From positions 1-64,000 of the forward strand of contig JAAVGM010000026.1 of the NCBI GenBank assembly GCA_014800245.1: DNA of 64,000 nucleotides. Direction: 5' to 3'. The position numbers were made by a program, and so were the translations under genes. The notes beneath the pieces are model-generated. The model was not told the DNA's origin. It made no database searches and saw nothing but the letters and a program-made list of their open reading frames with translations. Below are positions 1 through 64,000 of the stretch, one piece after another. The stretch's first letter is position 1. Each line of letters opens with the position of its first letter. The DNA comes from Bacteroidales bacterium. GTDB lineage: Bacteria > Bacteroidota > Bacteroidia > Bacteroidales > Muribaculaceae.

Positions 1-53
1 GTGGTAATACCGCCATAGGCTACATTGTTATGCCCATAGGTTATGATATATGA
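1..53 (+). CDS. possible C-terminal tail of an upstream gene (partial)
   Basis: An open frame enters from the left edge (first full codon at base 3) and closes at TGA 51-53, giving only 16 residues ending MPIGYDI. Nothing in so short a piece identifies a family. It could be the end of a real gene or chance; the decayed sequence next to it makes either plausible. Confidence 0.25.
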   Translation, partial: GNTAIGYIVMPIGYDI

Positions 54-186
54 ACAAAATCACCTCATTTCAGTCAGTCTGATAGAGATATTACAGAATA
101 CGTTTTAGAGGAAAGATACACATTTTCCGTCTTTTATCCGCTATGATTGAGGAAGTAATTTTGTGGCAACCAAACGCTAACGCATT

Positions 187-483
187 ATGGACCACAAATT
201 CACTGAACAGATAAAGCAATGGCTTGATACGCCGGAAGCGGAGCGCGACTACACCGTGTGCGCACTTTATCTTTTGAAACTGTCGGGTAATCGTATCATG
301 TACTTTAACACCGTCGCCCAACTTGACCGCAAGCGTCAGTTTGTCGAGTATTAGCTTCAAAAGTATTACAACTTCCGCTTTCAAGCTCTCACTCATGCAA
401 AGGTGCAGGAGATGGAGCAGCAGGTCGAAGCTATCAATAGCCGTTCGATAAGTCCAACACTGGGAATATCTACTTTGCTATAG
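187..483 (+). pseudogene. nonsense-interrupted conserved Bacteroidales hypothetical gene
   Basis: ATG at 187 opens a frame beginning MDHKFTEQIKQWLDTP that is stopped by TAG at 352-354 after 55 codons. The same frame continues with LQKYYNFRFQALTHAK and resembles a Bacteroidales family of unknown function that I recall as reading VEYQLQKYYNFR across this point. A single C-to-T change (CAG to TAG) would therefore explain the stop. Similarity appears to fade near base 450 and the frame closes at 481-483, so the 3' half of the gene is also missing. The family is known to me only as a conserved unknown. The gene is read as a relic, not a working product. Confidence 0.55.
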
Positions 484-818
484 TTTGACTGATTGGAATC
501 TCCTTTCAATTCTAAGCTTTGAGCAATTTCAAAGATTATCTGATTCTTACCAAGTCCCTGCTGAGGAATTTTTCCCTCCAGTAATTTGAGGTTCTCAGAA
601 ATTCTCGCTATCTTTGCATCCGAATTCTTCGGAAGGGATGGCACATAGCCCGGTGCTTCGGCATGGCTGGGCGAGTCCTCAGGGGCGATTGTCTTACCTT
701 CCGGAGATTTTTTTGTATCCGTAAGTGCCTGCGCCTTCTCCTTCCATCTCTTTTCGACTCCAATGTAATCAGGCCATTGGTAGGTAAAGGAGTTCCTCTT
801 CAAATTTTGGATTCTCAT
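393..818 (-). CDS. hypothetical protein, probably 3'-truncated
   Basis: A 141-codon frame whose first ~125 residues look protein-like: a Lys/Arg-rich start, a Pro/Ser-rich middle (SPSHAEAPGYVPSLPK) and a helical stretch containing RISENLKLLEGKIPQQ. The last ~15 residues (cysteine-rich, ASTCCSISC) lie antisense to the interrupted gene at 187-483 and look like read-through past a recombination junction near base 450. I do not recognise the family. It has no signal peptide or membrane segment. It is probably a remnant of the same accessory element as its neighbours, and could be noncoding. Confidence 0.35.
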   Translation of the reverse strand: MRIQNLKRNSFTYQWPDYIGVEKRWKEKAQALTDTKKSPEGKTIAPEDSPSHAEAPGYVPSLPKNSDAKIARISENLKLLEGKIPQQGLGKNQIIFEIAQSLELKGDSNQSNYSKVDIPSVGLIERLLIASTCCSISCTFA

Positions 819-885
819 GTTTTTTGATTAAATTTGTAAGACAATCCAAATCAAGATATTCCACGTCAGCGAGATTCGTTCGCTG

Positions 886-1330
886 TTGGTCTATCAAGGT
901 TTGGATTTTTTATATTGGAGGCTTGTCCCATCCGTTAAGGACGTAAGGTGTTCGGACTTCATGGAGAATAGAAGACGTTGGGATATGGCCTTTTTTATTT
1001 TGACCATGATAAATACAATATCCGTTACCTCAATTCATTTAGACCGATTTCTTCTACTGAGGATATGCAGTTCAAGGAGGCCAAACCGATTATCTATCTC
1101 AACGCCGGAGCTGTCTTTTCCCTTTTCTCTGGAAAAGGAGGCAATGTTTCGTTGGCACGCTCGTATTGGTCAACTATATTGTCATATTTGAAATCGCATA
1201 ACTCATACCTTGGATTGAAACAGAGAAGAAAGTCAATCGTCTGAAAGCCCTATGCTTTGACTACCTGCAATTGAAAGAACCGTTCGGAATTGACCTTGAA
1301 ACGGAAGTATTACTCGAAAATGAGACATAG
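886..1330 (+). pseudogene. frameshifted remnant of an unrecognised gene
   Basis: Three overlapping frames carry protein-like sequence in order: from 886 (YQGLDFLYWRLVPSVKD), from about 978 (YGLFYFDHDKYNIRYLNS to about 1213) and from 1214 to the TAG at 1328-1330 (IETEKKVNRLKALCFDYLQ and on to ENET). The order and uniform strand suggest one ancestral gene with two frameshifts, near 975 and near 1213. No domain is recognised. The promoter of the next operon begins immediately after it. Confidence 0.4.
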
Positions 1331-1353
1331 AATAGTTAAAGTTTTGATAATAG

Positions 1354-1385
1354 CTTGCTTATTCGGATATTTTACCCTATCTTTG
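1354..1385 (+). promoter_or_regulatory. Bacteroidetes-type promoter of the AbiE-like operon
   Basis: A -33 element CTTG (1354-1357) and a -7 element TATCTTTG (1378-1385) are separated by 20 bases, matching the TTTG-N19/20-TAnnTTTG pattern of the Bacteroidetes primary sigma factor. A strong Shine-Dalgarno AAGGAGG (1398-1404) and ATG at 1410 follow. This decides the start of the next gene against an upstream in-frame TTG at 1290. Confidence 0.75.
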
Positions 1386-1409
1386 CACATTTACTTTAAG
1401 GAGGTAAAT

Positions 1410-2372
1410 ATGCAATATCAAGGTAACATAAAAGAATATATACAGCAGTCGTTTGGTTGGAACGTCAGATTCAGTTCTCTGAACGATGTAAAAAACAGGA
1501 TTCCATACGGAATTTTTAATGCTGCCGACTATGACTGCATAGAGATTGATAATTTCAAGGGTGTGGCGATAAAGCCTCATTCGGAGGATGATTTCAGAAT
1601 GAATAAAAATATTGCCACAACACTTGAAAAACGTCTCGATATGTCGGTTATTTTAATTTTGGACGGCATTAATTTTTATCAGAGAAAATCCCTGATTGAA
1701 AGTAGGATTGGGTTCGTGGTACCCGGTAAACAAATATATATTCCACAAATGGGTACATTGATGTCTGAACGAGGGCTTGGTATTAATTTAAGCTCCGTTG
1801 AGAAGCTTTCGGCAGTTGCAGGCGCGATGATAACCTTACACCTCGGCACAAAGTCATTGCAGGGATTGAGTATATCAGATGTTGCCAAGATTATGGGATA
1901 TTCAATAAAGACCCTTTCATTAGCTGCAGCGGAACTTGAACGTGCCGGTTTAATTTCATTCAAGTTGCAAGGACGAAAAAAGTTGCTTGGTTTTCCACTC
2001 TCGAATAAAGAGTTATGGGAAAAAGCGTTCCCAATGATTGATAGTCCAGTGGAGAAGCTACTCTTTTCGTCTAATTCAGCATTAGCTTCTGAAATCGGTG
2101 TTATATCCTCCGATTCTGCTCTCTCTGAAATCTCTATGCTTACTTCGCCCTCACAGAATACATATGCGGTATATTCCCGTAATCCCAAACTCGTTGAACT
2201 TGATTTGAATGACAGTATGGGTGATATAAAAGTAGAGGTTTGGAAAACTGACCCTACCATTTCCTCCAGGGATGGTATAATGGATATATTTTCACTTGCA
2301 TTGTCATATAAGAATGATGATGACCCAAGAGTGTGGAAAGAATTAAATAAACTAATAAACGAAGCATTATGA
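1410..2372 (+). CDS. AbiEi-like winged-helix antitoxin / regulator
   Basis: 320 residues. A predicted winged helix-turn-helix lies at about 150-200 (LSISDVAKIMGYSIKTLS, then AAAELERAGLISFK), with an alpha/beta N-terminal region and a C-terminal segment (VEVWKTDP...DIFSLALSYK) typical of proteins encoded just upstream of AbiEii-type nucleotidyltransferases. In type IV AbiE systems the AbiEi partner represses its own operon and antagonises the toxin; that role is transferred from the family. The start at 1410 is set by the promoter and AAGGAGG; upstream in-frame codons to 1290 precede the promoter. Its TGA overlaps the next ATG (ATGA), implying translational coupling. Assignment rests on the helix-turn-helix and its partner, not on strong full-length recognition. 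Confidence 0.7.
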   Translation: MQYQGNIKEYIQQSFGWNVRFSSLNDVKNRIPYGIFNAADYDCIEIDNFKGVAIKPHSEDDFRMNKNIATTLEKRLDMSVILILDGINFYQRKSLIESRIGFVVPGKQIYIPQMGTLMSERGLGINLSSVEKLSAVAGAMITLHLGTKSLQGLSISDVAKIMGYSIKTLSLAAAELERAGLISFKLQGRKKLLGFPLSNKELWEKAFPMIDSPVEKLLFSSNSALASEIGVISSDSALSEISMLTSPSQNTYAVYSRNPKLVELDLNDSMGDIKVEVWKTDPTISSRDGIMDIFSLALSYKNDDDPRVWKELNKLINEAL

Positions 2373-3142
2373 AAGGAATAGACAAGATACGTCAGTATCT
2401 CGGAAACTATAAAGGTAACTATGTGATTATAGGTGGTACAGCATGTAATCTCAATTTAGAGGAATCGAATATTCATGGGAGAGCTACGAAGGATGTAGAT
2501 ATGATTGTAGTCTGTGAAGCCTTGACTCCAGAGTATCTTCATAGCTTCTGGGAGTTCATCAAGGCAGGTGGATATAATGCATGGCAGGTAAAGTCTGAAG
2601 AAGAGACACACCGTTGCTTCTATCGTTTTATTGACCCCAAGGATAAGGATTTTCCGGTTTACATAGAACTCTTCTCCCGTAAGCCTGATGCCGTGAAGCT
2701 TCCGGAGGATGCCCATTTGGTGCATATTTCCGTTTCTGAGTACCTATCCAGTTTTTCCGCTATACTTATGGATGATGAGTATTATAGCTATGCGGTATCT
2801 CATGCCGTTGAACTGAACGGGGTTCAAGCGATTGACCATGATGCACTGATAGTGCTCAAAATTAAAGCATATCTTAATAATATCAAGCGACGCGAAGCCG
2901 GACAGAAAGTTCAGAGCGATGATATTGACAAGCATAAACGAGATGTCTATCGAATGGTTCACCTGATTACTCCGGCTGATAGGTTTGAGGCTTCGGCGAC
3001 TATCAAAGATGATATAAGGGCTTTTCTCGCATCCGTCGAGAATGATCCCATTAATACAAGGGTCATTTCAAAAAATATGGGTGTCCCGGATATTCCACAG
3101 TCAGACTTTATTGAGATTATAAAAACCGCCTACAGCTTATGA
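2369..3142 (+). CDS. AbiEii-like nucleotidyltransferase toxin
   Basis: 257 residues. The N-terminus carries a minimal nucleotidyltransferase signature: IIGGTACNL (Gly22-Gly23) followed by RATKDVDMIV, in which Asp42 and Asp44 would bind metal. A later helical stretch (DALIVLKIKAYLNN, then DDIDKHKRDVYRM) matches the conserved Lys/Asp region of AbiEii/AbiGii-type proteins. Family members transfer nucleotides to acceptors such as tRNA and arrest growth, causing abortive infection or toxicity; the substrate here is unknown. It overlaps both neighbours by 4 bases (ATGA), so it is the middle gene of a coupled three-gene operon. No signal peptide; cytoplasmic. All catalytic residues I can identify are intact. 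Confidence 0.8.
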   Translation: MKGIDKIRQYLGNYKGNYVIIGGTACNLNLEESNIHGRATKDVDMIVVCEALTPEYLHSFWEFIKAGGYNAWQVKSEEETHRCFYRFIDPKDKDFPVYIELFSRKPDAVKLPEDAHLVHISVSEYLSSFSAILMDDEYYSYAVSHAVELNGVQAIDHDALIVLKIKAYLNNIKRREAGQKVQSDDIDKHKRDVYRMVHLITPADRFEASATIKDDIRAFLASVENDPINTRVISKNMGVPDIPQSDFIEIIKTAYSL

Positions 3143-3729
3143 GAATACAATACGCCTCAGATCTGCATCTCGAATTCGGAGAAAATTCAAAATGGCTTAA
3201 AGAACATCCGCTTATTCCATCAGCCGACATTCTCGTTCTTGCCGGAGACATTGGATACTTGGGAGATGACAATTATCAGAAACATCCATTCTGGGATTGG
3301 GCTTCAGAAAACTTCAAACAGGTTATTGTCGTTCCTGGCAATCATGAATTGTATAAGTACTATGACATTAATGAGCTCCACGAAGGTGTTATACTTGAAG
3401 TGCGTCCAAATGTAAAGGTCCATTACAATGATGTGATACACTTGGATGAGGAAACCGACCTAATTGTCTCCACACTTTGGGCTCACATCCCTCCGTCTGA
3501 AGCCTATCTGACAGAAAGATGTGTCAGTGATTTCACGAGAATAAAGAATGGTCAATATCGACTTAGTGCAGACCGTTTCAACAAAGAGCACGCGCGATGC
3601 CGTCAATTTATTAAGAGCGCTGTTGACGAATCCAATGCATCTACGCTTATAGTGGCTACTCATCATGTTCCCTCCTTCGAATTGATGTCTTCGGAGTTTA
3701 AGTATAGCAGTATCAACGGGGCATTCTAG
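3139..3729 (+). CDS. calcineurin-like metallophosphoesterase, C-terminally truncated
   Basis: 196 residues of a Bacteroidales metallophosphoesterase family that I recall as about 250 residues long. Visible metal motifs are D8-x-H10 (SDLHLEF), GD37, GNH69E and H175-H176. The protein stops at SINGAF with TAG at 3727-3729, where homologues continue into a C-terminal GHxH motif that supplies the last metal-binding histidines. The sequence after the stop shows no in-frame continuation of the family, so this looks like loss of the 3' end by deletion rather than a point nonsense change. The start codon overlaps the nucleotidyltransferase stop (ATGA). Activity is doubtful without the final motif. Confidence 0.8.
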   Translation: MRIQYASDLHLEFGENSKWLKEHPLIPSADILVLAGDIGYLGDDNYQKHPFWDWASENFKQVIVVPGNHELYKYYDINELHEGVILEVRPNVKVHYNDVIHLDEETDLIVSTLWAHIPPSEAYLTERCVSDFTRIKNGQYRLSADRFNKEHARCRQFIKSAVDESNASTLIVATHHVPSFELMSSEFKYSSINGAF

Positions 3730-3748
3730 AATGAGGGGAGTCCTGCAA

Positions 3749-3775
3749 CACCCTCTTATTTAATTTATAAGGGTG
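3749..3775. terminator. hairpin between convergent genes
   Basis: CACCCTCTTAT (3749-3759) pairs with ATAAGGGTG (3767-3775) with a bulge; it overlaps the stop codon of the response-regulator gene. It may end transcription on the minus strand, but it has no clear U-run, so the call is weak. Confidence 0.35.
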
Positions 3776-4544
3776 GCATTGCAGCTTTTAGTATAGGAAT
3801 GATATTTTGACGGTAGGAAGCACCAATAGGGAGTTCAATCCTTAAGGAGTTGTTTGCCCCATAGTGAAGCACCACGCTCGAAGTATCATAGGATTCAATA
3901 TGCGTGATATTAATGATGTGCGACTTATGGATGCGAAGGAATCTATCTGAGGGCAAGTTTTGAAGGAGTGTTTTGATTGTGATGCGTGAAATTATACGCT
4001 CGGAATTAGAATGGATTCTGACATAATCTTTCACTCCTTCAACGAATATGATATCATCGGTATCAATGTTAATGAATCGTCGTTCAGCACGGAGTGTAAG
4101 GGTAGTTGATGGATATAAAGTTTTTTTATCATTCGGTATGCCGGCTCGAATCAGGGCTTTTTGCACTGCACGATTAAATCTCTCTTCACTTATGGGTTTT
4201 AACAGATAATCTATAGCATCCAGATCATAGCTTCTCACGGCATACTCGGAGAATGCGGTAGTGAAAATAATCATTGTTTCGGAAGAGAGTTGGGCGGCAA
4301 GATCGATTCCCAAAATGCCGGGCATCTCAATATCGAGAAATATAAGATCAATCGCATTTGATTTCAACCATTCCAGCGCTTCATGAGGATTGGAGAAAAC
4401 ACTCATAACCGTTAGTGAGGGATTACGAGAGGCTAATAATGCCATCCCGCGTCGCGCAATCGGTTCGTCATCGATTACAATGCAACGGAGTTTTTTCCCT
4501 AAAACAACGGAATCTGAAGAAGGCGAAGAAGGATTGTTAATCAT
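3765..4544 (-). CDS. LytTR-family response regulator
   Basis: 259 residues. The receiver domain (about 18-135) has acidic residues Asp25-Asp26, phospho-acceptor Asp71 (LIFLDIEMPG), a TT pair at 95-96 and Lys116 (YLLKP). The C-terminal LytTR DNA-binding domain (about 150-250) includes FVEGVKDYVRI and FLRIHKSHIINI. It would be phosphorylated by the divergently encoded LytS-type kinase starting at 4682 and would regulate transcription. The ~17-residue Ser-rich N-terminal extension is unusual; a later start is possible but I see no better ATG. The target genes are unknown; the surface protein downstream of the kinase is a natural candidate. Confidence 0.93.
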   Translation of the reverse strand: MINNPSSPSSDSVVLGKKLRCIVIDDEPIARRGMALLASRNPSLTVMSVFSNPHEALEWLKSNAIDLIFLDIEMPGILGIDLAAQLSSETMIIFTTAFSEYAVRSYDLDAIDYLLKPISEERFNRAVQKALIRAGIPNDKKTLYPSTTLTLRAERRFINIDTDDIIFVEGVKDYVRIHSNSERIISRITIKTLLQNLPSDRFLRIHKSHIINITHIESYDTSSVVLHYGANNSLRIELPIGASYRQNIIPILKAAMPPL

Positions 4545-4669
4545 AAAAATCGGTTTTCCATGAAAAATAATATATCCTCAAAACGTCTTATTTTTTAAAT
4601 ATATTATATTTTGCGACCAATCACCACTTAAAAACGACCAACAGAAAATATCAAATGAAGAAAAAGTAT

Positions 4670-4677
4670 TAATTTTG
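4670..4677 (+). promoter_or_regulatory. -7 promoter element directly upstream of the kinase gene
   Basis: TAATTTTG matches the Bacteroidetes -7 box TAnnTTTG and ends 4 bases before the GTG start at 4682. Transcription would begin at or near the start codon, implying a leaderless or nearly leaderless mRNA. No TTTG is found 20 bases upstream, so the element could be fortuitous. Confidence 0.45.
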
Positions 4678-4681
4678 CATT

Positions 4682-6445
4682 GTGAAAAAGATTGCGCTTA
4701 ACTTATTGCTTTGGATTTTATTTTCGCTGATGCAATGCGGTCCCGTAGTCGGCACCCTGGAATATGGCGAAGAAGGAGGGCCGATGGATACCTTATGGCT
4801 GATGGTTCCTTTTTCCTTGCTTTGTTTCGGCTTGGTGCTAATAACAACCTATTACGCTGTGCCGCAATTGTTGATGCGTCAGAAATGGGGCAGCTTTGCT
4901 GCATTAGAGTTTATTTTGGCTTATATAGTCTCTTTTATCGAACAGCTACTGGTGAGCTATATATGGATTGAGTGGCATATAATTCCGGATGGACACTCCT
5001 TGCAATGGGGATGGATGTTGGTCAATACACTCTGCAATTCATTGATGCTTTTCTTTACATTGCTCGCGGTCGGAGGATGGTATCTTTTCGATTCCGGACG
5101 CAACGATGCTGCAAAGGAGAAAAGGCTCGTAGATAGAATCGAGAATTATATGGCGGAGGTAAGAAACAGACTTCGTCCGGAGATTATTTCTAAAAGATTG
5201 AAACAGATTGCAGAAAATGCAATCGTCTCTCCGCAAGAGGCTGAGAAAGATATTGCCATACTCTCCTCCGAGCTCAGAGATAGTCTGTATAGTCTTCCAT
5301 CTTCTCCGACTTTAGACCAAGACTTGGAAAGGATTGAATCCGATAACAATGTTATAAATCGCTTTCTTACATCTCGAAGGTATCGGGCAGCAAGAATATT
5401 GATTTTTCAACTCTCGCTAATTGGAATCTGTTTTGGAGCATTCTTTGCCACGCCGGATCAGCCCCAATTCGTTGAGCGGTTCGAAGGTTTTCTTGTATTG
5501 CTCGGAATGTTTGAGATTATAGCAGCGATAGATATTTTTGTTCTTTTTCGTTCATTCCGCAAAAAGAGGCGTTTGGGTAGATTTATATTCGCGTCATCTG
5601 TTTTAACGGCAATTATTATTCTTCCTATCCTTGCTGAAAGAATTAATTTATATGTGAATCATCCGGATGGGAATAATACGCTGTTCATACTTACAACTGT
5701 GCTCGCTACGGCAGCAAGTGTTTTGATGATGGTGTTTTATATAGCCGGTATAGGGGGAATGCTTCTTTATAGTGATTGGCTGCGCCATACTCGAAAGCTC
5801 ATCTTCCTCCAGGCATCTACCAAACGTCTTGAATATGCTAATCTCAAGAAGCAGATCAATCCTCATTTCCTCTTTAATGTGCTCAATAATGCGGGAATCC
5901 TGACCGAGTTTAACCCTATTGAAGCCAGAGAAATGCTTCTTGAATTGCGCCGCCTTATAGATTATCAGTTTGGAGAAACGGAACAAACGACAATAAGTCT
6001 TATCGATTCTATAGCATTTATACGCGCGTATCTTAGTCTTGAGGTTACACGCCGGGATGCTTTCAGATTTAATGTAACATGTGATGGCGATCCGGAAAGG
6101 ATTGTCGTGCCAAGTCTTCTCTTCATTCCATTTGTGGAGAATGCTGTGAAATATGCCTCTAATAAGCCGGGTGGGAATTGGGTGAATATTAAATTTAAAA
6201 TAAAAGAGAAAAATCTTATATTTGAATGTGAGAATCCCGTGGAGGTTGAAATTGATATAAAATCATTGCCTGAGTCGGGAAGACTTGGAGTGGCTAACAC
6301 TATAAGACGACTCGAACTCCTTTATGATATAAATTTCAAATACCGCGTTGAGTGTCGGAATGGTATCTATCAGGTTGTGTTAGAAATTCCATTAGACTTA
6401 GACTCCATTGTGGTTCTCTCAAAAAACGCCTTATTGAAGAACTAA
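4682..6445 (+). CDS. LytS-type sensor histidine kinase with duplicated membrane/His-box module
   Basis: 587 residues. Layout: membrane segments at roughly 4-20, 39-60, 72-96 and 112-133; a cytoplasmic segment 140-235; four more membrane segments between 239 and 357; then a His_kinase domain with phospho-acceptor His395 (QINPHFLFNVLNN) and an ATPase domain with FIPFVENAVKYA (N box) and GVANTIRRLELLY. The cytoplasmic segment 163-202 looks like a degenerate copy of the His box: RLRPEIISKRL parallels QINPHFLFNVL with Glu167 where His belongs, and the SPQEAEKDIA...LSSELRDSLY pattern parallels the following helix. The partner is the divergent LytTR regulator. The GTG start puts the first membrane segment at the N-terminus. 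The gene is followed after 31 bases by a surface protein. Confidence 0.92.
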   Translation: MKKIALNLLLWILFSLMQCGPVVGTLEYGEEGGPMDTLWLMVPFSLLCFGLVLITTYYAVPQLLMRQKWGSFAALEFILAYIVSFIEQLLVSYIWIEWHIIPDGHSLQWGWMLVNTLCNSLMLFFTLLAVGGWYLFDSGRNDAAKEKRLVDRIENYMAEVRNRLRPEIISKRLKQIAENAIVSPQEAEKDIAILSSELRDSLYSLPSSPTLDQDLERIESDNNVINRFLTSRRYRAARILIFQLSLIGICFGAFFATPDQPQFVERFEGFLVLLGMFEIIAAIDIFVLFRSFRKKRRLGRFIFASSVLTAIIILPILAERINLYVNHPDGNNTLFILTTVLATAASVLMMVFYIAGIGGMLLYSDWLRHTRKLIFLQASTKRLEYANLKKQINPHFLFNVLNNAGILTEFNPIEAREMLLELRRLIDYQFGETEQTTISLIDSIAFIRAYLSLEVTRRDAFRFNVTCDGDPERIVVPSLLFIPFVENAVKYASNKPGGNWVNIKFKIKEKNLIFECENPVEVEIDIKSLPESGRLGVANTIRRLELLYDINFKYRVECRNGIYQVVLEIPLDLDSIVVLSKNALLKN

Positions 6446-6476
6446 ATATAATAATACAGCTTAACTATTTATTCTT

Positions 6477-7910
6477 ATGAGATTGCTAAAAATTATTTTG
6501 GCGTTTGTCTTTTTGCTATCGACAAATAGCGCAATCTATGGAGCCGACTATTCGGATTCCAACTTTACCTATAAGTATAGCAAAACGCAAAAATTCGCAC
6601 GTGTTGAGACCACGAAAAAAAAGACAGCTACGTCGCTTACAATTCCGTCTAAGATAACGGTGAGTGGCGTTTCGTATCCCGTGACACAGATCGGTGATTA
6701 TGCTCTCTCAGATCTGCAGAATCTGAAATCTGTGACTATTCCATCATCCGTGACAGAGATTCGTAGCGGGGCATTCAGTAATTGCTTTGAACTTCGTTCG
6801 GTTAAAATCCCTTCAAAGGTTACAAAAATCTCAGACTACTGCTTTTCAATGTGCCTTGAATTGACAGAAGTGAGCCTGCCTAAAGGTCTTGTAGAGATTG
6901 GAGAGGGAGCTTTTATGTATTGCGGAAAAATTGAAATTATCAATTGGCCGTCAACACTTACAAAAGTTGGAGGATATGCATTTAATGGAGCTAAGCTTCC
7001 TGAGTTAGTTGCGCTTCCGGCCGCATGTGTGGAGGTAGGGGATGAAGCCTTTCGTGCCACTGATGTGGTCAACTTCCAATTGCCCTCTAAGATGACATCG
7101 ATCGGTAAAAAGGCATTTGCGGATAACGGCAATCTATTGGGTCTGACAATGCCTACATCTGTAAACACTATAGGTGACCTTGCTTTCTTTGGAAATAATG
7201 AGCTTATGTATGTCACCCTTCCGCAGACCATCGGGCGTATGGGTGAAGGAGTGTTTATGGATTGCGACAAGATGAATCAGGTATATTGGTCGCCGAGCTT
7301 GACTACAGTTCCTAATCGTACATTCTCACGGTGTGAAGAATTAGAATGGATTACGTTGCCGGATAATGTAACATCTATTGGTGATGAAGCATTCTGCGAA
7401 TGTTATTCTCTTAAAGAGTTTCATTTTCCAACACAGCTTAAGACCATAGGAAACAACGCCTTTGATAATTGTAACCTTGGGGAAGTGACTTTCCCATCGG
7501 GGCTGACAAAAATTGGAGATGCCGCTTTTTACGCAAATTCACGATTGGAGACTTTAACTATTCCTGCTTCAGTAACTGAAATCGGATCACATGCATTTGA
7601 CTATAATCCACATCTTGATACGATCAAGGTCGAAAGTGCAACTCCACCGATTCTCGGCTCTGATGGATTTAACCAATATACATATTTTTCTGCTATGTTA
7701 ATGGTGCCGGAACAATCTGTGATGGCATACAAACGCGCGGGTGAATGGTGTAATTTTCAATATATCAACGACCGTCCGACCGGGATTGATGAAATTTTCA
7801 GTGAAAATGATGATGAGAAGGATCTTTATGATTTGCAAGGCCGAAGATCAACATCAAGCAAAGGATTTAAGATTAATCCACGTACGCGACGCGTAGAGAT
7901 TAGACGATAA
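6477..7910 (+). CDS. BspA-like leucine-rich-repeat surface protein
   Basis: 477 residues. Signal peptide at about 1-22 (LLKIILAFVFLLSTNSAIYG) followed by repeated LRR_5 units of about 23 residues of the type (I/V)G..AF..C..L..(I/V).(I/L)P..(V/L)..IG from about residue 60 to 400. The C-terminal ~35 residues carry the YDLQGRR...INPRTRRVEIRR arrangement that ends many secreted Prevotella/Muribaculaceae proteins. Such proteins bind host or bacterial surface ligands; ligand unknown here. It lies 31 bases after the kinase gene with no terminator between, so it is probably co-transcribed with it. It ends at a bidirectional terminator. Confidence 0.9.
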   Translation: MRLLKIILAFVFLLSTNSAIYGADYSDSNFTYKYSKTQKFARVETTKKKTATSLTIPSKITVSGVSYPVTQIGDYALSDLQNLKSVTIPSSVTEIRSGAFSNCFELRSVKIPSKVTKISDYCFSMCLELTEVSLPKGLVEIGEGAFMYCGKIEIINWPSTLTKVGGYAFNGAKLPELVALPAACVEVGDEAFRATDVVNFQLPSKMTSIGKKAFADNGNLLGLTMPTSVNTIGDLAFFGNNELMYVTLPQTIGRMGEGVFMDCDKMNQVYWSPSLTTVPNRTFSRCEELEWITLPDNVTSIGDEAFCECYSLKEFHFPTQLKTIGNNAFDNCNLGEVTFPSGLTKIGDAAFYANSRLETLTIPASVTEIGSHAFDYNPHLDTIKVESATPPILGSDGFNQYTYFSAMLMVPEQSVMAYKRAGEWCNFQYINDRPTGIDEIFSENDDEKDLYDLQGRRSTSSKGFKINPRTRRVEIRR

Positions 7911-7920
7911 AAATTAATAA

Positions 7921-7966
7921 AAAATGAGTCGGTGCTTTTTATTTCTTAAGCATCGACTCATTTTAT
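7921..7966. terminator. bidirectional intrinsic terminator
   Basis: AAAATGAGTCGGTGC (7921-7935) pairs with GCATCGACTCATTTT (7950-7964), one G-T wobble, with A and T runs flanking on both strands. It serves the convergent surface-protein and MGMT-family genes. Confidence 0.85.
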
Positions 7967-8019
7967 ATATTCTCTTTTATACTTTAGAAAAAATTGCTTT
8001 CTGATGATTTCAAATTCTA

Positions 8020-8331
8020 TTAGAGAAGCGGATCCCAACGATAAAGAGAAAGCTTCACACGATTTGATGAACCTATGATTATCCCCTCAGCTCGTAGTAA
8101 GTCTGCTTGGGCATCCCAGTGGGGTGCCGGTCGTCCTTGCGCATTGACCACACGATGACAAGGGATGACGGAGTCCATTCCTATAGATCCTAAGATTTTA
8201 CCTACCAGCCTTGCATGTGAAGGAGATCCCGCAAGGGCAGCCACATCTCCATATGTCAACACCTTCCCGGGAGGGATTTCAGAAACAATATCTTTGACTG
8301 CATGAGTGAATTCAATTTTATCGAGCTTCAT
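8020..8331 (-). CDS. MGMT-family DNA-alkylation repair protein (short form)
   Basis: 103 residues, corresponding to the C-terminal DNA-binding/active-site domain of O6-alkylguanine-DNA alkyltransferase only: helix-turn-helix IPPGKVLTYGDVAALAG (19-35) and IPCHRVV with Cys58 as the potential alkyl acceptor. Alkyltransferase-like (ATL) proteins of similar size usually replace this cysteine; here it is kept, so direct alkyl transfer is possible. Full-length Ogt has an extra ~60-residue N-terminal domain that is absent. The next upstream gene on this strand (TPR protein) is 25 bases away, so it may be the last gene of the dsbD operon. Confidence 0.88.
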   Translation of the reverse strand: MKLDKIEFTHAVKDIVSEIPPGKVLTYGDVAALAGSPSHARLVGKILGSIGMDSVIPCHRVVNAQGRPAPHWDAQADLLRAEGIIIGSSNRVKLSLYRWDPLL

Positions 8332-8356
8332 ACCTCTATTCTATACGTTAGTTATA

Positions 8357-9238
8357 TTATAGTTTCATCCGATCGATAAGGGTTTGGTCAGCTCCGTATT
8401 CCTTCGCTAATTTCAAAGCGATTTCAGCTTCTTCATTCTGATAATTCAGACGATGAAGATAAGCTCGAAGGAGATACAGATTCCCGTTTCTTGGAAATGC
8501 TTTCATTGCCTCCCTAAGTGTTTCCGATGCTTCCGGCAAACGTCCATTGTCAGCTAAAAGTGTAACTTTATAAAAATAAATTGTCTCATCAGGCATTATT
8601 TTCAATGATTCAGAATAAAGGGTGATAGCTTTATCTATTTCCCCATTTTGAATGGCAATTGAGGCCAAGCCATTATATCCCTGTGTATTTTCCGGATGGT
8701 TTTTTTTAAGATATTCGAAATCCTTTTCGGCGTCTGTTGTATTCTTCAGCTCCATCAGGACCATCCCCCTTATCATTCGAGGCCATTCGAGGGTTGAGTC
8801 ATTTTTAAGGAGAAGATCAAGATCGGTTAAGGCATCATCCATTTTTTTTTCACTGATAAGCAGGGCAGCTCTCCCGGATAGCATATTTATTGAATTAGGT
8901 TGAAGCGACAATCCAATATTATATGCTTCTAATGCCCCTTCTGAATCATCAAGATTCTGTCTTATTTCTGCCAGATTTGCCCAAAGAAGCCAGTTTGATT
9001 TATTTGCAGGTTTCAATCGGAGCGCACTGATGGTGGTTCGTTCAGCATCTTTCCAATTCTTAATTGAAGAATAATATTCGGCGGAATCCACCAAGACCTC
9101 AAATGCTTTTTCTGAGTCAATGGCAAAATCTCTTCCGTTTAAGTTCTGAGATTGCGCCACAGACACAAAAATAATTAGCAACAAGGGGCAAATTACTTTG
9201 CCCCTTGTCATAAAAGATATATTAAAAATCTGTTTCAT
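8357..9238 (-). CDS. secreted/periplasmic TPR protein
   Basis: 293 residues with a signal peptide (hydrophobic core CPLLLIIFVSVAQS, cleavage near residue 30) and about seven tetratricopeptide repeats from residue 40 to the end, e.g. NWLLWANLAEIRQNL and AYNIGLSLQPNSINM. TPR proteins are scaffolds; no enzymatic motif is seen. The ATG directly abuts the stop codon of dsbD (0-base gap), so the two are translated from one message. A role in periplasmic redox or protein assembly is inference from that linkage. Confidence 0.85.
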   Translation of the reverse strand: MKQIFNISFMTRGKVICPLLLIIFVSVAQSQNLNGRDFAIDSEKAFEVLVDSAEYYSSIKNWKDAERTTISALRLKPANKSNWLLWANLAEIRQNLDDSEGALEAYNIGLSLQPNSINMLSGRAALLISEKKMDDALTDLDLLLKNDSTLEWPRMIRGMVLMELKNTTDAEKDFEYLKKNHPENTQGYNGLASIAIQNGEIDKAITLYSESLKIMPDETIYFYKVTLLADNGRLPEASETLREAMKAFPRNGNLYLLRAYLHRLNYQNEEAEIALKLAKEYGADQTLIDRMKL

Positions 9239-11287
9239 TTATTTCTTCTGCGAGTTGTAACGAGAGATACCTGAGCGGAGGAACTGCAAATATTTCGGAA
9301 CGTTCTCATCATATCCGTAAGGTTGAGCAAGAGGTTTGCCGTTGTTGTCAACCAATACATAATATGGCTGGGCATTTGCACCAAATTTAGAACGTTCGAG
9401 ATAGCTCCATTTATCTCCATATGTGCGGAGGGTGCGCTCAGTGCCATCCGATTCCTTCACCTCAATGGGCTCGGGCAGAGGCTTCTTATCATCCACCATA
9501 AGGGTGATTAGCACATAGTCGTTTTCAATGATTGATTTCACTTCAGGATTAGTCCATACAGCAGCCTCCATCTTTCGGCAGTTGACGCAACCAAACCCGG
9601 AGAAGTCGATCATAACCGGTTTATTAAGTTCTTGCGCCATTCTCATACCCTCTTCATAGTCGGAAGATGTGGCATGTACGCTTCCTTCATAGAGGTTGAA
9701 ATCCTGAGTGGAAACCGGAGGAGCGAATGCGCTTATGCTCTTAAGGGGCGCACCCCAAAGACCGGGGAGCATATACACTGCAAATGCGAGCGAGATACAT
9801 GCGAGCATAAAGCGAGGCACACTTACTTTTTCCACTTTGGAATCATGAGGGAAGGTGATCTTTCCGAGGAGATAGATGCCAAGGAGCGCGAATATAACAA
9901 TCCAAAGAGAAACGAACACCTCTCTATCAAGTATTCTCCATCCGTAAGCAAGGTCGGCAACAGAGAGGAACTTTAAAGCGAGAGCCAACTCCAGGAAGCC
10001 AAGTACAACCTTGACAGTATTCATCCAGCCACCGCTCTTTGGCACTGACTTAAGAATAGTCGGGAAGATGGCGAAGAGTGTGAAAGGAAGGGCAAGAGCA
10101 AGCGAGAATCCAAACATTCCTATGGCAGGAGAGATGAAATTGGATGTTGCAGCTGCCTCTACAAGCAGGGTTCCGATGATCGGACCTGTGCAAGAGAAGG
10201 ATACGAGGGCAAGCGTGAATGCCATAAAGAAGATGCTGAGATATCCGGTGGTGGAGTCAACCTTTGAATCCATCTTATTGCTCCATGATGCAGGGAGAGT
10301 GATTTCAAATCCACCCATGAACGAAATTGCAAAGAGAACAAGAAGAAGGAAGAAGGCAATGTTGAAGCCGGCCGAAGTAGCAAGTTCGTTGAGAGCGGAT
10401 GCTCCGAAGATTGCAGTGACAATAAGACCGAGCAAAACGTATATCACTATGATAGATGCTCCATAAGTCACAGCCGCCATGATTGATTTGCGTCGTGTCT
10501 TATTCTGTTTCAAGAAGAAACTTACTGTCATCGGAATCATAGGCCAGACACAGGGAGTGACCAATGCAATGAGACCTCCCAAGAAACCGGCGATGAATAT
10601 ATACCATAGAGAGCGGCCTTGCTGAGAAGGATCGTCCTTGAAAACCTTGAATTCAGCCTCAACATTATCCCACCATCCTGATGTGTCGGCATTAGAGAGG
10701 TTGACACCCGGCACCAATGGAGCGTTAGCAGATTGAAGAGAATCTATCATCTCTGCCACTCCCTCAGCTTGGGAAGCGTCCGACTCATCAGCCTTAGTTT
10801 CCTCTTTCAATCCTTCTTTAGCCTCCTCTTCCTTTTTATCATTGGCTAAAGGAGACTTTCCTTCGAATTTGTGAGAGCCGAAAACCTGAAAACAACTTCC
10901 ATCATTGCAAACCTGTCCTGTGATCTCAACTTTAGCTGTGTAGGTGGGGGCAGTTGCCTTCAATTTCTGGGTAAATTTGACTGTCCCGGTCCAATAGTGT
11001 TCCTCTACTCCGAAAATATCATTGAATTCCTTGGAATACGCCTTGTCGGGGGTAGGTTTGCCCACAAGGGAGCACCCCTTAAGGTCGAAGGTCATGACGA
11101 GAGGGTTCGAACCCATTTCGGGGTTATCGAAAGCGTAGAGATGAAAACCGCGTTCAATTTTTGCAGTAATCTCTAACGAAGGATCAGCGGTATTGTCTCC
11201 TATGAGTTTATACGACCAATCCACATTGCCCGCTTTACAAACAAGCGTCAGCATCAATACCGTGAAGATTGAAAGAAATTTCTTCAT
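9239..11287 (-). CDS. dsbD: thiol:disulfide interchange protein DsbD
   Basis: 682 residues. Signal peptide at 1-19; N-terminal DsbD-alpha-like immunoglobulin domain (about 22-145) with two cysteines in GQVCNDGSCFQVFG; an acidic linker (about 145-175); an eight-helix DsbD-beta/CcdA membrane domain (about 225-480) with paired redox cysteines in VTPCVWPM and FSCTGPII; and a C-terminal thioredoxin domain with GCVNCRKM. It moves electrons from cytoplasmic thioredoxin to periplasmic disulfide reductases. All redox cysteines are present and length is as expected for Bacteroidetes DsbD. A promoter lies at 11330-11361, overlapping the divergent ior promoter; downstream partner is the TPR gene. Confidence 0.95.
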   Translation of the reverse strand: MKKFLSIFTVLMLTLVCKAGNVDWSYKLIGDNTADPSLEITAKIERGFHLYAFDNPEMGSNPLVMTFDLKGCSLVGKPTPDKAYSKEFNDIFGVEEHYWTGTVKFTQKLKATAPTYTAKVEITGQVCNDGSCFQVFGSHKFEGKSPLANDKKEEEAKEGLKEETKADESDASQAEGVAEMIDSLQSANAPLVPGVNLSNADTSGWWDNVEAEFKVFKDDPSQQGRSLWYIFIAGFLGGLIALVTPCVWPMIPMTVSFFLKQNKTRRKSIMAAVTYGASIIVIYVLLGLIVTAIFGASALNELATSAGFNIAFFLLLVLFAISFMGGFEITLPASWSNKMDSKVDSTTGYLSIFFMAFTLALVSFSCTGPIIGTLLVEAAATSNFISPAIGMFGFSLALALPFTLFAIFPTILKSVPKSGGWMNTVKVVLGFLELALALKFLSVADLAYGWRILDREVFVSLWIVIFALLGIYLLGKITFPHDSKVEKVSVPRFMLACISLAFAVYMLPGLWGAPLKSISAFAPPVSTQDFNLYEGSVHATSSDYEEGMRMAQELNKPVMIDFSGFGCVNCRKMEAAVWTNPEVKSIIENDYVLITLMVDDKKPLPEPIEVKESDGTERTLRTYGDKWSYLERSKFGANAQPYYVLVDNNGKPLAQPYGYDENVPKYLQFLRSGISRYNSQKK

Positions 11288-11325
11288 AGATGTATGGTTG
11301 ATTAATATGGTTGTTTTTATTTTTA

Positions 11326-11357
11326 TTTGCGAATTTAATCAAATGTTGTTATATTTG
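11326..11357 (+). promoter_or_regulatory. promoter of the iorAB operon
   Basis: TTTG (11326-11329), 20-base spacer, TATATTTG (11350-11357): an exact Bacteroidetes primary-sigma promoter. Predicted start near 11363 leaves a ~165-base leader before iorA. It occupies almost the same DNA as the opposite-strand dsbD promoter. Confidence 0.8.
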
Positions 11358-11361
11358 CAAT
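11330..11361 (-). promoter_or_regulatory. promoter of dsbD, superimposed on the ior promoter
   Basis: On the minus strand ATTG (11361-11358), 20-base spacer, TAAATTCG (11337-11330), with one mismatch in each box. The two promoters share nearly every base, so one polymerase would exclude the other. Confidence 0.6.
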
Positions 11362-11406
11362 GATTAAATCTAATACTTGCAAAATTTTGTTAGATAATTT
11401 TCTTTT

Positions 11407-11424
11407 TTAGTCTGAAAAGACTAA
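11407..11424 (+). other. leader hairpin with GAAA tetraloop
   Basis: TTAGTCT (11407-11413) and AGACTAA (11418-11424) form a perfect 7-bp stem closed by GAAA, a GNRA loop, in the long iorA leader. Function unknown; it could stabilise the leader or be part of a larger fold. There is no U-run, so it is not a terminator. Confidence 0.5.
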
Positions 11425-11527
11425 GATTTAAAGAACCTAACGAAAGAAAAGCAACTAAATTATTTTCAATTTTCCGAAATGATCGGAGATGAAATAGAAT
11501 AATGATAATACCTTAAATATACCACGC

Positions 11528-13141
11528 ATGAACACGAAAAAGTTGTTATTGGGGGATGAGGCTCTTGCTTTGGGCGCCCTTCATGCCGGTCTATCGGGAG
11601 CATATGCTTATCCCGGTACGCCTTCAACAGAGATCATGGAATTTATCCAGCAGTCGCCAATCACAAAGGAGAGGGGGATTCATTCCCATTGGTCGTCGAA
11701 TGAGAAGACGGCTGTAGAGGAAGCGCTCGGAATGTCGTATTGTGGCAAAAGAGCAATCACCTCCATGAAGCATGTTGGCTTGAATGTGGCTGCTGATCCG
11801 TTTGTAAACTCTGCAATGACAGGTGCAAATGGAGGTCTGCTCGTTATTGCAGCCGACGACCCTTCCATGCATTCCTCTCAGAATGAACAGGATTCAAGAT
11901 TTTATGCTGATTTTGCAATGATTCCGGCATTGGAGCCCTCCAATCAGCAGGAAGCATATGATATGGCAGCATATGGATTTAATCTTTCCGAACAATTCCA
12001 GATTCCGGTGATGGTTCGCTTGGTGACTCGTCTCAGTCATAGCCGTGCCGTGGTTGAAACGTCGGAAGAAGTGAAAGAGGAGAATGTGCTTCACTATCCT
12101 GAACGTCCCAAACAGTGGGTGCTTATGCCGGCTATGTCGAAGATCCGTAACAAACAGCTCATCGCAGATTTTGATGATCTTCAGATCGTATCCGACAAAT
12201 CTCCTTTCAATCGCTACGAAGAGGGTAAGGACACTCGTATCGGTATTGTGGTTAGCGGCATTGCCTATAACTATCTTCAGGAGGCATTCCCGAAGGGGGT
12301 TCCGTTCCCTGTGGTGAAGGTGAGCCAGTATCCTTTGCCCAAGAAGCTCATCAGTCGCCTTTATAATGAATGCGATTCGCTTCTCGTAATAGAGGAAGGA
12401 CAGCCATTTATTGAAAAGCAACTTCGCGGACTCCTTGATGCCGGCAAGCCTGTGATGGGTAAGTTCACCGGAGAATTGAATCGCGACGGCGAGCTTAATC
12501 CCGATATTATAAGGAATCTCTTCATGTCGATTGCTCCCGAATATATGGAGCTCGAATCAATGAAGCGTAATATTCCGGCAAAGAATGTGGTTTCTCGTCC
12601 GCCCGCATTGTGTCAGGGTTGCGGTCATAGAGATGTCTATGGCGCTCTCAATGAAGTGCTGGAAGGATATGAGAATGCAAAAGTGTTTGGCGATATAGGC
12701 TGCTACACGCTTGGATTCCTTAGTCCGTTCAATTCAATTGACACTTGCGTTGACATGGGTGCATCAATCACAATGGCAAAGGGTGCGGCAGATGCAGGTC
12801 AGCATCCGGCTGTGGCAATAATCGGAGATTCTACATTCACTCATAGCGGTATGACCGGTCTGCTTGATGCCATCAACGAGAACTCACCGATCACTGTGAT
12901 TATCTCAGACAATCTCACCACAGGTATGACTGGAGGTCAGGATTCCCAGGGAACAGGCAAGATTGAGGAAATATGTCTTGGCCTTGGAGCTGCTCCCGAA
13001 CATGTCCGCACAATCGATTCCCTCCCGAAGAATCATGATGAGATGGTCAAGCTCTTCAAAGAGGAGATCGATTATCCCGGCTTGTCGGTAATAGTGTCGA
13101 GAAGAGAGTGTATCCAGACAGCTCGAAGAAAGAAAAGCTGA
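11528..13141 (+). CDS. iorA: indolepyruvate:ferredoxin oxidoreductase, alpha subunit (no ferredoxin domain)
   Basis: 537 residues. N-terminal pyruvate:ferredoxin-oxidoreductase domain (about 8-190, AYPGTPSTEI), a central transketolase-C-like region (about 235-340) and a C-terminal thiamine-diphosphate domain with CQGCGHRD (362-369), GDIGCYTLG and the GDS(T)...DN motif (433-462). The enzyme decarboxylates aryl-pyruvates (indolepyruvate, phenylpyruvate) to aryl-acetyl-CoA using CoA and reduces ferredoxin. Archaeal IorA continues into a C-terminal 2x[4Fe-4S] domain; this one ends at SRRECIQTARRKKS, as in Bacteroides homologues, so electrons must leave by a separate carrier. First gene of a four-gene operon; iorB begins 26 bases later. 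Confidence 0.95.
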   Translation: MNTKKLLLGDEALALGALHAGLSGAYAYPGTPSTEIMEFIQQSPITKERGIHSHWSSNEKTAVEEALGMSYCGKRAITSMKHVGLNVAADPFVNSAMTGANGGLLVIAADDPSMHSSQNEQDSRFYADFAMIPALEPSNQQEAYDMAAYGFNLSEQFQIPVMVRLVTRLSHSRAVVETSEEVKEENVLHYPERPKQWVLMPAMSKIRNKQLIADFDDLQIVSDKSPFNRYEEGKDTRIGIVVSGIAYNYLQEAFPKGVPFPVVKVSQYPLPKKLISRLYNECDSLLVIEEGQPFIEKQLRGLLDAGKPVMGKFTGELNRDGELNPDIIRNLFMSIAPEYMELESMKRNIPAKNVVSRPPALCQGCGHRDVYGALNEVLEGYENAKVFGDIGCYTLGFLSPFNSIDTCVDMGASITMAKGAADAGQHPAVAIIGDSTFTHSGMTGLLDAINENSPITVIISDNLTTGMTGGQDSQGTGKIEEICLGLGAAPEHVRTIDSLPKNHDEMVKLFKEEIDYPGLSVIVSRRECIQTARRKKS

Positions 13142-13166
13142 TGTAACCCCAAAATATAAAAATAAA

Positions 13167-13748
13167 ATGAAGACAGATATCATCCTGGCCGGAGTAGGAG
13201 GTCAGGGCATCCTTTCAATAGCTACAATTTTGGGGGCGGCTGCTCTCGAAGAGAATCTTTATTTGAAGCAGGCAGAAGTGCATGGCATGAGCCAGCGTGG
13301 TGGAGACGTCCAATCTAACTTGCGTATAAGCTCTGAGCCGATTCACTCGGATCTTATCCCTTTAGGTGGGGCTGACCTTATTGTGTCGCTCGAACCAATG
13401 GAGGCTTTGAGATATGTAGAGTATCTTGCTCCGGAAGGGTGGGTTGTGACAAATACCAATCCTTTCGTGAATATCCCGAATTATCCTGAAATGGAGGCAG
13501 TGGAGGGCGAACTTAATGCGCTTCCGCATGTAGTGGCTTTCAATATGGATGAAAAGGCTAAGGAACTTCTTTCCCCAAGAAGCTCTAACATGATTCTTCT
13601 TGGAGCGGCGTCTCCTTTCATACAAATCGCCCCTGAGAAGATTGAGGATGCTATTCGCAAAGTGTTCGGGAGAAAAGGGGAGAAGATTGTAGAGTCAAAT
13701 GTTAAAGCGTTCCATGCCGGGCGTGAAATAGCAATGAAAAAATCCTGA
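13167..13748 (+). CDS. iorB: indolepyruvate:ferredoxin oxidoreductase, beta subunit
   Basis: 193 residues, the usual size. The gamma-type POR domain is visible: AGVGGQGILSIATILG (glycine-rich CoA/oxo-acid binding), EVHGMSQRGGDVQSNLRI and GGADLIVSLEPMEALRY. It pairs with IorA to form the complete 2-oxo-acid oxidoreductase. It sits between iorA and the aminotransferase gene, 5 bases from the latter, all in one operon. Confidence 0.95.
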   Translation: MKTDIILAGVGGQGILSIATILGAAALEENLYLKQAEVHGMSQRGGDVQSNLRISSEPIHSDLIPLGGADLIVSLEPMEALRYVEYLAPEGWVVTNTNPFVNIPNYPEMEAVEGELNALPHVVAFNMDEKAKELLSPRSSNMILLGAASPFIQIAPEKIEDAIRKVFGRKGEKIVESNVKAFHAGREIAMKKS

Positions 13749-13753
13749 CAGCA

Positions 13754-15064
13754 ATGTTTCCACTAAATAATGATACCTTGAACGACGCAATCAAGCGTCG
13801 TTCAATCATCGATATCACTTCTGCCACAATACGCCAGGTGTGCGCATTAGCAGCCGATCTTGAGAATGAAGCGGATGAAAAGATGGTTCATCTTGAGATG
13901 GGAAATCCGGGGTTGCCGGCAGAGAACGTTGGATTAGAGGCAGAAATAGCTGCATTGCAGAATGGAGTTGCTAATATATATCCCAATATCGCCGGTATTC
14001 CGGAATTGAAAACCTGGGGTTCCCGTTTTATCAAGGCATTCCTTGATATAGAGATTCCTGCAAAGGATATAATACCGACAGTGGGCTCAATGCAGGGAAG
14101 CTTCACAATGATGCTCCTTCTAAAGCAGCGCATAGAGGGGAAAGACACGATGCTCTTTATCAATCCGGGGTTCCCTGCTCAGAGAAATCAGGCTAAACTT
14201 CTTGGTCTTAAGGAGGAAGCTTTCGATATTTATTCATATCGAGGCAAAAAGCTTGAAGAGAAACTTGAAAGCATCCTGAGCAAGGGTAATATCACGGCAA
14301 TGATATATAGCAACCCCAATAATCCCGCATGGACCAACCTTACGGAGGAGGAGCTTGAAATCATTGGCCGGATGGCCACAAAATATGATGTTATTGTTCT
14401 TGAGGATCTTGCATATTTCGGAATGGACTTCCGCAAGGATATTGGTCATCCCGGTGTGCCTCCCTTCGGCTCAACTTGTGCTCGATACACAGACAATTAC
14501 ATTCTCCTTCTTTCTGCATCCAAGATATTCAGCTATGCCGGACAAAGAATCGCACTTGTCTGCATGAGCGAAAAGGTGGCGGATCGTCATTATGAGGCTC
14601 TTGAAAAGTTTTATGAGATGCCCTCATTTGGAGATGCATATGTATTTGGAGTGCTGTATTGCGCCTCTTCCGGAACAGCTCATTCGGCTCAATACGCTCT
14701 GGCAGCTATGCTTGAAAAGGCTGTGAAAGGTGAGCTTCCTTTTGTGGATCATTGCCGTGAATATGCAAAGAAGGCGGAGAGGGCAAAGAAGAGTTTCACT
14801 GATAACGGATTTCATCTTGTTTATGAATTTGATGGAGAGGAGCCTATTTCAGATGGATTCTTCTTTACAATGGGTTATCCGGGGATGTCGGCGAAAGAGC
14901 TTCAGCTCGAACTCCTGCGTTATGGGGTAGCGTCCATCTCATTGCCCTCCACCGGAAGCGAACAGCCCGGTGTGAGAGTATGTGTATCGATGCTTAGAAG
15001 CGAAGATGATTTTGTTAAACTTGAAAGATTCCTCAAGAAGTTTAACGAAGATCATAAGAAATAA
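13754..15064 (+). CDS. PLP-dependent class I aminotransferase
   Basis: 436 residues, fold type I. Visible features: NPGLPAE near the N-terminus, YPNIAGIPELK (76-86), substrate-loop SNPNNPAWT (186-194), PLP Asp in VLEDLAYFG (214-223) and the Schiff-base Lys257 in LLSASKIFSYAGQR. Next to iorAB it most likely interconverts aromatic amino acids and the aryl-pyruvates used by IorAB; substrate is inferred from context. It resembles Bacteroidetes aminotransferases encoded with 2-oxo-acid oxidoreductases. The CoA-transferase gene follows 18 bases later. Confidence 0.9.
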   Translation: MFPLNNDTLNDAIKRRSIIDITSATIRQVCALAADLENEADEKMVHLEMGNPGLPAENVGLEAEIAALQNGVANIYPNIAGIPELKTWGSRFIKAFLDIEIPAKDIIPTVGSMQGSFTMMLLLKQRIEGKDTMLFINPGFPAQRNQAKLLGLKEEAFDIYSYRGKKLEEKLESILSKGNITAMIYSNPNNPAWTNLTEEELEIIGRMATKYDVIVLEDLAYFGMDFRKDIGHPGVPPFGSTCARYTDNYILLLSASKIFSYAGQRIALVCMSEKVADRHYEALEKFYEMPSFGDAYVFGVLYCASSGTAHSAQYALAAMLEKAVKGELPFVDHCREYAKKAERAKKSFTDNGFHLVYEFDGEEPISDGFFFTMGYPGMSAKELQLELLRYGVASISLPSTGSEQPGVRVCVSMLRSEDDFVKLERFLKKFNEDHKK

Positions 15065-15082
15065 ATTAAAAGGTCCAGATCC

Positions 15083-16396
15083 ATGGAAAATAATGTAAAA
15101 TATATGACAGCCGATGAGGCAGTCCGACTGATTGAAAGCGGCGACCATATCTATATTCAAGGTTCGACTTCGATTCCTGAAATCCTTCTTGATGCTTTGG
15201 CAAAAAGAGCACTCGAACAAGGCGACCTTAAGGATATCACAGTATATTCGGCCTTTGCAGTGGCCCGCAGACCGTCACCTTTATGTCAGCCGGCCCTTAA
15301 GGATATCTTCTTTCAGGATTCGTTCTTTGTATCTAATTCTGTAAGGGAATGGATAGCGAAAGGGTATGGATCCGTGACCCCAAAGTTTCTTGGAGAGGTG
15401 CCTGAGCTTTTCCGTGACGGGACATGTCGTGTAGATGTAGCGCTTATCAACTGTTCGCTTCCTAATGAAGAAGGGGTGGTAAGCTTCGGAGTATCTGCCG
15501 ATCTCGCCACAAGCGCAGTGGAATGTGCTAATTGCGTGATTGCTCAGATTAATCCTCAGGTTCCGTTCACTCCCGGAGATGCTACCATACATCTTTCTCA
15601 ACTATCAGCCGCAGTGATGGTGGACGATCCTTTGGTAGAGGTGCCCACAGCTATCCCCACAGAAAAAGAGATAAGCATAGGCAATTATATTGCCGAACTC
15701 ATTCCTGACGGGGCCACACTCCAGATCGGAGTGGGCGGCATTCCAAATGCTGTGATTCGTGCTTTGTCAAATCATAAACATCTCGGACTTCACACAGAGG
15801 CTATGACCGATGGAGTGCTTCCTCTTCTTGAAAAGGGGATAATCGACAATTCCCTAAAGAAGGTTATGCCGGGAAAATCTGTGGCTTCTCTTGCCTTGGG
15901 CTCACGGGCTCTATATGATTATCTTGATGGGAATGATGATATTATCTTCAAAGATGTGGCTTGGACCAACAATCCATTCATCATTGCTCAGAATCCGAAG
16001 GTGATGTCAATTAATTCATGTCTTGAGATTGATCTCACGGGGCAGGTTTGTGCTGACTCAATCGGCAAGAAGATTTTTTCAGGAGTCGGAGGTCAGCATG
16101 ATTTTGTATATGGTTCGTCGAGAAGTGAAGGAGGGTTGTCTTTCCTTGCAATGCTTGCCACCACCAATAAAGGATTGAATAAGATCAAACCGGTTCTAAC
16201 AGAAGGCGCCGGAGTGGTGACCACTCGTTTCCAGACAAATTATATTGTCACAGAGTATGGCGCGGTGAATCTGAGAGGGAAGAATCTTGCGGAACGAGCA
16301 AAACTGATGATTTCCATCGCGGCACCCGAATTCAGAGAAGAACTCGAGCGAGAGGCTGCCGAGCGATATGGTCAAGCATTTTTGAGATTGCGATAA
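15083..16396 (+). CDS. acetyl-CoA hydrolase / CoA-transferase family protein
   Basis: 437 residues, two-domain class I CoA-transferase of the 4-hydroxybutyrate/acetate CoA-transferase type. Catalytic Glu239 lies in GLHTEAMTDGV; glycine-rich QIGVGGIPNAV (214-224) precedes it, and VVTTRFQTNYIVTEYG marks the C-terminal domain. As the last gene of the ior operon it could move CoA from the aryl-acetyl-CoA made by IorAB onto acetate, releasing phenylacetate or indoleacetate and conserving energy as acetyl-CoA. That role is inference; related loci that I recall in Bacteroides carry a phenylacetate-CoA ligase instead. A strong terminator follows. Confidence 0.9.
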   Translation: MENNVKYMTADEAVRLIESGDHIYIQGSTSIPEILLDALAKRALEQGDLKDITVYSAFAVARRPSPLCQPALKDIFFQDSFFVSNSVREWIAKGYGSVTPKFLGEVPELFRDGTCRVDVALINCSLPNEEGVVSFGVSADLATSAVECANCVIAQINPQVPFTPGDATIHLSQLSAAVMVDDPLVEVPTAIPTEKEISIGNYIAELIPDGATLQIGVGGIPNAVIRALSNHKHLGLHTEAMTDGVLPLLEKGIIDNSLKKVMPGKSVASLALGSRALYDYLDGNDDIIFKDVAWTNNPFIIAQNPKVMSINSCLEIDLTGQVCADSIGKKIFSGVGGQHDFVYGSSRSEGGLSFLAMLATTNKGLNKIKPVLTEGAGVVTTRFQTNYIVTEYGAVNLRGKNLAERAKLMISIAAPEFREELEREAAERYGQAFLRLR

Positions 16397-16421
16397 CTGA
16401 TTGAGAATTCTGCATTTATAA

Positions 16422-16451
16422 GGTGTCCGGCTCAGGTCGGACACTTTTTTT
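16422..16451 (+). terminator. intrinsic terminator of the ior operon
   Basis: GTGTCCG pairs with CGGACAC around a short loop and is followed by seven T residues (16445-16451), 26 bases after the CoA-transferase stop codon. Confidence 0.9.
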
Positions 16452-16605
16452 ATATTTTTTTAATATTTTATGAACCATTATTAAGCAAAGATGTTATTAT
16501 ATGTGGAGACAGGCTTAAAGGAGTTCCTCTCAATAGAGTTAGTCTCACTAAACTTAGGCTTTAGGATTAAGCAGTAAAATCATCGTTACTAAAAATAGAA
16601 AAGGT

Positions 16606-16728
16606 ATGAAAAAGAAAATTCTTGATGCACTTAAAAATGCCCTTGACAAATTGGCTAACGTGAACAACGATTTAAGTTTGCAGCCTGTTCCGGTAAGGGT
16701 GAACAATCGATTTGGGAGAAATTTCTAA
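16606..16728 (+). CDS. 40-residue small protein
   Basis: ATG at 16606, preceded by AGAAAAGGT, opens a 40-codon frame ending TAA 16726-16728. The N-terminal half (KKKILDALKNALDKLANV) is a basic amphipathic helix; the second half is SLQPVPVRVNNRFGRNF, rich in Pro, Val and Arg. It has no signal peptide, membrane segment or cysteines. The stretch 16452-16853 otherwise holds no gene. I have an impression of similar tiny proteins in Bacteroidales genomes but cannot name a family. Codon-level plausibility is good, and the function is unknown. Confidence 0.5.
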   Translation: MKKKILDALKNALDKLANVNNDLSLQPVPVRVNNRFGRNF

Positions 16729-16817
16729 ATTGAGCAAGGAATTCATTTAATTCCGTTGGTTATTTCTTTGGGATGGGTTTAGAAAAGAAATTATTTAATT
16801 AAAAGAAAGTTGTTGTG

Positions 16818-16836
16818 GGCGGCCAAGAGGGTCGCC
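16818..16836 (+). other. GC-rich leader hairpin before the CDF transporter gene
   Basis: GGCGGCC (16818-16824) pairs with GGTCGCC (16830-16836), one G-T pair, loop AAGAG, in otherwise AT-rich DNA 17 bases before the ATG at 16854. It could modulate translation of the transporter. If translation began at the in-frame GTG 16815 this would be coding, which I consider unlikely. Confidence 0.45.
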
Positions 16837-16853
16837 TTAAATGTTTTATAGCA

Positions 16854-17810
16854 ATGAATATTTTTCATCATAATCATAGCCATAATGATAGCGAACTTAC
16901 AAGAGCATTGTCTGATTCAGCAAATAAACAAAGCAGCAGAATTCGGAGAATAGTAATTGTGGGATGCATTATTAATGCACTGCTTATGATTCTCAAACTT
17001 ACGGCCGGTTATTTCGGACACAGCGATGCATTGATGGCGGATGGCTATCATTCTTTGAATGATTTTGGAGCCGATCTTATAATGCTTCTTTTTATTGGAA
17101 TCTCTTTTAAAAAGGCAGATGGTCGATACTCATATGGATATGGTAAATATGAAACGTTTTCTACTTTCCTGATTTCTGTATTTCTATTATTTGTGGCAGT
17201 TCATATCTCTGAAGAGGCTATTGAAGCGATCATAGAATATAACAATGGTGTTATTCTTCCGCAGCCGGATATATGGACGGTGGTTGTAGTGGTCATTTCA
17301 ATGTTTGCCAAAGAGTTTCTATTCCGTTATTATAGACATGGTGCGAAGACCACTTCCACTATGGCGCTCCTGACAAACGCATGGCATCATAGAAGCGATG
17401 CTATGGCTTCTGTAGCCACTTTGATTGGTGTTTCCTTTGCACATTTCTTAGGAGAACCGTGGAGAATTCTTGATCCGATCGCTTCTCTCGTCTTAGTGAT
17501 ATTTATAGTGGTTGCTGCTTTTCGGATGCTTAAACCTGCGTTCATTGAATTGATGGACCATTCATGCAATGGGGAGATGGTGGTAAAAGCGGAAAATATA
17601 GTAAAATCAATTCCGGGCGTCAGGTCTCTTATTCATACAAAATCTAGAAAAAACGGACACTTTTATATTTTCGACTTCACTATTGGAATAGATCCCAAAC
17701 TGACAGTGGAAGAGGGATGGAAAATCTCAGAGACTATTCAGGAGAGACTTCATGAAGAATTAGGAAAGAATATGCTTATAAGCATAAATACGGCTCCGTG
17801 TAAGCAATAG
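16854..17810 (+). CDS. cation diffusion facilitator (CDF) metal efflux protein
   Basis: 318 residues from ATG 16854. The His-rich start (MNIFHHNHSHND) is followed by six membrane segments and a cytoplasmic C-terminal domain. Transport-site motifs are DGYHSLNDF in helix 2 (Asp...Asp) and AWHHRSDAM in helix 5 (His...Asp), as in zinc/iron exporters. It has YSYGYGKYET where its paralogue at 48482 has HPYGHGKYET, so two histidines of that loop are lost. The likely substrates are Zn, Fe or Mn. An upstream in-frame GTG at 16815 would add 13 residues through a leader hairpin; the ATG is preferred. Confidence 0.9.
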   Translation: MNIFHHNHSHNDSELTRALSDSANKQSSRIRRIVIVGCIINALLMILKLTAGYFGHSDALMADGYHSLNDFGADLIMLLFIGISFKKADGRYSYGYGKYETFSTFLISVFLLFVAVHISEEAIEAIIEYNNGVILPQPDIWTVVVVVISMFAKEFLFRYYRHGAKTTSTMALLTNAWHHRSDAMASVATLIGVSFAHFLGEPWRILDPIASLVLVIFIVVAAFRMLKPAFIELMDHSCNGEMVVKAENIVKSIPGVRSLIHTKSRKNGHFYIFDFTIGIDPKLTVEEGWKISETIQERLHEELGKNMLISINTAPCKQ

Positions 17811-17857
17811 GGAAGGTTTTCTCCAAGAAAAGATACTCAGGGGTAATGGTATGAAGT

Positions 17858-17888
17858 TTTGAGTAATTAAAATATTTTATTAAATTCG
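17858..17888 (+). promoter_or_regulatory. promoter of purN
   Basis: TTTG (17858-17861), 19-base spacer, TAAATTCG (17881-17888), one mismatch from the -7 consensus. The predicted start is about 36 bases before the purN ATG. Confidence 0.6.
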
Positions 17889-17929
17889 CACTATATATAT
17901 TTAACAAGACTAAATTAAAAAACTAACTA

Positions 17930-18502
17930 ATGAAAAAGATTGCCATATTTGCATCCGGGAATGGATCAAATGCCGAGAATATCATAAGGTATTTCCGGGA
18001 AAAAGATAGGGGAGCAGAAGTTGTGGTCGTGGTATGTAACCGTAGGGAAGCCGGAGTGTATCAGAGAGCCGAAAATTTAGGGGTTCCTGCAGTTTATGTT
18101 CCCAAGAAAGATATCAATGATGAAGAAATAATGATAGGTATTCTAAAGGAATATAAGGTGGATTTCATAGTTTTGGCCGGCTTCATGCTTATGATTCCTG
18201 ATTTTCTTCTTGCCCATTACCCCAATAAAATGATAAATATCCATCCATCCCTTCTTCCCAAATATGGAGGAAAAGGGATGTATGGACATTATGTTCATGA
18301 AGCCGTTGTGGCAAACAAAGAGAGCGAGACAGGAATCACCATTCATTATGTAAGCGAAAAATGCGATGAGGGGGAGCCTATTTTTCAAGCTTCAACAATG
18401 GTTTCCCCTGATGATTCGCCGGCAGATGTAGAAGCTAAGATTCATCAACTTGAGAAAGAACATTTCCCAAGAATCGTTGAAGAAGTGGTTTCGCTTCTTT
18501 AA
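17930..18502 (+). CDS. purN: phosphoribosylglycinamide formyltransferase
   Basis: 190 residues, normal length. It transfers the formyl group of 10-formyl-tetrahydrofolate to GAR in purine synthesis. FASGNGSNAENII (7-19) is the phosphate-binding loop; the catalytic Asn and His are in MINIHPSLLPKYGGKG and the Asp in SEKCDEGEPIFQA. Cytoplasmic. It stands alone with its own promoter and ends 31 bases from the convergent TPR gene; I see no terminator between them. Confidence 0.96.
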   Translation: MKKIAIFASGNGSNAENIIRYFREKDRGAEVVVVVCNRREAGVYQRAENLGVPAVYVPKKDINDEEIMIGILKEYKVDFIVLAGFMLMIPDFLLAHYPNKMINIHPSLLPKYGGKGMYGHYVHEAVVANKESETGITIHYVSEKCDEGEPIFQASTMVSPDDSPADVEAKIHQLEKEHFPRIVEEVVSLL

Positions 18503-18533
18503 TCTAATTTAAGAGTCAATCCAATAAATGGTT

Positions 18534-20717
18534 TCACTTCTCTAATCCAATATAATCAAGAAGAATAAGAAGCGACTCTTTGTCTCCTCCGGCCTTTTCT
18601 AATGTGGGGATATCATGAATAAAAGCAGTGCGAAAATGTTCGTAGTTATCCGCCACGGCTTTCTGATAGAAGTCGAGTGCCTTACGATATTCCCCGCCTA
18701 CGGCATATAGATGCCCGGCATTGAGATAATCGGTGGAGTCAGCATTCTCGGAAGACAGTATCTTGTCGTAGTAATTAAGACTCTTCTCCTTATTTCCCAA
18801 AATAAATTCCGACCACGCTATTGCGCGATAGATACTGATATTATCCGGCTGGAGATAATTGGCATGATAATAGAATTTCAAACCTTCTTGAGGGTGGTCA
18901 GACTCCAATGCACAATATCCTGCGTTTAGAAGCAAAGTAAGATTCTCAGGATCATTTTCAAGCAGAAGCTTATAACGCTCCAAAGCATCTGAGAATCTGC
19001 CTAACTTCTTATTAGCAAACGCTAATTTATTAAGTAACCATGTGCTTGGAGTCTTTAAAAGTTCGGCACGAGAATAGCATTCCAAAGCTTTCTCATAGAA
19101 TTTCATTGATTGATAGCATACGCCTGCCTTTTCCCATAGGGCAGGATCGTCTGCATTCTCTTCAAGAAGAAGATTGAATAGAGATAATGCCTCATTATAA
19201 TATTTCCTTCTGAAATAAAATTCGCCGACGAGAGCTACAATCTCGGAATCCGACATCATGTCGCCGATTACAGGTATTTCAAGAAATTCCAATGGTTTCT
19301 TAAAGGGATCGTTTACACCGGTGGTTTTTCTGAAAAGTTTGAAATAACGATATAGGTCTCTGACAACCTTAGTTACCTCCTCATCAAATTCCGGAGCAGC
19401 AGAGGAAAGCACTTTTTCCTTCATCTCCTCGGAGATCTGAGAAAATTGCGCATCAAGTTGCGACATCATCATCTCTTTCTGCAGGGAAGGCATCTTATTG
19501 AGTGCGAAAGCAAGGGAATACTTGTCGGAATCACAGATCCCTTTTCCCAGATCCATTAATCTTTCTATAATCTCTCTCTCCTTTGAATCAACACTTATCT
19601 CTGAGTGACTGGAAACAAATGGCAGGAACCAATTTGCACTTTTATAGAAGAAAGGGAATTGTTTCAGACTTGAGAAAGCCACCATCATAAGATCCGCTCC
19701 CTCGCTCTGCATATCGCTAAGTTCGCGCATCTTTTCAGTGAGTCCGGATTTGTCGAGTAGTTCCTCCCATTCCGGGTTGCTCTCTATCATCCCGGTCTCA
19801 GTCATATCCGGAGATGCCTCACGAATTTGCTTAAGGATGTCAGGCCGAAGTTTCATGAGCTCCGGAAGCACCTCATTCTGCATTTTTGTCGATATGCGGT
19901 CGGTGTCGCGTGTACGGATGATAGTCATAATCACCTCACGGACCCTACGATAATCAATAATTGAGTCCTGCATTATAGAGAGCTTAGCCAACAGCTCCTT
20001 ATTAGACCTCACTCTGACAGGATGCGCATTAAGAGCAAATACGATTCCTACCAAAGATCGGGCGGAGATTTTTTCAGAAATACCGGATTGATATATTGAA
20101 ATCAGAGCAGAGAGCTTATATCTGTCAAAAAATCCTAAGAGAGAGAGGGTCAGGGCACTAATGACATGGGCTCCAAGTCTTTCTCCATAGTTCATCGACA
20201 GGACAGCATCAAGTGCTGACTGAATGGTATGTTTGTCATTAAGAGAAACCCATATCTTGTTGAATATGGCAGAATGAAGATCCTCAAGGCGGCGACTAAT
20301 CTCAGAAGTGTCATTCCCGGCAGCCGAAGCGAGGGTAAACTCTGAATAAGCCGATCCATAATCAGAAATAAGAGAATCAATATTTTGATTTAAGAGCTTA
20401 TCCATCCTGAAAGTTTCAGAATAGGCATCAGAAGAGTCAATTGATATTTCGTCTCTAATGATTGAATCGGAAATGGAGCGAAGCTGTTCTATAATATCAG
20501 CATATACACTTTCACGCGAATCATCAGCATTCCCATTGAGCATATATTCTGCCATATAGCGATATGTATTCTTCACTCTCGAAAGAAGATCGGAAAGAGA
20601 GAAATTATTTTTATCCTTCGCAATCTTTTCAAGAATTGAAAAGGAGGAGGATATATTATATGAATCAAGGAGGCTACCCACCTCCCTGCACTTATTTATA
20701 ATCTCTTTATTTTGCAT
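18534..20717 (-). CDS. large cytoplasmic TPR protein of unknown function
   Basis: 727 residues without a signal peptide or membrane segment. Residues 1-~440 are acidic, helical and of no recognised domain. Residues ~500-727 contain about six tetratricopeptide repeats, for example WEKAGVCYQSMKFYEKALEC and LNAGHLYAVGGEYRKALDFY. Likely a protein-interaction scaffold conserved in Bacteroidales. It is separated from the downstream purN (convergent) and from the beta-barrel gene, which runs in the same direction downstream of rpoD. Confidence 0.8.
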   Translation of the reverse strand: MQNKEIINKCREVGSLLDSYNISSSFSILEKIAKDKNNFSLSDLLSRVKNTYRYMAEYMLNGNADDSRESVYADIIEQLRSISDSIIRDEISIDSSDAYSETFRMDKLLNQNIDSLISDYGSAYSEFTLASAAGNDTSEISRRLEDLHSAIFNKIWVSLNDKHTIQSALDAVLSMNYGERLGAHVISALTLSLLGFFDRYKLSALISIYQSGISEKISARSLVGIVFALNAHPVRVRSNKELLAKLSIMQDSIIDYRRVREVIMTIIRTRDTDRISTKMQNEVLPELMKLRPDILKQIREASPDMTETGMIESNPEWEELLDKSGLTEKMRELSDMQSEGADLMMVAFSSLKQFPFFYKSANWFLPFVSSHSEISVDSKEREIIERLMDLGKGICDSDKYSLAFALNKMPSLQKEMMMSQLDAQFSQISEEMKEKVLSSAAPEFDEEVTKVVRDLYRYFKLFRKTTGVNDPFKKPLEFLEIPVIGDMMSDSEIVALVGEFYFRRKYYNEALSLFNLLLEENADDPALWEKAGVCYQSMKFYEKALECYSRAELLKTPSTWLLNKLAFANKKLGRFSDALERYKLLLENDPENLTLLLNAGYCALESDHPQEGLKFYYHANYLQPDNISIYRAIAWSEFILGNKEKSLNYYDKILSSENADSTDYLNAGHLYAVGGEYRKALDFYQKAVADNYEHFRTAFIHDIPTLEKAGGDKESLLILLDYIGLEK

Positions 20718-20735
20718 AAATTAGAAAAGCTGGAG

Positions 20736-20762
20736 TTTGTTATCTGATAAAATAATAACAAA
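20736..20762. repeat. 8-bp inverted repeat between the barrel and TPR genes
   Basis: TTTGTTAT (20736-20743) and ATAACAAA (20755-20762) are perfect inverted copies. This may be the weak terminator of the rpoD/barrel transcript (minus strand) or an operator for the TPR gene that starts at 20717. Confidence 0.4.
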
Positions 20763-20788
20763 TATCAAGCCAAAAGTTGTTTTGTGCA

Positions 20789-21415
20789 TTAGAAATTTAC
20801 TCCGAATTGGAGTTGGGCAAGCCAAACGGATTGCGTGTCGAGGCGCGCCACATAATCACGATGATTCTCATTGAAATATCGATAGGCCACACCAAGAATA
20901 ATATATGTTTTCGCTTTTTTCCCTTGTGAAAGATTAATGCCGCATCCAAAGCCTGCATTATAATCTCCAAAAGTAGGGGAGTCTTCAATTGTATTGAATG
21001 AGTATCCTAATCGGACATTAAGGAAAAGAAGCGAGGGCCGCGACGTGAAACTTGTTCGTATCAGCGCATATATCGGAATGAAGTTATCGCCGGATTGAAC
21101 AGTGCGATGAATACCAACCCCAGCTCCCAATGTCTTGAATAAAGAGTTTTTGTATCCTAAAATAAAATCAAGGCCGAAAGTTGACATATCATTGGCTGTC
21201 AAATCAAGAGAAGCGCCTAAATCCGCACCCCAAGTGAAATGGGATGTATCAAGAGGCCGATTGCCTCCGAAAATGCTTTCTCGCCCCGTTTCTCTATTTT
21301 CCCCTGTATCCTCTGCTTTTGCCTCGGATGAGAATAAAAATGTGCCCACAATCAGAGCAAAGGCAAAAACCTTCAGTCTGATTGCAGACACATTAAAAAG
21401 TGGATTGATCGCCAT
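20789..21415 (-). CDS. outer-membrane beta-barrel protein
   Basis: 208 residues. Signal peptide (VFAFALIVGTFLFSSEAKAE, cleavage near 34), a short acidic linker, then alternating beta strands such as WGADLGASLDL, LLFLNVRLGYSF and YIILGVAYRYF, ending in aromatic WLAQLQFGVNF as barrels do. PorT/OmpW-like size. It starts 11 bases after the rpoD stop, so it is co-transcribed with the housekeeping sigma factor. Function unknown. Confidence 0.8.
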   Translation of the reverse strand: MAINPLFNVSAIRLKVFAFALIVGTFLFSSEAKAEDTGENRETGRESIFGGNRPLDTSHFTWGADLGASLDLTANDMSTFGLDFILGYKNSLFKTLGAGVGIHRTVQSGDNFIPIYALIRTSFTSRPSLLFLNVRLGYSFNTIEDSPTFGDYNAGFGCGINLSQGKKAKTYIILGVAYRYFNENHRDYVARLDTQSVWLAQLQFGVNF

Positions 21416-21426
21416 AAAGGTAAGAA

Positions 21427-22287
21427 TTATTCTCCCAAATAGGATTTTAAGAGTTTGCTCTTTTGTCCCTTCAGGCGACGAATAGCCTTTTCTTTGATCT
21501 GACGGACACGTTCACGAGTGAGATCAAACTTCTGACCAATCTCTTCAAGGGTCATTTCCTGGCAACCGATACCGAAGAACATCTTAAGAATTTCTCTTTC
21601 GCGGTCGTAGAGTTGCTTAAGCGCACGATCCACTTCTTTAGAAAGGGATTCCTGATTAAGATTTGAGTCGGCCATCGGGCTGTCATCGTTAGGAATGACA
21701 TCGAGAAGAGAATTGTCTTCTCCGTCAACGAAAGGAGCATCAACAGAAATATGACGACCGGAAACCTTCAAGGTTTCAGTCACTTTATCCTCGGGCATGT
21801 CAAGACGCTCGGCAAGCTCTTCGGAAGAAGGACGACGTTCGTTTTCCTGTTCGAATTTGGAAAGCTCCTTGGTGATTTTATTGAGCGACCCAACCTGATT
21901 CAGGGGGAGTCGGACAATTCTCGACTGCTCGGCGAGAGCCTGCAGAATCGATTGCCGTATCCACCAAACGGCATAAGAGATAAATTTGAATCCGCGAGTT
22001 TCATCAAATTTCTGAGCTGCACGGATAAGACCCAGGTTTCCTTCGTTGATAAGGTCAGGAAGGGACAGCCCCTGGTTCTGATACTGTTTTGCCACCGATA
22101 CTACGAAGCGTAGGTTAGCCTTTGTAAGCTTCTCGAGCGCTGCATGGTCTCCTTTCTTAATTCTCTGCGCGAGTTCTACTTCCTCACTAACTGAGATTAG
22201 CTCTTCACGCCCAATTTCCTGCAGATACTTGTCGAGAGATGCGCTTTCGCGATTGGTGATGGATTTGGTGATCTTTAGTTGTCTCAT
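21427..22287 (-). CDS. rpoD: primary RNA polymerase sigma factor
   Basis: 286 residues from ATG 22287. Regions 1.2 ([10 protein letters not shown]), 2 ([27 protein letters not shown]), 3 and 4 ([22 protein letters not shown]) are present, but region 1.1 is absent, as in the Bacteroidetes primary sigma. It recognises TTTG-N20-TAnnTTTG promoters like the many in this window. An in-frame TTG at 22299 would add four residues but lies at the predicted transcription start; the ATG has GGAGAG upstream. Followed by a beta-barrel gene. Confidence 0.97.
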
Positions 22288-22309
22288 ATATCTCTCCAAA
22301 AAATTAGTG

Positions 22310-22341
22310 CAAATTTAATAAATAATTTTTAAACTTGCAAA
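22310..22341 (-). promoter_or_regulatory. promoter of rpoD
   Basis: On the minus strand TTTG (22341-22338), 20-base spacer, TAAATTTG (22317-22310): a perfect match to the consensus of the sigma factor it expresses, so rpoD is probably autogenous. Confidence 0.85.
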
Positions 22342-22452
22342 ATTTTATTCCAAATTAAGATGTTTTTTTATTATTTTCACTTGTGGAGACGTTTTTGGCC
22401 TCTTAAAAGTAGAGTTGGATGATTTAAGGCTGATTGTTTTTAAGCATAAGAA

Positions 22453-22490
22453 AGACAATTATGAAGTGGATTGACGCTTCATAATTGTCT
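22453..22490. terminator. perfect 14-bp hairpin downstream of htrA
   Basis: AGACAATTATGAAG (22453-22466) and CTTCATAATTGTCT (22477-22490) are exact inverted repeats with a 10-base loop. It lies 61 bases past the htrA stop and 110 bases before the rpoD promoter. A terminator for htrA is likely, though neither strand has a clean U-run. The rest of 22342-22550 holds nothing else I can name. Confidence 0.55.
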
Positions 22491-22550
22491 AACAAACTAA
22501 ACTCAAAAATTCTTGTCAGATCATCAATTTTTATTATTTGTTAACCTGCC

Positions 22551-24026
22551 TTATTCGCTTGCAAGATTGACAGCATAATAATATTTCTTACCGGTGGGGT
22601 AGAGTCCGGTGATGAACATCACTTTATCATCGCCGTCATTCTTCATAATCGAGTTGTAGATACGTTCTACATCATCTGAAGAATTTACGGTCGAACCATT
22701 TATGTCAGTGATGACAAAGCCATCCTTGATTCCGGCATCACGAACTGCACCATTCTTTACTCCCTGTACCTGCACACCTGTAGAGATTCCAAGATTTCGT
22801 TTAGTCTCATCTGTGAGCTTCATGAAAGCACATCCCAATTCCGAGAAATCACCTTTCTTTGTGATCGATGTATTTCCCTGCTGATTCTTAAGCACACCGG
22901 ATTTGGTGTAAGTCTTATTGTCGCGCACATAGGTTACAGTAATGGTGTCTCCGGGACGGAATTTGCTCACTTGTCCCACAAGCTGTGCGTGGGTGTCAAC
23001 TTTTACTCCATCGATAGCTGTGATCACATCATCTTCCTGAAGTCCCATCTCCTTAGCGGTGGAGCGGTCGGAAACAGAAGCGATGATTACGCCGCTCTTG
23101 GTGGCAGTGATATTTTTCTCTTTCGCGATTTTTGCGTCGAGGTCGGCAACTGAGCAACCAAGGAGAGCACGCTGAACGGTTCCAAACTGCTTGATATCTG
23201 TCATCACTTTCTTTACAATCGTAGTGGGAATAGCAAATGAGAAGCCTGCGTAGCTGCCGGTGTTGCTATAGATTGCAGAATTGATACCTACGAGCTCTCC
23301 TTTTAGATTAACGAGCGCACCTCCTGAGTTGCCGGGGTTAAGGGCAGCGTCAGTCTGAATGAACGATTCGATGCTCATAGGGCTCTTATGGCTATTGCTG
23401 CCGAGACTGCGAGCTTTAGCCGATACGATGCCGGTGGTGACGGTGGAATTGAATCCGAAGGGATTTCCCACAGCCAATACCCATTCTCCGACCTTAAGGG
23501 TTTCGGAATCTCCGAATGTGATAGGAGAGAGCCCTTTGGCATCTATTTTGAGAAGAGCGAGGTCAGTGGCTTCATCGGTTCCAATTATTCGTGCATCATA
23601 TGTGGAGTTATCGTTAAGAAGAATCTCAAGTTTATCAGCACCATCCACCACATGATTGTTGGTCACAATATAACCGTCCTCAGAGATTATCACTCCGGAT
23701 CCAAGACCACTCTGCACAGGCTCGCTATTGCGCTGCTGGCGTGGTTGCTGCTGACGAGGCTGCTGGGGAGTGCCGAAAAAGAAGTCGAACATTCCGCCGA
23801 AAGGATCCATCCCACCGGAATTTCCATAGGGATTCTGCTGACGGGTGGTGAAGCTTTTGATACACACCACAGCGTTGACTGTCTTTTCAGCCGCCACGGT
23901 GAAGTCTGTCTCGAAGGCAGGTGTAGAAGCCGTACGGATGAATGATGGGGTTTCGTTTGCGAAGATAGGAGCGACATTCATTGCCATCAATAGCAAGGAT
24001 GCCAAGTAAAGATTTCTTTTCTTCAT
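22551..24026 (-). CDS. htrA: HtrA/DegP-family periplasmic serine protease
   Basis: 491 residues. Signal peptide at 1-23; trypsin-like domain (about 40-270) with catalytic His125 (TNNHVVDGA), Asp155 (EATDLALLK) and Ser234 (NPGNSGGALVN); PDZ1 about 280-375 and PDZ2 about 390-490. A Gln/Arg/Pro-rich insertion (about 86-104, PQQPRQQQPRQQ) forms the LA-loop region. It degrades or refolds misfolded envelope proteins. The gene is monocistronic; upstream 24027-24284 is shared with the divergent NlpC/P60 gene. Confidence 0.96.
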   Translation of the reverse strand: MKKRNLYLASLLLMAMNVAPIFANETPSFIRTASTPAFETDFTVAAEKTVNAVVCIKSFTTRQQNPYGNSGGMDPFGGMFDFFFGTPQQPRQQQPRQQRNSEPVQSGLGSGVIISEDGYIVTNNHVVDGADKLEILLNDNSTYDARIIGTDEATDLALLKIDAKGLSPITFGDSETLKVGEWVLAVGNPFGFNSTVTTGIVSAKARSLGSNSHKSPMSIESFIQTDAALNPGNSGGALVNLKGELVGINSAIYSNTGSYAGFSFAIPTTIVKKVMTDIKQFGTVQRALLGCSVADLDAKIAKEKNITATKSGVIIASVSDRSTAKEMGLQEDDVITAIDGVKVDTHAQLVGQVSKFRPGDTITVTYVRDNKTYTKSGVLKNQQGNTSITKKGDFSELGCAFMKLTDETKRNLGISTGVQVQGVKNGAVRDAGIKDGFVITDINGSTVNSSDDVERIYNSIMKNDGDDKVMFITGLYPTGKKYYYAVNLASE

Positions 24027-24199
24027 GCTTTTTATTCTATTTTGTATTCTTTATATTCCTTTTAATAGTGAAAGGTAAATGAATTGGAAAACTTTGAAAT
24101 GATTCCCATTCGCTTTCATACAATATAAAATACAAAATCGCTTCCATTATTACACCGATTAACACTAAATTCATTATTTTAAAATTTGTTTAGATTTTA

Positions 24200-24235
24200 T
24201 TTGGCTATTCGGAATTTTATTGCCAATTTTGGCAA
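24200..24235 (+). promoter_or_regulatory. promoter with palindrome upstream of the NlpC/P60 lipoprotein
   Basis: TTTG (24200-24203) lies 20 bases before CAATTTTG (24224-24231), a -7 box with one mismatch. The -7 box is embedded in a perfect 16-bp palindrome, TTGCCAATTTTGGCAA (24220-24235), which could be an operator. Confidence 0.5.
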
Positions 24236-24284
24236 CTGAAATTAAGAATAAGGAGTATCAATTCATTTGAATAGACTTTAATCT

Positions 24285-24869
24285 ATGAAAATCAGTAAAA
24301 TCAGTTTGATTAACAGATCCGGCGCAGCAAGGCAGATTGGAACGAAATTCATTTACTTCACAATATTTTCTCTTGTTTTATTAATTTCTCTCTCATCTTG
24401 TCACACATCAAATAAAGCAGGTGTAAAAAAGAGTGGGAAAACACGCAACGAACGTGTCATTTCCCATATTCATATGGATGAAAAGAACAAGAGAGGTAAG
24501 AAAGTGGTGAAAGAAGCAATGGAGTGGGAAGGAACACCATATAAATATGCGGGGTCTGAAAAAGGGGTTGGAACCGACTGCTCAGGAATGGTCATGGCCA
24601 CATATCTCGAAACTACGGGTATAAAACTGCCACGCAATTCGGCAAAACAGGCAGAGTTTTGTGAGAAAATCTCTTCCGATGAATTGAAGGTTGGAGATCT
24701 TTGCTTTTTCGCCACAGGGAAGGATCCGGAAAAGATTTCACATGTAGGGATAATGATAGATGAAGAGAATTTCATACATGCATCTACATCAAAAGGTGTC
24801 GTAATCTCGAAGATCACAACACCTTATTATATTCGAACGTTCATTCAATTTGGTCGCGTACCCGATTGA
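24285..24869 (+). CDS. NlpC/P60-family cell-wall hydrolase lipoprotein
   Basis: 194 residues. A long basic N-region is followed by a lipoprotein signal with lipobox LSSC (Cys39). The NlpC/P60 domain (about 72-192) has Cys99 (GTDCSGMV), His153 (ISHVGIM) and His165 (NFIHAST), the papain-like catalytic set that cleaves D-Glu-mDAP bonds in peptidoglycan peptides. It should be anchored in the outer or inner membrane facing the periplasm. A weak hairpin separates it from convergent trxA. Confidence 0.92.
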   Translation: MKISKISLINRSGAARQIGTKFIYFTIFSLVLLISLSSCHTSNKAGVKKSGKTRNERVISHIHMDEKNKRGKKVVKEAMEWEGTPYKYAGSEKGVGTDCSGMVMATYLETTGIKLPRNSAKQAEFCEKISSDELKVGDLCFFATGKDPEKISHVGIMIDEENFIHASTSKGVVISKITTPYYIRTFIQFGRVPD

Positions 24870-24873
24870 GGGG

Positions 24874-24915
24874 ATCGCAATAATAAAAGACTGTATGCCT
24901 TTATCCTATTGCGAT
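24874..24915. terminator. hairpin between NlpC/P60 and trxA
   Basis: ATCGCAATA (24874-24882) pairs exactly with TATTGCGAT (24907-24915); an inner TAAA/TTTA pair extends the fold. It sits between two convergent stops and probably ends transcription from both sides, but has no strong U-run. Confidence 0.5.
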
Positions 24916-24918
24916 GGA

Positions 24919-25236
24919 TTAGCCAAGAAGGGGGAGAAGCTTCTCTTCAAGATCAGAAAGCTTTACCAAGCCTACGCTTCTTGCAGCCACCTCACCATCC
25001 TTGAAGAATAGAACGGTCGGGACGCTGCGTATTCTGTTTTCAGCTACGATCTCAGACTCCTCATCGATGTTGATTTTACCGATGATAGCTTTATCGACAT
25101 ATTTTTCAGCGAGCTCCTCAACCACCGGGCCGAGCTTCAAGCATGGACCACACCATGTGGCCCAGAAGTCGATCACTACTACCTTTCCTGACTCGATAGC
25201 TTCTTTAGCTGTCTGATCTGTGAATGCAATTGCCAT
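24919..25236 (-). CDS. trxA: thioredoxin
   Basis: 105 residues, classic thioredoxin fold with active site WCGPC (Cys29, Cys32), preceded by VVVIDFWAT, and the cis-Pro segment RSVPTVLFF. It reduces cytoplasmic disulfides and would feed DsbD. It begins 33 bases after the dnaE stop and is probably co-transcribed with it. Confidence 0.96.
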   Translation of the reverse strand: MAIAFTDQTAKEAIESGKVVVIDFWATWCGPCLKLGPVVEELAEKYVDKAIIGKINIDEESEIVAENRIRSVPTVLFFKDGEVAARSVGLVKLSDLEEKLLPLLG

Positions 25237-25269
25237 AATTCTTAAAATTTAGTTGGTTTTAACTTTGTA

Positions 25270-28200
25270 TTAATCTTTTGTTGTCACATTAAATTTGCAT
25301 TGATGAAGCTCAAGCTTCTCAATAAGTCTCTTATCTATAGAGATTGGTTTTCTTGCTCTTACCTTTACCTTCTGACGCGATCTTGCATCATAAAGTTCAA
25401 AGAAAAGATCCCCAACTCGTTTTTCCTTCGATTCCAAATTCTCAAGTTCGCTGAAAAGTTCCCTGTTCTCTTGATTGATATCAACAAGCACGCTGACAAT
25501 ATTTGCCACCTTCCCTTTGATATCATCCAGGCTGGAAACTGATTCAATCTGCATATTAGGCTTTGTTGGATCAAAACGCCCGGGAGTGAATGCAATTTTC
25601 ACATATGCAGTGTCACCTTCACGGAATTTACTTGCGTTTTCATTATTTTTGCCAAAAAGTGCAATTTCTCCTTTGCCGGTGAAATCCTCTATCTCAATAA
25701 TTGTAAAGGCATTCCCTTTCCTTGAGATGCGCTCCGTCACCTTTGTGATCAAACCGCCCACTCTGATTTTCTGTCCTACTTCGCCATTATCCAGAGCCTC
25801 CTTCAGGCCATCACATGGTTGGTTACAGTCGTATTTAAGTTCCATCCAATAAGGATCGAGAGGGTGGGCAGACAGATACACAGTGATAAGCTCCTTCTCT
25901 TTGTCAAGAAGTTTGAAACGATTCCAAGGGATATAGTCGGGCAATGGAGGCTTATTCGTTTCAATCGGTTCGATATCTCCAAAGAGCGACATCTGAGGCG
26001 ACTTCTTATCCCTCTGTATATTCTGCCCATATTTCACCAAATGATCAGCCCATGTGTTATCGCCCACTTCTGTGATAAACGCTTCACGAGGCATATTGAA
26101 GCAGTCGAATGCACCTGCCATAGCAAGGTTTTCTATTGCACTTCTATTGCATGCGCTCAAATTCACACGCTCCACAAAGTCGTATATATCCTTGAATGGT
26201 CCATTCTCCTTGCGCTCTTGGATAATTGCAGCAACGGCGTTAAGACCCACTCCCTTCACTGCTGCCATTCCAAATCGGATTACGCCTTTGCTGTTGACAC
26301 CGAATTTCTCAACCGATTCGTTGATATCCGGGCCCTTGATGTCGATACCCATGCGCTTGCATTCATCCATCATCCCTTTGATTTTATCACCATTGGTGAG
26401 GTTACGGCTCATCACACCCGCCATATATTCTGCAGGGAAATTAGCTTTAAGATACCCGGTCTGATAAGCCACCCATGAATAGCATGTGGCGTGGCTCTTA
26501 TTGAATGCATATGAAGCAAATTTCTCCCAATCGCCCCAGATCTTATCCAGAGTCTTCTCTTTGTATCCATTGGCTTTCCCTTGGTCGATAAACTTCACTT
26601 TCAATTTCTGCATCTTATCGATAAGTTTCTTACCCATTGCCTTACGAAGCATATCAGATTCGCCTCGTGTGAAATTAGCAAGAAGTCGCGACAAAAGCAT
26701 CACCTGCTCCTGATAAACGCAGATTCCATATGTCTCCTCCAGATATTTCGACATGATGGGGATATCATATTCGATTGGTTCGTCGCCATGCTTTCGGGCA
26801 ATAAAGGAGGGGATATAATCCATAGGTCCCGGGCGATAAAGGGCATTCATCGCGATAAGATCCTCAAACTTAGATGGCTGAAGCTCACGTAGGTATTTCT
26901 GCATACCAGCGGATTCAAACTGGAATGTAGAAGTGGTGTTCCCCTTGCAGTAAAGGTCGTATGTGGCCTTATCATCAAGAGGGATATGGTCGATATCAAG
27001 ATCAAACCCTCGTGTGTTCTTGATATTTATTAGCGTCTCCTTAATTATGGAAAGTGTTTTCAGACCCAAGAAGTCCATCTTTATCAATCCGGTGTCTTCA
27101 ATCACGCTTCCTTCATATTGAGTGGAGATCACCTTTGTGCCATCGGCATCCGTGGCCATGGATACAGGCACCCAGTCGGTGATATCGTCACGAGATATGA
27201 TCACACCGCAGGCATGGATACCCGTTCCGCGTATATTCCCTTCGAGCTGTTGGGCATATTTCATTGTCTCGCGAATACCTTCGTCCGGACTGTTCTTTTC
27301 GGCTGCAAACTCATCACAATATTTGAGCAGGTTTTTGAAATTGATCTTCTGCGATTTCCCGTCGGGATCGTTCAGGCGATCAGGCACAAGCTTGGCAAGA
27401 CGGTTGGCTTCTTTCAACGGCACCTCCAATACCTTTGCCACATCCTTGATAGCCATCTTGGTAGCCATGGTCTGATAGGTAATGATATGTGCCACCTTCT
27501 CCTCTCCATACCTCTCAGTTACATACTTCAGCACCTCATATCGGCCGTCATCATCGAAATCGACGTCGATATCAGGGAGGGAGATACGGTCGGGGTTAAG
27601 GAAACGCTCGAAAAGAAGATCATATTTAATTGGGTCAACTTGCGTGATACCGAGACAATACGCCACAGCACTTCCGGCTGCTGATCCACGACCGGGACCC
27701 ACGCTGACACCAAGTTTCTTTCTCCCGACATTAATGAAGTCTTGCACAATAAGGAAGTAGCCGGGGAACCCCATGGTCTTCATTATATAAAGCTCAAACT
27801 TTATTCGCTCGGCCACATCCTCCGGCAATGGATCGCCATAACGCTCCTTGGCTCCCTCCATTGCAAGCTTTGCAAGATAGTCAGCTTCAAATTTAATCCG
27901 GTAAAGTTTGTCGTAGCCTCCAAGGCGATCAATCTTCTTTTGTGCATCCTCCGGAGAAAGGACTACATTCCCATTTTCATCCTGAGTGAATTCATCAAAA
28001 AGATCTTTCTCCGTGATACGCTGACGATACTCCTCCTCAGTGCCGAATTCCTTCGGAATTTCGAAGAAGGGCATAATAGGGGCGTGGTTGATGGAATATG
28101 TTTCAACTTTATCAAGGATTTCCATTGTGCTTTCAAGCGCCTCGGGGATATCCTTGAAAATTTCTGCCATCTCTTCGGGAGTTTTAAGCCATTCCTGCTT

Positions 28201-28968
28201 GGTGTAGTGAAGACGAGGCTCGGAGAAGGTTTTCTGCATTGATACGCAAATCAGACGGTCGTGAGCCTCGGCATCATCTTCAAAAGTGAAATGAACGTCA
28301 TTAGTGGCTACAACCTTTATCCCATATTTCTTTGCAATCCTCACAAGCTGTTCGTTCACCTTCTGCTGCTCTACATAGACTTCTGTATTGGCATTCTCCT
28401 TGAAGGTCTGATGACGCTGCAACTCTAAATAGTAATCCTCTCCGAAAACCGACTGATACCATTTCACTCTCTCTTCGGCAGCTTCAATCTCATCATGCAT
28501 TATAAACTGAGGCACCTCTCCACCTAAGCAAGCGGAGCATACTATGAGACCTTCATGATATCTTGCAAGATCCTCCCTGTCGGTTCGGGGCTTATAATAA
28601 TACCCTTCAGTCCAAGCGCGACTCACGAGCTTCACAAGATTATGGTAACCCTTTTCATTCTTCGCCAGAACGATCAAGTGGTAGCCATTATCTCTTTTAT
28701 CCTTTTTATCGAGTTTGCTCTCTTTTGCCACATACATCTCACACCCGATGATCGGTTTAAATTTCTGATCGTCGGGCAACTTTCCGTTTACTTTCTCACA
28801 ATAATTAAAGAATTCCTTGATACCGAACATATTGCCATGATCGGTCAAGGCAATTCCCCGCATCCCGTCTTTGATAGCTTTATCTACCAATTCGGGTATT
28901 GAAGCCTTACCATCAAGAAGGCTATACTGTGAATGTACATGTAAATGAGTAAAAGAAGCGTTAGGCAT
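25270..28968 (-). CDS. dnaE: DNA polymerase III subunit alpha
   Basis: 1232 residues. The PHP domain is at the N-terminus (FTHLHVHSQYSLLDG, ALTDHGNMFG); the C-family polymerase core contains GPGRGSAAGS and PDIDVDFDDDGR with the catalytic aspartates; then a helix-hairpin-helix and an OB fold (RVGGLITKVTERISRKGNAF). It is the replicative polymerase. DnaE1-type length. A -7 element lies 23 bases upstream of the ATG, and trxA follows on the same strand. Confidence 0.97.
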   Translation of the reverse strand: MPNASFTHLHVHSQYSLLDGKASIPELVDKAIKDGMRGIALTDHGNMFGIKEFFNYCEKVNGKLPDDQKFKPIIGCEMYVAKESKLDKKDKRDNGYHLIVLAKNEKGYHNLVKLVSRAWTEGYYYKPRTDREDLARYHEGLIVCSACLGGEVPQFIMHDEIEAAEERVKWYQSVFGEDYYLELQRHQTFKENANTEVYVEQQKVNEQLVRIAKKYGIKVVATNDVHFTFEDDAEAHDRLICVSMQKTFSEPRLHYTKQEWLKTPEEMAEIFKDIPEALESTMEILDKVETYSINHAPIMPFFEIPKEFGTEEEYRQRITEKDLFDEFTQDENGNVVLSPEDAQKKIDRLGGYDKLYRIKFEADYLAKLAMEGAKERYGDPLPEDVAERIKFELYIMKTMGFPGYFLIVQDFINVGRKKLGVSVGPGRGSAAGSAVAYCLGITQVDPIKYDLLFERFLNPDRISLPDIDVDFDDDGRYEVLKYVTERYGEEKVAHIITYQTMATKMAIKDVAKVLEVPLKEANRLAKLVPDRLNDPDGKSQKINFKNLLKYCDEFAAEKNSPDEGIRETMKYAQQLEGNIRGTGIHACGVIISRDDITDWVPVSMATDADGTKVISTQYEGSVIEDTGLIKMDFLGLKTLSIIKETLINIKNTRGFDLDIDHIPLDDKATYDLYCKGNTTSTFQFESAGMQKYLRELQPSKFEDLIAMNALYRPGPMDYIPSFIARKHGDEPIEYDIPIMSKYLEETYGICVYQEQVMLLSRLLANFTRGESDMLRKAMGKKLIDKMQKLKVKFIDQGKANGYKEKTLDKIWGDWEKFASYAFNKSHATCYSWVAYQTGYLKANFPAEYMAGVMSRNLTNGDKIKGMMDECKRMGIDIKGPDINESVEKFGVNSKGVIRFGMAAVKGVGLNAVAAIIQERKENGPFKDIYDFVERVNLSACNRSAIENLAMAGAFDCFNMPREAFITEVGDNTWADHLVKYGQNIQRDKKSPQMSLFGDIEPIETNKPPLPDYIPWNRFKLLDKEKELITVYLSAHPLDPYWMELKYDCNQPCDGLKEALDNGEVGQKIRVGGLITKVTERISRKGNAFTIIEIEDFTGKGEIALFGKNNENASKFREGDTAYVKIAFTPGRFDPTKPNMQIESVSSLDDIKGKVANIVSVLVDINQENRELFSELENLESKEKRVGDLFFELYDARSRQKVKVRARKPISIDKRLIEKLELHQCKFNVTTKD

Positions 28969-28990
28969 AAGTCATATTTAATTTGGATTG

Positions 28991-28998
28991 CAAATATA
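28991..28998 (-). promoter_or_regulatory. -7 element of the dnaE promoter
   Basis: TATATTTG on the minus strand, followed by a short leader to the dnaE ATG at 28968. The -33 region 20 bases upstream is not a good TTTG, so the call rests on the -7 box alone. Confidence 0.5.
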
Positions 28999-29161
28999 CG
29001 AAATTTTTTTGAATATTGGCGATTCGAAATGTTAAGCAATCTAAATGGAGAATCTGTGTGCTCTTATGACTCAACGAACACGAAATAACAAAATCCTTAT
29101 TTTAAATGTTTATATATTAAAATACACATGACATAAGAGAATTTAATTATAAAGTCAGATT

Positions 29162-29704
29162 ATGGAAATAAAGAAATATGAAGAAGATATAAAGAAAGAT
29201 CTTCATCGTTTTTTAGTTGGGGTAGGGAGAATGGATGAGAGGATGCCGGAATGTCCCGACCTTGATGAGTTATGGCCTTCTATTGAGAGTGCGTATCTTC
29301 CGGATGGAGTGAAGGAATTCACTGAGTATCCACTTGTTTCGATGGGATGGATAATGTTTATCGGGATGGCATTGGCTAAATATTGGGATGAAGACTGGAT
29401 AAAATATAGCGAAGAGGGAGGAGAAAAAATCTACCTCCGTCTTCGCGATGCAAGAGGATATGACAATCTTGATGATTATATCCTTGAAGATGTTCTTGGG
29501 CTCAATCCTGAAGAGGCTGAAAAGACAAGCTCGATTGTAGGGGAATGTGCAGCAAGAGTGCTAAGCGCATTGCAGCATTCCGGAATTGAACCCGGAACGG
29601 CCGAAGCTGTTCGTGCTTATGAGGCATCTCTTCATCAGCTCTACATGATGGGGGTGGCTATGGAACTGAATGCACTTGGCTATCATATGACAGCTATTGG
29701 ATAG
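29162..29704 (+). CDS. conserved hypothetical protein, acidic
   Basis: 180 residues, soluble and acidic, without signal peptide. Recognisable stretches are LVSMGWIMFIGMALAKYWDEDW (central hydrophobic helix), YDNLDDYILEDVLGLNPEEA and a C-terminal helical bundle. I believe it belongs to a Bacteroidales-restricted family without known function. It ends only 4 bases from the convergent pnuT stop, and the 193 bases upstream separate it from divergent dnaE. No motif suggests catalysis. Confidence 0.7.
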   Translation: MEIKKYEEDIKKDLHRFLVGVGRMDERMPECPDLDELWPSIESAYLPDGVKEFTEYPLVSMGWIMFIGMALAKYWDEDWIKYSEEGGEKIYLRLRDARGYDNLDDYILEDVLGLNPEEAEKTSSIVGECAARVLSALQHSGIEPGTAEAVRAYEASLHQLYMMGVAMELNALGYHMTAIG

Positions 29705-29708
29705 GCAG

Positions 29709-30302
29709 TTATCCCTGTTTCACAGTTTCTGTTTTGTTTTCGTGCATTATACGTATCCATTTTCGGTATCCGAAAAGGGAAATTACTGTATATACACCGT
29801 ATAGCACCCCATAGAAAGGGATTTGCTTATAGAAATAGAGTACTGAGCAAACGATATCAACGACAAACCAGATAAGCCATTGCTCGGCATATTTCTTCGC
29901 CATCATCCATAACCCCACGATTGAGAGGGCTGTGGTGAAAGCATCGGCAACAGGAACGTTGGAATCGGTAAACTCTACAAGAATAAGCCAAATTACATAC
30001 CATAGAATGGCAGTAGCTACCGTTGCTCCCACCCATGTCTTAATTGAGGCGTGAGTGATGAGCAGCGGTTTTTCTTCTTTTTTATCTTTTCCTTTTCCGC
30101 GTGTCCATGAATAATATCCATAAACGGCAATAAGAAGATAGTAGATATTTATGGCGAAATCAGCATATAATCCATTAGTGAAGTAAATCACCATAGAAAT
30201 ACATGGCATCACCACCGAGGCTATCCATACTTTCCAATCTGCATGATATTCCCACCAAAGATATATTATTCCGATTACAAACCCTAATGCTTGAAGCCAC
30301 AT
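29709..30302 (-). CDS. pnuT: thiamine transporter of the PnuC family (PnuT)
   Basis: 197 residues with about seven membrane helices of the PnuC/SWEET-like fold (LWWEYHADWKVWIAS, YYLLIAVYGYYSW, QWLIWFVVDIVCSVLYFY). PnuC proteins import vitamin precursors by facilitated diffusion with trapping by phosphorylation. It starts 10 bases after a TonB receptor gene that is under a TPP riboswitch, so thiamine rather than nicotinamide riboside is the probable substrate, as established for PnuT in Bacteroides. A thiamine pyrophosphokinase gene, sometimes third in such operons, is absent here. Confidence 0.9.
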   Translation of the reverse strand: MWLQALGFVIGIIYLWWEYHADWKVWIASVVMPCISMVIYFTNGLYADFAINIYYLLIAVYGYYSWTRGKGKDKKEEKPLLITHASIKTWVGATVATAILWYVIWLILVEFTDSNVPVADAFTTALSIVGLWMMAKKYAEQWLIWFVVDIVCSVLYFYKQIPFYGVLYGVYTVISLFGYRKWIRIMHENKTETVKQG

Positions 30303-30312
30303 ATTATTTAAT

Positions 30313-32553
30313 TTAGAATTTCAATGTCAAGGTTCCCATAACATGAGCAGGCGCCTGCGCTGCATACCCGGCATAACGGTAGATCACCTTTTCGTCTCCA
30401 TTCATATAATATCCTGCTCCGGCATATCCATTGTTGAAATATTTTTCATTGAAGATATTATAGATGGAGAACCCTACTTTCAGTTCCTTAATTCCAATCA
30501 CCTTCTTGAATGTATAGCTCAAATGGAGATCGCTCACGAAATAGGCGTCGAGCATGGCCTCATCGTTATGTGCATTTGTCAGATATTGCTTGCTGATGTA
30601 TTTGCTGTCGAGAGAAGCATCAAAACCGGCCACATGGAAATTGAACGAATTATTCAGGATATAATCCGGGGAGAAGGCGATAGGAGTGTTTCCGCAATTG
30701 ATTGTGATGGGGTTGGCCCATTCGTCTTCGTAAATATATTCCACGAAATCTTTTATACGATTGCGAGAAAGGGTCATATTAAGAGTCCAGTCAAACCAAT
30801 CGCATGGTTTTAGAGCTCCTTGCAATTCGATACCCATTCTATAAGAGTGTGGCACATTCACGCTCAAAGGATTCCCTGTGTCGGAAAGCTGACCGGTCTG
30901 CACGAGCTGATCCTTATAAAGCATATAATAGAGGTTAACCCCTACATTAAACATAGGCTTTGAGAATGTGTATCCCAGCTCGAAATCGTTAAGATATTCC
31001 GACTTGGGGTATTGACCGGGATTTGCATCGGTGAAGTTGTCGCGCGTTGGTTCCTTTTGTGCGACTGACCATGAAGCAAAGGCACGGTGGGCATCCATTT
31101 CAAAATTAAGACCGAGTTTCGGATTGAAGAAGTTCCAATTCTCATGCACATTTAGAAGAGCGGGACCGGAGGTGTTCCAATCGTAGTTATCAGATGCGCC
31201 CTTGATTGTGTAGCGGATATGACGGAACTGCATATCTGCGAATGCCGATAGATAGGGGGCGATGGTGTAAGTGGCGCGGAGATAGGTGTTGAGATCCATC
31301 TTGTGTCCGGCATTGTCATAATATGGTTGCAACGGATTGATCGCTCCGATGTAATTTCTTACCCATTTCACCTGTCCGAAATGATGACCATAAAATTCTG
31401 AAGCTGCGAACCCGAAGGATGCATCCCAACGATCGTCACGGTAATTAAGATTCACCAACCCTCCGCCGAAATGATTTTGGTTAAATTTCAATCGTATGAG
31501 ATCGGATTTCTTTATCTCTTCTCCATCAGCATTGAAGAATGGCTGCAGACCATATTCAGAGAGCGTTCTTTTTGTCTTATACTGATCGTAATAGCCATCA
31601 TCAAGAGTATAATGCAAGGCCGCATTGAGATAAAAGTTATCGCTCAAACGTTGATTGAGAAGGAGTTGGAAATGATGCTGAATGAAGTTATCATATTGAT
31701 CGGGATAATATGCCCTGTTCCCCTCGGAATCAGTATATTCGCCACAAGGGTTATATCTTCTTCCGAACTCTTCCATCTGTTCTTTGGAGGCGTAATCCCA
31801 TGCCATATAGGTCTTTTCCTTTCCTCCGAAGGCAAGCAGACGCACTTGAGTAGAGTATGACTTATAGGCAGCCTGTGCGAAATAGCTCCATAGTTCAGAA
31901 GAAGCTCTTTCAATATAACCCTTGGAGCCAAGATGGCTAATGCGCGCATCAAACGACCAATGATTGCCAAGCATTCCTGAGCCGACACGTATTGTTTCTC
32001 GATTTGTGTTATACATTCCGTATGCTCCTGAAAGTTCTGCATAGGGTGTTTCAGAAGGGGCATCAGTAATCATGTTCACACTTGCACCGAAAGCACCGGC
32101 CCCGTTGGTGGATGTGCCCGCTCCGCGCTGAATTTGTACATCGCGAAGAGAAGAGGCAAGATCGGGCATATTCACCCAATATACGTTGTGGCTTTCGGAA
32201 TCATTGATAGGCACACCGTTTGCTGTAACGTTTATACGCGAACCGTCAGTTCCTCTCACTCTCATGGAGGTGTAGCCTATACCGGCTCCGGCATCGGAAG
32301 TGGTAATCACGGAAGGGGTGGCTTGAAGAAGATAGGTGATGTCTTTCCCGTCGTTATTTTGAAGAAGCTCTTTTTTAGAAATGTTGGTAAAAGCTACGGG
32401 AGTCTTGGAGGTGGCGCGGTTGGCCACAACTTCCAATTCGGTTAAGACAGTAGCCAAAGAATCGTTCTTTTGGCTTTCATTCATGTCTGCAGATGCATTT
32501 AATCCACAGACGCCCACGGCCGTAAAGGCCACAGGCAAGATTCTTTTATTCAT
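30313..32553 (-). CDS. TonB-dependent outer-membrane receptor, thiamine-type
   Basis: 746 residues. Signal peptide, then a plug domain (about 45-160: TPVAFTNISKKEL, MRVRGTDGSRINVTANG, IQRGAGTSTNGAGAFG) and a 22-strand barrel ending in MGTLTLKF. No carboxypeptidase-like N-terminal extension, so it is not a SusC-type protein. TPP riboswitch control and pnuT downstream mark it as the outer-membrane thiamine receptor described in Bacteroides. It takes up thiamine or its phosphates using TonB energy. Confidence 0.93.
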   Translation of the reverse strand: MNKRILPVAFTAVGVCGLNASADMNESQKNDSLATVLTELEVVANRATSKTPVAFTNISKKELLQNNDGKDITYLLQATPSVITTSDAGAGIGYTSMRVRGTDGSRINVTANGVPINDSESHNVYWVNMPDLASSLRDVQIQRGAGTSTNGAGAFGASVNMITDAPSETPYAELSGAYGMYNTNRETIRVGSGMLGNHWSFDARISHLGSKGYIERASSELWSYFAQAAYKSYSTQVRLLAFGGKEKTYMAWDYASKEQMEEFGRRYNPCGEYTDSEGNRAYYPDQYDNFIQHHFQLLLNQRLSDNFYLNAALHYTLDDGYYDQYKTKRTLSEYGLQPFFNADGEEIKKSDLIRLKFNQNHFGGGLVNLNYRDDRWDASFGFAASEFYGHHFGQVKWVRNYIGAINPLQPYYDNAGHKMDLNTYLRATYTIAPYLSAFADMQFRHIRYTIKGASDNYDWNTSGPALLNVHENWNFFNPKLGLNFEMDAHRAFASWSVAQKEPTRDNFTDANPGQYPKSEYLNDFELGYTFSKPMFNVGVNLYYMLYKDQLVQTGQLSDTGNPLSVNVPHSYRMGIELQGALKPCDWFDWTLNMTLSRNRIKDFVEYIYEDEWANPITINCGNTPIAFSPDYILNNSFNFHVAGFDASLDSKYISKQYLTNAHNDEAMLDAYFVSDLHLSYTFKKVIGIKELKVGFSIYNIFNEKYFNNGYAGAGYYMNGDEKVIYRYAGYAAQAPAHVMGTLTLKF

Positions 32554-32560
32554 AATTATT

Positions 32561-32658
32561 TTCTCTACGCCGGTATTACCCGGATCAGGTTCAAAGGGTA
32601 TGATCTCAGATCAGCTTCTGTGGCTCTCTTGCCATCAGCTCTTCGCTGAACACCCCTA
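32561..32658 (-). promoter_or_regulatory. TPP (thi-box) riboswitch
   Basis: Read on the minus strand, the sequence has AGGGGTG, the conserved CTGAGAT followed by CATACCCTTTGAACCTGAT, then CCGGGTAATACCGG and GCGTAGAGAA, in the order and spacing of the thi-box aptamer. It ends 7 bases before the receptor ATG, so control is probably translational (sequestration of the start region) when TPP is bound. Confidence 0.97.
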
Positions 32659-32718
32659 ATTTAATAAATAATTCTCCATTCGCTCTCGGAATAAGAAGCC
32701 TTGAGCCGAACTTGCTTG

Positions 32719-32750
32719 CAAAGTTATTAATATTCTTTTAAATATCCAAA
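32719..32750 (-). promoter_or_regulatory. promoter of the thiamine uptake operon
   Basis: TTTG (32750-32747), 20-base spacer, TAACTTTG (32726-32719) on the minus strand: a full consensus match about 60 bases upstream of the riboswitch aptamer. Confidence 0.85.
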
Positions 32751-32794
32751 CAATTGTGAATGTATAGGAGTCGGAAAAGGATTTTACAGCCACA

Positions 32795-32977
32795 TCACCA
32801 TAGTTTTACATCGAATGCATCCGCCACGAAGTAAAGAAGAAGGAAAATGAAGACAGCCAAAATAAGATTAGCGACTATGTTTAATTTGCGATTCTTGATA
32901 ATCTTATTTATTCCTTGCTGAATAGGGGTGAGGACAAGGGCATAAATAAGAACAATAATTATTATAACTAACCACAT
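32795..32977 (-). CDS. 60-residue two-helix membrane protein
   Basis: MWLVIIIIVLIYALVLTP forms one membrane helix, followed by a Lys/Arg-rich loop (NKIIKNRKLN) and a second helix (ANLILAVFIFLLLYFVAD). The positively charged loop predicts both ends outside the cytoplasm. No family recognised. It lies alone between the thiamine promoter and divergent corA. The helix-loop-helix pattern argues for a real gene despite its size. Confidence 0.6.
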   Translation of the reverse strand: MWLVIIIIVLIYALVLTPIQQGINKIIKNRKLNIVANLILAVFIFLLLYFVADAFDVKLW

Positions 32978-33087
32978 ATAAAGCTCGAATATTGAAATTT
33001 CCTATTTTGAGCGCAAAAATAATTCATAATATTATATTCAGCAAAATAATTTTTTCATACATTGATAAAAAATAAATATATAATTCT

Positions 33088-33095
33088 TAACTTTG
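33088..33095 (+). promoter_or_regulatory. -7 element of the corA promoter
   Basis: TAACTTTG, followed 29 bases later by ATG 33125 with AAGGA nearby. A TTG occurs 23 bases upstream, wider than the usual 19-20, so the -33 is uncertain. Confidence 0.5.
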
Positions 33096-33124
33096 CACAC
33101 CAAAAGGAAATAACATAAGGAATA

Positions 33125-34048
33125 ATGATAACATATCTTGAATGTTCAAGTGGATTTGCCGAGATAACGGAATGGAGGCCCGGGTGTTGGGTAAATATAG
33201 TGGAACCATCTTCGGAGGAATTGCAAATGGTTGAGGCTGATTTCGGTCTTCCTGAAGATTTTCTCAATGATATTGCCGATATTGATGAGCGTCCTCGTGT
33301 GGAGAGGATTGATAATTGGATATGCACAATTATTCGCATTCCTGTCGCAAATGAGAATCAGGAAGTTCCGTTCAATACCGTTCCTTTAGGGGTCATGGTA
33401 AATGGTGATTACATAATCACTGTCTGTTTCTTCGCTAATTTCCTAACGACTGATTTTATAGACCATACCCAAAAACGATGTATCGATGTTTCTTCAGCTC
33501 CCGACTTCATTTTACGTCTGCTTAATAGTTCTGCCTATTGGTATCTGAGAGATTTAAAGGATGTGTATAAGATGGTTGGGGATGCGGAAAGGGAATTGCA
33601 ACAAAGCATACGCAATGAAGATTTATTGAAGATAATGAATCTTCAGAAATCGTTGGTTCTATTCGCCACATCAATTTCAGGCAACCGAATGCTTCTTGAA
33701 CGCATGAATAGAATGTATGGTGAAGAGCTTGACCGAGAATTGTTTGATGATGTCAATATTGAAATTCGTCAGGCTAACACCACTGTAGCAATTGCCACTC
33801 AGATGCTCGATCGCACTCTTGATACATACGCTTCCGTGATTTCAAATAATGTGAATGCCATAATGAAACGACTCACAAGCATTTCGTTAATCCTTATGAT
33901 TCCCACTTTGATTGCAAGTTTCTACGGAATGAATGTAGATGTAGGAATCTCTATGGAGAATCATTGGGCATTTGGATGCATAGTAGGAGTAGGATTATGC
34001 ATATCGATTATTTTGACGCTCTATCTTAAGAAAATTAAATGGCTTTGA
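33125..34048 (+). CDS. corA: CorA-family divalent cation transporter
   Basis: 307 residues. A cytoplasmic N-terminal alpha/beta domain and long stalk helix are followed by two C-terminal membrane helices with the diagnostic YGMN motif (SFYGMNVDVGI) at the periplasmic loop, ending in Lys-rich LKKIKWL. It forms a pentameric Mg2+ (or Ni2+/Co2+) channel. Normal length. A bidirectional terminator separates it from rlmD. Confidence 0.94.
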   Translation: MITYLECSSGFAEITEWRPGCWVNIVEPSSEELQMVEADFGLPEDFLNDIADIDERPRVERIDNWICTIIRIPVANENQEVPFNTVPLGVMVNGDYIITVCFFANFLTTDFIDHTQKRCIDVSSAPDFILRLLNSSAYWYLRDLKDVYKMVGDAERELQQSIRNEDLLKIMNLQKSLVLFATSISGNRMLLERMNRMYGEELDRELFDDVNIEIRQANTTVAIATQMLDRTLDTYASVISNNVNAIMKRLTSISLILMIPTLIASFYGMNVDVGISMENHWAFGCIVGVGLCISIILTLYLKKIKWL

Positions 34049-34063
34049 GAGAAGATGTGGAAT

Positions 34064-34103
34064 AAAAAAGACAACCGCAAAAAAATCTGCGGCTGTCTTT
34101 TTT
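34064..34103. terminator. bidirectional intrinsic terminator
   Basis: AAAAAAGACAACCGCA pairs with TGCGGCTGTCTTTTTT around an A-rich loop, one mismatch, with A and T runs on both sides; it serves convergent corA and rlmD. Confidence 0.9.
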
Positions 34104-34125
34104 AAGTTTTAATTTTAAGTCTTGA

Positions 34126-35583
34126 TCAACGCTTCACCATTCTCACCACATTCTCCACATGATGAGTATGAGGGAACATATCCACAGGCTGCACATCAGT
34201 CACCTTATATTTTGTATCCAATAAAGCAAGATCTCGCGCTTGTGTGGCAGGATTGCAGCTGACATAAACCAGCACCTCCGGCTCAGCATTAAGTATCACT
34301 TTCACCACATCCTCATGCATACCGGCACGAGGGGGGTCGATTATCATCACGTCGGGTCGGCCATGTCGCTCCACAAAATCATCAGTGAGGATATCTTTCA
34401 TATCTCCGGCATAGAAAAGGGTATTATCCAGACCATTCACTGAGGCATTCAATTTTGCATCCTCGATTGCCGCCTCCACATACTCAATACCAACTACCTG
34501 ACGAGCTTGACGGGCCACAAAATTGGCAATCGTTCCGGTTCCGGTATAAAGGTCATATACCAGCGGCTTCTCGGCATTGCCAATTGCTCGGTCGGGAGAG
34601 AGACCTGCAAATTCACGAGTCACCTTGTAAAGTTCATATGCCTGGAGCGAGTTGGTTTGATAGAATGATTTGGCATTCACGCGGAAACGGAGCCCTTCCA
34701 TCTCCTCCTCAATATAGTCAGGGCCACGGAAGCTTTTAACCTCAAGATCTCCGATGGTGTCGTTGAGTTTCAGGTTCACAACATAGAGCAGAGAAGTGAT
34801 TTCAGGGAATTTCTCAGCCACTGCATTCATCACCTTTTCTATTGCTTCAGGATTATCCTCCCCGAAACTTATGCATACCATTACTTCTCCGGTTGAAGCG
34901 ATACGAATCATTAGAGTGCGGAGAAGCCCGGTATTCTCTTTGATATTATAGAATGAGAGGTTATTCTCTTCTGCAAAATCATATATGAAATTTCTGATAC
35001 GATTGCCCAAATCAGCCTGAAGATGACATTTATCGATGTGATACACCTTATCGAATCCTCCCGGAATATGGAAACCGAGTGCATTGGGACTATCAGTAAA
35101 TTCTTTTCCTGACTTAACATCCTCCCAAGTTCTCCATTTCTTATTTGAGAAGGTATATTCCATCTTGTTTCGATATTCCCAGATGTTTTTAGAACCCAGG
35201 ATTGGAGAAATCTCAGGGAGCTCCACCTTTGCAATTCGAGTCAGAGCATCCACTACCTGCTGTTGTTTGAATTTCAGCTGTTCCGAATAGGGTAGATGTT
35301 GCCATTTGCACCCTCCACAGATTGTGAAATGCGAGCAGCGAGGCTCGGTTCTGATGGGAGAAGGTTCGATAAGACGTTCGATATGACCTTCTGCAAAACT
35401 TCTTTTCTTCTTATCTATTTTTATATCAGCGATGTCCCCGGGTGCACCAAAAGGTATGAATACCACGATTGGAGTTTCATCTGTTTCCTTTATCTTAACG
35501 CGAGTCAGAGCTTTTCCTTCAGCTGCAACTCCTGTGATTTCAACCCCTTCAAGAAGGGGGAGCGGTTTCTGTTTTCTTCCCAT
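34126..35583 (-). CDS. rlmD: 23S rRNA (uracil-5-)-methyltransferase RlmD/RumA type
   Basis: 485 residues. N-terminal TRAM domain (about 8-75), an iron-sulfur cluster motif with cysteines in RCSHFTICGGCKW plus a later Cys in IDKCHLQ, and a C-terminal methyltransferase domain with DLYTGTGTIANF (SAM site), IIDPPRAGM and catalytic Cys in VYVSCNPATQARD. It makes m5U in 23S rRNA; which position cannot be told from sequence. Monocistronic with its own promoter. Confidence 0.93.
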   Translation of the reverse strand: MGRKQKPLPLLEGVEITGVAAEGKALTRVKIKETDETPIVVFIPFGAPGDIADIKIDKKKRSFAEGHIERLIEPSPIRTEPRCSHFTICGGCKWQHLPYSEQLKFKQQQVVDALTRIAKVELPEISPILGSKNIWEYRNKMEYTFSNKKWRTWEDVKSGKEFTDSPNALGFHIPGGFDKVYHIDKCHLQADLGNRIRNFIYDFAEENNLSFYNIKENTGLLRTLMIRIASTGEVMVCISFGEDNPEAIEKVMNAVAEKFPEITSLLYVVNLKLNDTIGDLEVKSFRGPDYIEEEMEGLRFRVNAKSFYQTNSLQAYELYKVTREFAGLSPDRAIGNAEKPLVYDLYTGTGTIANFVARQARQVVGIEYVEAAIEDAKLNASVNGLDNTLFYAGDMKDILTDDFVERHGRPDVMIIDPPRAGMHEDVVKVILNAEPEVLVYVSCNPATQARDLALLDTKYKVTDVQPVDMFPHTHHVENVVRMVKR

Positions 35584-35610
35584 TTATAGAGAGTTTTTTA
35601 TTCTTTACTG

Positions 35611-35642
35611 CAAAATTAGTGAAAATTACTTGAAATTTCAAT
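35611..35642 (-). promoter_or_regulatory. promoter of rlmD
   Basis: ATTG (35642-35639), 20-base spacer, TAATTTTG (35618-35611) on the minus strand, 27 bases before the ATG. Confidence 0.7.
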
Positions 35643-35650
35643 ATTGCCGA

Positions 35651-35682
35651 TTTGTGGGAATGGCTATTAATTGATAAATTTA
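35651..35682 (+). promoter_or_regulatory. promoter of the beta-lactamase gene
   Basis: TTTG (35651-35654), 20-base spacer, TAAATTTA (35675-35682), last base differing from the -7 consensus. Transcription would start near 35688, just before a terminator-like hairpin. Confidence 0.55.
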
Positions 35683-35697
35683 CGATTAAATTTCAAG

Positions 35698-35720
35698 TAG
35701 CTTATAAAAAAGCTATTTTT
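35698..35720 (+). terminator. terminator-like hairpin in the beta-lactamase leader
   Basis: TAGCTT (35698-35703) pairs with AAGCTA (35710-35715) and is followed by five T residues (35716-35720), 29 bases upstream of the ATG and downstream of the predicted start of transcription. It may act as an attenuator. The stem is short, so efficiency is uncertain. Confidence 0.45.
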
Positions 35721-35748
35721 ACAGAAACTTTTTTTAACAGGTGATAGT

Positions 35749-36666
35749 ATGAAAAGAATGGTTTCAGGTTTGTTCGTGAGTGTGCTTATAGTAATGTCCG
35801 CTTGTTCAGGTTCGAACCATACAAAAGAGAGAGCATTCTCTATTCAAGACGAATTGGAATCATATATTGATTCGCAAGATGCTAAGATTGGTATGGCTGT
35901 AATTATAGACAATAAAGACACCATCTCTGTAAACGGCGATCAAGCGTATCAGATGATGAGCGTGTTCAAATTCCCTTTAGCTCTTGCCTTGGCTGATAAA
36001 TTAGATAATGCGAATCGTTCCGTTGAAGATTCCATCTCCATCTCAGCTGAGGAATTATTGGAGGGTACATATAGCCCGATGTTGGATAAATATGGGAAAA
36101 GGGATATAAGACTCCCTATTTATGAAGTTTTAGATTGGTCTTTAACACAAAGCGATAATAATGCTGCTGATATAATTATCAATCGTCTTGGAGGCAAGGA
36201 AGAGATTCCCGGGATATTGAGAAAGTTAGGTATTCCGTCAGATATAAAGATTGGGGCATCGGAAGAGGATATGTATCGAGATCAGACCTTAAGCCAACTG
36301 AATACCTCCACGCCCTTAGCTATGGCAGAGCTTTTCAATCGATTTAATTCTGAAATCAAGGATTCCTCTCCCTCATATACCAAGATAGCATCATTAATGG
36401 AGAATTGTCAGACAGGCATAGATCGTTTGGCTGCTCCATTACCTGATGAAGTGGTGATAGGACATAAGACAGGCACCGGTTTCTCCACTCCTGTGGGAGG
36501 AGTTTCAGCCATCAATGATTGCGGGTATGTTAATCTTCCCGATGGACGTCATTATTCCATCGCGGTCTTTGTAGCGGATTCTCCTAAAGATCCCTCATCA
36601 ACAGCCACGATCATAGCCCATCTATCCAAGATGGTATATGATTATGTAATCGAAGAGGGGGAATGA
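35749..36666 (+). CDS. bla: class A (A2-type) beta-lactamase, predicted lipoprotein
   Basis: 305 residues. Lipoprotein signal with MSAC (Cys19). Active-site motifs: Ser71-x-x-Lys74 (MMSVFKFP), SDN at 135-137 (TQSDNNAAD), an omega-loop region with acidic ASEEDMYRD and QLN (about 170-185), and KTG at 240-242 (IGHKTGTGF). The arrangement fits the CfxA/CepA/PER (A2) branch common in Bacteroidetes. It should hydrolyse penicillins or cephalosporins in the periplasm; spectrum cannot be read from sequence. No mobile element flanks it, so it looks chromosomal and intrinsic. Confidence 0.9.
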   Translation: MKRMVSGLFVSVLIVMSACSGSNHTKERAFSIQDELESYIDSQDAKIGMAVIIDNKDTISVNGDQAYQMMSVFKFPLALALADKLDNANRSVEDSISISAEELLEGTYSPMLDKYGKRDIRLPIYEVLDWSLTQSDNNAADIIINRLGGKEEIPGILRKLGIPSDIKIGASEEDMYRDQTLSQLNTSTPLAMAELFNRFNSEIKDSSPSYTKIASLMENCQTGIDRLAAPLPDEVVIGHKTGTGFSTPVGGVSAINDCGYVNLPDGRHYSIAVFVADSPKDPSSTATIIAHLSKMVYDYVIEEGE

Positions 36667-36681
36667 GCAGATTAGCTATTA

Positions 36682-38661
36682 CTATTCTACCACTACTTTC
36701 AACGCATTGTCGTGTCGCAGCGAGTGGACAGGGATATTTAGCTTTAAAGCTTCTTCGATTAATTCACTTTCACGTTTTTTGCGCATAGATGAATGGGTGA
36801 CTATCTGCTTCGGATTGAAAATCTCTTTGATTCGGGCAATGTCTCCCTTATATTTACGCGTAACTATGAGATAATCTATACGCGATATTTTAAGGAGATC
36901 GGTTTTATTGAGATTCTCTATCTCCGGGATAGTGTCAAAATCTAAGATAATGATGTTCTTTTTATTAATTTGATGCATTGAAAGTGCATTTTTAGGAATC
37001 ACCAAGAAGGATTCGTTCCGACCATCGGAGACATTGATCCGCAAGTCCGGATAGGTGTTGCAAATAATAAAACCTCTCTCCATTTTCGGTTCGTAAAGAT
37101 AAGTGAGAAGCAAGGAGGAGAATAGAAATAGGACGGACACAATAGATATATAAAGTGGTTTTATTCTCCATGTTCTCACTTTCCATATAGAAAGGGCAAT
37201 AAATATAACTCCCAAAAGCCATAGGAAGACGGAATATCCGGGAACTGACAAATGAAGCACTGTATCATTCCCGAAAAAAGAGATAATAGAAACAAAGAGA
37301 TCATAACATGAATCTATCGCTTTGGCCAAAAGATCAATGTGGATTCCGCATACTTCCAAGAATAAGTAAAGTATGATTCCCGATACATAAAAAGGGAGAA
37401 CAGGGAGAATGATAATATTGGCAGGAAGAAAGAGGGTGGGAAAAGTTTGGAAATAGTATGCAACAACTATCCAGGAGCTGAAGGTGGCAATCAGAGATGC
37501 CAATACCAATCCACAAAGATTATAAAGTTTTGGATGATGTCGATGATCAATCGGATTTAATCTGCCTGCAAATAATATTAATGAAGCCACGCATAGAAAA
37601 CTAAGCTGAAAGCCTATTTCATACATAGCATATGGAGAGAAAAGGAGAATTATAAAACCTGCTAAACATAAGGAATTAAAAGCAGTGTTTTTCCTTTCCA
37701 AAATCATAGCTATGATGAAGGCCGAAGCCATAACACATGCACGGATTATCGATGGCGACATACCTGTGATAAAGGCATAAAACCATAGAAGAAGCGCAGT
37801 AAGGAAATAGCGTAGTTTATATTTTCCAAGAAAATTCAGTGGAAATAGAATAGACAGAAATATACCGGCTATAATGGCTATATGCATTCCACTCAATGCT
37901 AACACATGTGCTATTCCGGCATCTGCAAAGGTTTGTCTTACTTCGGGATCAAGATAGGCTCGATCACCTGAAAGAAGAGTGATAATAAAGTTTTTAGTGT
38001 TTCGTTGAAGAGCCTGCTTCTCGATAAATGCAACTATTGCATCCCTCATACTCTTTGCAATTCCGGAGATAAAGAATCTATCGCGACCGATTATTCTAAT
38101 TTGATTCCCTGCTACGCGCTGATTGTAATAGATCCCATATTTAGCTTTGGCCTCAGTATATCCCTTATGAAATGAATTAGGGGAGTCTTCTATTTTTTTC
38201 ATCCCCTTTGCCGGAAAAGCAATTAAATCACCCTCCGAAACTGAAACTGCATTCGAATAACACTCAACCTTGAAATTGGAATAATCCTTCCTTATCCCTT
38301 CCTTATTATATAGCGACTGAACTTCAACAGTGAGAAGGTCGCCGGAAGTAAGATTACGGATATCTTTTACCATCCCTTCGACAATCACGGCATCCTTTAT
38401 TTCTTTGTCATTAGGCTGATAGAATCGAGAAAAATCTCCAACAACAACTCCGATACCTATGAAAATCAGAGACAGCCACACATAATGCCAATAAGCATAT
38501 CGAAAAGCTTTAATCGGATTTCTGCTGAGTAGGATAATAAAAAAGTAAATTATAACCCCTGATATGATAGCAGATGCTCCTCCCCATAATCCTAAACCTA
38601 AGGATGCGAAAATTATTCCGCATCCCAGGGATAGAAAGGGGAGGAGCATCGGTGCATTCAC
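36682..38661 (-). CDS. ComEC/Rec2-family DNA uptake channel with degenerate C-terminal domain
   Basis: 659 residues. N-terminal membrane helices and an OB-like DUF4131 region (about 80-190), then the Competence membrane domain (about 210-490) with the signature AHVLALSGMHIAII. The C-terminal ~140 residues resemble the remains of a metallo-beta-lactamase domain (IIILDFDTIP, IDYLIVTRKYKGDIARI) but lack any HxHxDH metal site. ComEC carries single-stranded DNA across the inner membrane; the C-terminal nuclease is inferred absent or dead. aroE ends this run 23 bases upstream. Confidence 0.9.
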   Translation of the reverse strand: MNAPMLLPFLSLGCGIIFASLGLGLWGGASAIISGVIIYFFIILLSRNPIKAFRYAYWHYVWLSLIFIGIGVVVGDFSRFYQPNDKEIKDAVIVEGMVKDIRNLTSGDLLTVEVQSLYNKEGIRKDYSNFKVECYSNAVSVSEGDLIAFPAKGMKKIEDSPNSFHKGYTEAKAKYGIYYNQRVAGNQIRIIGRDRFFISGIAKSMRDAIVAFIEKQALQRNTKNFIITLLSGDRAYLDPEVRQTFADAGIAHVLALSGMHIAIIAGIFLSILFPLNFLGKYKLRYFLTALLLWFYAFITGMSPSIIRACVMASAFIIAMILERKNTAFNSLCLAGFIILLFSPYAMYEIGFQLSFLCVASLILFAGRLNPIDHRHHPKLYNLCGLVLASLIATFSSWIVVAYYFQTFPTLFLPANIIILPVLPFYVSGIILYLFLEVCGIHIDLLAKAIDSCYDLFVSIISFFGNDTVLHLSVPGYSVFLWLLGVIFIALSIWKVRTWRIKPLYISIVSVLFLFSSLLLTYLYEPKMERGFIICNTYPDLRINVSDGRNESFLVIPKNALSMHQINKKNIIILDFDTIPEIENLNKTDLLKISRIDYLIVTRKYKGDIARIKEIFNPKQIVTHSSMRKKRESELIEEALKLNIPVHSLRHDNALKVVVE

Positions 38662-38684
38662 GATTGTTTCCGAAGATTATATTC

Positions 38685-39434
38685 CTATAAAGAATTATTC
38701 CATATATCCCACGCCCGTTCTGCCTGACGATAAAGCATTTCGAGTCCGTTCTTTACTGTTGCACCTCTCTCCTCAGCACGTCGCATGAACTCAGTAGTTT
38801 CGGGATTATATACGAGATCATAACAGATATGCGCACCGGTCAGAAGATGATATGGAATCGGAGCACAAGCATCAACTTTCGGGAACATCCCTAATGGGGT
38901 GGTGTTAACGATAAGCAGATTCTTTGCCATTATCTCCTCATTAAGATCTTCATAGGATAATACGCCCTCTTTATGAGTGCGAGACACCAATGTCGGTGTT
39001 ATACCAAGATTCTTCAAGGCATAAACCACTGCTTTTGAAGCACCTCCTGTTCCAAGCACAAGGGCATTCCTCACCTCCTCCCTAAGCATAGGCTTTAAGG
39101 AATCGGCAAAACCTACATAGTCGGAATTGTAGCCTTTAAGAGATCTCTTCCCATCTTGATTAGAGATCTTAATAACATTGACGGCCCCAATTTCCTTTAC
39201 ATCCTCCGACACATCATCTAAAAAGCGAATCACATCCTCTTTATAAGGGATAGTGACGTTCAGTCCTTTCAGATTAGGAGAATCTGAAATAAGACTACTC
39301 AACAGATTGATGTTTTCAAGAGGATAAAGCGAATAGGCAGCATCAATCCCATCTCTCTCAAATTTCTCTGTGAAATATCTTTGAGAGAAGGAATGTCCTA
39401 AAGGATAGCCTATCAAACCATACTTCCTTTCCAT
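38685..39434 (-). CDS. aroE: shikimate dehydrogenase
   Basis: 249 residues, slightly short of typical (~270). Substrate site YPLGHSFSQ (6-16), catalytic Lys in LNVTIPYKEDV, Asp in NSDYVGF and glycine-rich NADP site LVLGTGGASKAV. It reduces 3-dehydroshikimate in aromatic amino acid synthesis. It is 13 bases after the M13 peptidase gene in a same-strand run ABC-F, pepO, aroE, comEC. Confidence 0.95.
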   Translation of the reverse strand: MERKYGLIGYPLGHSFSQRYFTEKFERDGIDAAYSLYPLENINLLSSLISDSPNLKGLNVTIPYKEDVIRFLDDVSEDVKEIGAVNVIKISNQDGKRSLKGYNSDYVGFADSLKPMLREEVRNALVLGTGGASKAVVYALKNLGITPTLVSRTHKEGVLSYEDLNEEIMAKNLLIVNTTPLGMFPKVDACAPIPYHLLTGAHICYDLVYNPETTEFMRRAEERGATVKNGLEMLYRQAERAWDIWNNSL

Positions 39435-39447
39435 AAGCAGCCTCTTT

Positions 39448-41421
39448 CTACCAGATGATTACTCGTTCTTTCTCCGGACGGAACATTGAATCCCCATCCT
39501 TTATATCAAAAGCATCAAAGAAAGGCTGAAGATTGCGCAAGGTTACATTCACGCGGTTTCTTCCCAACGAATGAGGATCTGATTTGGTACGGTCGAGAAT
39601 TTCAGCATCACGAATATTGTCAGCCCACACATTGGCATAGGAAAGATAAAAACGCTGAATAGGAGTAAAACCATCTATATCTTTCATTTCATCCTTTTCG
39701 CGGGAATCAAGATATGCAGTAAGAGCCACTCGAAGCCCACCTTGGTCTGCAATATTTTCACCTAAAGTGAAACGACCATTGGCATGTACGCCGGGAGCCA
39801 CTTCTACCGCATCAAACTGCTCAACAAGTTTATCGGCAAGTGCATTGAATTTCTCTGCATCTTCCTCCTTCCACCATTCATTGAGATTGCCATCTTTGTC
39901 AAAATTGCGGCCTGAATCATCGAATCCATGAGTCATCTCGTGACCTATCACCACGCCGATGCCGCCATAATTCAGCGCATCGTCGGCATTGACATCAAAA
40001 TATGGCGCTTGAAGAATGCCCGCAGGGAAACATATTTCATTGGTAGTAGGATTATAATAGGCATTGACTGTCTGAGGATACATATGCCATTCCTCTTTGT
40101 CAACGGGTTTCCCATTCTTACTGTAATTATCTTTTGCATACCATTGAGAGGCACGCAAGATATTCTCCTGATAGCTTTTTGACGGATCAATATCGATTTC
40201 GGAATAGTCCTTCCATTTGTCAGGATATCCGATTTTGACGGTGATGGTAGAAAGTTTTTCGAGAGCCTTCTCCTTTGTCTCATCCGACATCCAAGTTAAG
40301 TTGGATATATGCTTGCCCAAAGCCTTTTTCAGATTTTCTACAAGGCGTAGCATATATCTTTTATTCTCTTCCGGGAAATATTTCTCTACATACAGTTTGC
40401 CGACAGCTTCACCAAACATTGAATTGGCTAATCCCATAGCTCTTTTCCAACGAGGCTCCATTTCTTCCACTCCCGACATAACCTTGCTGAATTCGAAAGA
40501 AGCTTCATAGAATGCATCTCCGATGGAGTCTCCCGCGCCTGAAATGAGATCAAGAATCAGAAGATCCTTTATCTCACGCTCTGAGAGGGTAGGAAGGAAG
40601 TCGTTTAGAAATTCCATAAATTTAGGAGAAACCACATTGGCTTTCTCAAGAGAATCTATGCCGATCCCCTTGAAATAACGGTCCCATTCGATATTTGGGT
40701 ATTTTTCCTTTATCTCTTCAAACGACATCACATTATACCGAGCAATAGGATTTCTACGCTCTTCACGTGTCATCTTATGTTTGGCATATTCAATTTCAAC
40801 CCTTATGAGTGTTTTCCAGACTCTTTCCTGCACTTCTTCGTCATAACCGGCAAGTTCCAGAATCCTTTTTACATATTTCTCATAGGCTTTCATCACTTCG
40901 TCGTTTCTCTCACTCTTTTCAAGATAATAATCACGGTCGCCCAATCCGAGACCAACCTCTCCAATATGCATGATGTTCATATCCGAGTTACCGGCATTAG
41001 CTCCTACACCCGTGCCGAAGAAAGGAGATGCGATTCCATAATGCATCCATGAAAGGATATCTGTAAACTGATCAGGTGTGGAATTCTCCACCTTTTCAAT
41101 CATCGGCAGGATAGGAGCAATACCTTCACGATTGATACGCTCAGCATCCATACCCATATTATAAAGATCGCTTACTTTCTGTGCGATAGTACCTTTAACT
41201 TTGGAGTCCGGATTATCCGAAAGAGTAGTGATAAGTTCCTTCAGCTGCTCGCGGGCATTTTCTCTGAGCAGATCGAATGTTCCGAATCGTGCGAATTCTC
41301 CCTTCAAAGGATGATTCTTTTTCCATCCTCCACAAGCATACATATAGAAGTCAGATCTCGGATCAACTGCAGGATCGAGATTTTCTCTGTTAACTCCGTA
41401 TTTAATTTTATCAGTAGTCAT
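39448..41421 (-). CDS. pepO: M13-family (neprilysin/PepO) metallopeptidase
   Basis: About 657 residues from ATG 41421 (an in-frame ATG at 41448 adds nine residues and would overlap the ABC-F stop codon). N-terminal peptidase_M13_N domain (DPRSDFYMYACGGW) and C-terminal catalytic domain with zinc motif VIGHEMTHGFDD and the third ligand in ENIADQGGL; NAYYNPTTNEICFPAGIL is also characteristic. No signal peptide is visible, so it may be cytoplasmic, unlike many Bacteroidetes PepO lipoproteins. It cleaves small peptides. Confidence 0.92.
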   Translation of the reverse strand: MTTDKIKYGVNRENLDPAVDPRSDFYMYACGGWKKNHPLKGEFARFGTFDLLRENAREQLKELITTLSDNPDSKVKGTIAQKVSDLYNMGMDAERINREGIAPILPMIEKVENSTPDQFTDILSWMHYGIASPFFGTGVGANAGNSDMNIMHIGEVGLGLGDRDYYLEKSERNDEVMKAYEKYVKRILELAGYDEEVQERVWKTLIRVEIEYAKHKMTREERRNPIARYNVMSFEEIKEKYPNIEWDRYFKGIGIDSLEKANVVSPKFMEFLNDFLPTLSEREIKDLLILDLISGAGDSIGDAFYEASFEFSKVMSGVEEMEPRWKRAMGLANSMFGEAVGKLYVEKYFPEENKRYMLRLVENLKKALGKHISNLTWMSDETKEKALEKLSTITVKIGYPDKWKDYSEIDIDPSKSYQENILRASQWYAKDNYSKNGKPVDKEEWHMYPQTVNAYYNPTTNEICFPAGILQAPYFDVNADDALNYGGIGVVIGHEMTHGFDDSGRNFDKDGNLNEWWKEEDAEKFNALADKLVEQFDAVEVAPGVHANGRFTLGENIADQGGLRVALTAYLDSREKDEMKDIDGFTPIQRFYLSYANVWADNIRDAEILDRTKSDPHSLGRNRVNVTLRNLQPFFDAFDIKDGDSMFRPEKERVIIW

Positions 41422-41434
41422 TTTTAATAGGGCA

Positions 41435-43363
41435 TTAAAGTTCTTCAAGTTCCATCTGAGCCATTTCCCACTTGCTCATAGCCTCCTCCAAACCTCTCTG
41501 TGTCTTGTCATAATCGGCAAGAATTTCGGGAGAGGCATCTCCTGAAGAAAGTTTATTCTCCAATTCTTTAATTTTACTCTCTAATTGCTCAATCTCCTTT
41601 TCATATTTTGCCACATTCTTCTCGGCCTTATTCTTCAGGCGTGCCTTCTCTTTCTGTTGAGCATAATCAAGTTTGCCCTGAGATTGCTCGGCAGGTTCGT
41701 TCTCTTGGGATGCTACTCGCTCAGGACTCTTGGAGAGTTCGAGTTGGCTGAGATTATCAAGGTTTTTCTTTCGCAGAAAGTCGTAAATACCTCCGATATT
41801 TTCCCTAACCTTACCTCCTCCAAACTCATAAACCTTCTCTACAAGCCCATCAAGGAAGAAACGATCGTGGCTCACTACAATCACGGTGCCATCAAATTCC
41901 TTGATAGCGTTTTTAAGGATGTCCTTTGTGCGCATATCCAGATGATTGGTGGGCTCATCAAGAATCAGGAAATTCACCGGCTCAAGAAGTAGTTTGATCA
42001 TAGCCAAACGAGTTTTCTCTCCTCCGGAAAGCACCTTTACCTTCTTATCGGAAGCTTCTCCTCCAAACATGAAAGCACCCAAAAGATCGCGGATCTTAAG
42101 ACGCATGTCGCCGGTGGCAACATTATCGATGGTTTCAAACACGGTAAGACTCTCATCAAGAAGCTGAGCCTGATTCTGTGCAAAATATCCAATCTTCACA
42201 TTATGTCCGATCTTCAATTTTCCATCGAAAGGGATCTGATTCATGATACACTTCACCAATGTGGACTTTCCTTCCCCGTTTTTACCAACAAAGGCAACTT
42301 TCTCTCCGCGACGGATCGTCATATCTACGCTATTGAATACATTATGGTCTCCATAGGTCTTAGCAAGATTCTCTGCAATGATAGGGAAATCCCCGGATCT
42401 TTCAGCAGGAGGGAATTTCAATCGCAACCTGGAATTATCGACTTCATCCACTTCGATAGGGATAATCTTTTCAAGCTGTTTGATACGACTCTGCACCTGT
42501 ATAGCCTTAGTGGCCTGATAGCGGAAACGTTCAATGAAATCCTTGATATCAGCAATCTGTTTCTGCTGGTTTTCGTAAGCACGTCGCTGTTGCTCCACGC
42601 GCTCTTCTCTAAGCTCAACAAACTTTGAATAGTTCACCTTATAATCATAGGCCTTTCCGCAGGATATCTCTATCGTTCGCTTGGTAACATTATCAAGGAA
42701 TGCACGGTCGTGGCTAACAAGAACCACGGCCTTTGCTTTTGTCTGCATGAAATTCTCAAGCCATTGTATAGATTCTATATCGAGATGGTTGGTAGGCTCA
42801 TCAAGAAGGAGAACATCCGGACGTTGGAGAAGAATCTTGGCCAACTCCACACGCATTCTCCATCCTCCGGAAAACTCAGCTGTAGGGCGGTCGAAGTCAT
42901 TCCTTGAAAACCCCAAGCCGATAAGAGTGCGTTCTATTTCAGCATCCATATTCTCACCTCCTTCTATAGAGATGCGTTCATTCAGGTATTCCAGCCTTTC
43001 AAGAAGCTTAGCATAGTCGGGCGAATCATAATCCTCGCGTTCACATAGCTGACGATTTATATCATCAAGTTCATTCTTCAACTCGGTGATATGATTGAAG
43101 GCCTTGCGCGTTTCTTCAATTAGGGTTGTTTGATCGGCAAGTTTCATCTGCTGGGGAAGATACCCGATGGTGACATCATTAGGACGACTCACTGAACCGG
43201 ATGTCGGTAGCTGAAGACCGGCTAAGATTTTAAGGAGAGTGGATTTCCCAGCACCATTTTTACCGACAAGGGCTATCTTATCAGTTTTATTGATTACAAA
43301 ACTAATATCATCGAATAGGGGACGAGCGGAAAACTCAACGCTAACATTATTTACTGATACCAT
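41435..43363 (-). CDS. ABC-F family ATPase
   Basis: 642 residues with two ABC ATPase domains in one chain: Walker A GKNGAGKST and GKNGEGKST, signatures SGGWRM and SGGEKTR, Walker B LLLDEPTNHLD and LILDEPTNHLD, an interdomain linker (about 245-320) and a C-terminal coiled coil (about 565-642). No membrane segment. Uup/YheS-like members act on ribosomes; some protect against antibiotics, but nothing here points to resistance. A -7 box lies 4 bases before the ATG. Confidence 0.93.
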   Translation of the reverse strand: MVSVNNVSVEFSARPLFDDISFVINKTDKIALVGKNGAGKSTLLKILAGLQLPTSGSVSRPNDVTIGYLPQQMKLADQTTLIEETRKAFNHITELKNELDDINRQLCEREDYDSPDYAKLLERLEYLNERISIEGGENMDAEIERTLIGLGFSRNDFDRPTAEFSGGWRMRVELAKILLQRPDVLLLDEPTNHLDIESIQWLENFMQTKAKAVVLVSHDRAFLDNVTKRTIEISCGKAYDYKVNYSKFVELREERVEQQRRAYENQQKQIADIKDFIERFRYQATKAIQVQSRIKQLEKIIPIEVDEVDNSRLRLKFPPAERSGDFPIIAENLAKTYGDHNVFNSVDMTIRRGEKVAFVGKNGEGKSTLVKCIMNQIPFDGKLKIGHNVKIGYFAQNQAQLLDESLTVFETIDNVATGDMRLKIRDLLGAFMFGGEASDKKVKVLSGGEKTRLAMIKLLLEPVNFLILDEPTNHLDMRTKDILKNAIKEFDGTVIVVSHDRFFLDGLVEKVYEFGGGKVRENIGGIYDFLRKKNLDNLSQLELSKSPERVASQENEPAEQSQGKLDYAQQKEKARLKNKAEKNVAKYEKEIEQLESKIKELENKLSSGDASPEILADYDKTQRGLEEAMSKWEMAQMELEEL

Positions 43364-43367
43364 ACGA

Positions 43368-43375
43368 CAAAATTA
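43368..43375 (-). promoter_or_regulatory. -7 element abutting the ABC-F start codon
   Basis: TAATTTTG on the minus strand lies 4 bases before the ATG at 43363 and directly after the groEL terminator, implying a leaderless or near-leaderless message. No good -33 box is present. Confidence 0.4.
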
Positions 43376-43378
43376 GTG

Positions 43379-43410
43379 AAAAAAACGCAGATGAGAAAGC
43401 TCATCTGCGT
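43379..43410 (-). terminator. intrinsic terminator of groES-groEL
   Basis: A perfect 12-bp stem (AACGCAGATGAG at 43383-43394 with CTCATCTGCGTT at 43399-43410, loop AAAG) followed on the minus strand by a T-run, 25 bases after the groEL stop. Confidence 0.95.
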
Positions 43411-43434
43411 TCAAAATATATGATTGGAACTAAA

Positions 43435-45084
<1,650 letters not shown>

Positions 45085-45162
45085 TTACTCTCTATTTAAA
45101 GTTTTCTTTTTAATGATCTTAGATATTCGGGGTTATGAAACCTTGAAAAGAAAAGTGAAGGA

Positions 45163-45435
45163 TTATTCCACAATGGCCAGAACATCGCTCTGACGCATCA
45201 TAAGATATTTTGTTCCCTCGAACTCGATCTCAGTGCCTGAATATTTGCCATAAAGCACCACATCTCCTTCTTTAAGAATCATCTCCTCATCTTTTGTGCC
45301 GTGACCTACTGCCACAACTTTACCTTTCAAAGGTTTTTCTTTTGCAGAATCAGGGATGATGATACCCCCCATTGTAACTTCCTCAGCTGCGGTGGGCTCG
45401 ATCAAAACCCTGTCCGATAAAGGTTTTATATTCAT
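45163..45435 (-). CDS. groES: co-chaperonin GroES
   Basis: 90 residues. Standard GroES beta-barrel with mobile-loop segment [17 protein letters not shown] and the conserved KYSGTEIEF near the end. First gene of the groESL operon; an exact sigma-54-type promoter lies 68 bases upstream of its ATG, and I see no CIRCE inverted repeat. Confidence 0.98.
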
Positions 45436-45502
45436 AATGCTTTCTGTTTTTATATTTTTCTATCGTTGTCTTCTGATTGCTTTTGCAATCGTAAATTGTA
45501 TT

Positions 45503-45519
45503 AGCAAATAATGTGCCAA
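45503..45519 (-). promoter_or_regulatory. sigma-54 (RpoN) type promoter upstream of groES
   Basis: Minus strand TTGGCACATTATTTGCT contains TGGCAC-N5-TTGCT, an exact match to the -24/-12 consensus TGGCACR-N4-TTGCW with correct spacing. The start would be near 45493, giving a ~58-base leader. Sigma-54 promoters need an enhancer-binding activator; no such gene is in the window. Confidence 0.6.
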
Positions 45520-45612
45520 CTTTTAGAGTCAGCTTTAAAAAATAAAATAGATAGCGGAACAATTCCACTACCTATTTTAAAACAAGTGCCGAATTAAAAA
45601 AGTTTTATCGGC

Positions 45613-47046
45613 TTATTTCTTGAGGATATAAGTACGATGCGGCGCTGCATAGCCTGTGAGACGACCATTTTTCACCTTAAACTCCTTATTATATACCTCG
45701 TCTCTGTAAGTTCCGTTGGGAAGGGTGGTTGGAAGATCCACAACGTTCGACAATTGGCTTATATTCACAATTGCAGCTCCTTTTTTTCCGCGATTCACGA
45801 GAAGCACGCTTCCATTGGGAGAAATTCTCACATCCTCCTTCTCTCCCTTCATCGCAGTGCGAAATTTATTTACTGCCACAACTTCGGGATGATAAAATTC
45901 ATCATTGCCTCTTGCGCCGAGCAAATTGTCGCCCCAATAAGCCTTTCTTGTAGAGCCGGCAGGACGGCTGAAGAATAGGGGAGTGCCATTCTGACGTGCT
46001 GTAAGGAAAACCCATCCCGTGCGGATCTGATCGTCTGTAAGATGAGCCGACTCGTGGGCATTAGCATAGGTGTCATGGCTTTCCACCCATGTGGTGAGGA
46101 ATTCAGGTGATGCTGAATGATGCCAGTTCAAAATATCAATACCATTAACTGTCCCTTTTTCAAGAGCCTCGCGTAGCACATGACCATAGCTTGAAGCCGT
46201 CTGACCCATATAATCGGCATACTCGGTTTCAGGAACATTCTTATCCTGAAGAACCTCGCCATATATAAATAAGGAGTCTTCAGGAAGAGCCAATTTCACA
46301 CCCTTTACGCTCTTGCGACCCGTAGCCACATCCCAGAAGTCGTTTACTTTCACGCCGGCTTCTTTGTCAACCGGATCTGAATGCACGCCAATATGCTTGG
46401 CTGTATCATAGCGGAAGCCTCTAACGCCCAAAGAAAGAAGGTCGTTGACAAACTCCATATAATATTTCTGGAAATCAGGATTCTCCGTATTCACATCAGG
46501 GAGGGAACCCATAGCCCAGAGTGTACACTGCTCACGGTCATTATAATTGCGAATAGGATCGAGGCCGTGTGTATGGAACATCTTGTCTCTGCCACCTACA
46601 GCTTTATACATATCGTCGGAAACAGCGTCTATGTCAAAAGCCGTGTGATTGGGAAGAACATCAACAATTACCTTTATATCATATTTGGCAGCGGAATCCA
46701 TCATAACCTTCATCTCATCGCGAGACCCGAGGATATAGTTTCCAACCTTCCAATCTGTAGGCTGATAGTAATAATACCAGTTCCCTTCTGTCACATCCTC
46801 ATCGAAGATCTTTTTCCCGCTTCCCTCCGGCTGAAAACATTGCTGCACCGGGGATGTCTGAATCATAGTATATCCGGAATCAGCAATTTTCTTCATGTTT
46901 TCGGCAATAGTGGGGAAGTTCCAGCTCCATACATGGAGAATTGTCTCTGTGTTAACTGCATTTGGATCCACAGTAACACGGTCTTTTGCCAAACTTGGCA
47001 AAGCCGGTAAAAGCATTGCCGGCAACGCAAATAATAGTTTTTTCAT
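45613..47046 (-). CDS. secreted alpha-amylase (GH13)
   Basis: 477 residues. Signal peptide at 1-20 (LLFALPAMLLPALPSLA). GH13 barrel with region I VDVLPNHT, catalytic nucleophile Asp214 (GFRYDTAKHIG), acid/base Glu264 (IYGEVLQ) and Asp325 (VESHDTYAN). A C-terminal beta domain ends the protein; no carbohydrate-binding module is seen. It hydrolyses alpha-1,4 glucans such as starch or glycogen in the periplasm or outside. It is not within a Sus-type locus (no SusC/D nearby). Confidence 0.93.
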   Translation of the reverse strand: MKKLLFALPAMLLPALPSLAKDRVTVDPNAVNTETILHVWSWNFPTIAENMKKIADSGYTMIQTSPVQQCFQPEGSGKKIFDEDVTEGNWYYYYQPTDWKVGNYILGSRDEMKVMMDSAAKYDIKVIVDVLPNHTAFDIDAVSDDMYKAVGGRDKMFHTHGLDPIRNYNDREQCTLWAMGSLPDVNTENPDFQKYYMEFVNDLLSLGVRGFRYDTAKHIGVHSDPVDKEAGVKVNDFWDVATGRKSVKGVKLALPEDSLFIYGEVLQDKNVPETEYADYMGQTASSYGHVLREALEKGTVNGIDILNWHHSASPEFLTTWVESHDTYANAHESAHLTDDQIRTGWVFLTARQNGTPLFFSRPAGSTRKAYWGDNLLGARGNDEFYHPEVVAVNKFRTAMKGEKEDVRISPNGSVLLVNRGKKGAAIVNISQLSNVVDLPTTLPNGTYRDEVYNKEFKVKNGRLTGYAAPHRTYILKK

Positions 47047-47085
47047 GTCTATATTTTAGAATATATATTTTAGTTAAGCATACAG

Positions 47086-47107
47086 AGTTGATAGCTATTT
47101 ATCAACT
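47086..47107. repeat. operator-like inverted repeat at the amylase transcription start
   Basis: AGTTGATA (47086-47093) and TATCAACT (47100-47107) are perfect inverted copies with a 6-base centre. They lie just downstream of the amylase -7 box, at the expected start of transcription, where a repressor would block initiation. A leader RNA hairpin is the alternative. Confidence 0.5.
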
Positions 47108-47113
47108 TGAATG

Positions 47114-47145
47114 TAAAGTTATATCATTTTTAATTTATGAGCAAA
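47114..47145 (-). promoter_or_regulatory. promoter of the alpha-amylase gene
   Basis: TTTG (47145-47142), 20-base spacer, TAACTTTA (47121-47114) on the minus strand, last -7 base off consensus. The intergenic 47047-47390 holds only this, the inverted repeat and the divergent NlpC/P60 promoter and leader. Confidence 0.6.
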
Positions 47146-47291
47146 TAATTAACCCGAAAAGTTGAAATATTTAAAAAGTTAGAATTTACTTTAACTTTTT
47201 TGATTGCATTAAATGATGTTTCTGCACACATTCATCCTTCCTGTGCCGAATCCTAAATAAATTTAAAATATTGATTTATAGCTGAACAATA

Positions 47292-47323
47292 TTTGGAAAA
47301 CTTTAAAGTATTTTCTAACTTTG
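47292..47323 (+). promoter_or_regulatory. promoter of the second NlpC/P60 gene
   Basis: TTTG (47292-47295), 20-base spacer, TAACTTTG (47316-47323): full consensus. Start near 47329. Confidence 0.85.
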
Positions 47324-47334
47324 TGGTGTGAACC

Positions 47335-47363
47335 TTTCACCCCTCGTGTAGGGGGACATGAAA
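47335..47363 (+). other. stable leader hairpin before NlpC/P60
   Basis: CCCCT (47340-47344) and AGGGG (47350-47354) pair around CGTGT; outside a small bulge, TTTCA (47335-47339) pairs with TGAAA (47359-47363). It begins within ~6 bases of the predicted transcription start. It might stabilise the mRNA or regulate translation; it matches no riboswitch I know. Confidence 0.5.
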
Positions 47364-47390
47364 CAACGATAGAATAAAACAACAACAACA

Positions 47391-48005
47391 ATGAAACTCA
47401 GACTCATTTTTTCAACCTTCATATTGGCAGCTTGTGGCATAGCGGCAAGTGCTCAGACATCGGAAAAAACTATTTCAGCTCATCACAAGCTTCACGAGCA
47501 GCAGTTGGCTAACGTCAATTCAAAGCTCGACAAAAGCGTTGTGTCGGATATGCTCCGAAATGATGTGGCGAAAAGAGAAGTAGCTTCCGCAAATGAGCTC
47601 TCAACAGAATCTTCCAAGATGATCAACGATCTCTTGACTGAAGCTCACAAACATATCGGCAAACCTTATGTACATGGGGCTAAGGGACCAAGCAGATTCG
47701 ATTGCTCCGGATTTTCAAGCTATGTTTACAAACAGTTCGGATATAATCTTAGCCCGGCTTCAAGAGCTCAGTACACACAGGGAGTAAAGGTTGAAAGAAA
47801 TGACCTCCGCAAGGGCGACCTCGTATTCTTCACCAGCAGAAGCAGTGGCGGAAATGTGGGTCATGTTGGCATAGTTGTCAGCGCTGATAACAAAACAGGG
47901 AAATTCAAATTCATCCACGCAAGTATAAAGGGGGTGAAGGTAAGTGAATTTGAAGGCTATTATGTGCCTCGCTATATTGGCGCACGTCGAATCATTACAG
48001 AATAA
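47391..48005 (+). CDS. secreted NlpC/P60-family peptidoglycan hydrolase
   Basis: 204 residues. Signal peptide at 1-21 (FSTFILAACGIAASAQ); a helical spacer (about 25-80); then an NlpC/P60 domain with Cys105 (FDCSGFS), His158 (VGHVGIV) and His176 (FIHASI). Cuts peptide stems of peptidoglycan. Unlike the copy at 24285 it appears to be soluble. Strong promoter, structured leader and a terminator 98 bases downstream make it monocistronic. Confidence 0.93.
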   Translation: MKLRLIFSTFILAACGIAASAQTSEKTISAHHKLHEQQLANVNSKLDKSVVSDMLRNDVAKREVASANELSTESSKMINDLLTEAHKHIGKPYVHGAKGPSRFDCSGFSSYVYKQFGYNLSPASRAQYTQGVKVERNDLRKGDLVFFTSRSSGGNVGHVGIVVSADNKTGKFKFIHASIKGVKVSEFEGYYVPRYIGARRIITE

Positions 48006-48102
48006 ACTATTATTACTATAAAAATGACTCTTAAGCAAAACTTAAACTAAATATTTAAGTAAATGCTTATAACTTAATGATACAAAATTTCTTATAGAAG
48101 CG

Positions 48103-48139
48103 ACGATCCGGTATATTTAATATATCGGATCGTTTTTTT
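48103..48139 (+). terminator. intrinsic terminator after NlpC/P60
   Basis: ACGATCCG (48103-48110) pairs with CGGATCGT (48126-48133), the stem extended by ATAT pairs, followed by a T-run. It ends the NlpC/P60 transcript before the tRNA promoter. Confidence 0.9.
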
Positions 48140-48181
48140 ATATTTCTTTTACAAAAAATATTAAAAATAATTGCACAAAAA

Positions 48182-48213
48182 TTTGGTGGTTTAAAAAAAA
48201 TGTAGTAATTTTG
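48182..48213 (+). promoter_or_regulatory. promoter of the tRNA-Gln pair
   Basis: TTTG (48182-48185), 20-base spacer, TAATTTTG (48206-48213): full consensus, 40 bases upstream of the first tRNA. Confidence 0.85.
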
Positions 48214-48253
48214 CATCGTCAAAAAGGGAATAACCCTGATGACAACAACATAA

Positions 48254-48324
48254 TGCCTTGTGGTGTAATGGTAGCACACCGGATTCTGGTTCCGTTTGTG
48301 AGAGTTCGAGTCTTTCCAAGGCAA
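48254..48324 (+). tRNA. tRNA-Gln (CTG anticodon), copy 1
   Basis: 71 nt cloverleaf: acceptor TGCCTTG/CAAGGCA with discriminator A; D arm GTG...CAC containing AATGGTAG; anticodon arm CCGGA-TTCTGGT-TCCGT giving anticodon CTG (reads CAG); T arm with GTTCGAGTC. No encoded CCA. The anticodon arm is nearly identical to that of other bacterial tRNA-Gln. Confidence 0.93.
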
Positions 48325-48344
48325 CATTTTTTAGGGTTAAACGA

Positions 48345-48415
48345 TGCCTTGTGGTGTAATGGTAGCACACCGGATTCTGGTTCCGTTTGTGAGAGTTCGA
48401 GTCTTTCCAAGGCAA
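48345..48415 (+). tRNA. tRNA-Gln (CTG anticodon), copy 2
   Basis: Base-for-base copy of the first tRNA-Gln, 91 bases further on, separated by a 20-base spacer. It shares the promoter upstream of copy 1 and ends at its own terminator. Confidence 0.93.
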
Positions 48416-48418
48416 CTT

Positions 48419-48447
48419 AAAGCAGCTGATTGTTCAGCTGCTTTTTT
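48419..48447 (+). terminator. intrinsic terminator of the tRNA operon
   Basis: AAAGCAGCTGA (48419-48429), loop TTGT, TCAGCTGCTTT (48434-48444) and a T-run: a perfect 11-bp stem three bases after tRNA copy 2. Confidence 0.95.
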
Positions 48448-48481
48448 ATTTTAGCTGCTTATTTGTTATTATAAGAAAACG

Positions 48482-49390
48482 ATGGAAATTATGAATGCAT
48501 CGGAAAATAATATTGTAAAGATCATCCGCCATGTTACAATGGTAGGATTCTGGATAAACGCCGTATTGGTGGTGTTAAAACTATTTTTCGGTTATTGGGG
48601 ACATAGCGATGCCTTGGTTGCAGATGGATACCATTCTGTAAGCGATTTTATTACAGATTTTATTGTTATTATTTTTGCTTCCACTGCATATAAAAGTGCT
48701 GATAAAGATCATCCATATGGACATGGGAAATATGAGACGTTTGCTTCATTAGTAATAGGAGTGATTTTGCTTCTCGTGGCTCTTTTTCTATTATATGAAG
48801 GTATAGATAGGATAGTCTTTACTTTAAAAGGGAATATATTGGATCGTCCGGATATATGGACTATATTCGTTGCCATAATTTCGATTCTTCTTAAGGAAGG
48901 ATGTTATAGATACACAAAAAAAGAAGGATTAAGGATTGGATCATCATCTTTAATGGCCAATGCCGAGCATCATAGGAGCGATGCTATTTCATCGATAGCC
49001 ACATTAATAGGCGTAGGATTTGCATTTGCCTTAGGAGCGAAATGGAGGATTCTTGATCCTATAGCATCAATCGTGATTTCTGCAATGATTATGCTTTCGG
49101 CATATAAAATTGCCAAGCCGGCAATAAATGAATTATTAGAGATATCATTGCCGGAAGATGAAATGGCTGAGATTTTAAAAATTTCAAATAATGTGGAAGG
49201 GGTTAAGAAAATCCATAATCTCAGAGGGAGGAGAAACGGACATTCAACCATAATTGAAATGAATGTGCATGTGGATCCAAATATCACAGTTGAAGCCGGA
49301 CATATAATTGCTACTAATATTGAGAAAACACTAAGAGAAATGATCAGCAGAGATATGATAATTTATATTCATATCGAACCGGACAAATAG
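48482..49390 (+). CDS. cation diffusion facilitator (CDF), second copy
   Basis: 302 residues, six membrane helices and a cytoplasmic domain. Motifs DGYHSVSDF (helix 2), HPYGHGKYET (loop) and AEHHRSDAI (helix 5) are complete for metal binding. It is a clear paralogue of the protein at 16854 (for example WGHSDALVADGYHS against FGHSDALMADGYHS) but lacks the His-rich N-terminus. Likely Zn/Fe/Mn efflux driven by protons. It follows the tRNA terminator and ends 202 bases before convergent uvrA. Confidence 0.92.
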   Translation: MEIMNASENNIVKIIRHVTMVGFWINAVLVVLKLFFGYWGHSDALVADGYHSVSDFITDFIVIIFASTAYKSADKDHPYGHGKYETFASLVIGVILLLVALFLLYEGIDRIVFTLKGNILDRPDIWTIFVAIISILLKEGCYRYTKKEGLRIGSSSLMANAEHHRSDAISSIATLIGVGFAFALGAKWRILDPIASIVISAMIMLSAYKIAKPAINELLEISLPEDEMAEILKISNNVEGVKKIHNLRGRRNGHSTIIEMNVHVDPNITVEAGHIIATNIEKTLREMISRDMIIYIHIEPDK

Positions 49391-49507
49391 AAAGCCATTA
49401 AAACAAATAGAGAGCATTAAAAATGTGAGAAAATATTAGTTGAAAGAGATATTCTTGTAAAGATTTATGGTCTATTTAACATAATAGTGATTATGTAACA
49501 CAAAGGT

Positions 49508-49537
49508 AAAAAATAAGGATACCCTTTCGGATATCCT
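49508..49537 (-). terminator. intrinsic terminator of uvrA
   Basis: AGGATA (49516-49521) pairs with TATCCT (49532-49537), with an inner CC/GG pair; on the minus strand it is followed by TTATTTTTTA. It lies 56 bases past the uvrA stop. Confidence 0.7.
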
Positions 49538-49592
49538 ATTATATGAGATTTTATCTATCTCAACCAAATTTTATCTGTCATCGATGCCAACG

Positions 49593-52427
49593 TTACGCTT
49601 TCAATTCCTCTATAAGAAATTTCGTGGTTGGCGTGTCAATCTTAACAATTTCTTCGGGAGTTCCTTGCGCCATGATCTTACCGCCATCGCGACCGCCGCC
49701 CGGACCAAGATCGATGATATAATCCGCGCATTTTATAACATCGAGATTATGTTCGATCACCACGACCGTGTTCCCCTTATCCACGAGCTTATTGATCACA
49801 CCAAGCAAAACGCGTATATCTTCGAAATGAAGCCCTGTGGTCGGTTCGTCAAGGAGGAATAATGTTTTGCCTGTATCTTTCTTAGCAAGCTCTGTTGCAA
49901 GCTTTACACGCTGATTTTCTCCGCCGCTCAATGTGCTTGACGGCTGGCCGAGCTTTATGTATCCTAATCCGATCTCTTGAAGCACCTTGATTTTCTTTAA
50001 AATAACAGGTACATTCTCAAAAAACTCAACAGCTTGATTTACGGTCATTTCCAAAACATCAGAAATGGATTTCCCTTTATAACGAACTTCCAAAGTCTCA
50101 CGATTATAGCGTTTTCCATGACATTCCTCGCAAGGGACAAGCACATCAGGAAGGAAATTCATTTCAATAGTCTTATAACCATTCCCTTTGCACGTTTCGC
50201 ATCTCCCTCCGGCAACATTAAAGGAGAATCTACCGGGCTTATAACCTCTTAGTTTTGAGTCAGGAAGTTCTACAAACAGTTTTCTTATATCTGCAAATAC
50301 ACCTGTATATGTTGCAGGGTTTGAACGTGGAGACCGCCCCAAAGGCGACTGATCCACAGTGACAACCTTGTCAATATTCTCCAGGCCGAGAGCCTTTTTA
50401 AATGGGAGCGGCTCTTGGATGGATCGATAAAACTTTTTGCTAAGCAGCGGTTGAAGAGTTCCATTTATCAATGAAGATTTCCCGCTGCCGCTGACTCCGG
50501 TGACACACACGAAACGCCCTAAAGGGATCTTAAGATCGACATTCTTCAGATTATGACCGGTTGCGCCTTTAATCTCCAAATATTTGCCATTCCCTTTTCG
50601 TCTTTGCTCCGGGATTGCGATCTCCTTGGTTCCGTTAAGGTAATCAGCCGTAAGCGTATGCGTTTTCAACATCTCCTGAGGAGTGCCTTGGAACATCACC
50701 TCTCCCCCTTTTCTTCCTGCCCCGGGACCTATGTCTATCACATAATCCGCCTCCTTCATTATATCTTTATCATGCTCCACAACAATGATTGAGTTTCCGT
50801 TGTCGCGGAGCTGCTTAAGACTATCTATCAGACGCACATTATCTCTCTGATGAAGACCAATTGAAGGTTCATCAAGAATATAGAGCACATTCACGAGTTG
50901 CGAACCGATCTGGGTTGCGAGTCGGATACGCTGGCTTTCACCGCCGCTTAATGACGCACTGCTTCGATTAAGAGAGAGATAGTCTAATCCCACATCAAGT
51001 AAAAATTTCAATCTGCTGCGAATCTCCTTCATGATCTCTTCTGCCACAGGACGTTTTGCAGGATCCAACCTGTCTTCAAGATTTTGACACCATTCATAGA
51101 GCTCAGCAATATCCATCTTTGCCACTTCGGCAATATTTTTCCCATCTATAAAGTAATGCAGAGAAATATTGTTAAGTCGATCTCCATGGCATTCAGGACA
51201 AACAGCCACAGAATAGAACTGATTGCTCCATTTATTAGCTTCCGCACCTGCTTCCTCATCCTGCTGCATCTCTATATACTTCACGAGTCCGTCGTAGGAA
51301 GAAGCATAATTACTGGTGGATAAAGTACTATTATTAATCACCAATTTTGCATCCGTACCATTGAGAATATCATTGATGGCAGCCTCCGGCAACTTAGATA
51401 TCGGTGTCTTCAGGTCACAATTATAAAGTTTGCAGATTGCATCAATCTGCCAGAATAGCATAGAGTTCTTATATTTGCCGATTGCAGTTATAGCTCCTTC
51501 ATAAATCGACTTTTTCCTGTCGGGAATAAGTTTGTCGATATCCACAATATTTACATAACCTAACCCCTTACATTTCGGGCAAGCACCCTGAGGAGAGTTG
51601 AAAGAAAAATTATGAGGGGCGGGTTCAGGATACGAAATACCATTCTCAGCATCCATAAGAAGCTGACTATAATGCTTCACTTCATCAGTCTCCATGTCAA
51701 GCACCATCATTTGCCGATCGCCTTGTTTCAGAGCTGCCTCAACCGTGGAACGAAGACGCTGCACATCATTCTTGTCAGGCCTCATACGGTCGATCACGAG
51801 CTCTACACTATGATTCTGATATCTATTGAGCTTCATGCCCGGAGTCATCTCCTCAAGCTTTCCATCAACTCTGACATATATGAAACCTTTCTTTCTTAAA
51901 TTTTCAAAAAGTTCCTTATAATGACCTTTCCTATTCTTTACCAATGGAGCAAGCACATAAATCTTCCTTCCGTCATATTCATTGAGAAGGAGTTCTATAA
52001 TCTTATCCTTGCTATACTTAATCATAGGCTTACCACTGACATAGCTTCTCGCCTCTCCCATCCTTGCAAAAAGCAGACGGAAGAAGTCGTAGATCTCAGT
52101 GGTGGTGCCGATTGTGCTTCGAGGATTCTTATTTACAGTCTTCTGCTCTATGCTTATCACCGGGCTTAACCCTGTGATTTTATCCACATCGGGTCGCTCA
52201 AGCGATCCTAACATATTGCGTGCATAAGCAGAGAAGGTTTCTATATAACGCCTTTGACCCTCTGCGAAAATTGTATCGAATGCAAGCGATGATTTTCCAC
52301 ACCCACTCAATCCCGTGATAACGCTTAAGGCATTATGAGGGATTGTTACATCAATATTTTTCAAATTATGCACCCGAGCTCCATATACATCAACAGAATC
52401 GGATGCCTTTATTATCTCGTTTGTCAT
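49593..52427 (-). CDS. uvrA: excinuclease ABC subunit A
   Basis: About 944 residues from ATG 52427, seven bases after the upstream gene. An in-frame ATG at 52466 would add 13 residues (KAREVRKNSVK) and overlap that gene, so the inner start is preferred. Two ABC modules: GLSGCGKSSLAFDT and GVSGSGKSSLINGT (Walker A), SLSGGESQRIRLA and TLSGGENQRVKLA (signatures), and zinc modules CPKCKGLGY...CPECHGDRL and CETCKGNGY...CEECHGKRY. Damage-recognition subunit of nucleotide excision repair. Confidence 0.97.
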   Translation of the reverse strand: MTNEIIKASDSVDVYGARVHNLKNIDVTIPHNALSVITGLSGCGKSSLAFDTIFAEGQRRYIETFSAYARNMLGSLERPDVDKITGLSPVISIEQKTVNKNPRSTIGTTTEIYDFFRLLFARMGEARSYVSGKPMIKYSKDKIIELLLNEYDGRKIYVLAPLVKNRKGHYKELFENLRKKGFIYVRVDGKLEEMTPGMKLNRYQNHSVELVIDRMRPDKNDVQRLRSTVEAALKQGDRQMMVLDMETDEVKHYSQLLMDAENGISYPEPAPHNFSFNSPQGACPKCKGLGYVNIVDIDKLIPDRKKSIYEGAITAIGKYKNSMLFWQIDAICKLYNCDLKTPISKLPEAAINDILNGTDAKLVINNSTLSTSNYASSYDGLVKYIEMQQDEEAGAEANKWSNQFYSVAVCPECHGDRLNNISLHYFIDGKNIAEVAKMDIAELYEWCQNLEDRLDPAKRPVAEEIMKEIRSRLKFLLDVGLDYLSLNRSSASLSGGESQRIRLATQIGSQLVNVLYILDEPSIGLHQRDNVRLIDSLKQLRDNGNSIIVVEHDKDIMKEADYVIDIGPGAGRKGGEVMFQGTPQEMLKTHTLTADYLNGTKEIAIPEQRRKGNGKYLEIKGATGHNLKNVDLKIPLGRFVCVTGVSGSGKSSLINGTLQPLLSKKFYRSIQEPLPFKKALGLENIDKVVTVDQSPLGRSPRSNPATYTGVFADIRKLFVELPDSKLRGYKPGRFSFNVAGGRCETCKGNGYKTIEMNFLPDVLVPCEECHGKRYNRETLEVRYKGKSISDVLEMTVNQAVEFFENVPVILKKIKVLQEIGLGYIKLGQPSSTLSGGENQRVKLATELAKKDTGKTLFLLDEPTTGLHFEDIRVLLGVINKLVDKGNTVVVIEHNLDVIKCADYIIDLGPGGGRDGGKIMAQGTPEEIVKIDTPTTKFLIEELKA

Positions 52428-52434
52428 TTTAACA

Positions 52435-53793
52435 CTATTCTTGCGCACCTCCCGTGCTTTCTCCATACTTCTTGTAGTTCAGGATATTTATATCGCCGCT
52501 TCTTTTATACTTTTTCCCATCCGCTCCTGTGGCTTGTATCACATAATAATACACACCGGGATTCACGGTTTTTCCACGATATTTACCATCCCAGCCGGAG
52601 GAAGGATCGTCAAATTCAAACATCCGGTTTCCTTTGCTGTCAAAAATCCAGCATTTGAATTCGATAAGCGAACGATATCCCACTTTCCAAACATCATTAA
52701 CACCGTCATTGTTCGGTGAGAAGGCATTGGGTATCCTAAGGTCAGAGGCTCCAATCATAATAGTGTAGGTATCCCCTATTGATTCGCATGAGCCATCGGC
52801 ATTGCTGCCGATAAATCGCATATAATATCTCCCCTCTTCAGTGAATGTATATGATACATCCTGTTCGTTAAAGCGGTAGAGGATATAATCAAACTCAGGA
52901 TCTGAAGCCATCTGCCATTCAGTATGGAGCACACCATCAGTGACGTATCCATAAAAAGTTATATCAGCCGGTGCCGAACCGCCTAATCCTTCAGTTTCGA
53001 CCTTTATCACATTCGAACCCTCTTCATTCTCAGATATATTGGTCTGTTCGGCCTTACTGTTCACAGCAACCGCCGTGGGTGGAAATATTCCGGACTCTAT
53101 CTCCTCATATTCACTCCATTCTTTAAGGAATCTGTCGCCGGATACCTTGACTTGAGTGTTGCAATAGAAAGGAGGAGTTAAGGTAGTGGTTGAAGAGATT
53201 GATGCCAAATCCTTATCTATCTCTACCATATTGAACACCTCATTCTCCTCATCCCATTCAAGGGTGGAGTATTTTAGAGAAATATCACGGCTCAAAACTC
53301 GCTGGCGTCCGTCAATCGTAAAATATACAATATCCTTTCCATTCCCATCTATATGCAGTTTCGTGCTTTCACATTCTTGTTCTTCAGCTAATTCCACATT
53401 CCGGAGGGAGAGCTGATAAGAAGAATAATCTACAAGCCAGAAGCAAAAATTAGATGCTCCGTCATTGATTATATATCCCATATTTCCTTCCGGATTATCA
53501 ATAACAATGTTATTGCCATCAAGAGAAAATGCTATATTTTCAGCATATCCACCTCCCAGGTTGCTATATCTGCTTACTTCAAATTTCGTGCCAGTTGCTC
53601 CCGAAATAACCATCTTATTAATCTCTCGGGCATTATTAGCCACAAAGATTAATTCAAGTCCGGTGTTTTTTTCAGCCGGAATCTCAATCACTCTCTTGGA
53701 GTTGCCATCAAAATCTACACTAATGGCAAAAGAAGAGAATGCAGGAAATATTGCAAATGATATGAGTAAGGGAAAAAGCTTTTTATGATCCAT
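52435..53793 (-). CDS. secreted protein with gliding-motility (type IX, type B) C-terminal sorting domain
   Basis: 452 residues. Signal peptide at 1-24; a beta-rich body without a recognised domain, with Ig/PKD-like features (FTEEGRYYMRFIGSNADGSC); then a C-terminal gliding-motility domain at about 350-440: IPNAFSPNNDGVNDVWKVG, WDGKYRGK and NPGVYYYVIQATG. That domain directs export by the type IX system in Bacteroidetes. The body may bind ligands or be structural. Followed seven bases later by uvrA. Confidence 0.88.
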   Translation of the reverse strand: MDHKKLFPLLISFAIFPAFSSFAISVDFDGNSKRVIEIPAEKNTGLELIFVANNAREINKMVISGATGTKFEVSRYSNLGGGYAENIAFSLDGNNIVIDNPEGNMGYIINDGASNFCFWLVDYSSYQLSLRNVELAEEQECESTKLHIDGNGKDIVYFTIDGRQRVLSRDISLKYSTLEWDEENEVFNMVEIDKDLASISSTTTLTPPFYCNTQVKVSGDRFLKEWSEYEEIESGIFPPTAVAVNSKAEQTNISENEEGSNVIKVETEGLGGSAPADITFYGYVTDGVLHTEWQMASDPEFDYILYRFNEQDVSYTFTEEGRYYMRFIGSNADGSCESIGDTYTIMIGASDLRIPNAFSPNNDGVNDVWKVGYRSLIEFKCWIFDSKGNRMFEFDDPSSGWDGKYRGKTVNPGVYYYVIQATGADGKKYKRSGDINILNYKKYGESTGGAQE

Positions 53794-53877
53794 TACGAAT
53801 AGTATTTCTTTAATAAACGTTTTCCTCCCTTTCTTATTTTAATAAGGTCTTTTTATCCTGTTAGAAATTTGCCTCCA

Positions 53878-55293
53878 TTATAAAGTTTTTCCGGATTTCG
53901 AGGGCCAAGGGAATGATGAAGGATTCACTGTGAGATGAATATTCTTTTTGCCTAATCTTACTTCCATATATTGGATAAGTTTATTCCGTTCAGAGGCTGT
54001 GAGTCCTGAGGGGGAATTCACAAATATCATATTCACCGTATCAGATGCAGAAGTCTCAACCGAGGCAGCAACAATCTGAGAAAGTGCAATATCTTTTATT
54101 GATGGGAAAAGCACTTTTATTTCAGGCGATACGCTGACACTCTCCTTCGAATATTGATTATGCACAGCCAAAAGCATCCGCAATGAATCAATCACACTTT
54201 GCTTATTGGCTATCTCATTCTGCATCAATTCGTAAAATTTATCATTTGATTTGTAGTCGTCTCCTGAATTTGAATTGCTCGTCACAGAGAACCCCTGCCG
54301 GATATTCAATGTGGTTCCGCTGAGCCCTACTGAATCAAGTTTATTCATCATTGCCAATTGCAATGAATCCTTTGGAAGAGCCTCTCCTATCAGCGTCACA
54401 TCTATTATTCTTTTCCCTCTTTCAAATGTCTCTTTGTGGTTTAATACCTGAGTGTTAGGGAAAACCATCTCATTCTCCACAAAATATTGCGCTTTGTCAA
54501 GAAAAATATTCTTTTGGAGCATGATGACCGTGAGATATGTGCTCACACAAATTGTGGCTCCTACCACACTATATACTATATACTTCACCCTCTTCGCTCT
54601 GCCTGCATTCTGATACACAACGCATTTAAATCGGAACATTTTGACTCCAAGCCAGGTTGCTACCAGGATAAACACCATGTTTGTGAAGAAAAGATAGAGC
54701 GCGCCAAAAAAGAAGTGCATCTGCCAAGTTGCCAACCCATAGCCTGCCGTGCACAGCGGAGGCATAAGAGAAGTGGCGATTGCAACGCCGGGTAGCACTT
54801 GCCCCTTATTCTTAGCGGCAATGCTCAATATCCCAGCCGCACCGCCAAAGAGTGCCACAAACACATCATATATCGAGGGAGAGGTACGGGCAAGCAACTG
54901 ACTTGCTCCTTCATATTGCGGCGAGATAAGGAAATATAGAGCAGAAGTTAGAAGCGAACCTAACACGGCGGCTATAATATTTTTTAATCCACGTTTCAAT
55001 AACTCATAATCTTGAATACCTATTCCCAGACCCATGCCGATGATTGGTCCCATAAGAGGAGAAATAAGCATCGCGCCAATGATAACGGGGATACTATCCG
55101 TATTCAAACCGAGAGAGGCAATGAAAATTGCAAAAATCAAAGTAAGCAACTGGCTCCCCTTGAACGACACACCCGAACGAATAGAAGCTTCCACTTCAGC
55201 TTGACTCTCAAGATCCTCAGAGATGTTAAAATAAGAAAGGAGCTCAGATATAAAACTGCGCCAACGATCCTTTATATTGACTTTTGAATCCAT
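53878..55293 (-). CDS. DUF389-family membrane protein
   Basis: 471 residues. DUF389 core (about 45-215) with several helices including IIGAMLISPLMGPIIGMGLGIG and LPGVAIATSLMPPLCTAGYGLA; a membrane segment near 235-255, then a C-terminal soluble part (about 260-471) with a heptad-like stretch and a terminal domain (MEVRLGKKNIHLTV). Function unknown; family members have been proposed as transporters or stress proteins. Monocistronic, divergent from dapA. Confidence 0.88.
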   Translation of the reverse strand: MDSKVNIKDRWRSFISELLSYFNISEDLESQAEVEASIRSGVSFKGSQLLTLIFAIFIASLGLNTDSIPVIIGAMLISPLMGPIIGMGLGIGIQDYELLKRGLKNIIAAVLGSLLTSALYFLISPQYEGASQLLARTSPSIYDVFVALFGGAAGILSIAAKNKGQVLPGVAIATSLMPPLCTAGYGLATWQMHFFFGALYLFFTNMVFILVATWLGVKMFRFKCVVYQNAGRAKRVKYIVYSVVGATICVSTYLTVIMLQKNIFLDKAQYFVENEMVFPNTQVLNHKETFERGKRIIDVTLIGEALPKDSLQLAMMNKLDSVGLSGTTLNIRQGFSVTSNSNSGDDYKSNDKFYELMQNEIANKQSVIDSLRMLLAVHNQYSKESVSVSPEIKVLFPSIKDIALSQIVAASVETSASDTVNMIFVNSPSGLTASERNKLIQYMEVRLGKKNIHLTVNPSSFPWPSKSGKTL

Positions 55294-55327
55294 ATTGCTT
55301 ATATTTTAGAAGATTTATCAAAAAAGA

Positions 55328-55360
55328 AGTAGCTGTTCATTAATTATTCGTAGCTACTTA
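55328..55360. repeat. 8-bp inverted repeat upstream of the DUF389 gene
   Basis: AAGTAGCT (55328-55335) and AGCTACTT (55353-55360), 17 bases apart, lie 35-67 bases before the DUF389 ATG. They may form an operator or leader hairpin. Nothing else is evident in 55361-55484. Confidence 0.4.
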
Positions 55361-55484
55361 ATGTTTACCTAAGGTGTAATTTAGGGATTATACTTTATTA
55401 ACAATTTACAATAAAAATTTATCAAAATATCAAAATAATCAATTTTAAAGATGAATATGTTAATATTATGTCATAAATTTTAGC

Positions 55485-55492
55485 TATATTTG
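55485..55492 (+). promoter_or_regulatory. -7 element of the dapA promoter
   Basis: TATATTTG, 65 bases before the dapA ATG. No TTTG at the expected -33, so only the -7 box supports it. Confidence 0.5.
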
Positions 55493-55557
55493 CAAAGAAA
55501 CTAATTAGGCGGTCGAAGAAAACGACGGCTAAAATGAAGTTATTATAAATACGATTT

Positions 55558-56445
55558 ATGAATTCTTTTAATCTCAGAGGCCTTGGAGTTGCGCTAATTA
55601 CCCCCTTCAAGAGCGACAAAAGCATTGATTTTGATGCTTTAGATACACTTATAGAAAGATTGATCGAGGCTAAGACAGACTATATTGTTGTTTTAGGCAC
55701 AACCGGTGAAACCCCTGCTCTTTTCCCCGAGGAAAAGAAAGAGATACGTGAATTTATAAAAAAGAAAACTGCCGGAAGAATCCCTTTGATAATTGGAATC
55801 GGAGGGAATAGCACTATGGGGGTTGTAAAGGAATTGGAGGAGACTGATCTTTCCGGATTCTCTGCTGTTCTTTCAGTGGTGCCTTTCTATAACAAGCCAT
55901 CCCAAGAAGGGATTTTCCAACACTACAAAGCTGTTGCTGATGCGTCGCCCCTTCCGGTGGTGCTTTACAACGTGCCGGGAAGAACAGGAGTGAATATGAC
56001 TGCTGCCACTACATTACGCATAGCAGAGGCTTGTCCGAATGTTATCGGAATAAAGGAGGCATCCGGAAATTTCTCGCAAATTCAGGAGATTATCAAGAAT
56101 AAGAAGAAAGATTTCGTTGTGATTTCAGGCGATGACTCCATCACCTATCCCTTGATAGCTCTTGGTGCGGAAGGTGTAATCTCTGTAATTGGGAATGCTT
56201 ATCCAAAGGAATTTGGAGAGATGGTCCGTCTTTGCCTTGAGGATAAATATGAGGAGGCTCTTCCTAAACATTTGCAGTTTACCGAGCTTTTCAATCTTCT
56301 ATTCGTTGATGGTAATCCGGCCGGAGTGAAATGCACCCTGAATGCAATGGGACTGATAGAGAATGAACTCCGTCTCCCACTTGTTCCGACCCGTGTTTCA
56401 ACCAACGAGGAAATTCATAAGATCACAGCCAAAATCACAGAATAA
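55558..56445 (+). CDS. dapA: 4-hydroxy-tetrahydrodipicolinate synthase
   Basis: 295 residues, usual length. TIM-barrel with GTTGETPAL (Thr-Thr of the proton relay), catalytic Tyr in LYNVPGRTGVN and Schiff-base Lys in VIGIKEASGNF; GDDSITYPLIALGAEGVISV is the family C-half signature. Condenses pyruvate with aspartate semialdehyde for lysine and diaminopimelate. dnaG follows 26 bases later and may be co-transcribed. Confidence 0.96.
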   Translation: MNSFNLRGLGVALITPFKSDKSIDFDALDTLIERLIEAKTDYIVVLGTTGETPALFPEEKKEIREFIKKKTAGRIPLIIGIGGNSTMGVVKELEETDLSGFSAVLSVVPFYNKPSQEGIFQHYKAVADASPLPVVLYNVPGRTGVNMTAATTLRIAEACPNVIGIKEASGNFSQIQEIIKNKKKDFVVISGDDSITYPLIALGAEGVISVIGNAYPKEFGEMVRLCLEDKYEEALPKHLQFTELFNLLFVDGNPAGVKCTLNAMGLIENELRLPLVPTRVSTNEEIHKITAKITE

Positions 56446-56471
56446 TCTAATTTTTAAATCACATATTACTT

Positions 56472-58700
56472 ATGCCTCTGATTGACAGAGAAACCGTGCA
56501 ACGAATCACCGATGCCGCCGATATTGTGGAGGTAGTCGGTGATTACGTTCATCTTGTAAGACGTGGTGCCAATTATATGGGACTGTGTCCGTTTCACAAC
56601 GAACGTACGCCATCTTTTTCAGTAAATAAGAGAAAAAATTTCTGCTATTGCTTCTCTTGCAAGCAGGGAGGGTCGCCTGTCAACTTCATTATGAAGAAAG
56701 AAGGTCTCTCCTATCATGAAGCTTTGCTACACCTTGCAAAGAAATATGGCATTGAAGTGAGGCAAAGAGAACTAACACCCGAAGAAAAGTTAAGACAGAC
56801 TGAACGAGAAGCTATGTTAGTGGCAAATGAATGGGCCATGCAGCAGATGATGGATAACCTTCACAACACAGAGGAAGGTCAGGCCATAGGTCTTTCCTAT
56901 TTCTTTGGCCAGAGAGAGATAACTAAGGAAGCCTGCGATGCGTTCCGTCTTGGATATGCCATTGACAGGGGGAATGCTTTGGTGTCGGAAGCTCAAAAAA
57001 AAGGATTTGATATAAATATCCTTAAGAAAGTCGGTCTTGTTGGTGAATCTCAGGAAGGGAGAATTTATGATAAATATAGAGGAAGAGTGATCTTCCCTAT
57101 CCTTAATACATCCGGGAAAGTCATAGGCTTCGGCGGAAGAACTCTAAAGAACGACAAGGCCAAATATATAAATTCGCCTGAATCGGAAATATATAAGAAA
57201 GGCAATGAGCTTTACGGGATATATCAGGCTCGCAACACTATTACACGCGAGGATAAGTGTTACTTAGTGGAGGGATATTTCGATGTGATAGGAATGTGGC
57301 AGTCGGGAATGAAGAATGTTGTCGCTTCTTCCGGAACGGCACTCACTGACGACCAGATAAATTTGATTCATCGCTTCACTGATAATATCACGCTTATCTA
57401 TGATGGTGACGGTGCCGGTATCAAGGCGGCTTTTCGAGGGATGGATATGCTCCTTCATCATAAAATGAATGTGAAAGTGCTTCTTCTTCCTGATGGGGAT
57501 GACCCGGACTCATTCGCAAGAAAACATACTCCGCAGGAGTTTGTGGAGTATGTTAAGGCAAACGAGACAGATGTGATTACATTTAAGGCTCAGGTTCTTA
57601 TGGCTAATAATGCCGGAGATACACAAAGTAGAATCAGTGCCATCCACGATATGGTGACAACCTTGGCCCACATTGAAGACCCTATTTCTCTTGATGAATA
57701 CGTTAAGACCACGGTTCAAATAATGAGTGTCAGAGAGGAGCTTATCAGGGAGGAAGTGGCTAAGAAACGCAGGGAACTTGTTGAAAATTGGCGTAAGCGC
57801 CCCTCTAATCTCCCTGAGCATAAACCGAATCCAATAGATCCGGGCTCAGCTTCTAATGCAATCGAGCCGACTGCCACAACATCCTCGGAAGCGGGATCTT
57901 CGCGTAAAATGCCCGCTCCTTTATACCCTCTCGAAAAAAGGATATTGGAATTTGTGGTGAAGTATGGATATCTCCCGTTTTGCCCGGCCGATGAATATGA
58001 AGAAGAAATGAACGAATCAGATAATTCTTCTGCTGAAGATAGGAGCAATTGGCTGAACATTGTAGAGTTTATTTCAAGTGAACTTCATGAGGATTCGATA
58101 AATTTATCAGAACCAATCTTTTCCAAGATCATTGACCTTTTGATTGAGAGCAAGCCAATGTTCTTGAATGCAAAAAGCAAAAAAGAAGAGGATCTAAGAA
58201 TTGAATGCGATCAATTAAGAAAGAAGGGATATGAGGAAATTGCGGCAAGAGATCTTTCCATGTCTGAAATAGAAAGAGAGGAGAAATTTCTTGAAAAGAA
58301 ACTCGAGGATTTTCAAAAGGGAGAACTCTTTGATTTCGTAAAGAACTATCCTGCACGTCTTCTTTCAAGTTATGAAGATGACGATGTGAGGGAGACTGCT
58401 ATTGAATTGGCTGTCGAACATCACCAGCTGAGTAATATCTATTTCAGGGATGGTAATGTGGTGGAAACGGAAGAGGATAAACTGGATATGCTGGTTCCAC
58501 GAGCAGTTGACGAACTCAAAAGCGAAATTCTTAGCCTTCAATTAAAGGATCTTTATAAAAAGTTGCAGGAAACAGATGATTCTGAGATGCAAGTAACAAT
58601 TCTTAAGGAAATTAACGATAAAATCCACATCCGTGCTATTCTTGCCAAGAATCTTGGAGAGAGGATTATATCCCCCTTGAATGGGCGTAAAGACCTATAG
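56472..58700 (+). CDS. dnaG: DNA primase
   Basis: 742 residues, longer than the ~580 of E. coli. CHC2 zinc domain (Cys39, His42, Cys60, Cys63), RNA-polymerase core with EGRIYDKYRGRVIFPI and TOPRIM motifs LVEGYFDVIGM and YDGDGAG, then a Pro/Ser/Thr-rich linker (about 445-485) and an acidic helical C-terminal half that would bind DnaB helicase. The added length lies in this C-terminal part. Confidence 0.96.
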   Translation: MPLIDRETVQRITDAADIVEVVGDYVHLVRRGANYMGLCPFHNERTPSFSVNKRKNFCYCFSCKQGGSPVNFIMKKEGLSYHEALLHLAKKYGIEVRQRELTPEEKLRQTEREAMLVANEWAMQQMMDNLHNTEEGQAIGLSYFFGQREITKEACDAFRLGYAIDRGNALVSEAQKKGFDINILKKVGLVGESQEGRIYDKYRGRVIFPILNTSGKVIGFGGRTLKNDKAKYINSPESEIYKKGNELYGIYQARNTITREDKCYLVEGYFDVIGMWQSGMKNVVASSGTALTDDQINLIHRFTDNITLIYDGDGAGIKAAFRGMDMLLHHKMNVKVLLLPDGDDPDSFARKHTPQEFVEYVKANETDVITFKAQVLMANNAGDTQSRISAIHDMVTTLAHIEDPISLDEYVKTTVQIMSVREELIREEVAKKRRELVENWRKRPSNLPEHKPNPIDPGSASNAIEPTATTSSEAGSSRKMPAPLYPLEKRILEFVVKYGYLPFCPADEYEEEMNESDNSSAEDRSNWLNIVEFISSELHEDSINLSEPIFSKIIDLLIESKPMFLNAKSKKEEDLRIECDQLRKKGYEEIAARDLSMSEIEREEKFLEKKLEDFQKGELFDFVKNYPARLLSSYEDDDVRETAIELAVEHHQLSNIYFRDGNVVETEEDKLDMLVPRAVDELKSEILSLQLKDLYKKLQETDDSEMQVTILKEINDKIHIRAILAKNLGERIISPLNGRKDL

Positions 58701-58741
58701 ATCTTTATGAGAAAAAATGATTTATAGCATAAGTTTATTTT

Positions 58742-59671
58742 ATGGAGAATATTTTGACAATCAGCAATCTGAATAAACGCTATGACAGTGTTGAGGCTCT
58801 TGTTGACGTAAACTTGAATGTAAAGAGCGGTGCAATCTTAGGACTTCTCGGACCGAATGGAGCTGGGAAGACCACTCTGCTCCGTATCATCAATGGCATA
58901 CTTTCTAAAGATTCCGGAGAAGTAAAAATCCTTGGAGAAGATACAAATTTGGAAACGGCCCGAAAAATAGGATATATGCCTGAAGAAAGAGGCCTGTATG
59001 ATAATATGACAGTGGCAAATCAGATTATTTTCTTTGGCCAACTTAAAGGCGGAAACCCGGCTCGTCTGAGGGAGGTGATGAGAGAATATCTGAATCTATT
59101 TAACATCTCAGGCTTTGAGAATCGAAAGGTTAAAGAGTTGTCAAAAGGGAATCAGCAGAAAGTACAGATTATTGCCACTCTCGTACACGAACCTGACCTG
59201 GTGATCCTTGATGAGCCCTTCAGCGGATTTGACCCAATCAACGGCGCTTTACTTCAACAATTAATCGAAAGATTGCATCAGAAAGGCACTACAGTGATCC
59301 TCTCTTCTCATAATATGCATGCTGTGGAAGAGATGTGTGATTCAATCGCATTGATAAATCAGGGACGTCTTCTTCTTTCCGGCCAAATTTCAGATATAAA
59401 GGAGGAAAATAAGACTAATGAGATTCTCATCACTACCGAATTGCCTCTTGATAAGGATACTCTTGAATCAAGCGGGCTTATCCAATTTATTAAGGATGAT
59501 GTCTGTCGAAATTCAAGGAAAGGATATGCATATCGATTGATGAAAGAAAATGGGATAAGCAATGCCAAACTTATCGCCGGCATAGCCGAACAATCAGATA
59601 TACTTCATTTTGAGGAGGCACTCCCCTCTCTGAACGATATTTTTATTAAATACACCACACAAAAGCAGTAA
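58742..59671 (+). CDS. ABC exporter ATP-binding protein (NatA-like)
   Basis: 309 residues. Walker A GPNGAGKTT, signature LSKGNQQKVQ, Walker B LVILDEPFSGFDP and switch His in ILSSHNM; a C-terminal ~80-residue extension as in NatA/CcmA-type ATPases. Pairs with the permease encoded 3 bases later. NatAB systems expel Na+ or other substrates; substrate here unknown. Confidence 0.92.
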   Translation: MENILTISNLNKRYDSVEALVDVNLNVKSGAILGLLGPNGAGKTTLLRIINGILSKDSGEVKILGEDTNLETARKIGYMPEERGLYDNMTVANQIIFFGQLKGGNPARLREVMREYLNLFNISGFENRKVKELSKGNQQKVQIIATLVHEPDLVILDEPFSGFDPINGALLQQLIERLHQKGTTVILSSHNMHAVEEMCDSIALINQGRLLLSGQISDIKEENKTNEILITTELPLDKDTLESSGLIQFIKDDVCRNSRKGYAYRLMKENGISNAKLIAGIAEQSDILHFEEALPSLNDIFIKYTTQKQ

Positions 59672-59674
59672 TCC

Positions 59675-60574
59675 ATGAGTCAATTAGGCCTTATAATTAA
59701 GAACGAATATCTTACCGATCTAAAGACCAAATCTTTTTGGATTGGAACCATTCTTGTCCCTATTCTTTTTGGTGCTTTCTCTATATTTATCGGATTCTTA
59801 ATCCAAGATTCCGATGCCACCAAGAAGCTTGCAAATCCGGCAGCTCCGGACCCCTCGGAAATGACAGGGATTCAATCTATGGGGATGTTGGGTGGAATAT
59901 TCCTGGCTCTCTTCCTTATGCTTTATGGAGCCCAGATTTTCAACAAAGTAAAAAAAGAGAAATCAAACAGAGTGATGGAAGTGCTTGCCACTTGTGTCAC
60001 AGGTCGCACCATGATGCTTGGAAAGATTATATCTGTTGGTCTGATAGGAGTTACGCAGATGGTGATTTGGGGGATGCTGATATTTTTCGTTGTGGCAGGC
60101 GTAATGCTGATCCTTAATGTCTCTATCCCTATGGAATATCTTACGGATTCCAGAATCTACATTGGTTTGCTATGGTCAATTCTATTTTTCCTTGGGGGAT
60201 ATGTATTTTATGGATCCCTATATGCGGCATGCGGAGCAATGTCGGATAAAGATAACGAGAACCAAACGTATATGACAGTGATCACATTCCTGCTGCTTGG
60301 ATCTTTCTATATAGGTGAGTATGCTGTAATGAATGCAGGAAGTCCGTTGGTTATATTCTGCTCGTTCTTTCCTTTCACAAGCCCAACAATCGCTGCTGTG
60401 AATTCAATTGCAGGCACAATTCCTGTGTGGCAATCAATAATCTCGTTAGTTGTGCTATATGCTTTTGCAGCAATATCCGTGTCCTTATCCGGAAAGATCT
60501 ACACCTCTTCTCTCCTTTTAAAAGGGAAGCGATTCACTCCAAAGGACATCCTTCTTTTTCTTAAATCCAAATAA
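59675..60574 (+). CDS. ABC-2 type permease (NatB-like, short)
   Basis: 299 residues. First helix at about 20-43, then a group of five or six helices from about 75 to 275; FNKVKKEKSNRVMEVLATCV is the typical cytoplasmic coupling helix. NatB proteins are usually about 400 residues with a large extracellular domain after the first helix; here that segment is only about 30 residues (DATKKLANPAAPDPSEM). It forms an exporter with the preceding ATPase. Confidence 0.9.
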   Translation: MSQLGLIIKNEYLTDLKTKSFWIGTILVPILFGAFSIFIGFLIQDSDATKKLANPAAPDPSEMTGIQSMGMLGGIFLALFLMLYGAQIFNKVKKEKSNRVMEVLATCVTGRTMMLGKIISVGLIGVTQMVIWGMLIFFVVAGVMLILNVSIPMEYLTDSRIYIGLLWSILFFLGGYVFYGSLYAACGAMSDKDNENQTYMTVITFLLLGSFYIGEYAVMNAGSPLVIFCSFFPFTSPTIAAVNSIAGTIPVWQSIISLVVLYAFAAISVSLSGKIYTSSLLLKGKRFTPKDILLFLKSK

Positions 60575-60601
60575 AAGGAAATCTGAAAAGGACACTGAGG
60601 G

Positions 60602-61513
60602 TTAAAGAAGCGATGAAACCTCTTTGATAAATTTTTCCTCTGATATATTGTAAGGGAGCCAATGAATTTTGGTTCCCCTTTTTTCCATCCCTCTGAACCA
60701 AGTCATCTGACGCTTTGCAAACTGATGAATAGCCGTCTCCAATCCATTAAACATTTCATCATATGTCAGTTTTCCGATTACATATAATGTTAGGAATTTA
60801 TATTCGAGCCCATAATATATGAGGGCTTCAGGATCAACACCTCGATCTATCAACCCTTTTACCTCTTCCACCATCCCTGAGTCAAGACGCTGATGCAAAC
60901 GAAGGCTGATTGATCTACGCCGTTCCTCACGTGGAATATCCATCCCTATGACAAGAGAATTAAGTTTTTGTGCCTTGCTCTTATCTGCAAGCTCTGCCTG
61001 TTCGGGATGTTCTTTATAATATTCCATTATCTCTATGGCCCTAACAGCTCGCTGAACAGTATCTACATCAGTAGTGTTATGCAGAGTTTTAGATTGCTTT
61101 AAAATTTCTGTAAGCTCATCAAGAGATTTGTTCTTTAGAGAATCACGTAATTCTAAATTAGAAGGCACTTCCGGCATAATCAGACCATTGAGTGCATTCT
61201 CTACATACATCCCCGATCCACCACACACTACAGGCATTTTTCCGCGCGAAAGAATATCCGAGTATGATTTTCTAAAATCCGAAAGGAAACGATGCAAATT
61301 GTATTTTTCCCCGGCTTCACAAATATCAATAAGATGATAAGGAATTTCGTGATAATCTTCAAGGTCTTTACCGGTGCCAAGATCCATTCCCGCATAAACC
61401 TGACGGGAATCAGCCGATATTATCTCGCCATCGAAATGCCGGGCAATCGATACGGCACGATTTGTTTTGCCGCTCGCCGTCGGCCCGACCACCGCAATCG
61501 TTTCTATAGCCAT
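60602..61513 (-). CDS. miaA: tRNA dimethylallyltransferase
   Basis: 303 residues. P-loop VGPTASGKTNRAV (8-20), catalytic Asp in ISADSRQVYAGMD and the C-terminal segment FAKRQMTWFRGM. Adds the isopentenyl group to A37 of tRNAs that read UNN codons. Its start overlaps the end of the upstream membrane-protein gene by 10 bases, implying coupling. It ends 28 bases from the convergent permease gene without an obvious terminator. Confidence 0.96.
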   Translation of the reverse strand: MAIETIAVVGPTASGKTNRAVSIARHFDGEIISADSRQVYAGMDLGTGKDLEDYHEIPYHLIDICEAGEKYNLHRFLSDFRKSYSDILSRGKMPVVCGGSGMYVENALNGLIMPEVPSNLELRDSLKNKSLDELTEILKQSKTLHNTTDVDTVQRAVRAIEIMEYYKEHPEQAELADKSKAQKLNSLVIGMDIPREERRRSISLRLHQRLDSGMVEEVKGLIDRGVDPEALIYYGLEYKFLTLYVIGKLTYDEMFNGLETAIHQFAKRQMTWFRGMEKRGTKIHWLPYNISEEKFIKEVSSLL

Positions 61514-62868
61514 TCTTGTGTAGAATTTACTTTACCACCCTTTCTGCCTTTCCACCAGCGCTTGAATCTATAGAACTTGGTATCCGAATTAAACATGGAT
61601 ATCCTTATCCACTTGTCGTCCTGGAAATCATAAGAGTTTTTCTTAATTTCCTTAAGATTGAATGAGGGTTGGTATGATTTCAATTTCATCTTGCGGAAGC
61701 CATCTTCATCGAATATCTTTTGTGTAAGAATGATGGTAGCCATTCGTGTAATATCCGAAACCATCATAGCCGACATCTCCTCCGGATGGAAAGAATATAT
61801 ACGCTTCACTAATTCAAAATCCAACCACTCTCCATCTACATTCATCTCAGGATAATCTTCATAATTACCATCCAGAAAATAAAAATAACGAAGTGTGTTA
61901 TGACGCTCCAATCCGGGAGTCTTTCGTCCATAGAAGAATCTTAACTCGCCATCATTCACTCCGGTCATACGGCGAATAAGCGTCTGAACCTCCGGAATGG
62001 TAATACCATTGACACTGCGCTTTGTCATAAACGGGGTGTCGAGCACACGTGCGGCATTTCTACTTATATCTACGGTCTTTGAATTAATGAAGATATGATT
62101 CCCACATATTACATAGAACCTAAGATAAGTCTTTGTGGTCATATCCTGCAATTCTTCCTGAGTGATGATTTCATCATTTTCTTTAAGGTCGAGATAAAGA
62201 TTGTAATACCTGAAAGAAAAGAATAACTCATCAAATATAAACGCAATGATATTTGTCCACACAAAGACATAATAGTCTCGTCCGTTCAATTCCGCATCAA
62301 CAAAGAAAAGAAGGTAATACGTCCAGATTAGAACAGACAGAGCGCCGAATAGAAAAATAAGATTTCGGAGCTGTCGATAAGACTCAGAAGAAAGCAGACT
62401 TCCTATTTTGCTTCTTCCTCCATAGTCGCCCGAGGCTATCTTACAGTTAACACATATTGACAATCTCTTTCTGCGGATATAAATCACTAATAGAGTGATG
62501 AAACAAACAGGATCCAATATAAGCGACGGAAGGAATGGCTTTGAGAAGAAAGAGAATTCCTTCGGCAGCTTAAAGGGAAGAAGATCCCATATATCGAAAA
62601 TATTTAAAATAATAGTTGAAAAAGAATATGCAACCGTACAGAAAAATATCGCATAAATCACAAGCATGCAGCTTGTCTTATGTGTCAACTTATTATTATA
62701 TAATATTGTGTAAATCACAGCCGCAGCGATAAGCGCGACAATTGGAGAAAAATAATATGGAAGAAGCGCAGAAAGCCCTATTGTAATGGCAATAACCAGC
62801 AACCCTATGGAAAAATTCTTCCAGAAGGTGTATAATTGATCGCTGCTTATTTTTTTCAGATCTTCCAT
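61504..62868 (-). CDS. membrane protein of unknown function with C-terminal soluble domain
   Basis: 454 residues. About six membrane helices in residues 15-220, interrupted at about 137-142 by a CVNC pair that could bind metal. The soluble C-terminal ~230 residues start at about 225 (DLKENDEIITQEELQDM) and include VICGNHIFINSKTVDIS and YFYFLDGNYEDYPEM; I cannot assign a domain. Ends with basic FKRWWKGRKGGK. It overlaps miaA by 10 bases and lies 9 bases after the peptidase stop, so the three form one transcription unit. Confidence 0.75.
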   Translation of the reverse strand: MEDLKKISSDQLYTFWKNFSIGLLVIAITIGLSALLPYYFSPIVALIAAAVIYTILYNNKLTHKTSCMLVIYAIFFCTVAYSFSTIILNIFDIWDLLPFKLPKEFSFFSKPFLPSLILDPVCFITLLVIYIRRKRLSICVNCKIASGDYGGRSKIGSLLSSESYRQLRNLIFLFGALSVLIWTYYLLFFVDAELNGRDYYVFVWTNIIAFIFDELFFSFRYYNLYLDLKENDEIITQEELQDMTTKTYLRFYVICGNHIFINSKTVDISRNAARVLDTPFMTKRSVNGITIPEVQTLIRRMTGVNDGELRFFYGRKTPGLERHNTLRYFYFLDGNYEDYPEMNVDGEWLDFELVKRIYSFHPEEMSAMMVSDITRMATIILTQKIFDEDGFRKMKLKSYQPSFNLKEIKKNSYDFQDDKWIRISMFNSDTKFYRFKRWWKGRKGGKVNSTQEWL

Positions 62869-62877
62869 TATTTCCTA

Positions 62878-64000
62878 TCATTTAAGGTTAATATCAAGAA
62901 AATCTTTCACCTTTTTAAAGAGCTGAACTCTCGCATTGCACATAGGGAGACTATGCTCAAATCCGGTGAATGACATCATATCGAAAATCTTTCCTTCAAA
63001 ATTGAGTTTTGAAGTATATTTCAATGTATTATAATAATGTACATTGTCGTCGCTTGTACCCGACATAATGAGAAGGCGAGAATTCATCTTCTCAGTTCTC
63101 TGCAAAGCGGAGGCAATATTATATCCTGATTCGTTTTGCTGCGGCGTACCCATATAGCGCTCAGTATAGATTGAATCGTAGAAACGCCAATCTGTCACCG
63201 GAGCCATAGAAACACCTGCTTTGAATGGATTGGAATCAGCGGATAACTCCATCAAGGTCATATAGCCTCCATAGCTCCAACCGAAACATGCCATATTAGA
63301 AGAATCGATATACGGAAGAGATCCGAAATATTTTGCACCCGAAATCTGATCGGCCGTTTCTATCTCACCAAGATGACGATATACACATGTGGCCCATTCG
63401 CGACTCCGGTTGCCTGTGCCTCTTCCATCCACGCATGCCACAACGTAACCTTGCGATGCAAGATAATAGACACCCTCCATCTTCCAACGATTTACCACCT
63501 CCTGAGAATCCGGACCATTGTATTGATACATCACCAAAGGATACTTTTGGGATGCGTTAAAATTCTCCGGCTTGATGATATATGCATTCATATCCTCCCC
63601 CTGCGCATTCTTCACCTTGAGGAATTCCTTCTTTGGAGCAGAAAGATAACGCGATGCATACGTTGAATTATTCTCTATCTCCAGAATTCGTTTTCCTGAA
63701 TTGTCGCAGATAGAATATACATTAGGAGTGGTTGCATTGCTGTAATTGCTCACATAGTAATGCATATCCGAACTGAATGAAGCAATTTCAGTTCCCTCTT
63801 CAGATGTGAGTCGGCTCACAACACCCTTTGCATCAACAGATCCTACAGAGCGGTTGATTGCTCCAAGAATAGTTGACTGGAAATAATGCTTGCCGGTCTT
63901 GACATCTTTGCCATAATAATCCGTTACGTTCCAATCTCCCTTTGTAAGCTGCTTTATTTGATTGCCGTTGTAGTCATATTCATATAAATGACGATAACCG
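62878..64000 (-). CDS. S9-family dipeptidyl peptidase (DPP-IV like), partial
   Basis: The frame runs open to the right edge, so the N-terminal beta-propeller is outside the window. Visible are the last propeller strands (YEYDYNGNQIKQLTKGDW, FSSDMHYYVSNYSN) and the alpha/beta-hydrolase domain with catalytic Ser in CFGWSYGGYM, Asp in SGTSDDNVHY and His in TGFEHSLP. Releases Xaa-Pro (or Xaa-Ala) dipeptides, usually in the Bacteroidales periplasm. An internal GTG at 63819 is not the start. Confidence 0.95.
   Translation of the reverse strand, partial: GYRHLYEYDYNGNQIKQLTKGDWNVTDYYGKDVKTGKHYFQSTILGAINRSVGSVDAKGVVSRLTSEEGTEIASFSSDMHYYVSNYSNATTPNVYSICDNSGKRILEIENNSTYASRYLSAPKKEFLKVKNAQGEDMNAYIIKPENFNASQKYPLVMYQYNGPDSQEVVNRWKMEGVYYLASQGYVVACVDGRGTGNRSREWATCVYRHLGEIETADQISGAKYFGSLPYIDSSNMACFGWSYGGYMTLMELSADSNPFKAGVSMAPVTDWRFYDSIYTERYMGTPQQNESGYNIASALQRTEKMNSRLLIMSGTSDDNVHYYNTLKYTSKLNFEGKIFDMMSFTGFEHSLPMCNARVQLFKKVKDFLDINLK

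Follow-up and report, generated by a model that had tools for sequence, protein, structure and literature searches.

The 36 bp at positions 11326-11361 of the window (the whole 64,000-nucleotide stretch analysed, from a Muribaculaceae metagenome-assembled genome) most probably form a superimposed bidirectional housekeeping promoter of the sigma-ABfr type, serving dsbD in one direction and the ior operon in the other; we put the probability of this reading at about 0.82. On the + strand the segment reads TTTG CGAATTTA ATCAAATGTTGT TATATTTG CAAT. The ior-facing promoter (+ strand, TTTG-N20-TATATTTG) matches the consensus at 4/4 and 6/6 positions with a spacer of 20 bases, and thus has the features by which a sigma-ABfr promoter is recognised (TTTG at -33, TAnnTTTG at -7 and a spacer of about 20 bases). 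The dsbD-facing promoter (- strand, ATTG-N20-TAAATTCG) also has a 20-base spacer, with one mismatch per box. The elements of the site are as follows:

11326-11329, + strand: -33 element TTTG of the ior promoter; 4/4 consensus, [TG]TTG in 8 species
11350-11357, + strand: -7 element TATATTTG of the ior promoter; 6/6 consensus, present in all 8 superimposed loci, in one with a single mismatch
11330-11337, - strand: -7 element TAAATTCG of the dsbD promoter; 5/6 consensus
11358-11361, - strand: dsbD promoter, -33 element ATTG (read as CAAT on the + strand); 3/4 consensus, with no variation of CAAT among the 8 superimposed loci
11338-11349, no strand: 12-base centre common to both spacers; pairwise identity 49% (arms 86%)
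11362-11363, + strand: predicted ior start; leader of about 165 nt
11324-11325, - strand: predicted dsbD start; leader of about 37 nt

Both starts were predicted by placing the -7 box at -12 to -5 (PMC9723704), with 5-6 bases from the box to the start as expected of a sigma-ABfr promoter, which puts the divergent starts about 38 bp apart. The -7 boxes are separated by 12 bp and each -33 element abuts the opposite -7 box, so that the site as a whole reads as an imperfect palindrome, TTTGCnAAnTTA-N12-TAnnTTTGCAAT. Re-reading the sequence bore out the coordinates, the 20-base spacers and the abutting boxes that the sequence-only reading had given for the two promoters; the two - strand mismatches did not figure in it. 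When other - strand promoters were sought in the 240-base gap between dsbD and iorA, only one weak candidate was seen, with a 22-base spacer.

The genes on either side are the following:

8357-9238, - strand: TPR protein, abutting dsbD and read in the same direction
9239-11287, - strand: dsbD-like thiol:disulfide interchange protein, the first gene leftwards (Pfam DsbD_TM 2.2e-27, Thioredoxin_7 2.5e-12)
11528-13141, + strand: iorA-like indolepyruvate/2-oxoacid oxidoreductase alpha subunit (TIGR03336 3.1e-165, below cutoff, positions 2-539/595)
13167-13748, + strand: iorB, indolepyruvate oxidoreductase subunit beta (NF005324 3.2e-93, above cutoff)
13754-15064, + strand: class I/II aminotransferase, ior operon (PF00155 1.7e-21)
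15083-16396, + strand: acetyl-CoA hydrolase/transferase-type CoA transferase, ior operon (PF13336 3.4e-56)

The iorA-like subunit is 537 aa long, and the TIGR03336 matches in relatives stop at about the same point. The amino acid catabolism encoded here had been called ferredoxin-linked, a term that is not secure because the C-terminal ferredoxin-like part of IorA appears to be missing, judging from the extent of the TIGR03336 match. The electron acceptor of the enzyme may differ from that of classical IOR.

The sigma-ABfr promoter type (TTTG at -33, TAnnTTTG at -7) has been established in Bacteroides by start mapping (PMC7366714). The pattern TTTG-N19-21-TAnnTTTG was found 9 times in the window, where 1.05 matches were expected, and 206 times in the genome, compared to 18 for a backward control pattern. 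In the surroundings of strong promoters, opposing matches at least as good as the one seen here occurred about 0.4 times per 61 promoters per offset, and the chance of finding one at a single register is therefore about 0.7%. By itself the - strand promoter is weak evidence, and on sequence grounds it is conservation in relatives that decides.

The superimposed register is kept in 8 of the 13 Muribaculaceae species that have divergent dsbD and ior genes (the locus in the window, L002, L254, L008, L010, L291, L292 and L295). Both promoters are thus conserved in seven further species, and the proposal that dsbD and the ior operon have divergent, fully superimposed promoters holds. In an anchored comparison of seven of the superimposed loci (L292, whose core is identical to that of L291, was omitted), pairwise identity of the arms was 86%, that of the 12-base centre 49% and that of the flanks 30%. 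At this register the dsbD -7 box of the seven other species has the form TAAnTTnG/TAATTTTA, while TAACTTAG, TAAATTAG and TAACTTCG are found where the register has been lost. The dsbD-side sequence, a putatively active promoter, is conserved with its spacer of 20 bases, yet it is sub-consensus in all eight superimposed species.

The five other species show several arrangements. L006 and L014 have separate dsbD and ior promoters, each with its own -33/-7 pair at 20 bases, and their dsbD -7 box is still of the form TAAnTTAG. L003 and L260 have a full-consensus - strand promoter, with a weak or absent match on the + strand, and in L028 the two promoters overlap partly, at a different offset. Directly after the ior -7 box stands CGAC in L006, CGCA in L014 and CATC in L028, with no CAAT in any of the three. 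The gene tree suggests that the superimposed state is old in the group and was later lost in L014, L006 and L003/L260, or else that it was gained twice. Most of the ior loci examined (153 rows) had no detected dsbD neighbour, and a superimposed match was present at only 2 of the approximately 137 ior loci lacking dsbD (L012 and L109; raw Fisher p = 3e-7), a number that leaves out L082, which is this genome itself, and L255, whose contig ends before dsbD.

The same layout recurs across the family. With up to 3 mismatches allowed, TTTGCAAAnnTA-N12-TAnnTTTGCAAA had 23 matches in this genome, against none for the backward control. Searching 198 family genomes with TTGCAAAnnTA-N(0-30)-TAnnTTTGCAA gave 75 sites among the matches listed, and the distribution of gaps among them had a sharp peak at 12 (29/75), followed by 11 (7), 13 (4) and 14 (2); the count at 11 is inflated by near-identical copies such as L207/L237. 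Two promoters with 20-base spacers superimpose when the gap is 12. Further groups among these 75 listed matches lay at gaps of 21-24 (21 sites) and 2-5 (10 sites), and no site in the 198 genomes fell at gaps of 9-10, 15-20 or 25-30 among the same matches. Order-wide, in 247 genomes, gaps of 11-13 accounted for 29 of the 71 sites outside this genome, again among the matches listed. The gap-12 peak was absent from a convergent-orientation control, which had only a gap-6 group made up largely of near-identical copies.

Sites with gaps of 11-14 are concentrated between divergent genes, with 25 of the 37 intergenic cases in such regions, compared to a 25% share of intergenic bases (p = 9e-8, or p = 4e-4 when ten alaS/M23 orthologues are counted once). 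These contexts come from crude ORF rules and were reclassified after a first pass that had given 19 divergent, 6 tandem and 1 convergent site, with 13 "inside" over-extended ORFs; of the gap 11-14 sites selected by pattern, about one third lie elsewhere than between divergent genes. A divergent pair of alaS and an M23 peptidase gene carries superimposed gap-12 promoters in ten genus members (L216, L218, L221, L225, L228, L229, L230, L232, L233 and L235), and a ribonucleotide-reductase-like/nitroreductase-like pair shows the same layout; the genes in both pairs were named by eye.

Two other kinds of site were seen in these searches. At gaps of 21-24, TAnnTTTGCAA boxes stand back to back (L184-L253; for example L245 at G000:C24:17301, L199 and L184), and of the 15 that have a neighbour on both sides, 11 lie between divergent genes; several are close to contig ends, and inspection by eye showed no TTTG where the -33 element would be expected. 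In L207 and L237 (G045:C62), near-identical palindromes (TTGCAAATTTACGAT..ATCGTAAATTTGCAA) flank a 1176-base ORF and may mark the two ends of a mobile element.

In a test that was not selected by pattern, 1.6 Mb was sampled from three genomes (G000, G030 and G189). Opposing promoters at the exact register occurred 5 times in divergent regions, against 0.72 expected (p = 9e-4), a modest excess that includes one palindrome twice, once per strand. Tandem regions of the same 1.6 Mb showed no excess at the exact register (1/135 strong promoters). The idea that such symmetry is built into every promoter was rejected, as tandem regions gave an opposing promoter at the register in only 1/64 and 1/135 cases. 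Opposing promoter-like matches in the 1.6 Mb sample were also raised at offsets of -39/-40, in divergent and tandem regions alike.

We considered whether an AT-rich spacer and a downstream CAAT might simply happen to resemble a - strand promoter. The mismatch in each - strand box, the AT-rich region and a single-site probability of about 0.7% at the superimposed register leave some room for this. However, the same register recurs in seven further species despite their diverged centre and flanks, and is nearly absent at ior loci without dsbD; because both promoters are conserved in those species, coincidence is untenable as an explanation and we regard it as very improbable. Alternatively, the palindrome could be an operator for a dimeric regulator, with only the + strand promoter real and the - strand boxes a by-product of the binding site. 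An imperfect inverted repeat would suit such a protein, and so might the spacing of the gaps, which group around 4, 12 and 23, at intervals of roughly one helical turn that regulator half-sites could show. However, the half-sites are exactly the -7 consensus, a gap of 12 gives 20-base spacers on both strands, the sites favour divergent genes, and many unrelated genes carry the layout. Furthermore, in L014 and L006 the separated arms each have their own -33 element at 20 bases. An operator thus seems improbable to us, less so than coincidence.

The sequence-only reading had gone further, proposing that polymerase on one promoter blocks the other and that the pair is a built-in redox switch. With a dedicated switch of this kind, the occupied promoter would shut the other and the cell would move back and forth between dsbD-based thiol reduction in the envelope and catabolism of 2-oxoacids through ior. 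Exclusive binding is what the geometry leads us to expect, whereas the dedicated switch found no support. In its favour are the complete overlap, which would make binding mutually exclusive, the conservation of the register in eight species, and the finding in E. coli that one direction, once activated, can repress the other via polymerase competition (PMC12825309). Against it, gene pairs with no functional relation share this layout, among them alaS with the M23 peptidase gene in 10 genomes and the ribonucleotide-reductase-like/nitroreductase-like pair; the dsbD/ior pairing is itself uncommon; 5 of the 13 species with the pair lack the register; and bidirectional promoters of E. coli showed no competition at basal activity (PMC12825309). 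We therefore consider a dedicated switch unlikely, though it is the least unlikely of these three alternatives.

With the bidirectional housekeeping promoter as the preferred reading, one holoenzyme would bind the site in either orientation, and never two at once. The footprint of RNA polymerase is too large for two polymerases at one such site, and this footprint together with the site geometry would make binding mutually exclusive. The ior side, being consensus, is presumably the stronger and the dsbD side the weaker. At low occupancy the two directions would be largely independent; with one direction strongly active, interference would be expected, mainly of ior against dsbD, because only the ior side is a full consensus match.

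Bidirectional promoters have been described in E. coli and Salmonella (Warman et al. 2021/2026), where near-symmetric DNA gives rise to divergent RNAs (PMC12825309, PMC10268837). In that class the starts are 7-25 bp apart, mostly 18, and the -10 elements reciprocally overlap (PMC10268837). Five such promoters in E. coli showed no competition at basal activity, which was too low, and repression once one direction was activated (PMC12825309). The present site resembles this class in that one polymerase would be able to bind either way, binding would be exclusive, and the site lies between divergent genes. It differs in that 12 bp separate the -7 boxes, with each -33 element directly adjoining the opposite -7 box. 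Of the criteria used by Warman et al., the opposed promoters share DNA in such a way that two polymerases would be unable to bind together, whereas the predicted starts, about 38 bp apart, fall outside the 7-25 bp range that goes with overlapping -10 elements. The site would work as the published bidirectional promoters do, with a longer geometry. Both halves are like the sigma-ABfr promoters of the Bacteroidota, including the AT-rich 20-base spacer, although those have been described as single promoters (PMC7366714) and here they are paired and superimposed. The open-access literature searched contained no description of paired superimposed sigma-ABfr promoters and nothing relevant on bidirectional promoters in Bacteroides.

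The balance tips slightly towards the Bacteroidales having a bidirectional promoter class of their own, with interlocked -33/-7 elements (TTGCAAAnnTA-N12-TAnnTTTGCAA) and starts about 38 bp apart, used by many divergent gene pairs, with the register under selection and polymerase competition coupling neighbouring operons. Were this to be confirmed, distances between divergent starts in the dRNA-seq maps that exist for Bacteroides should peak at about 38 bp, and in a major gut phylum it would become possible to test whether adjacent operons compete for polymerase. Compared to the E. coli and Salmonella promoters, the -33/-7 system of the Bacteroidota seems to reach the same end by a geometry outside the published distance window.
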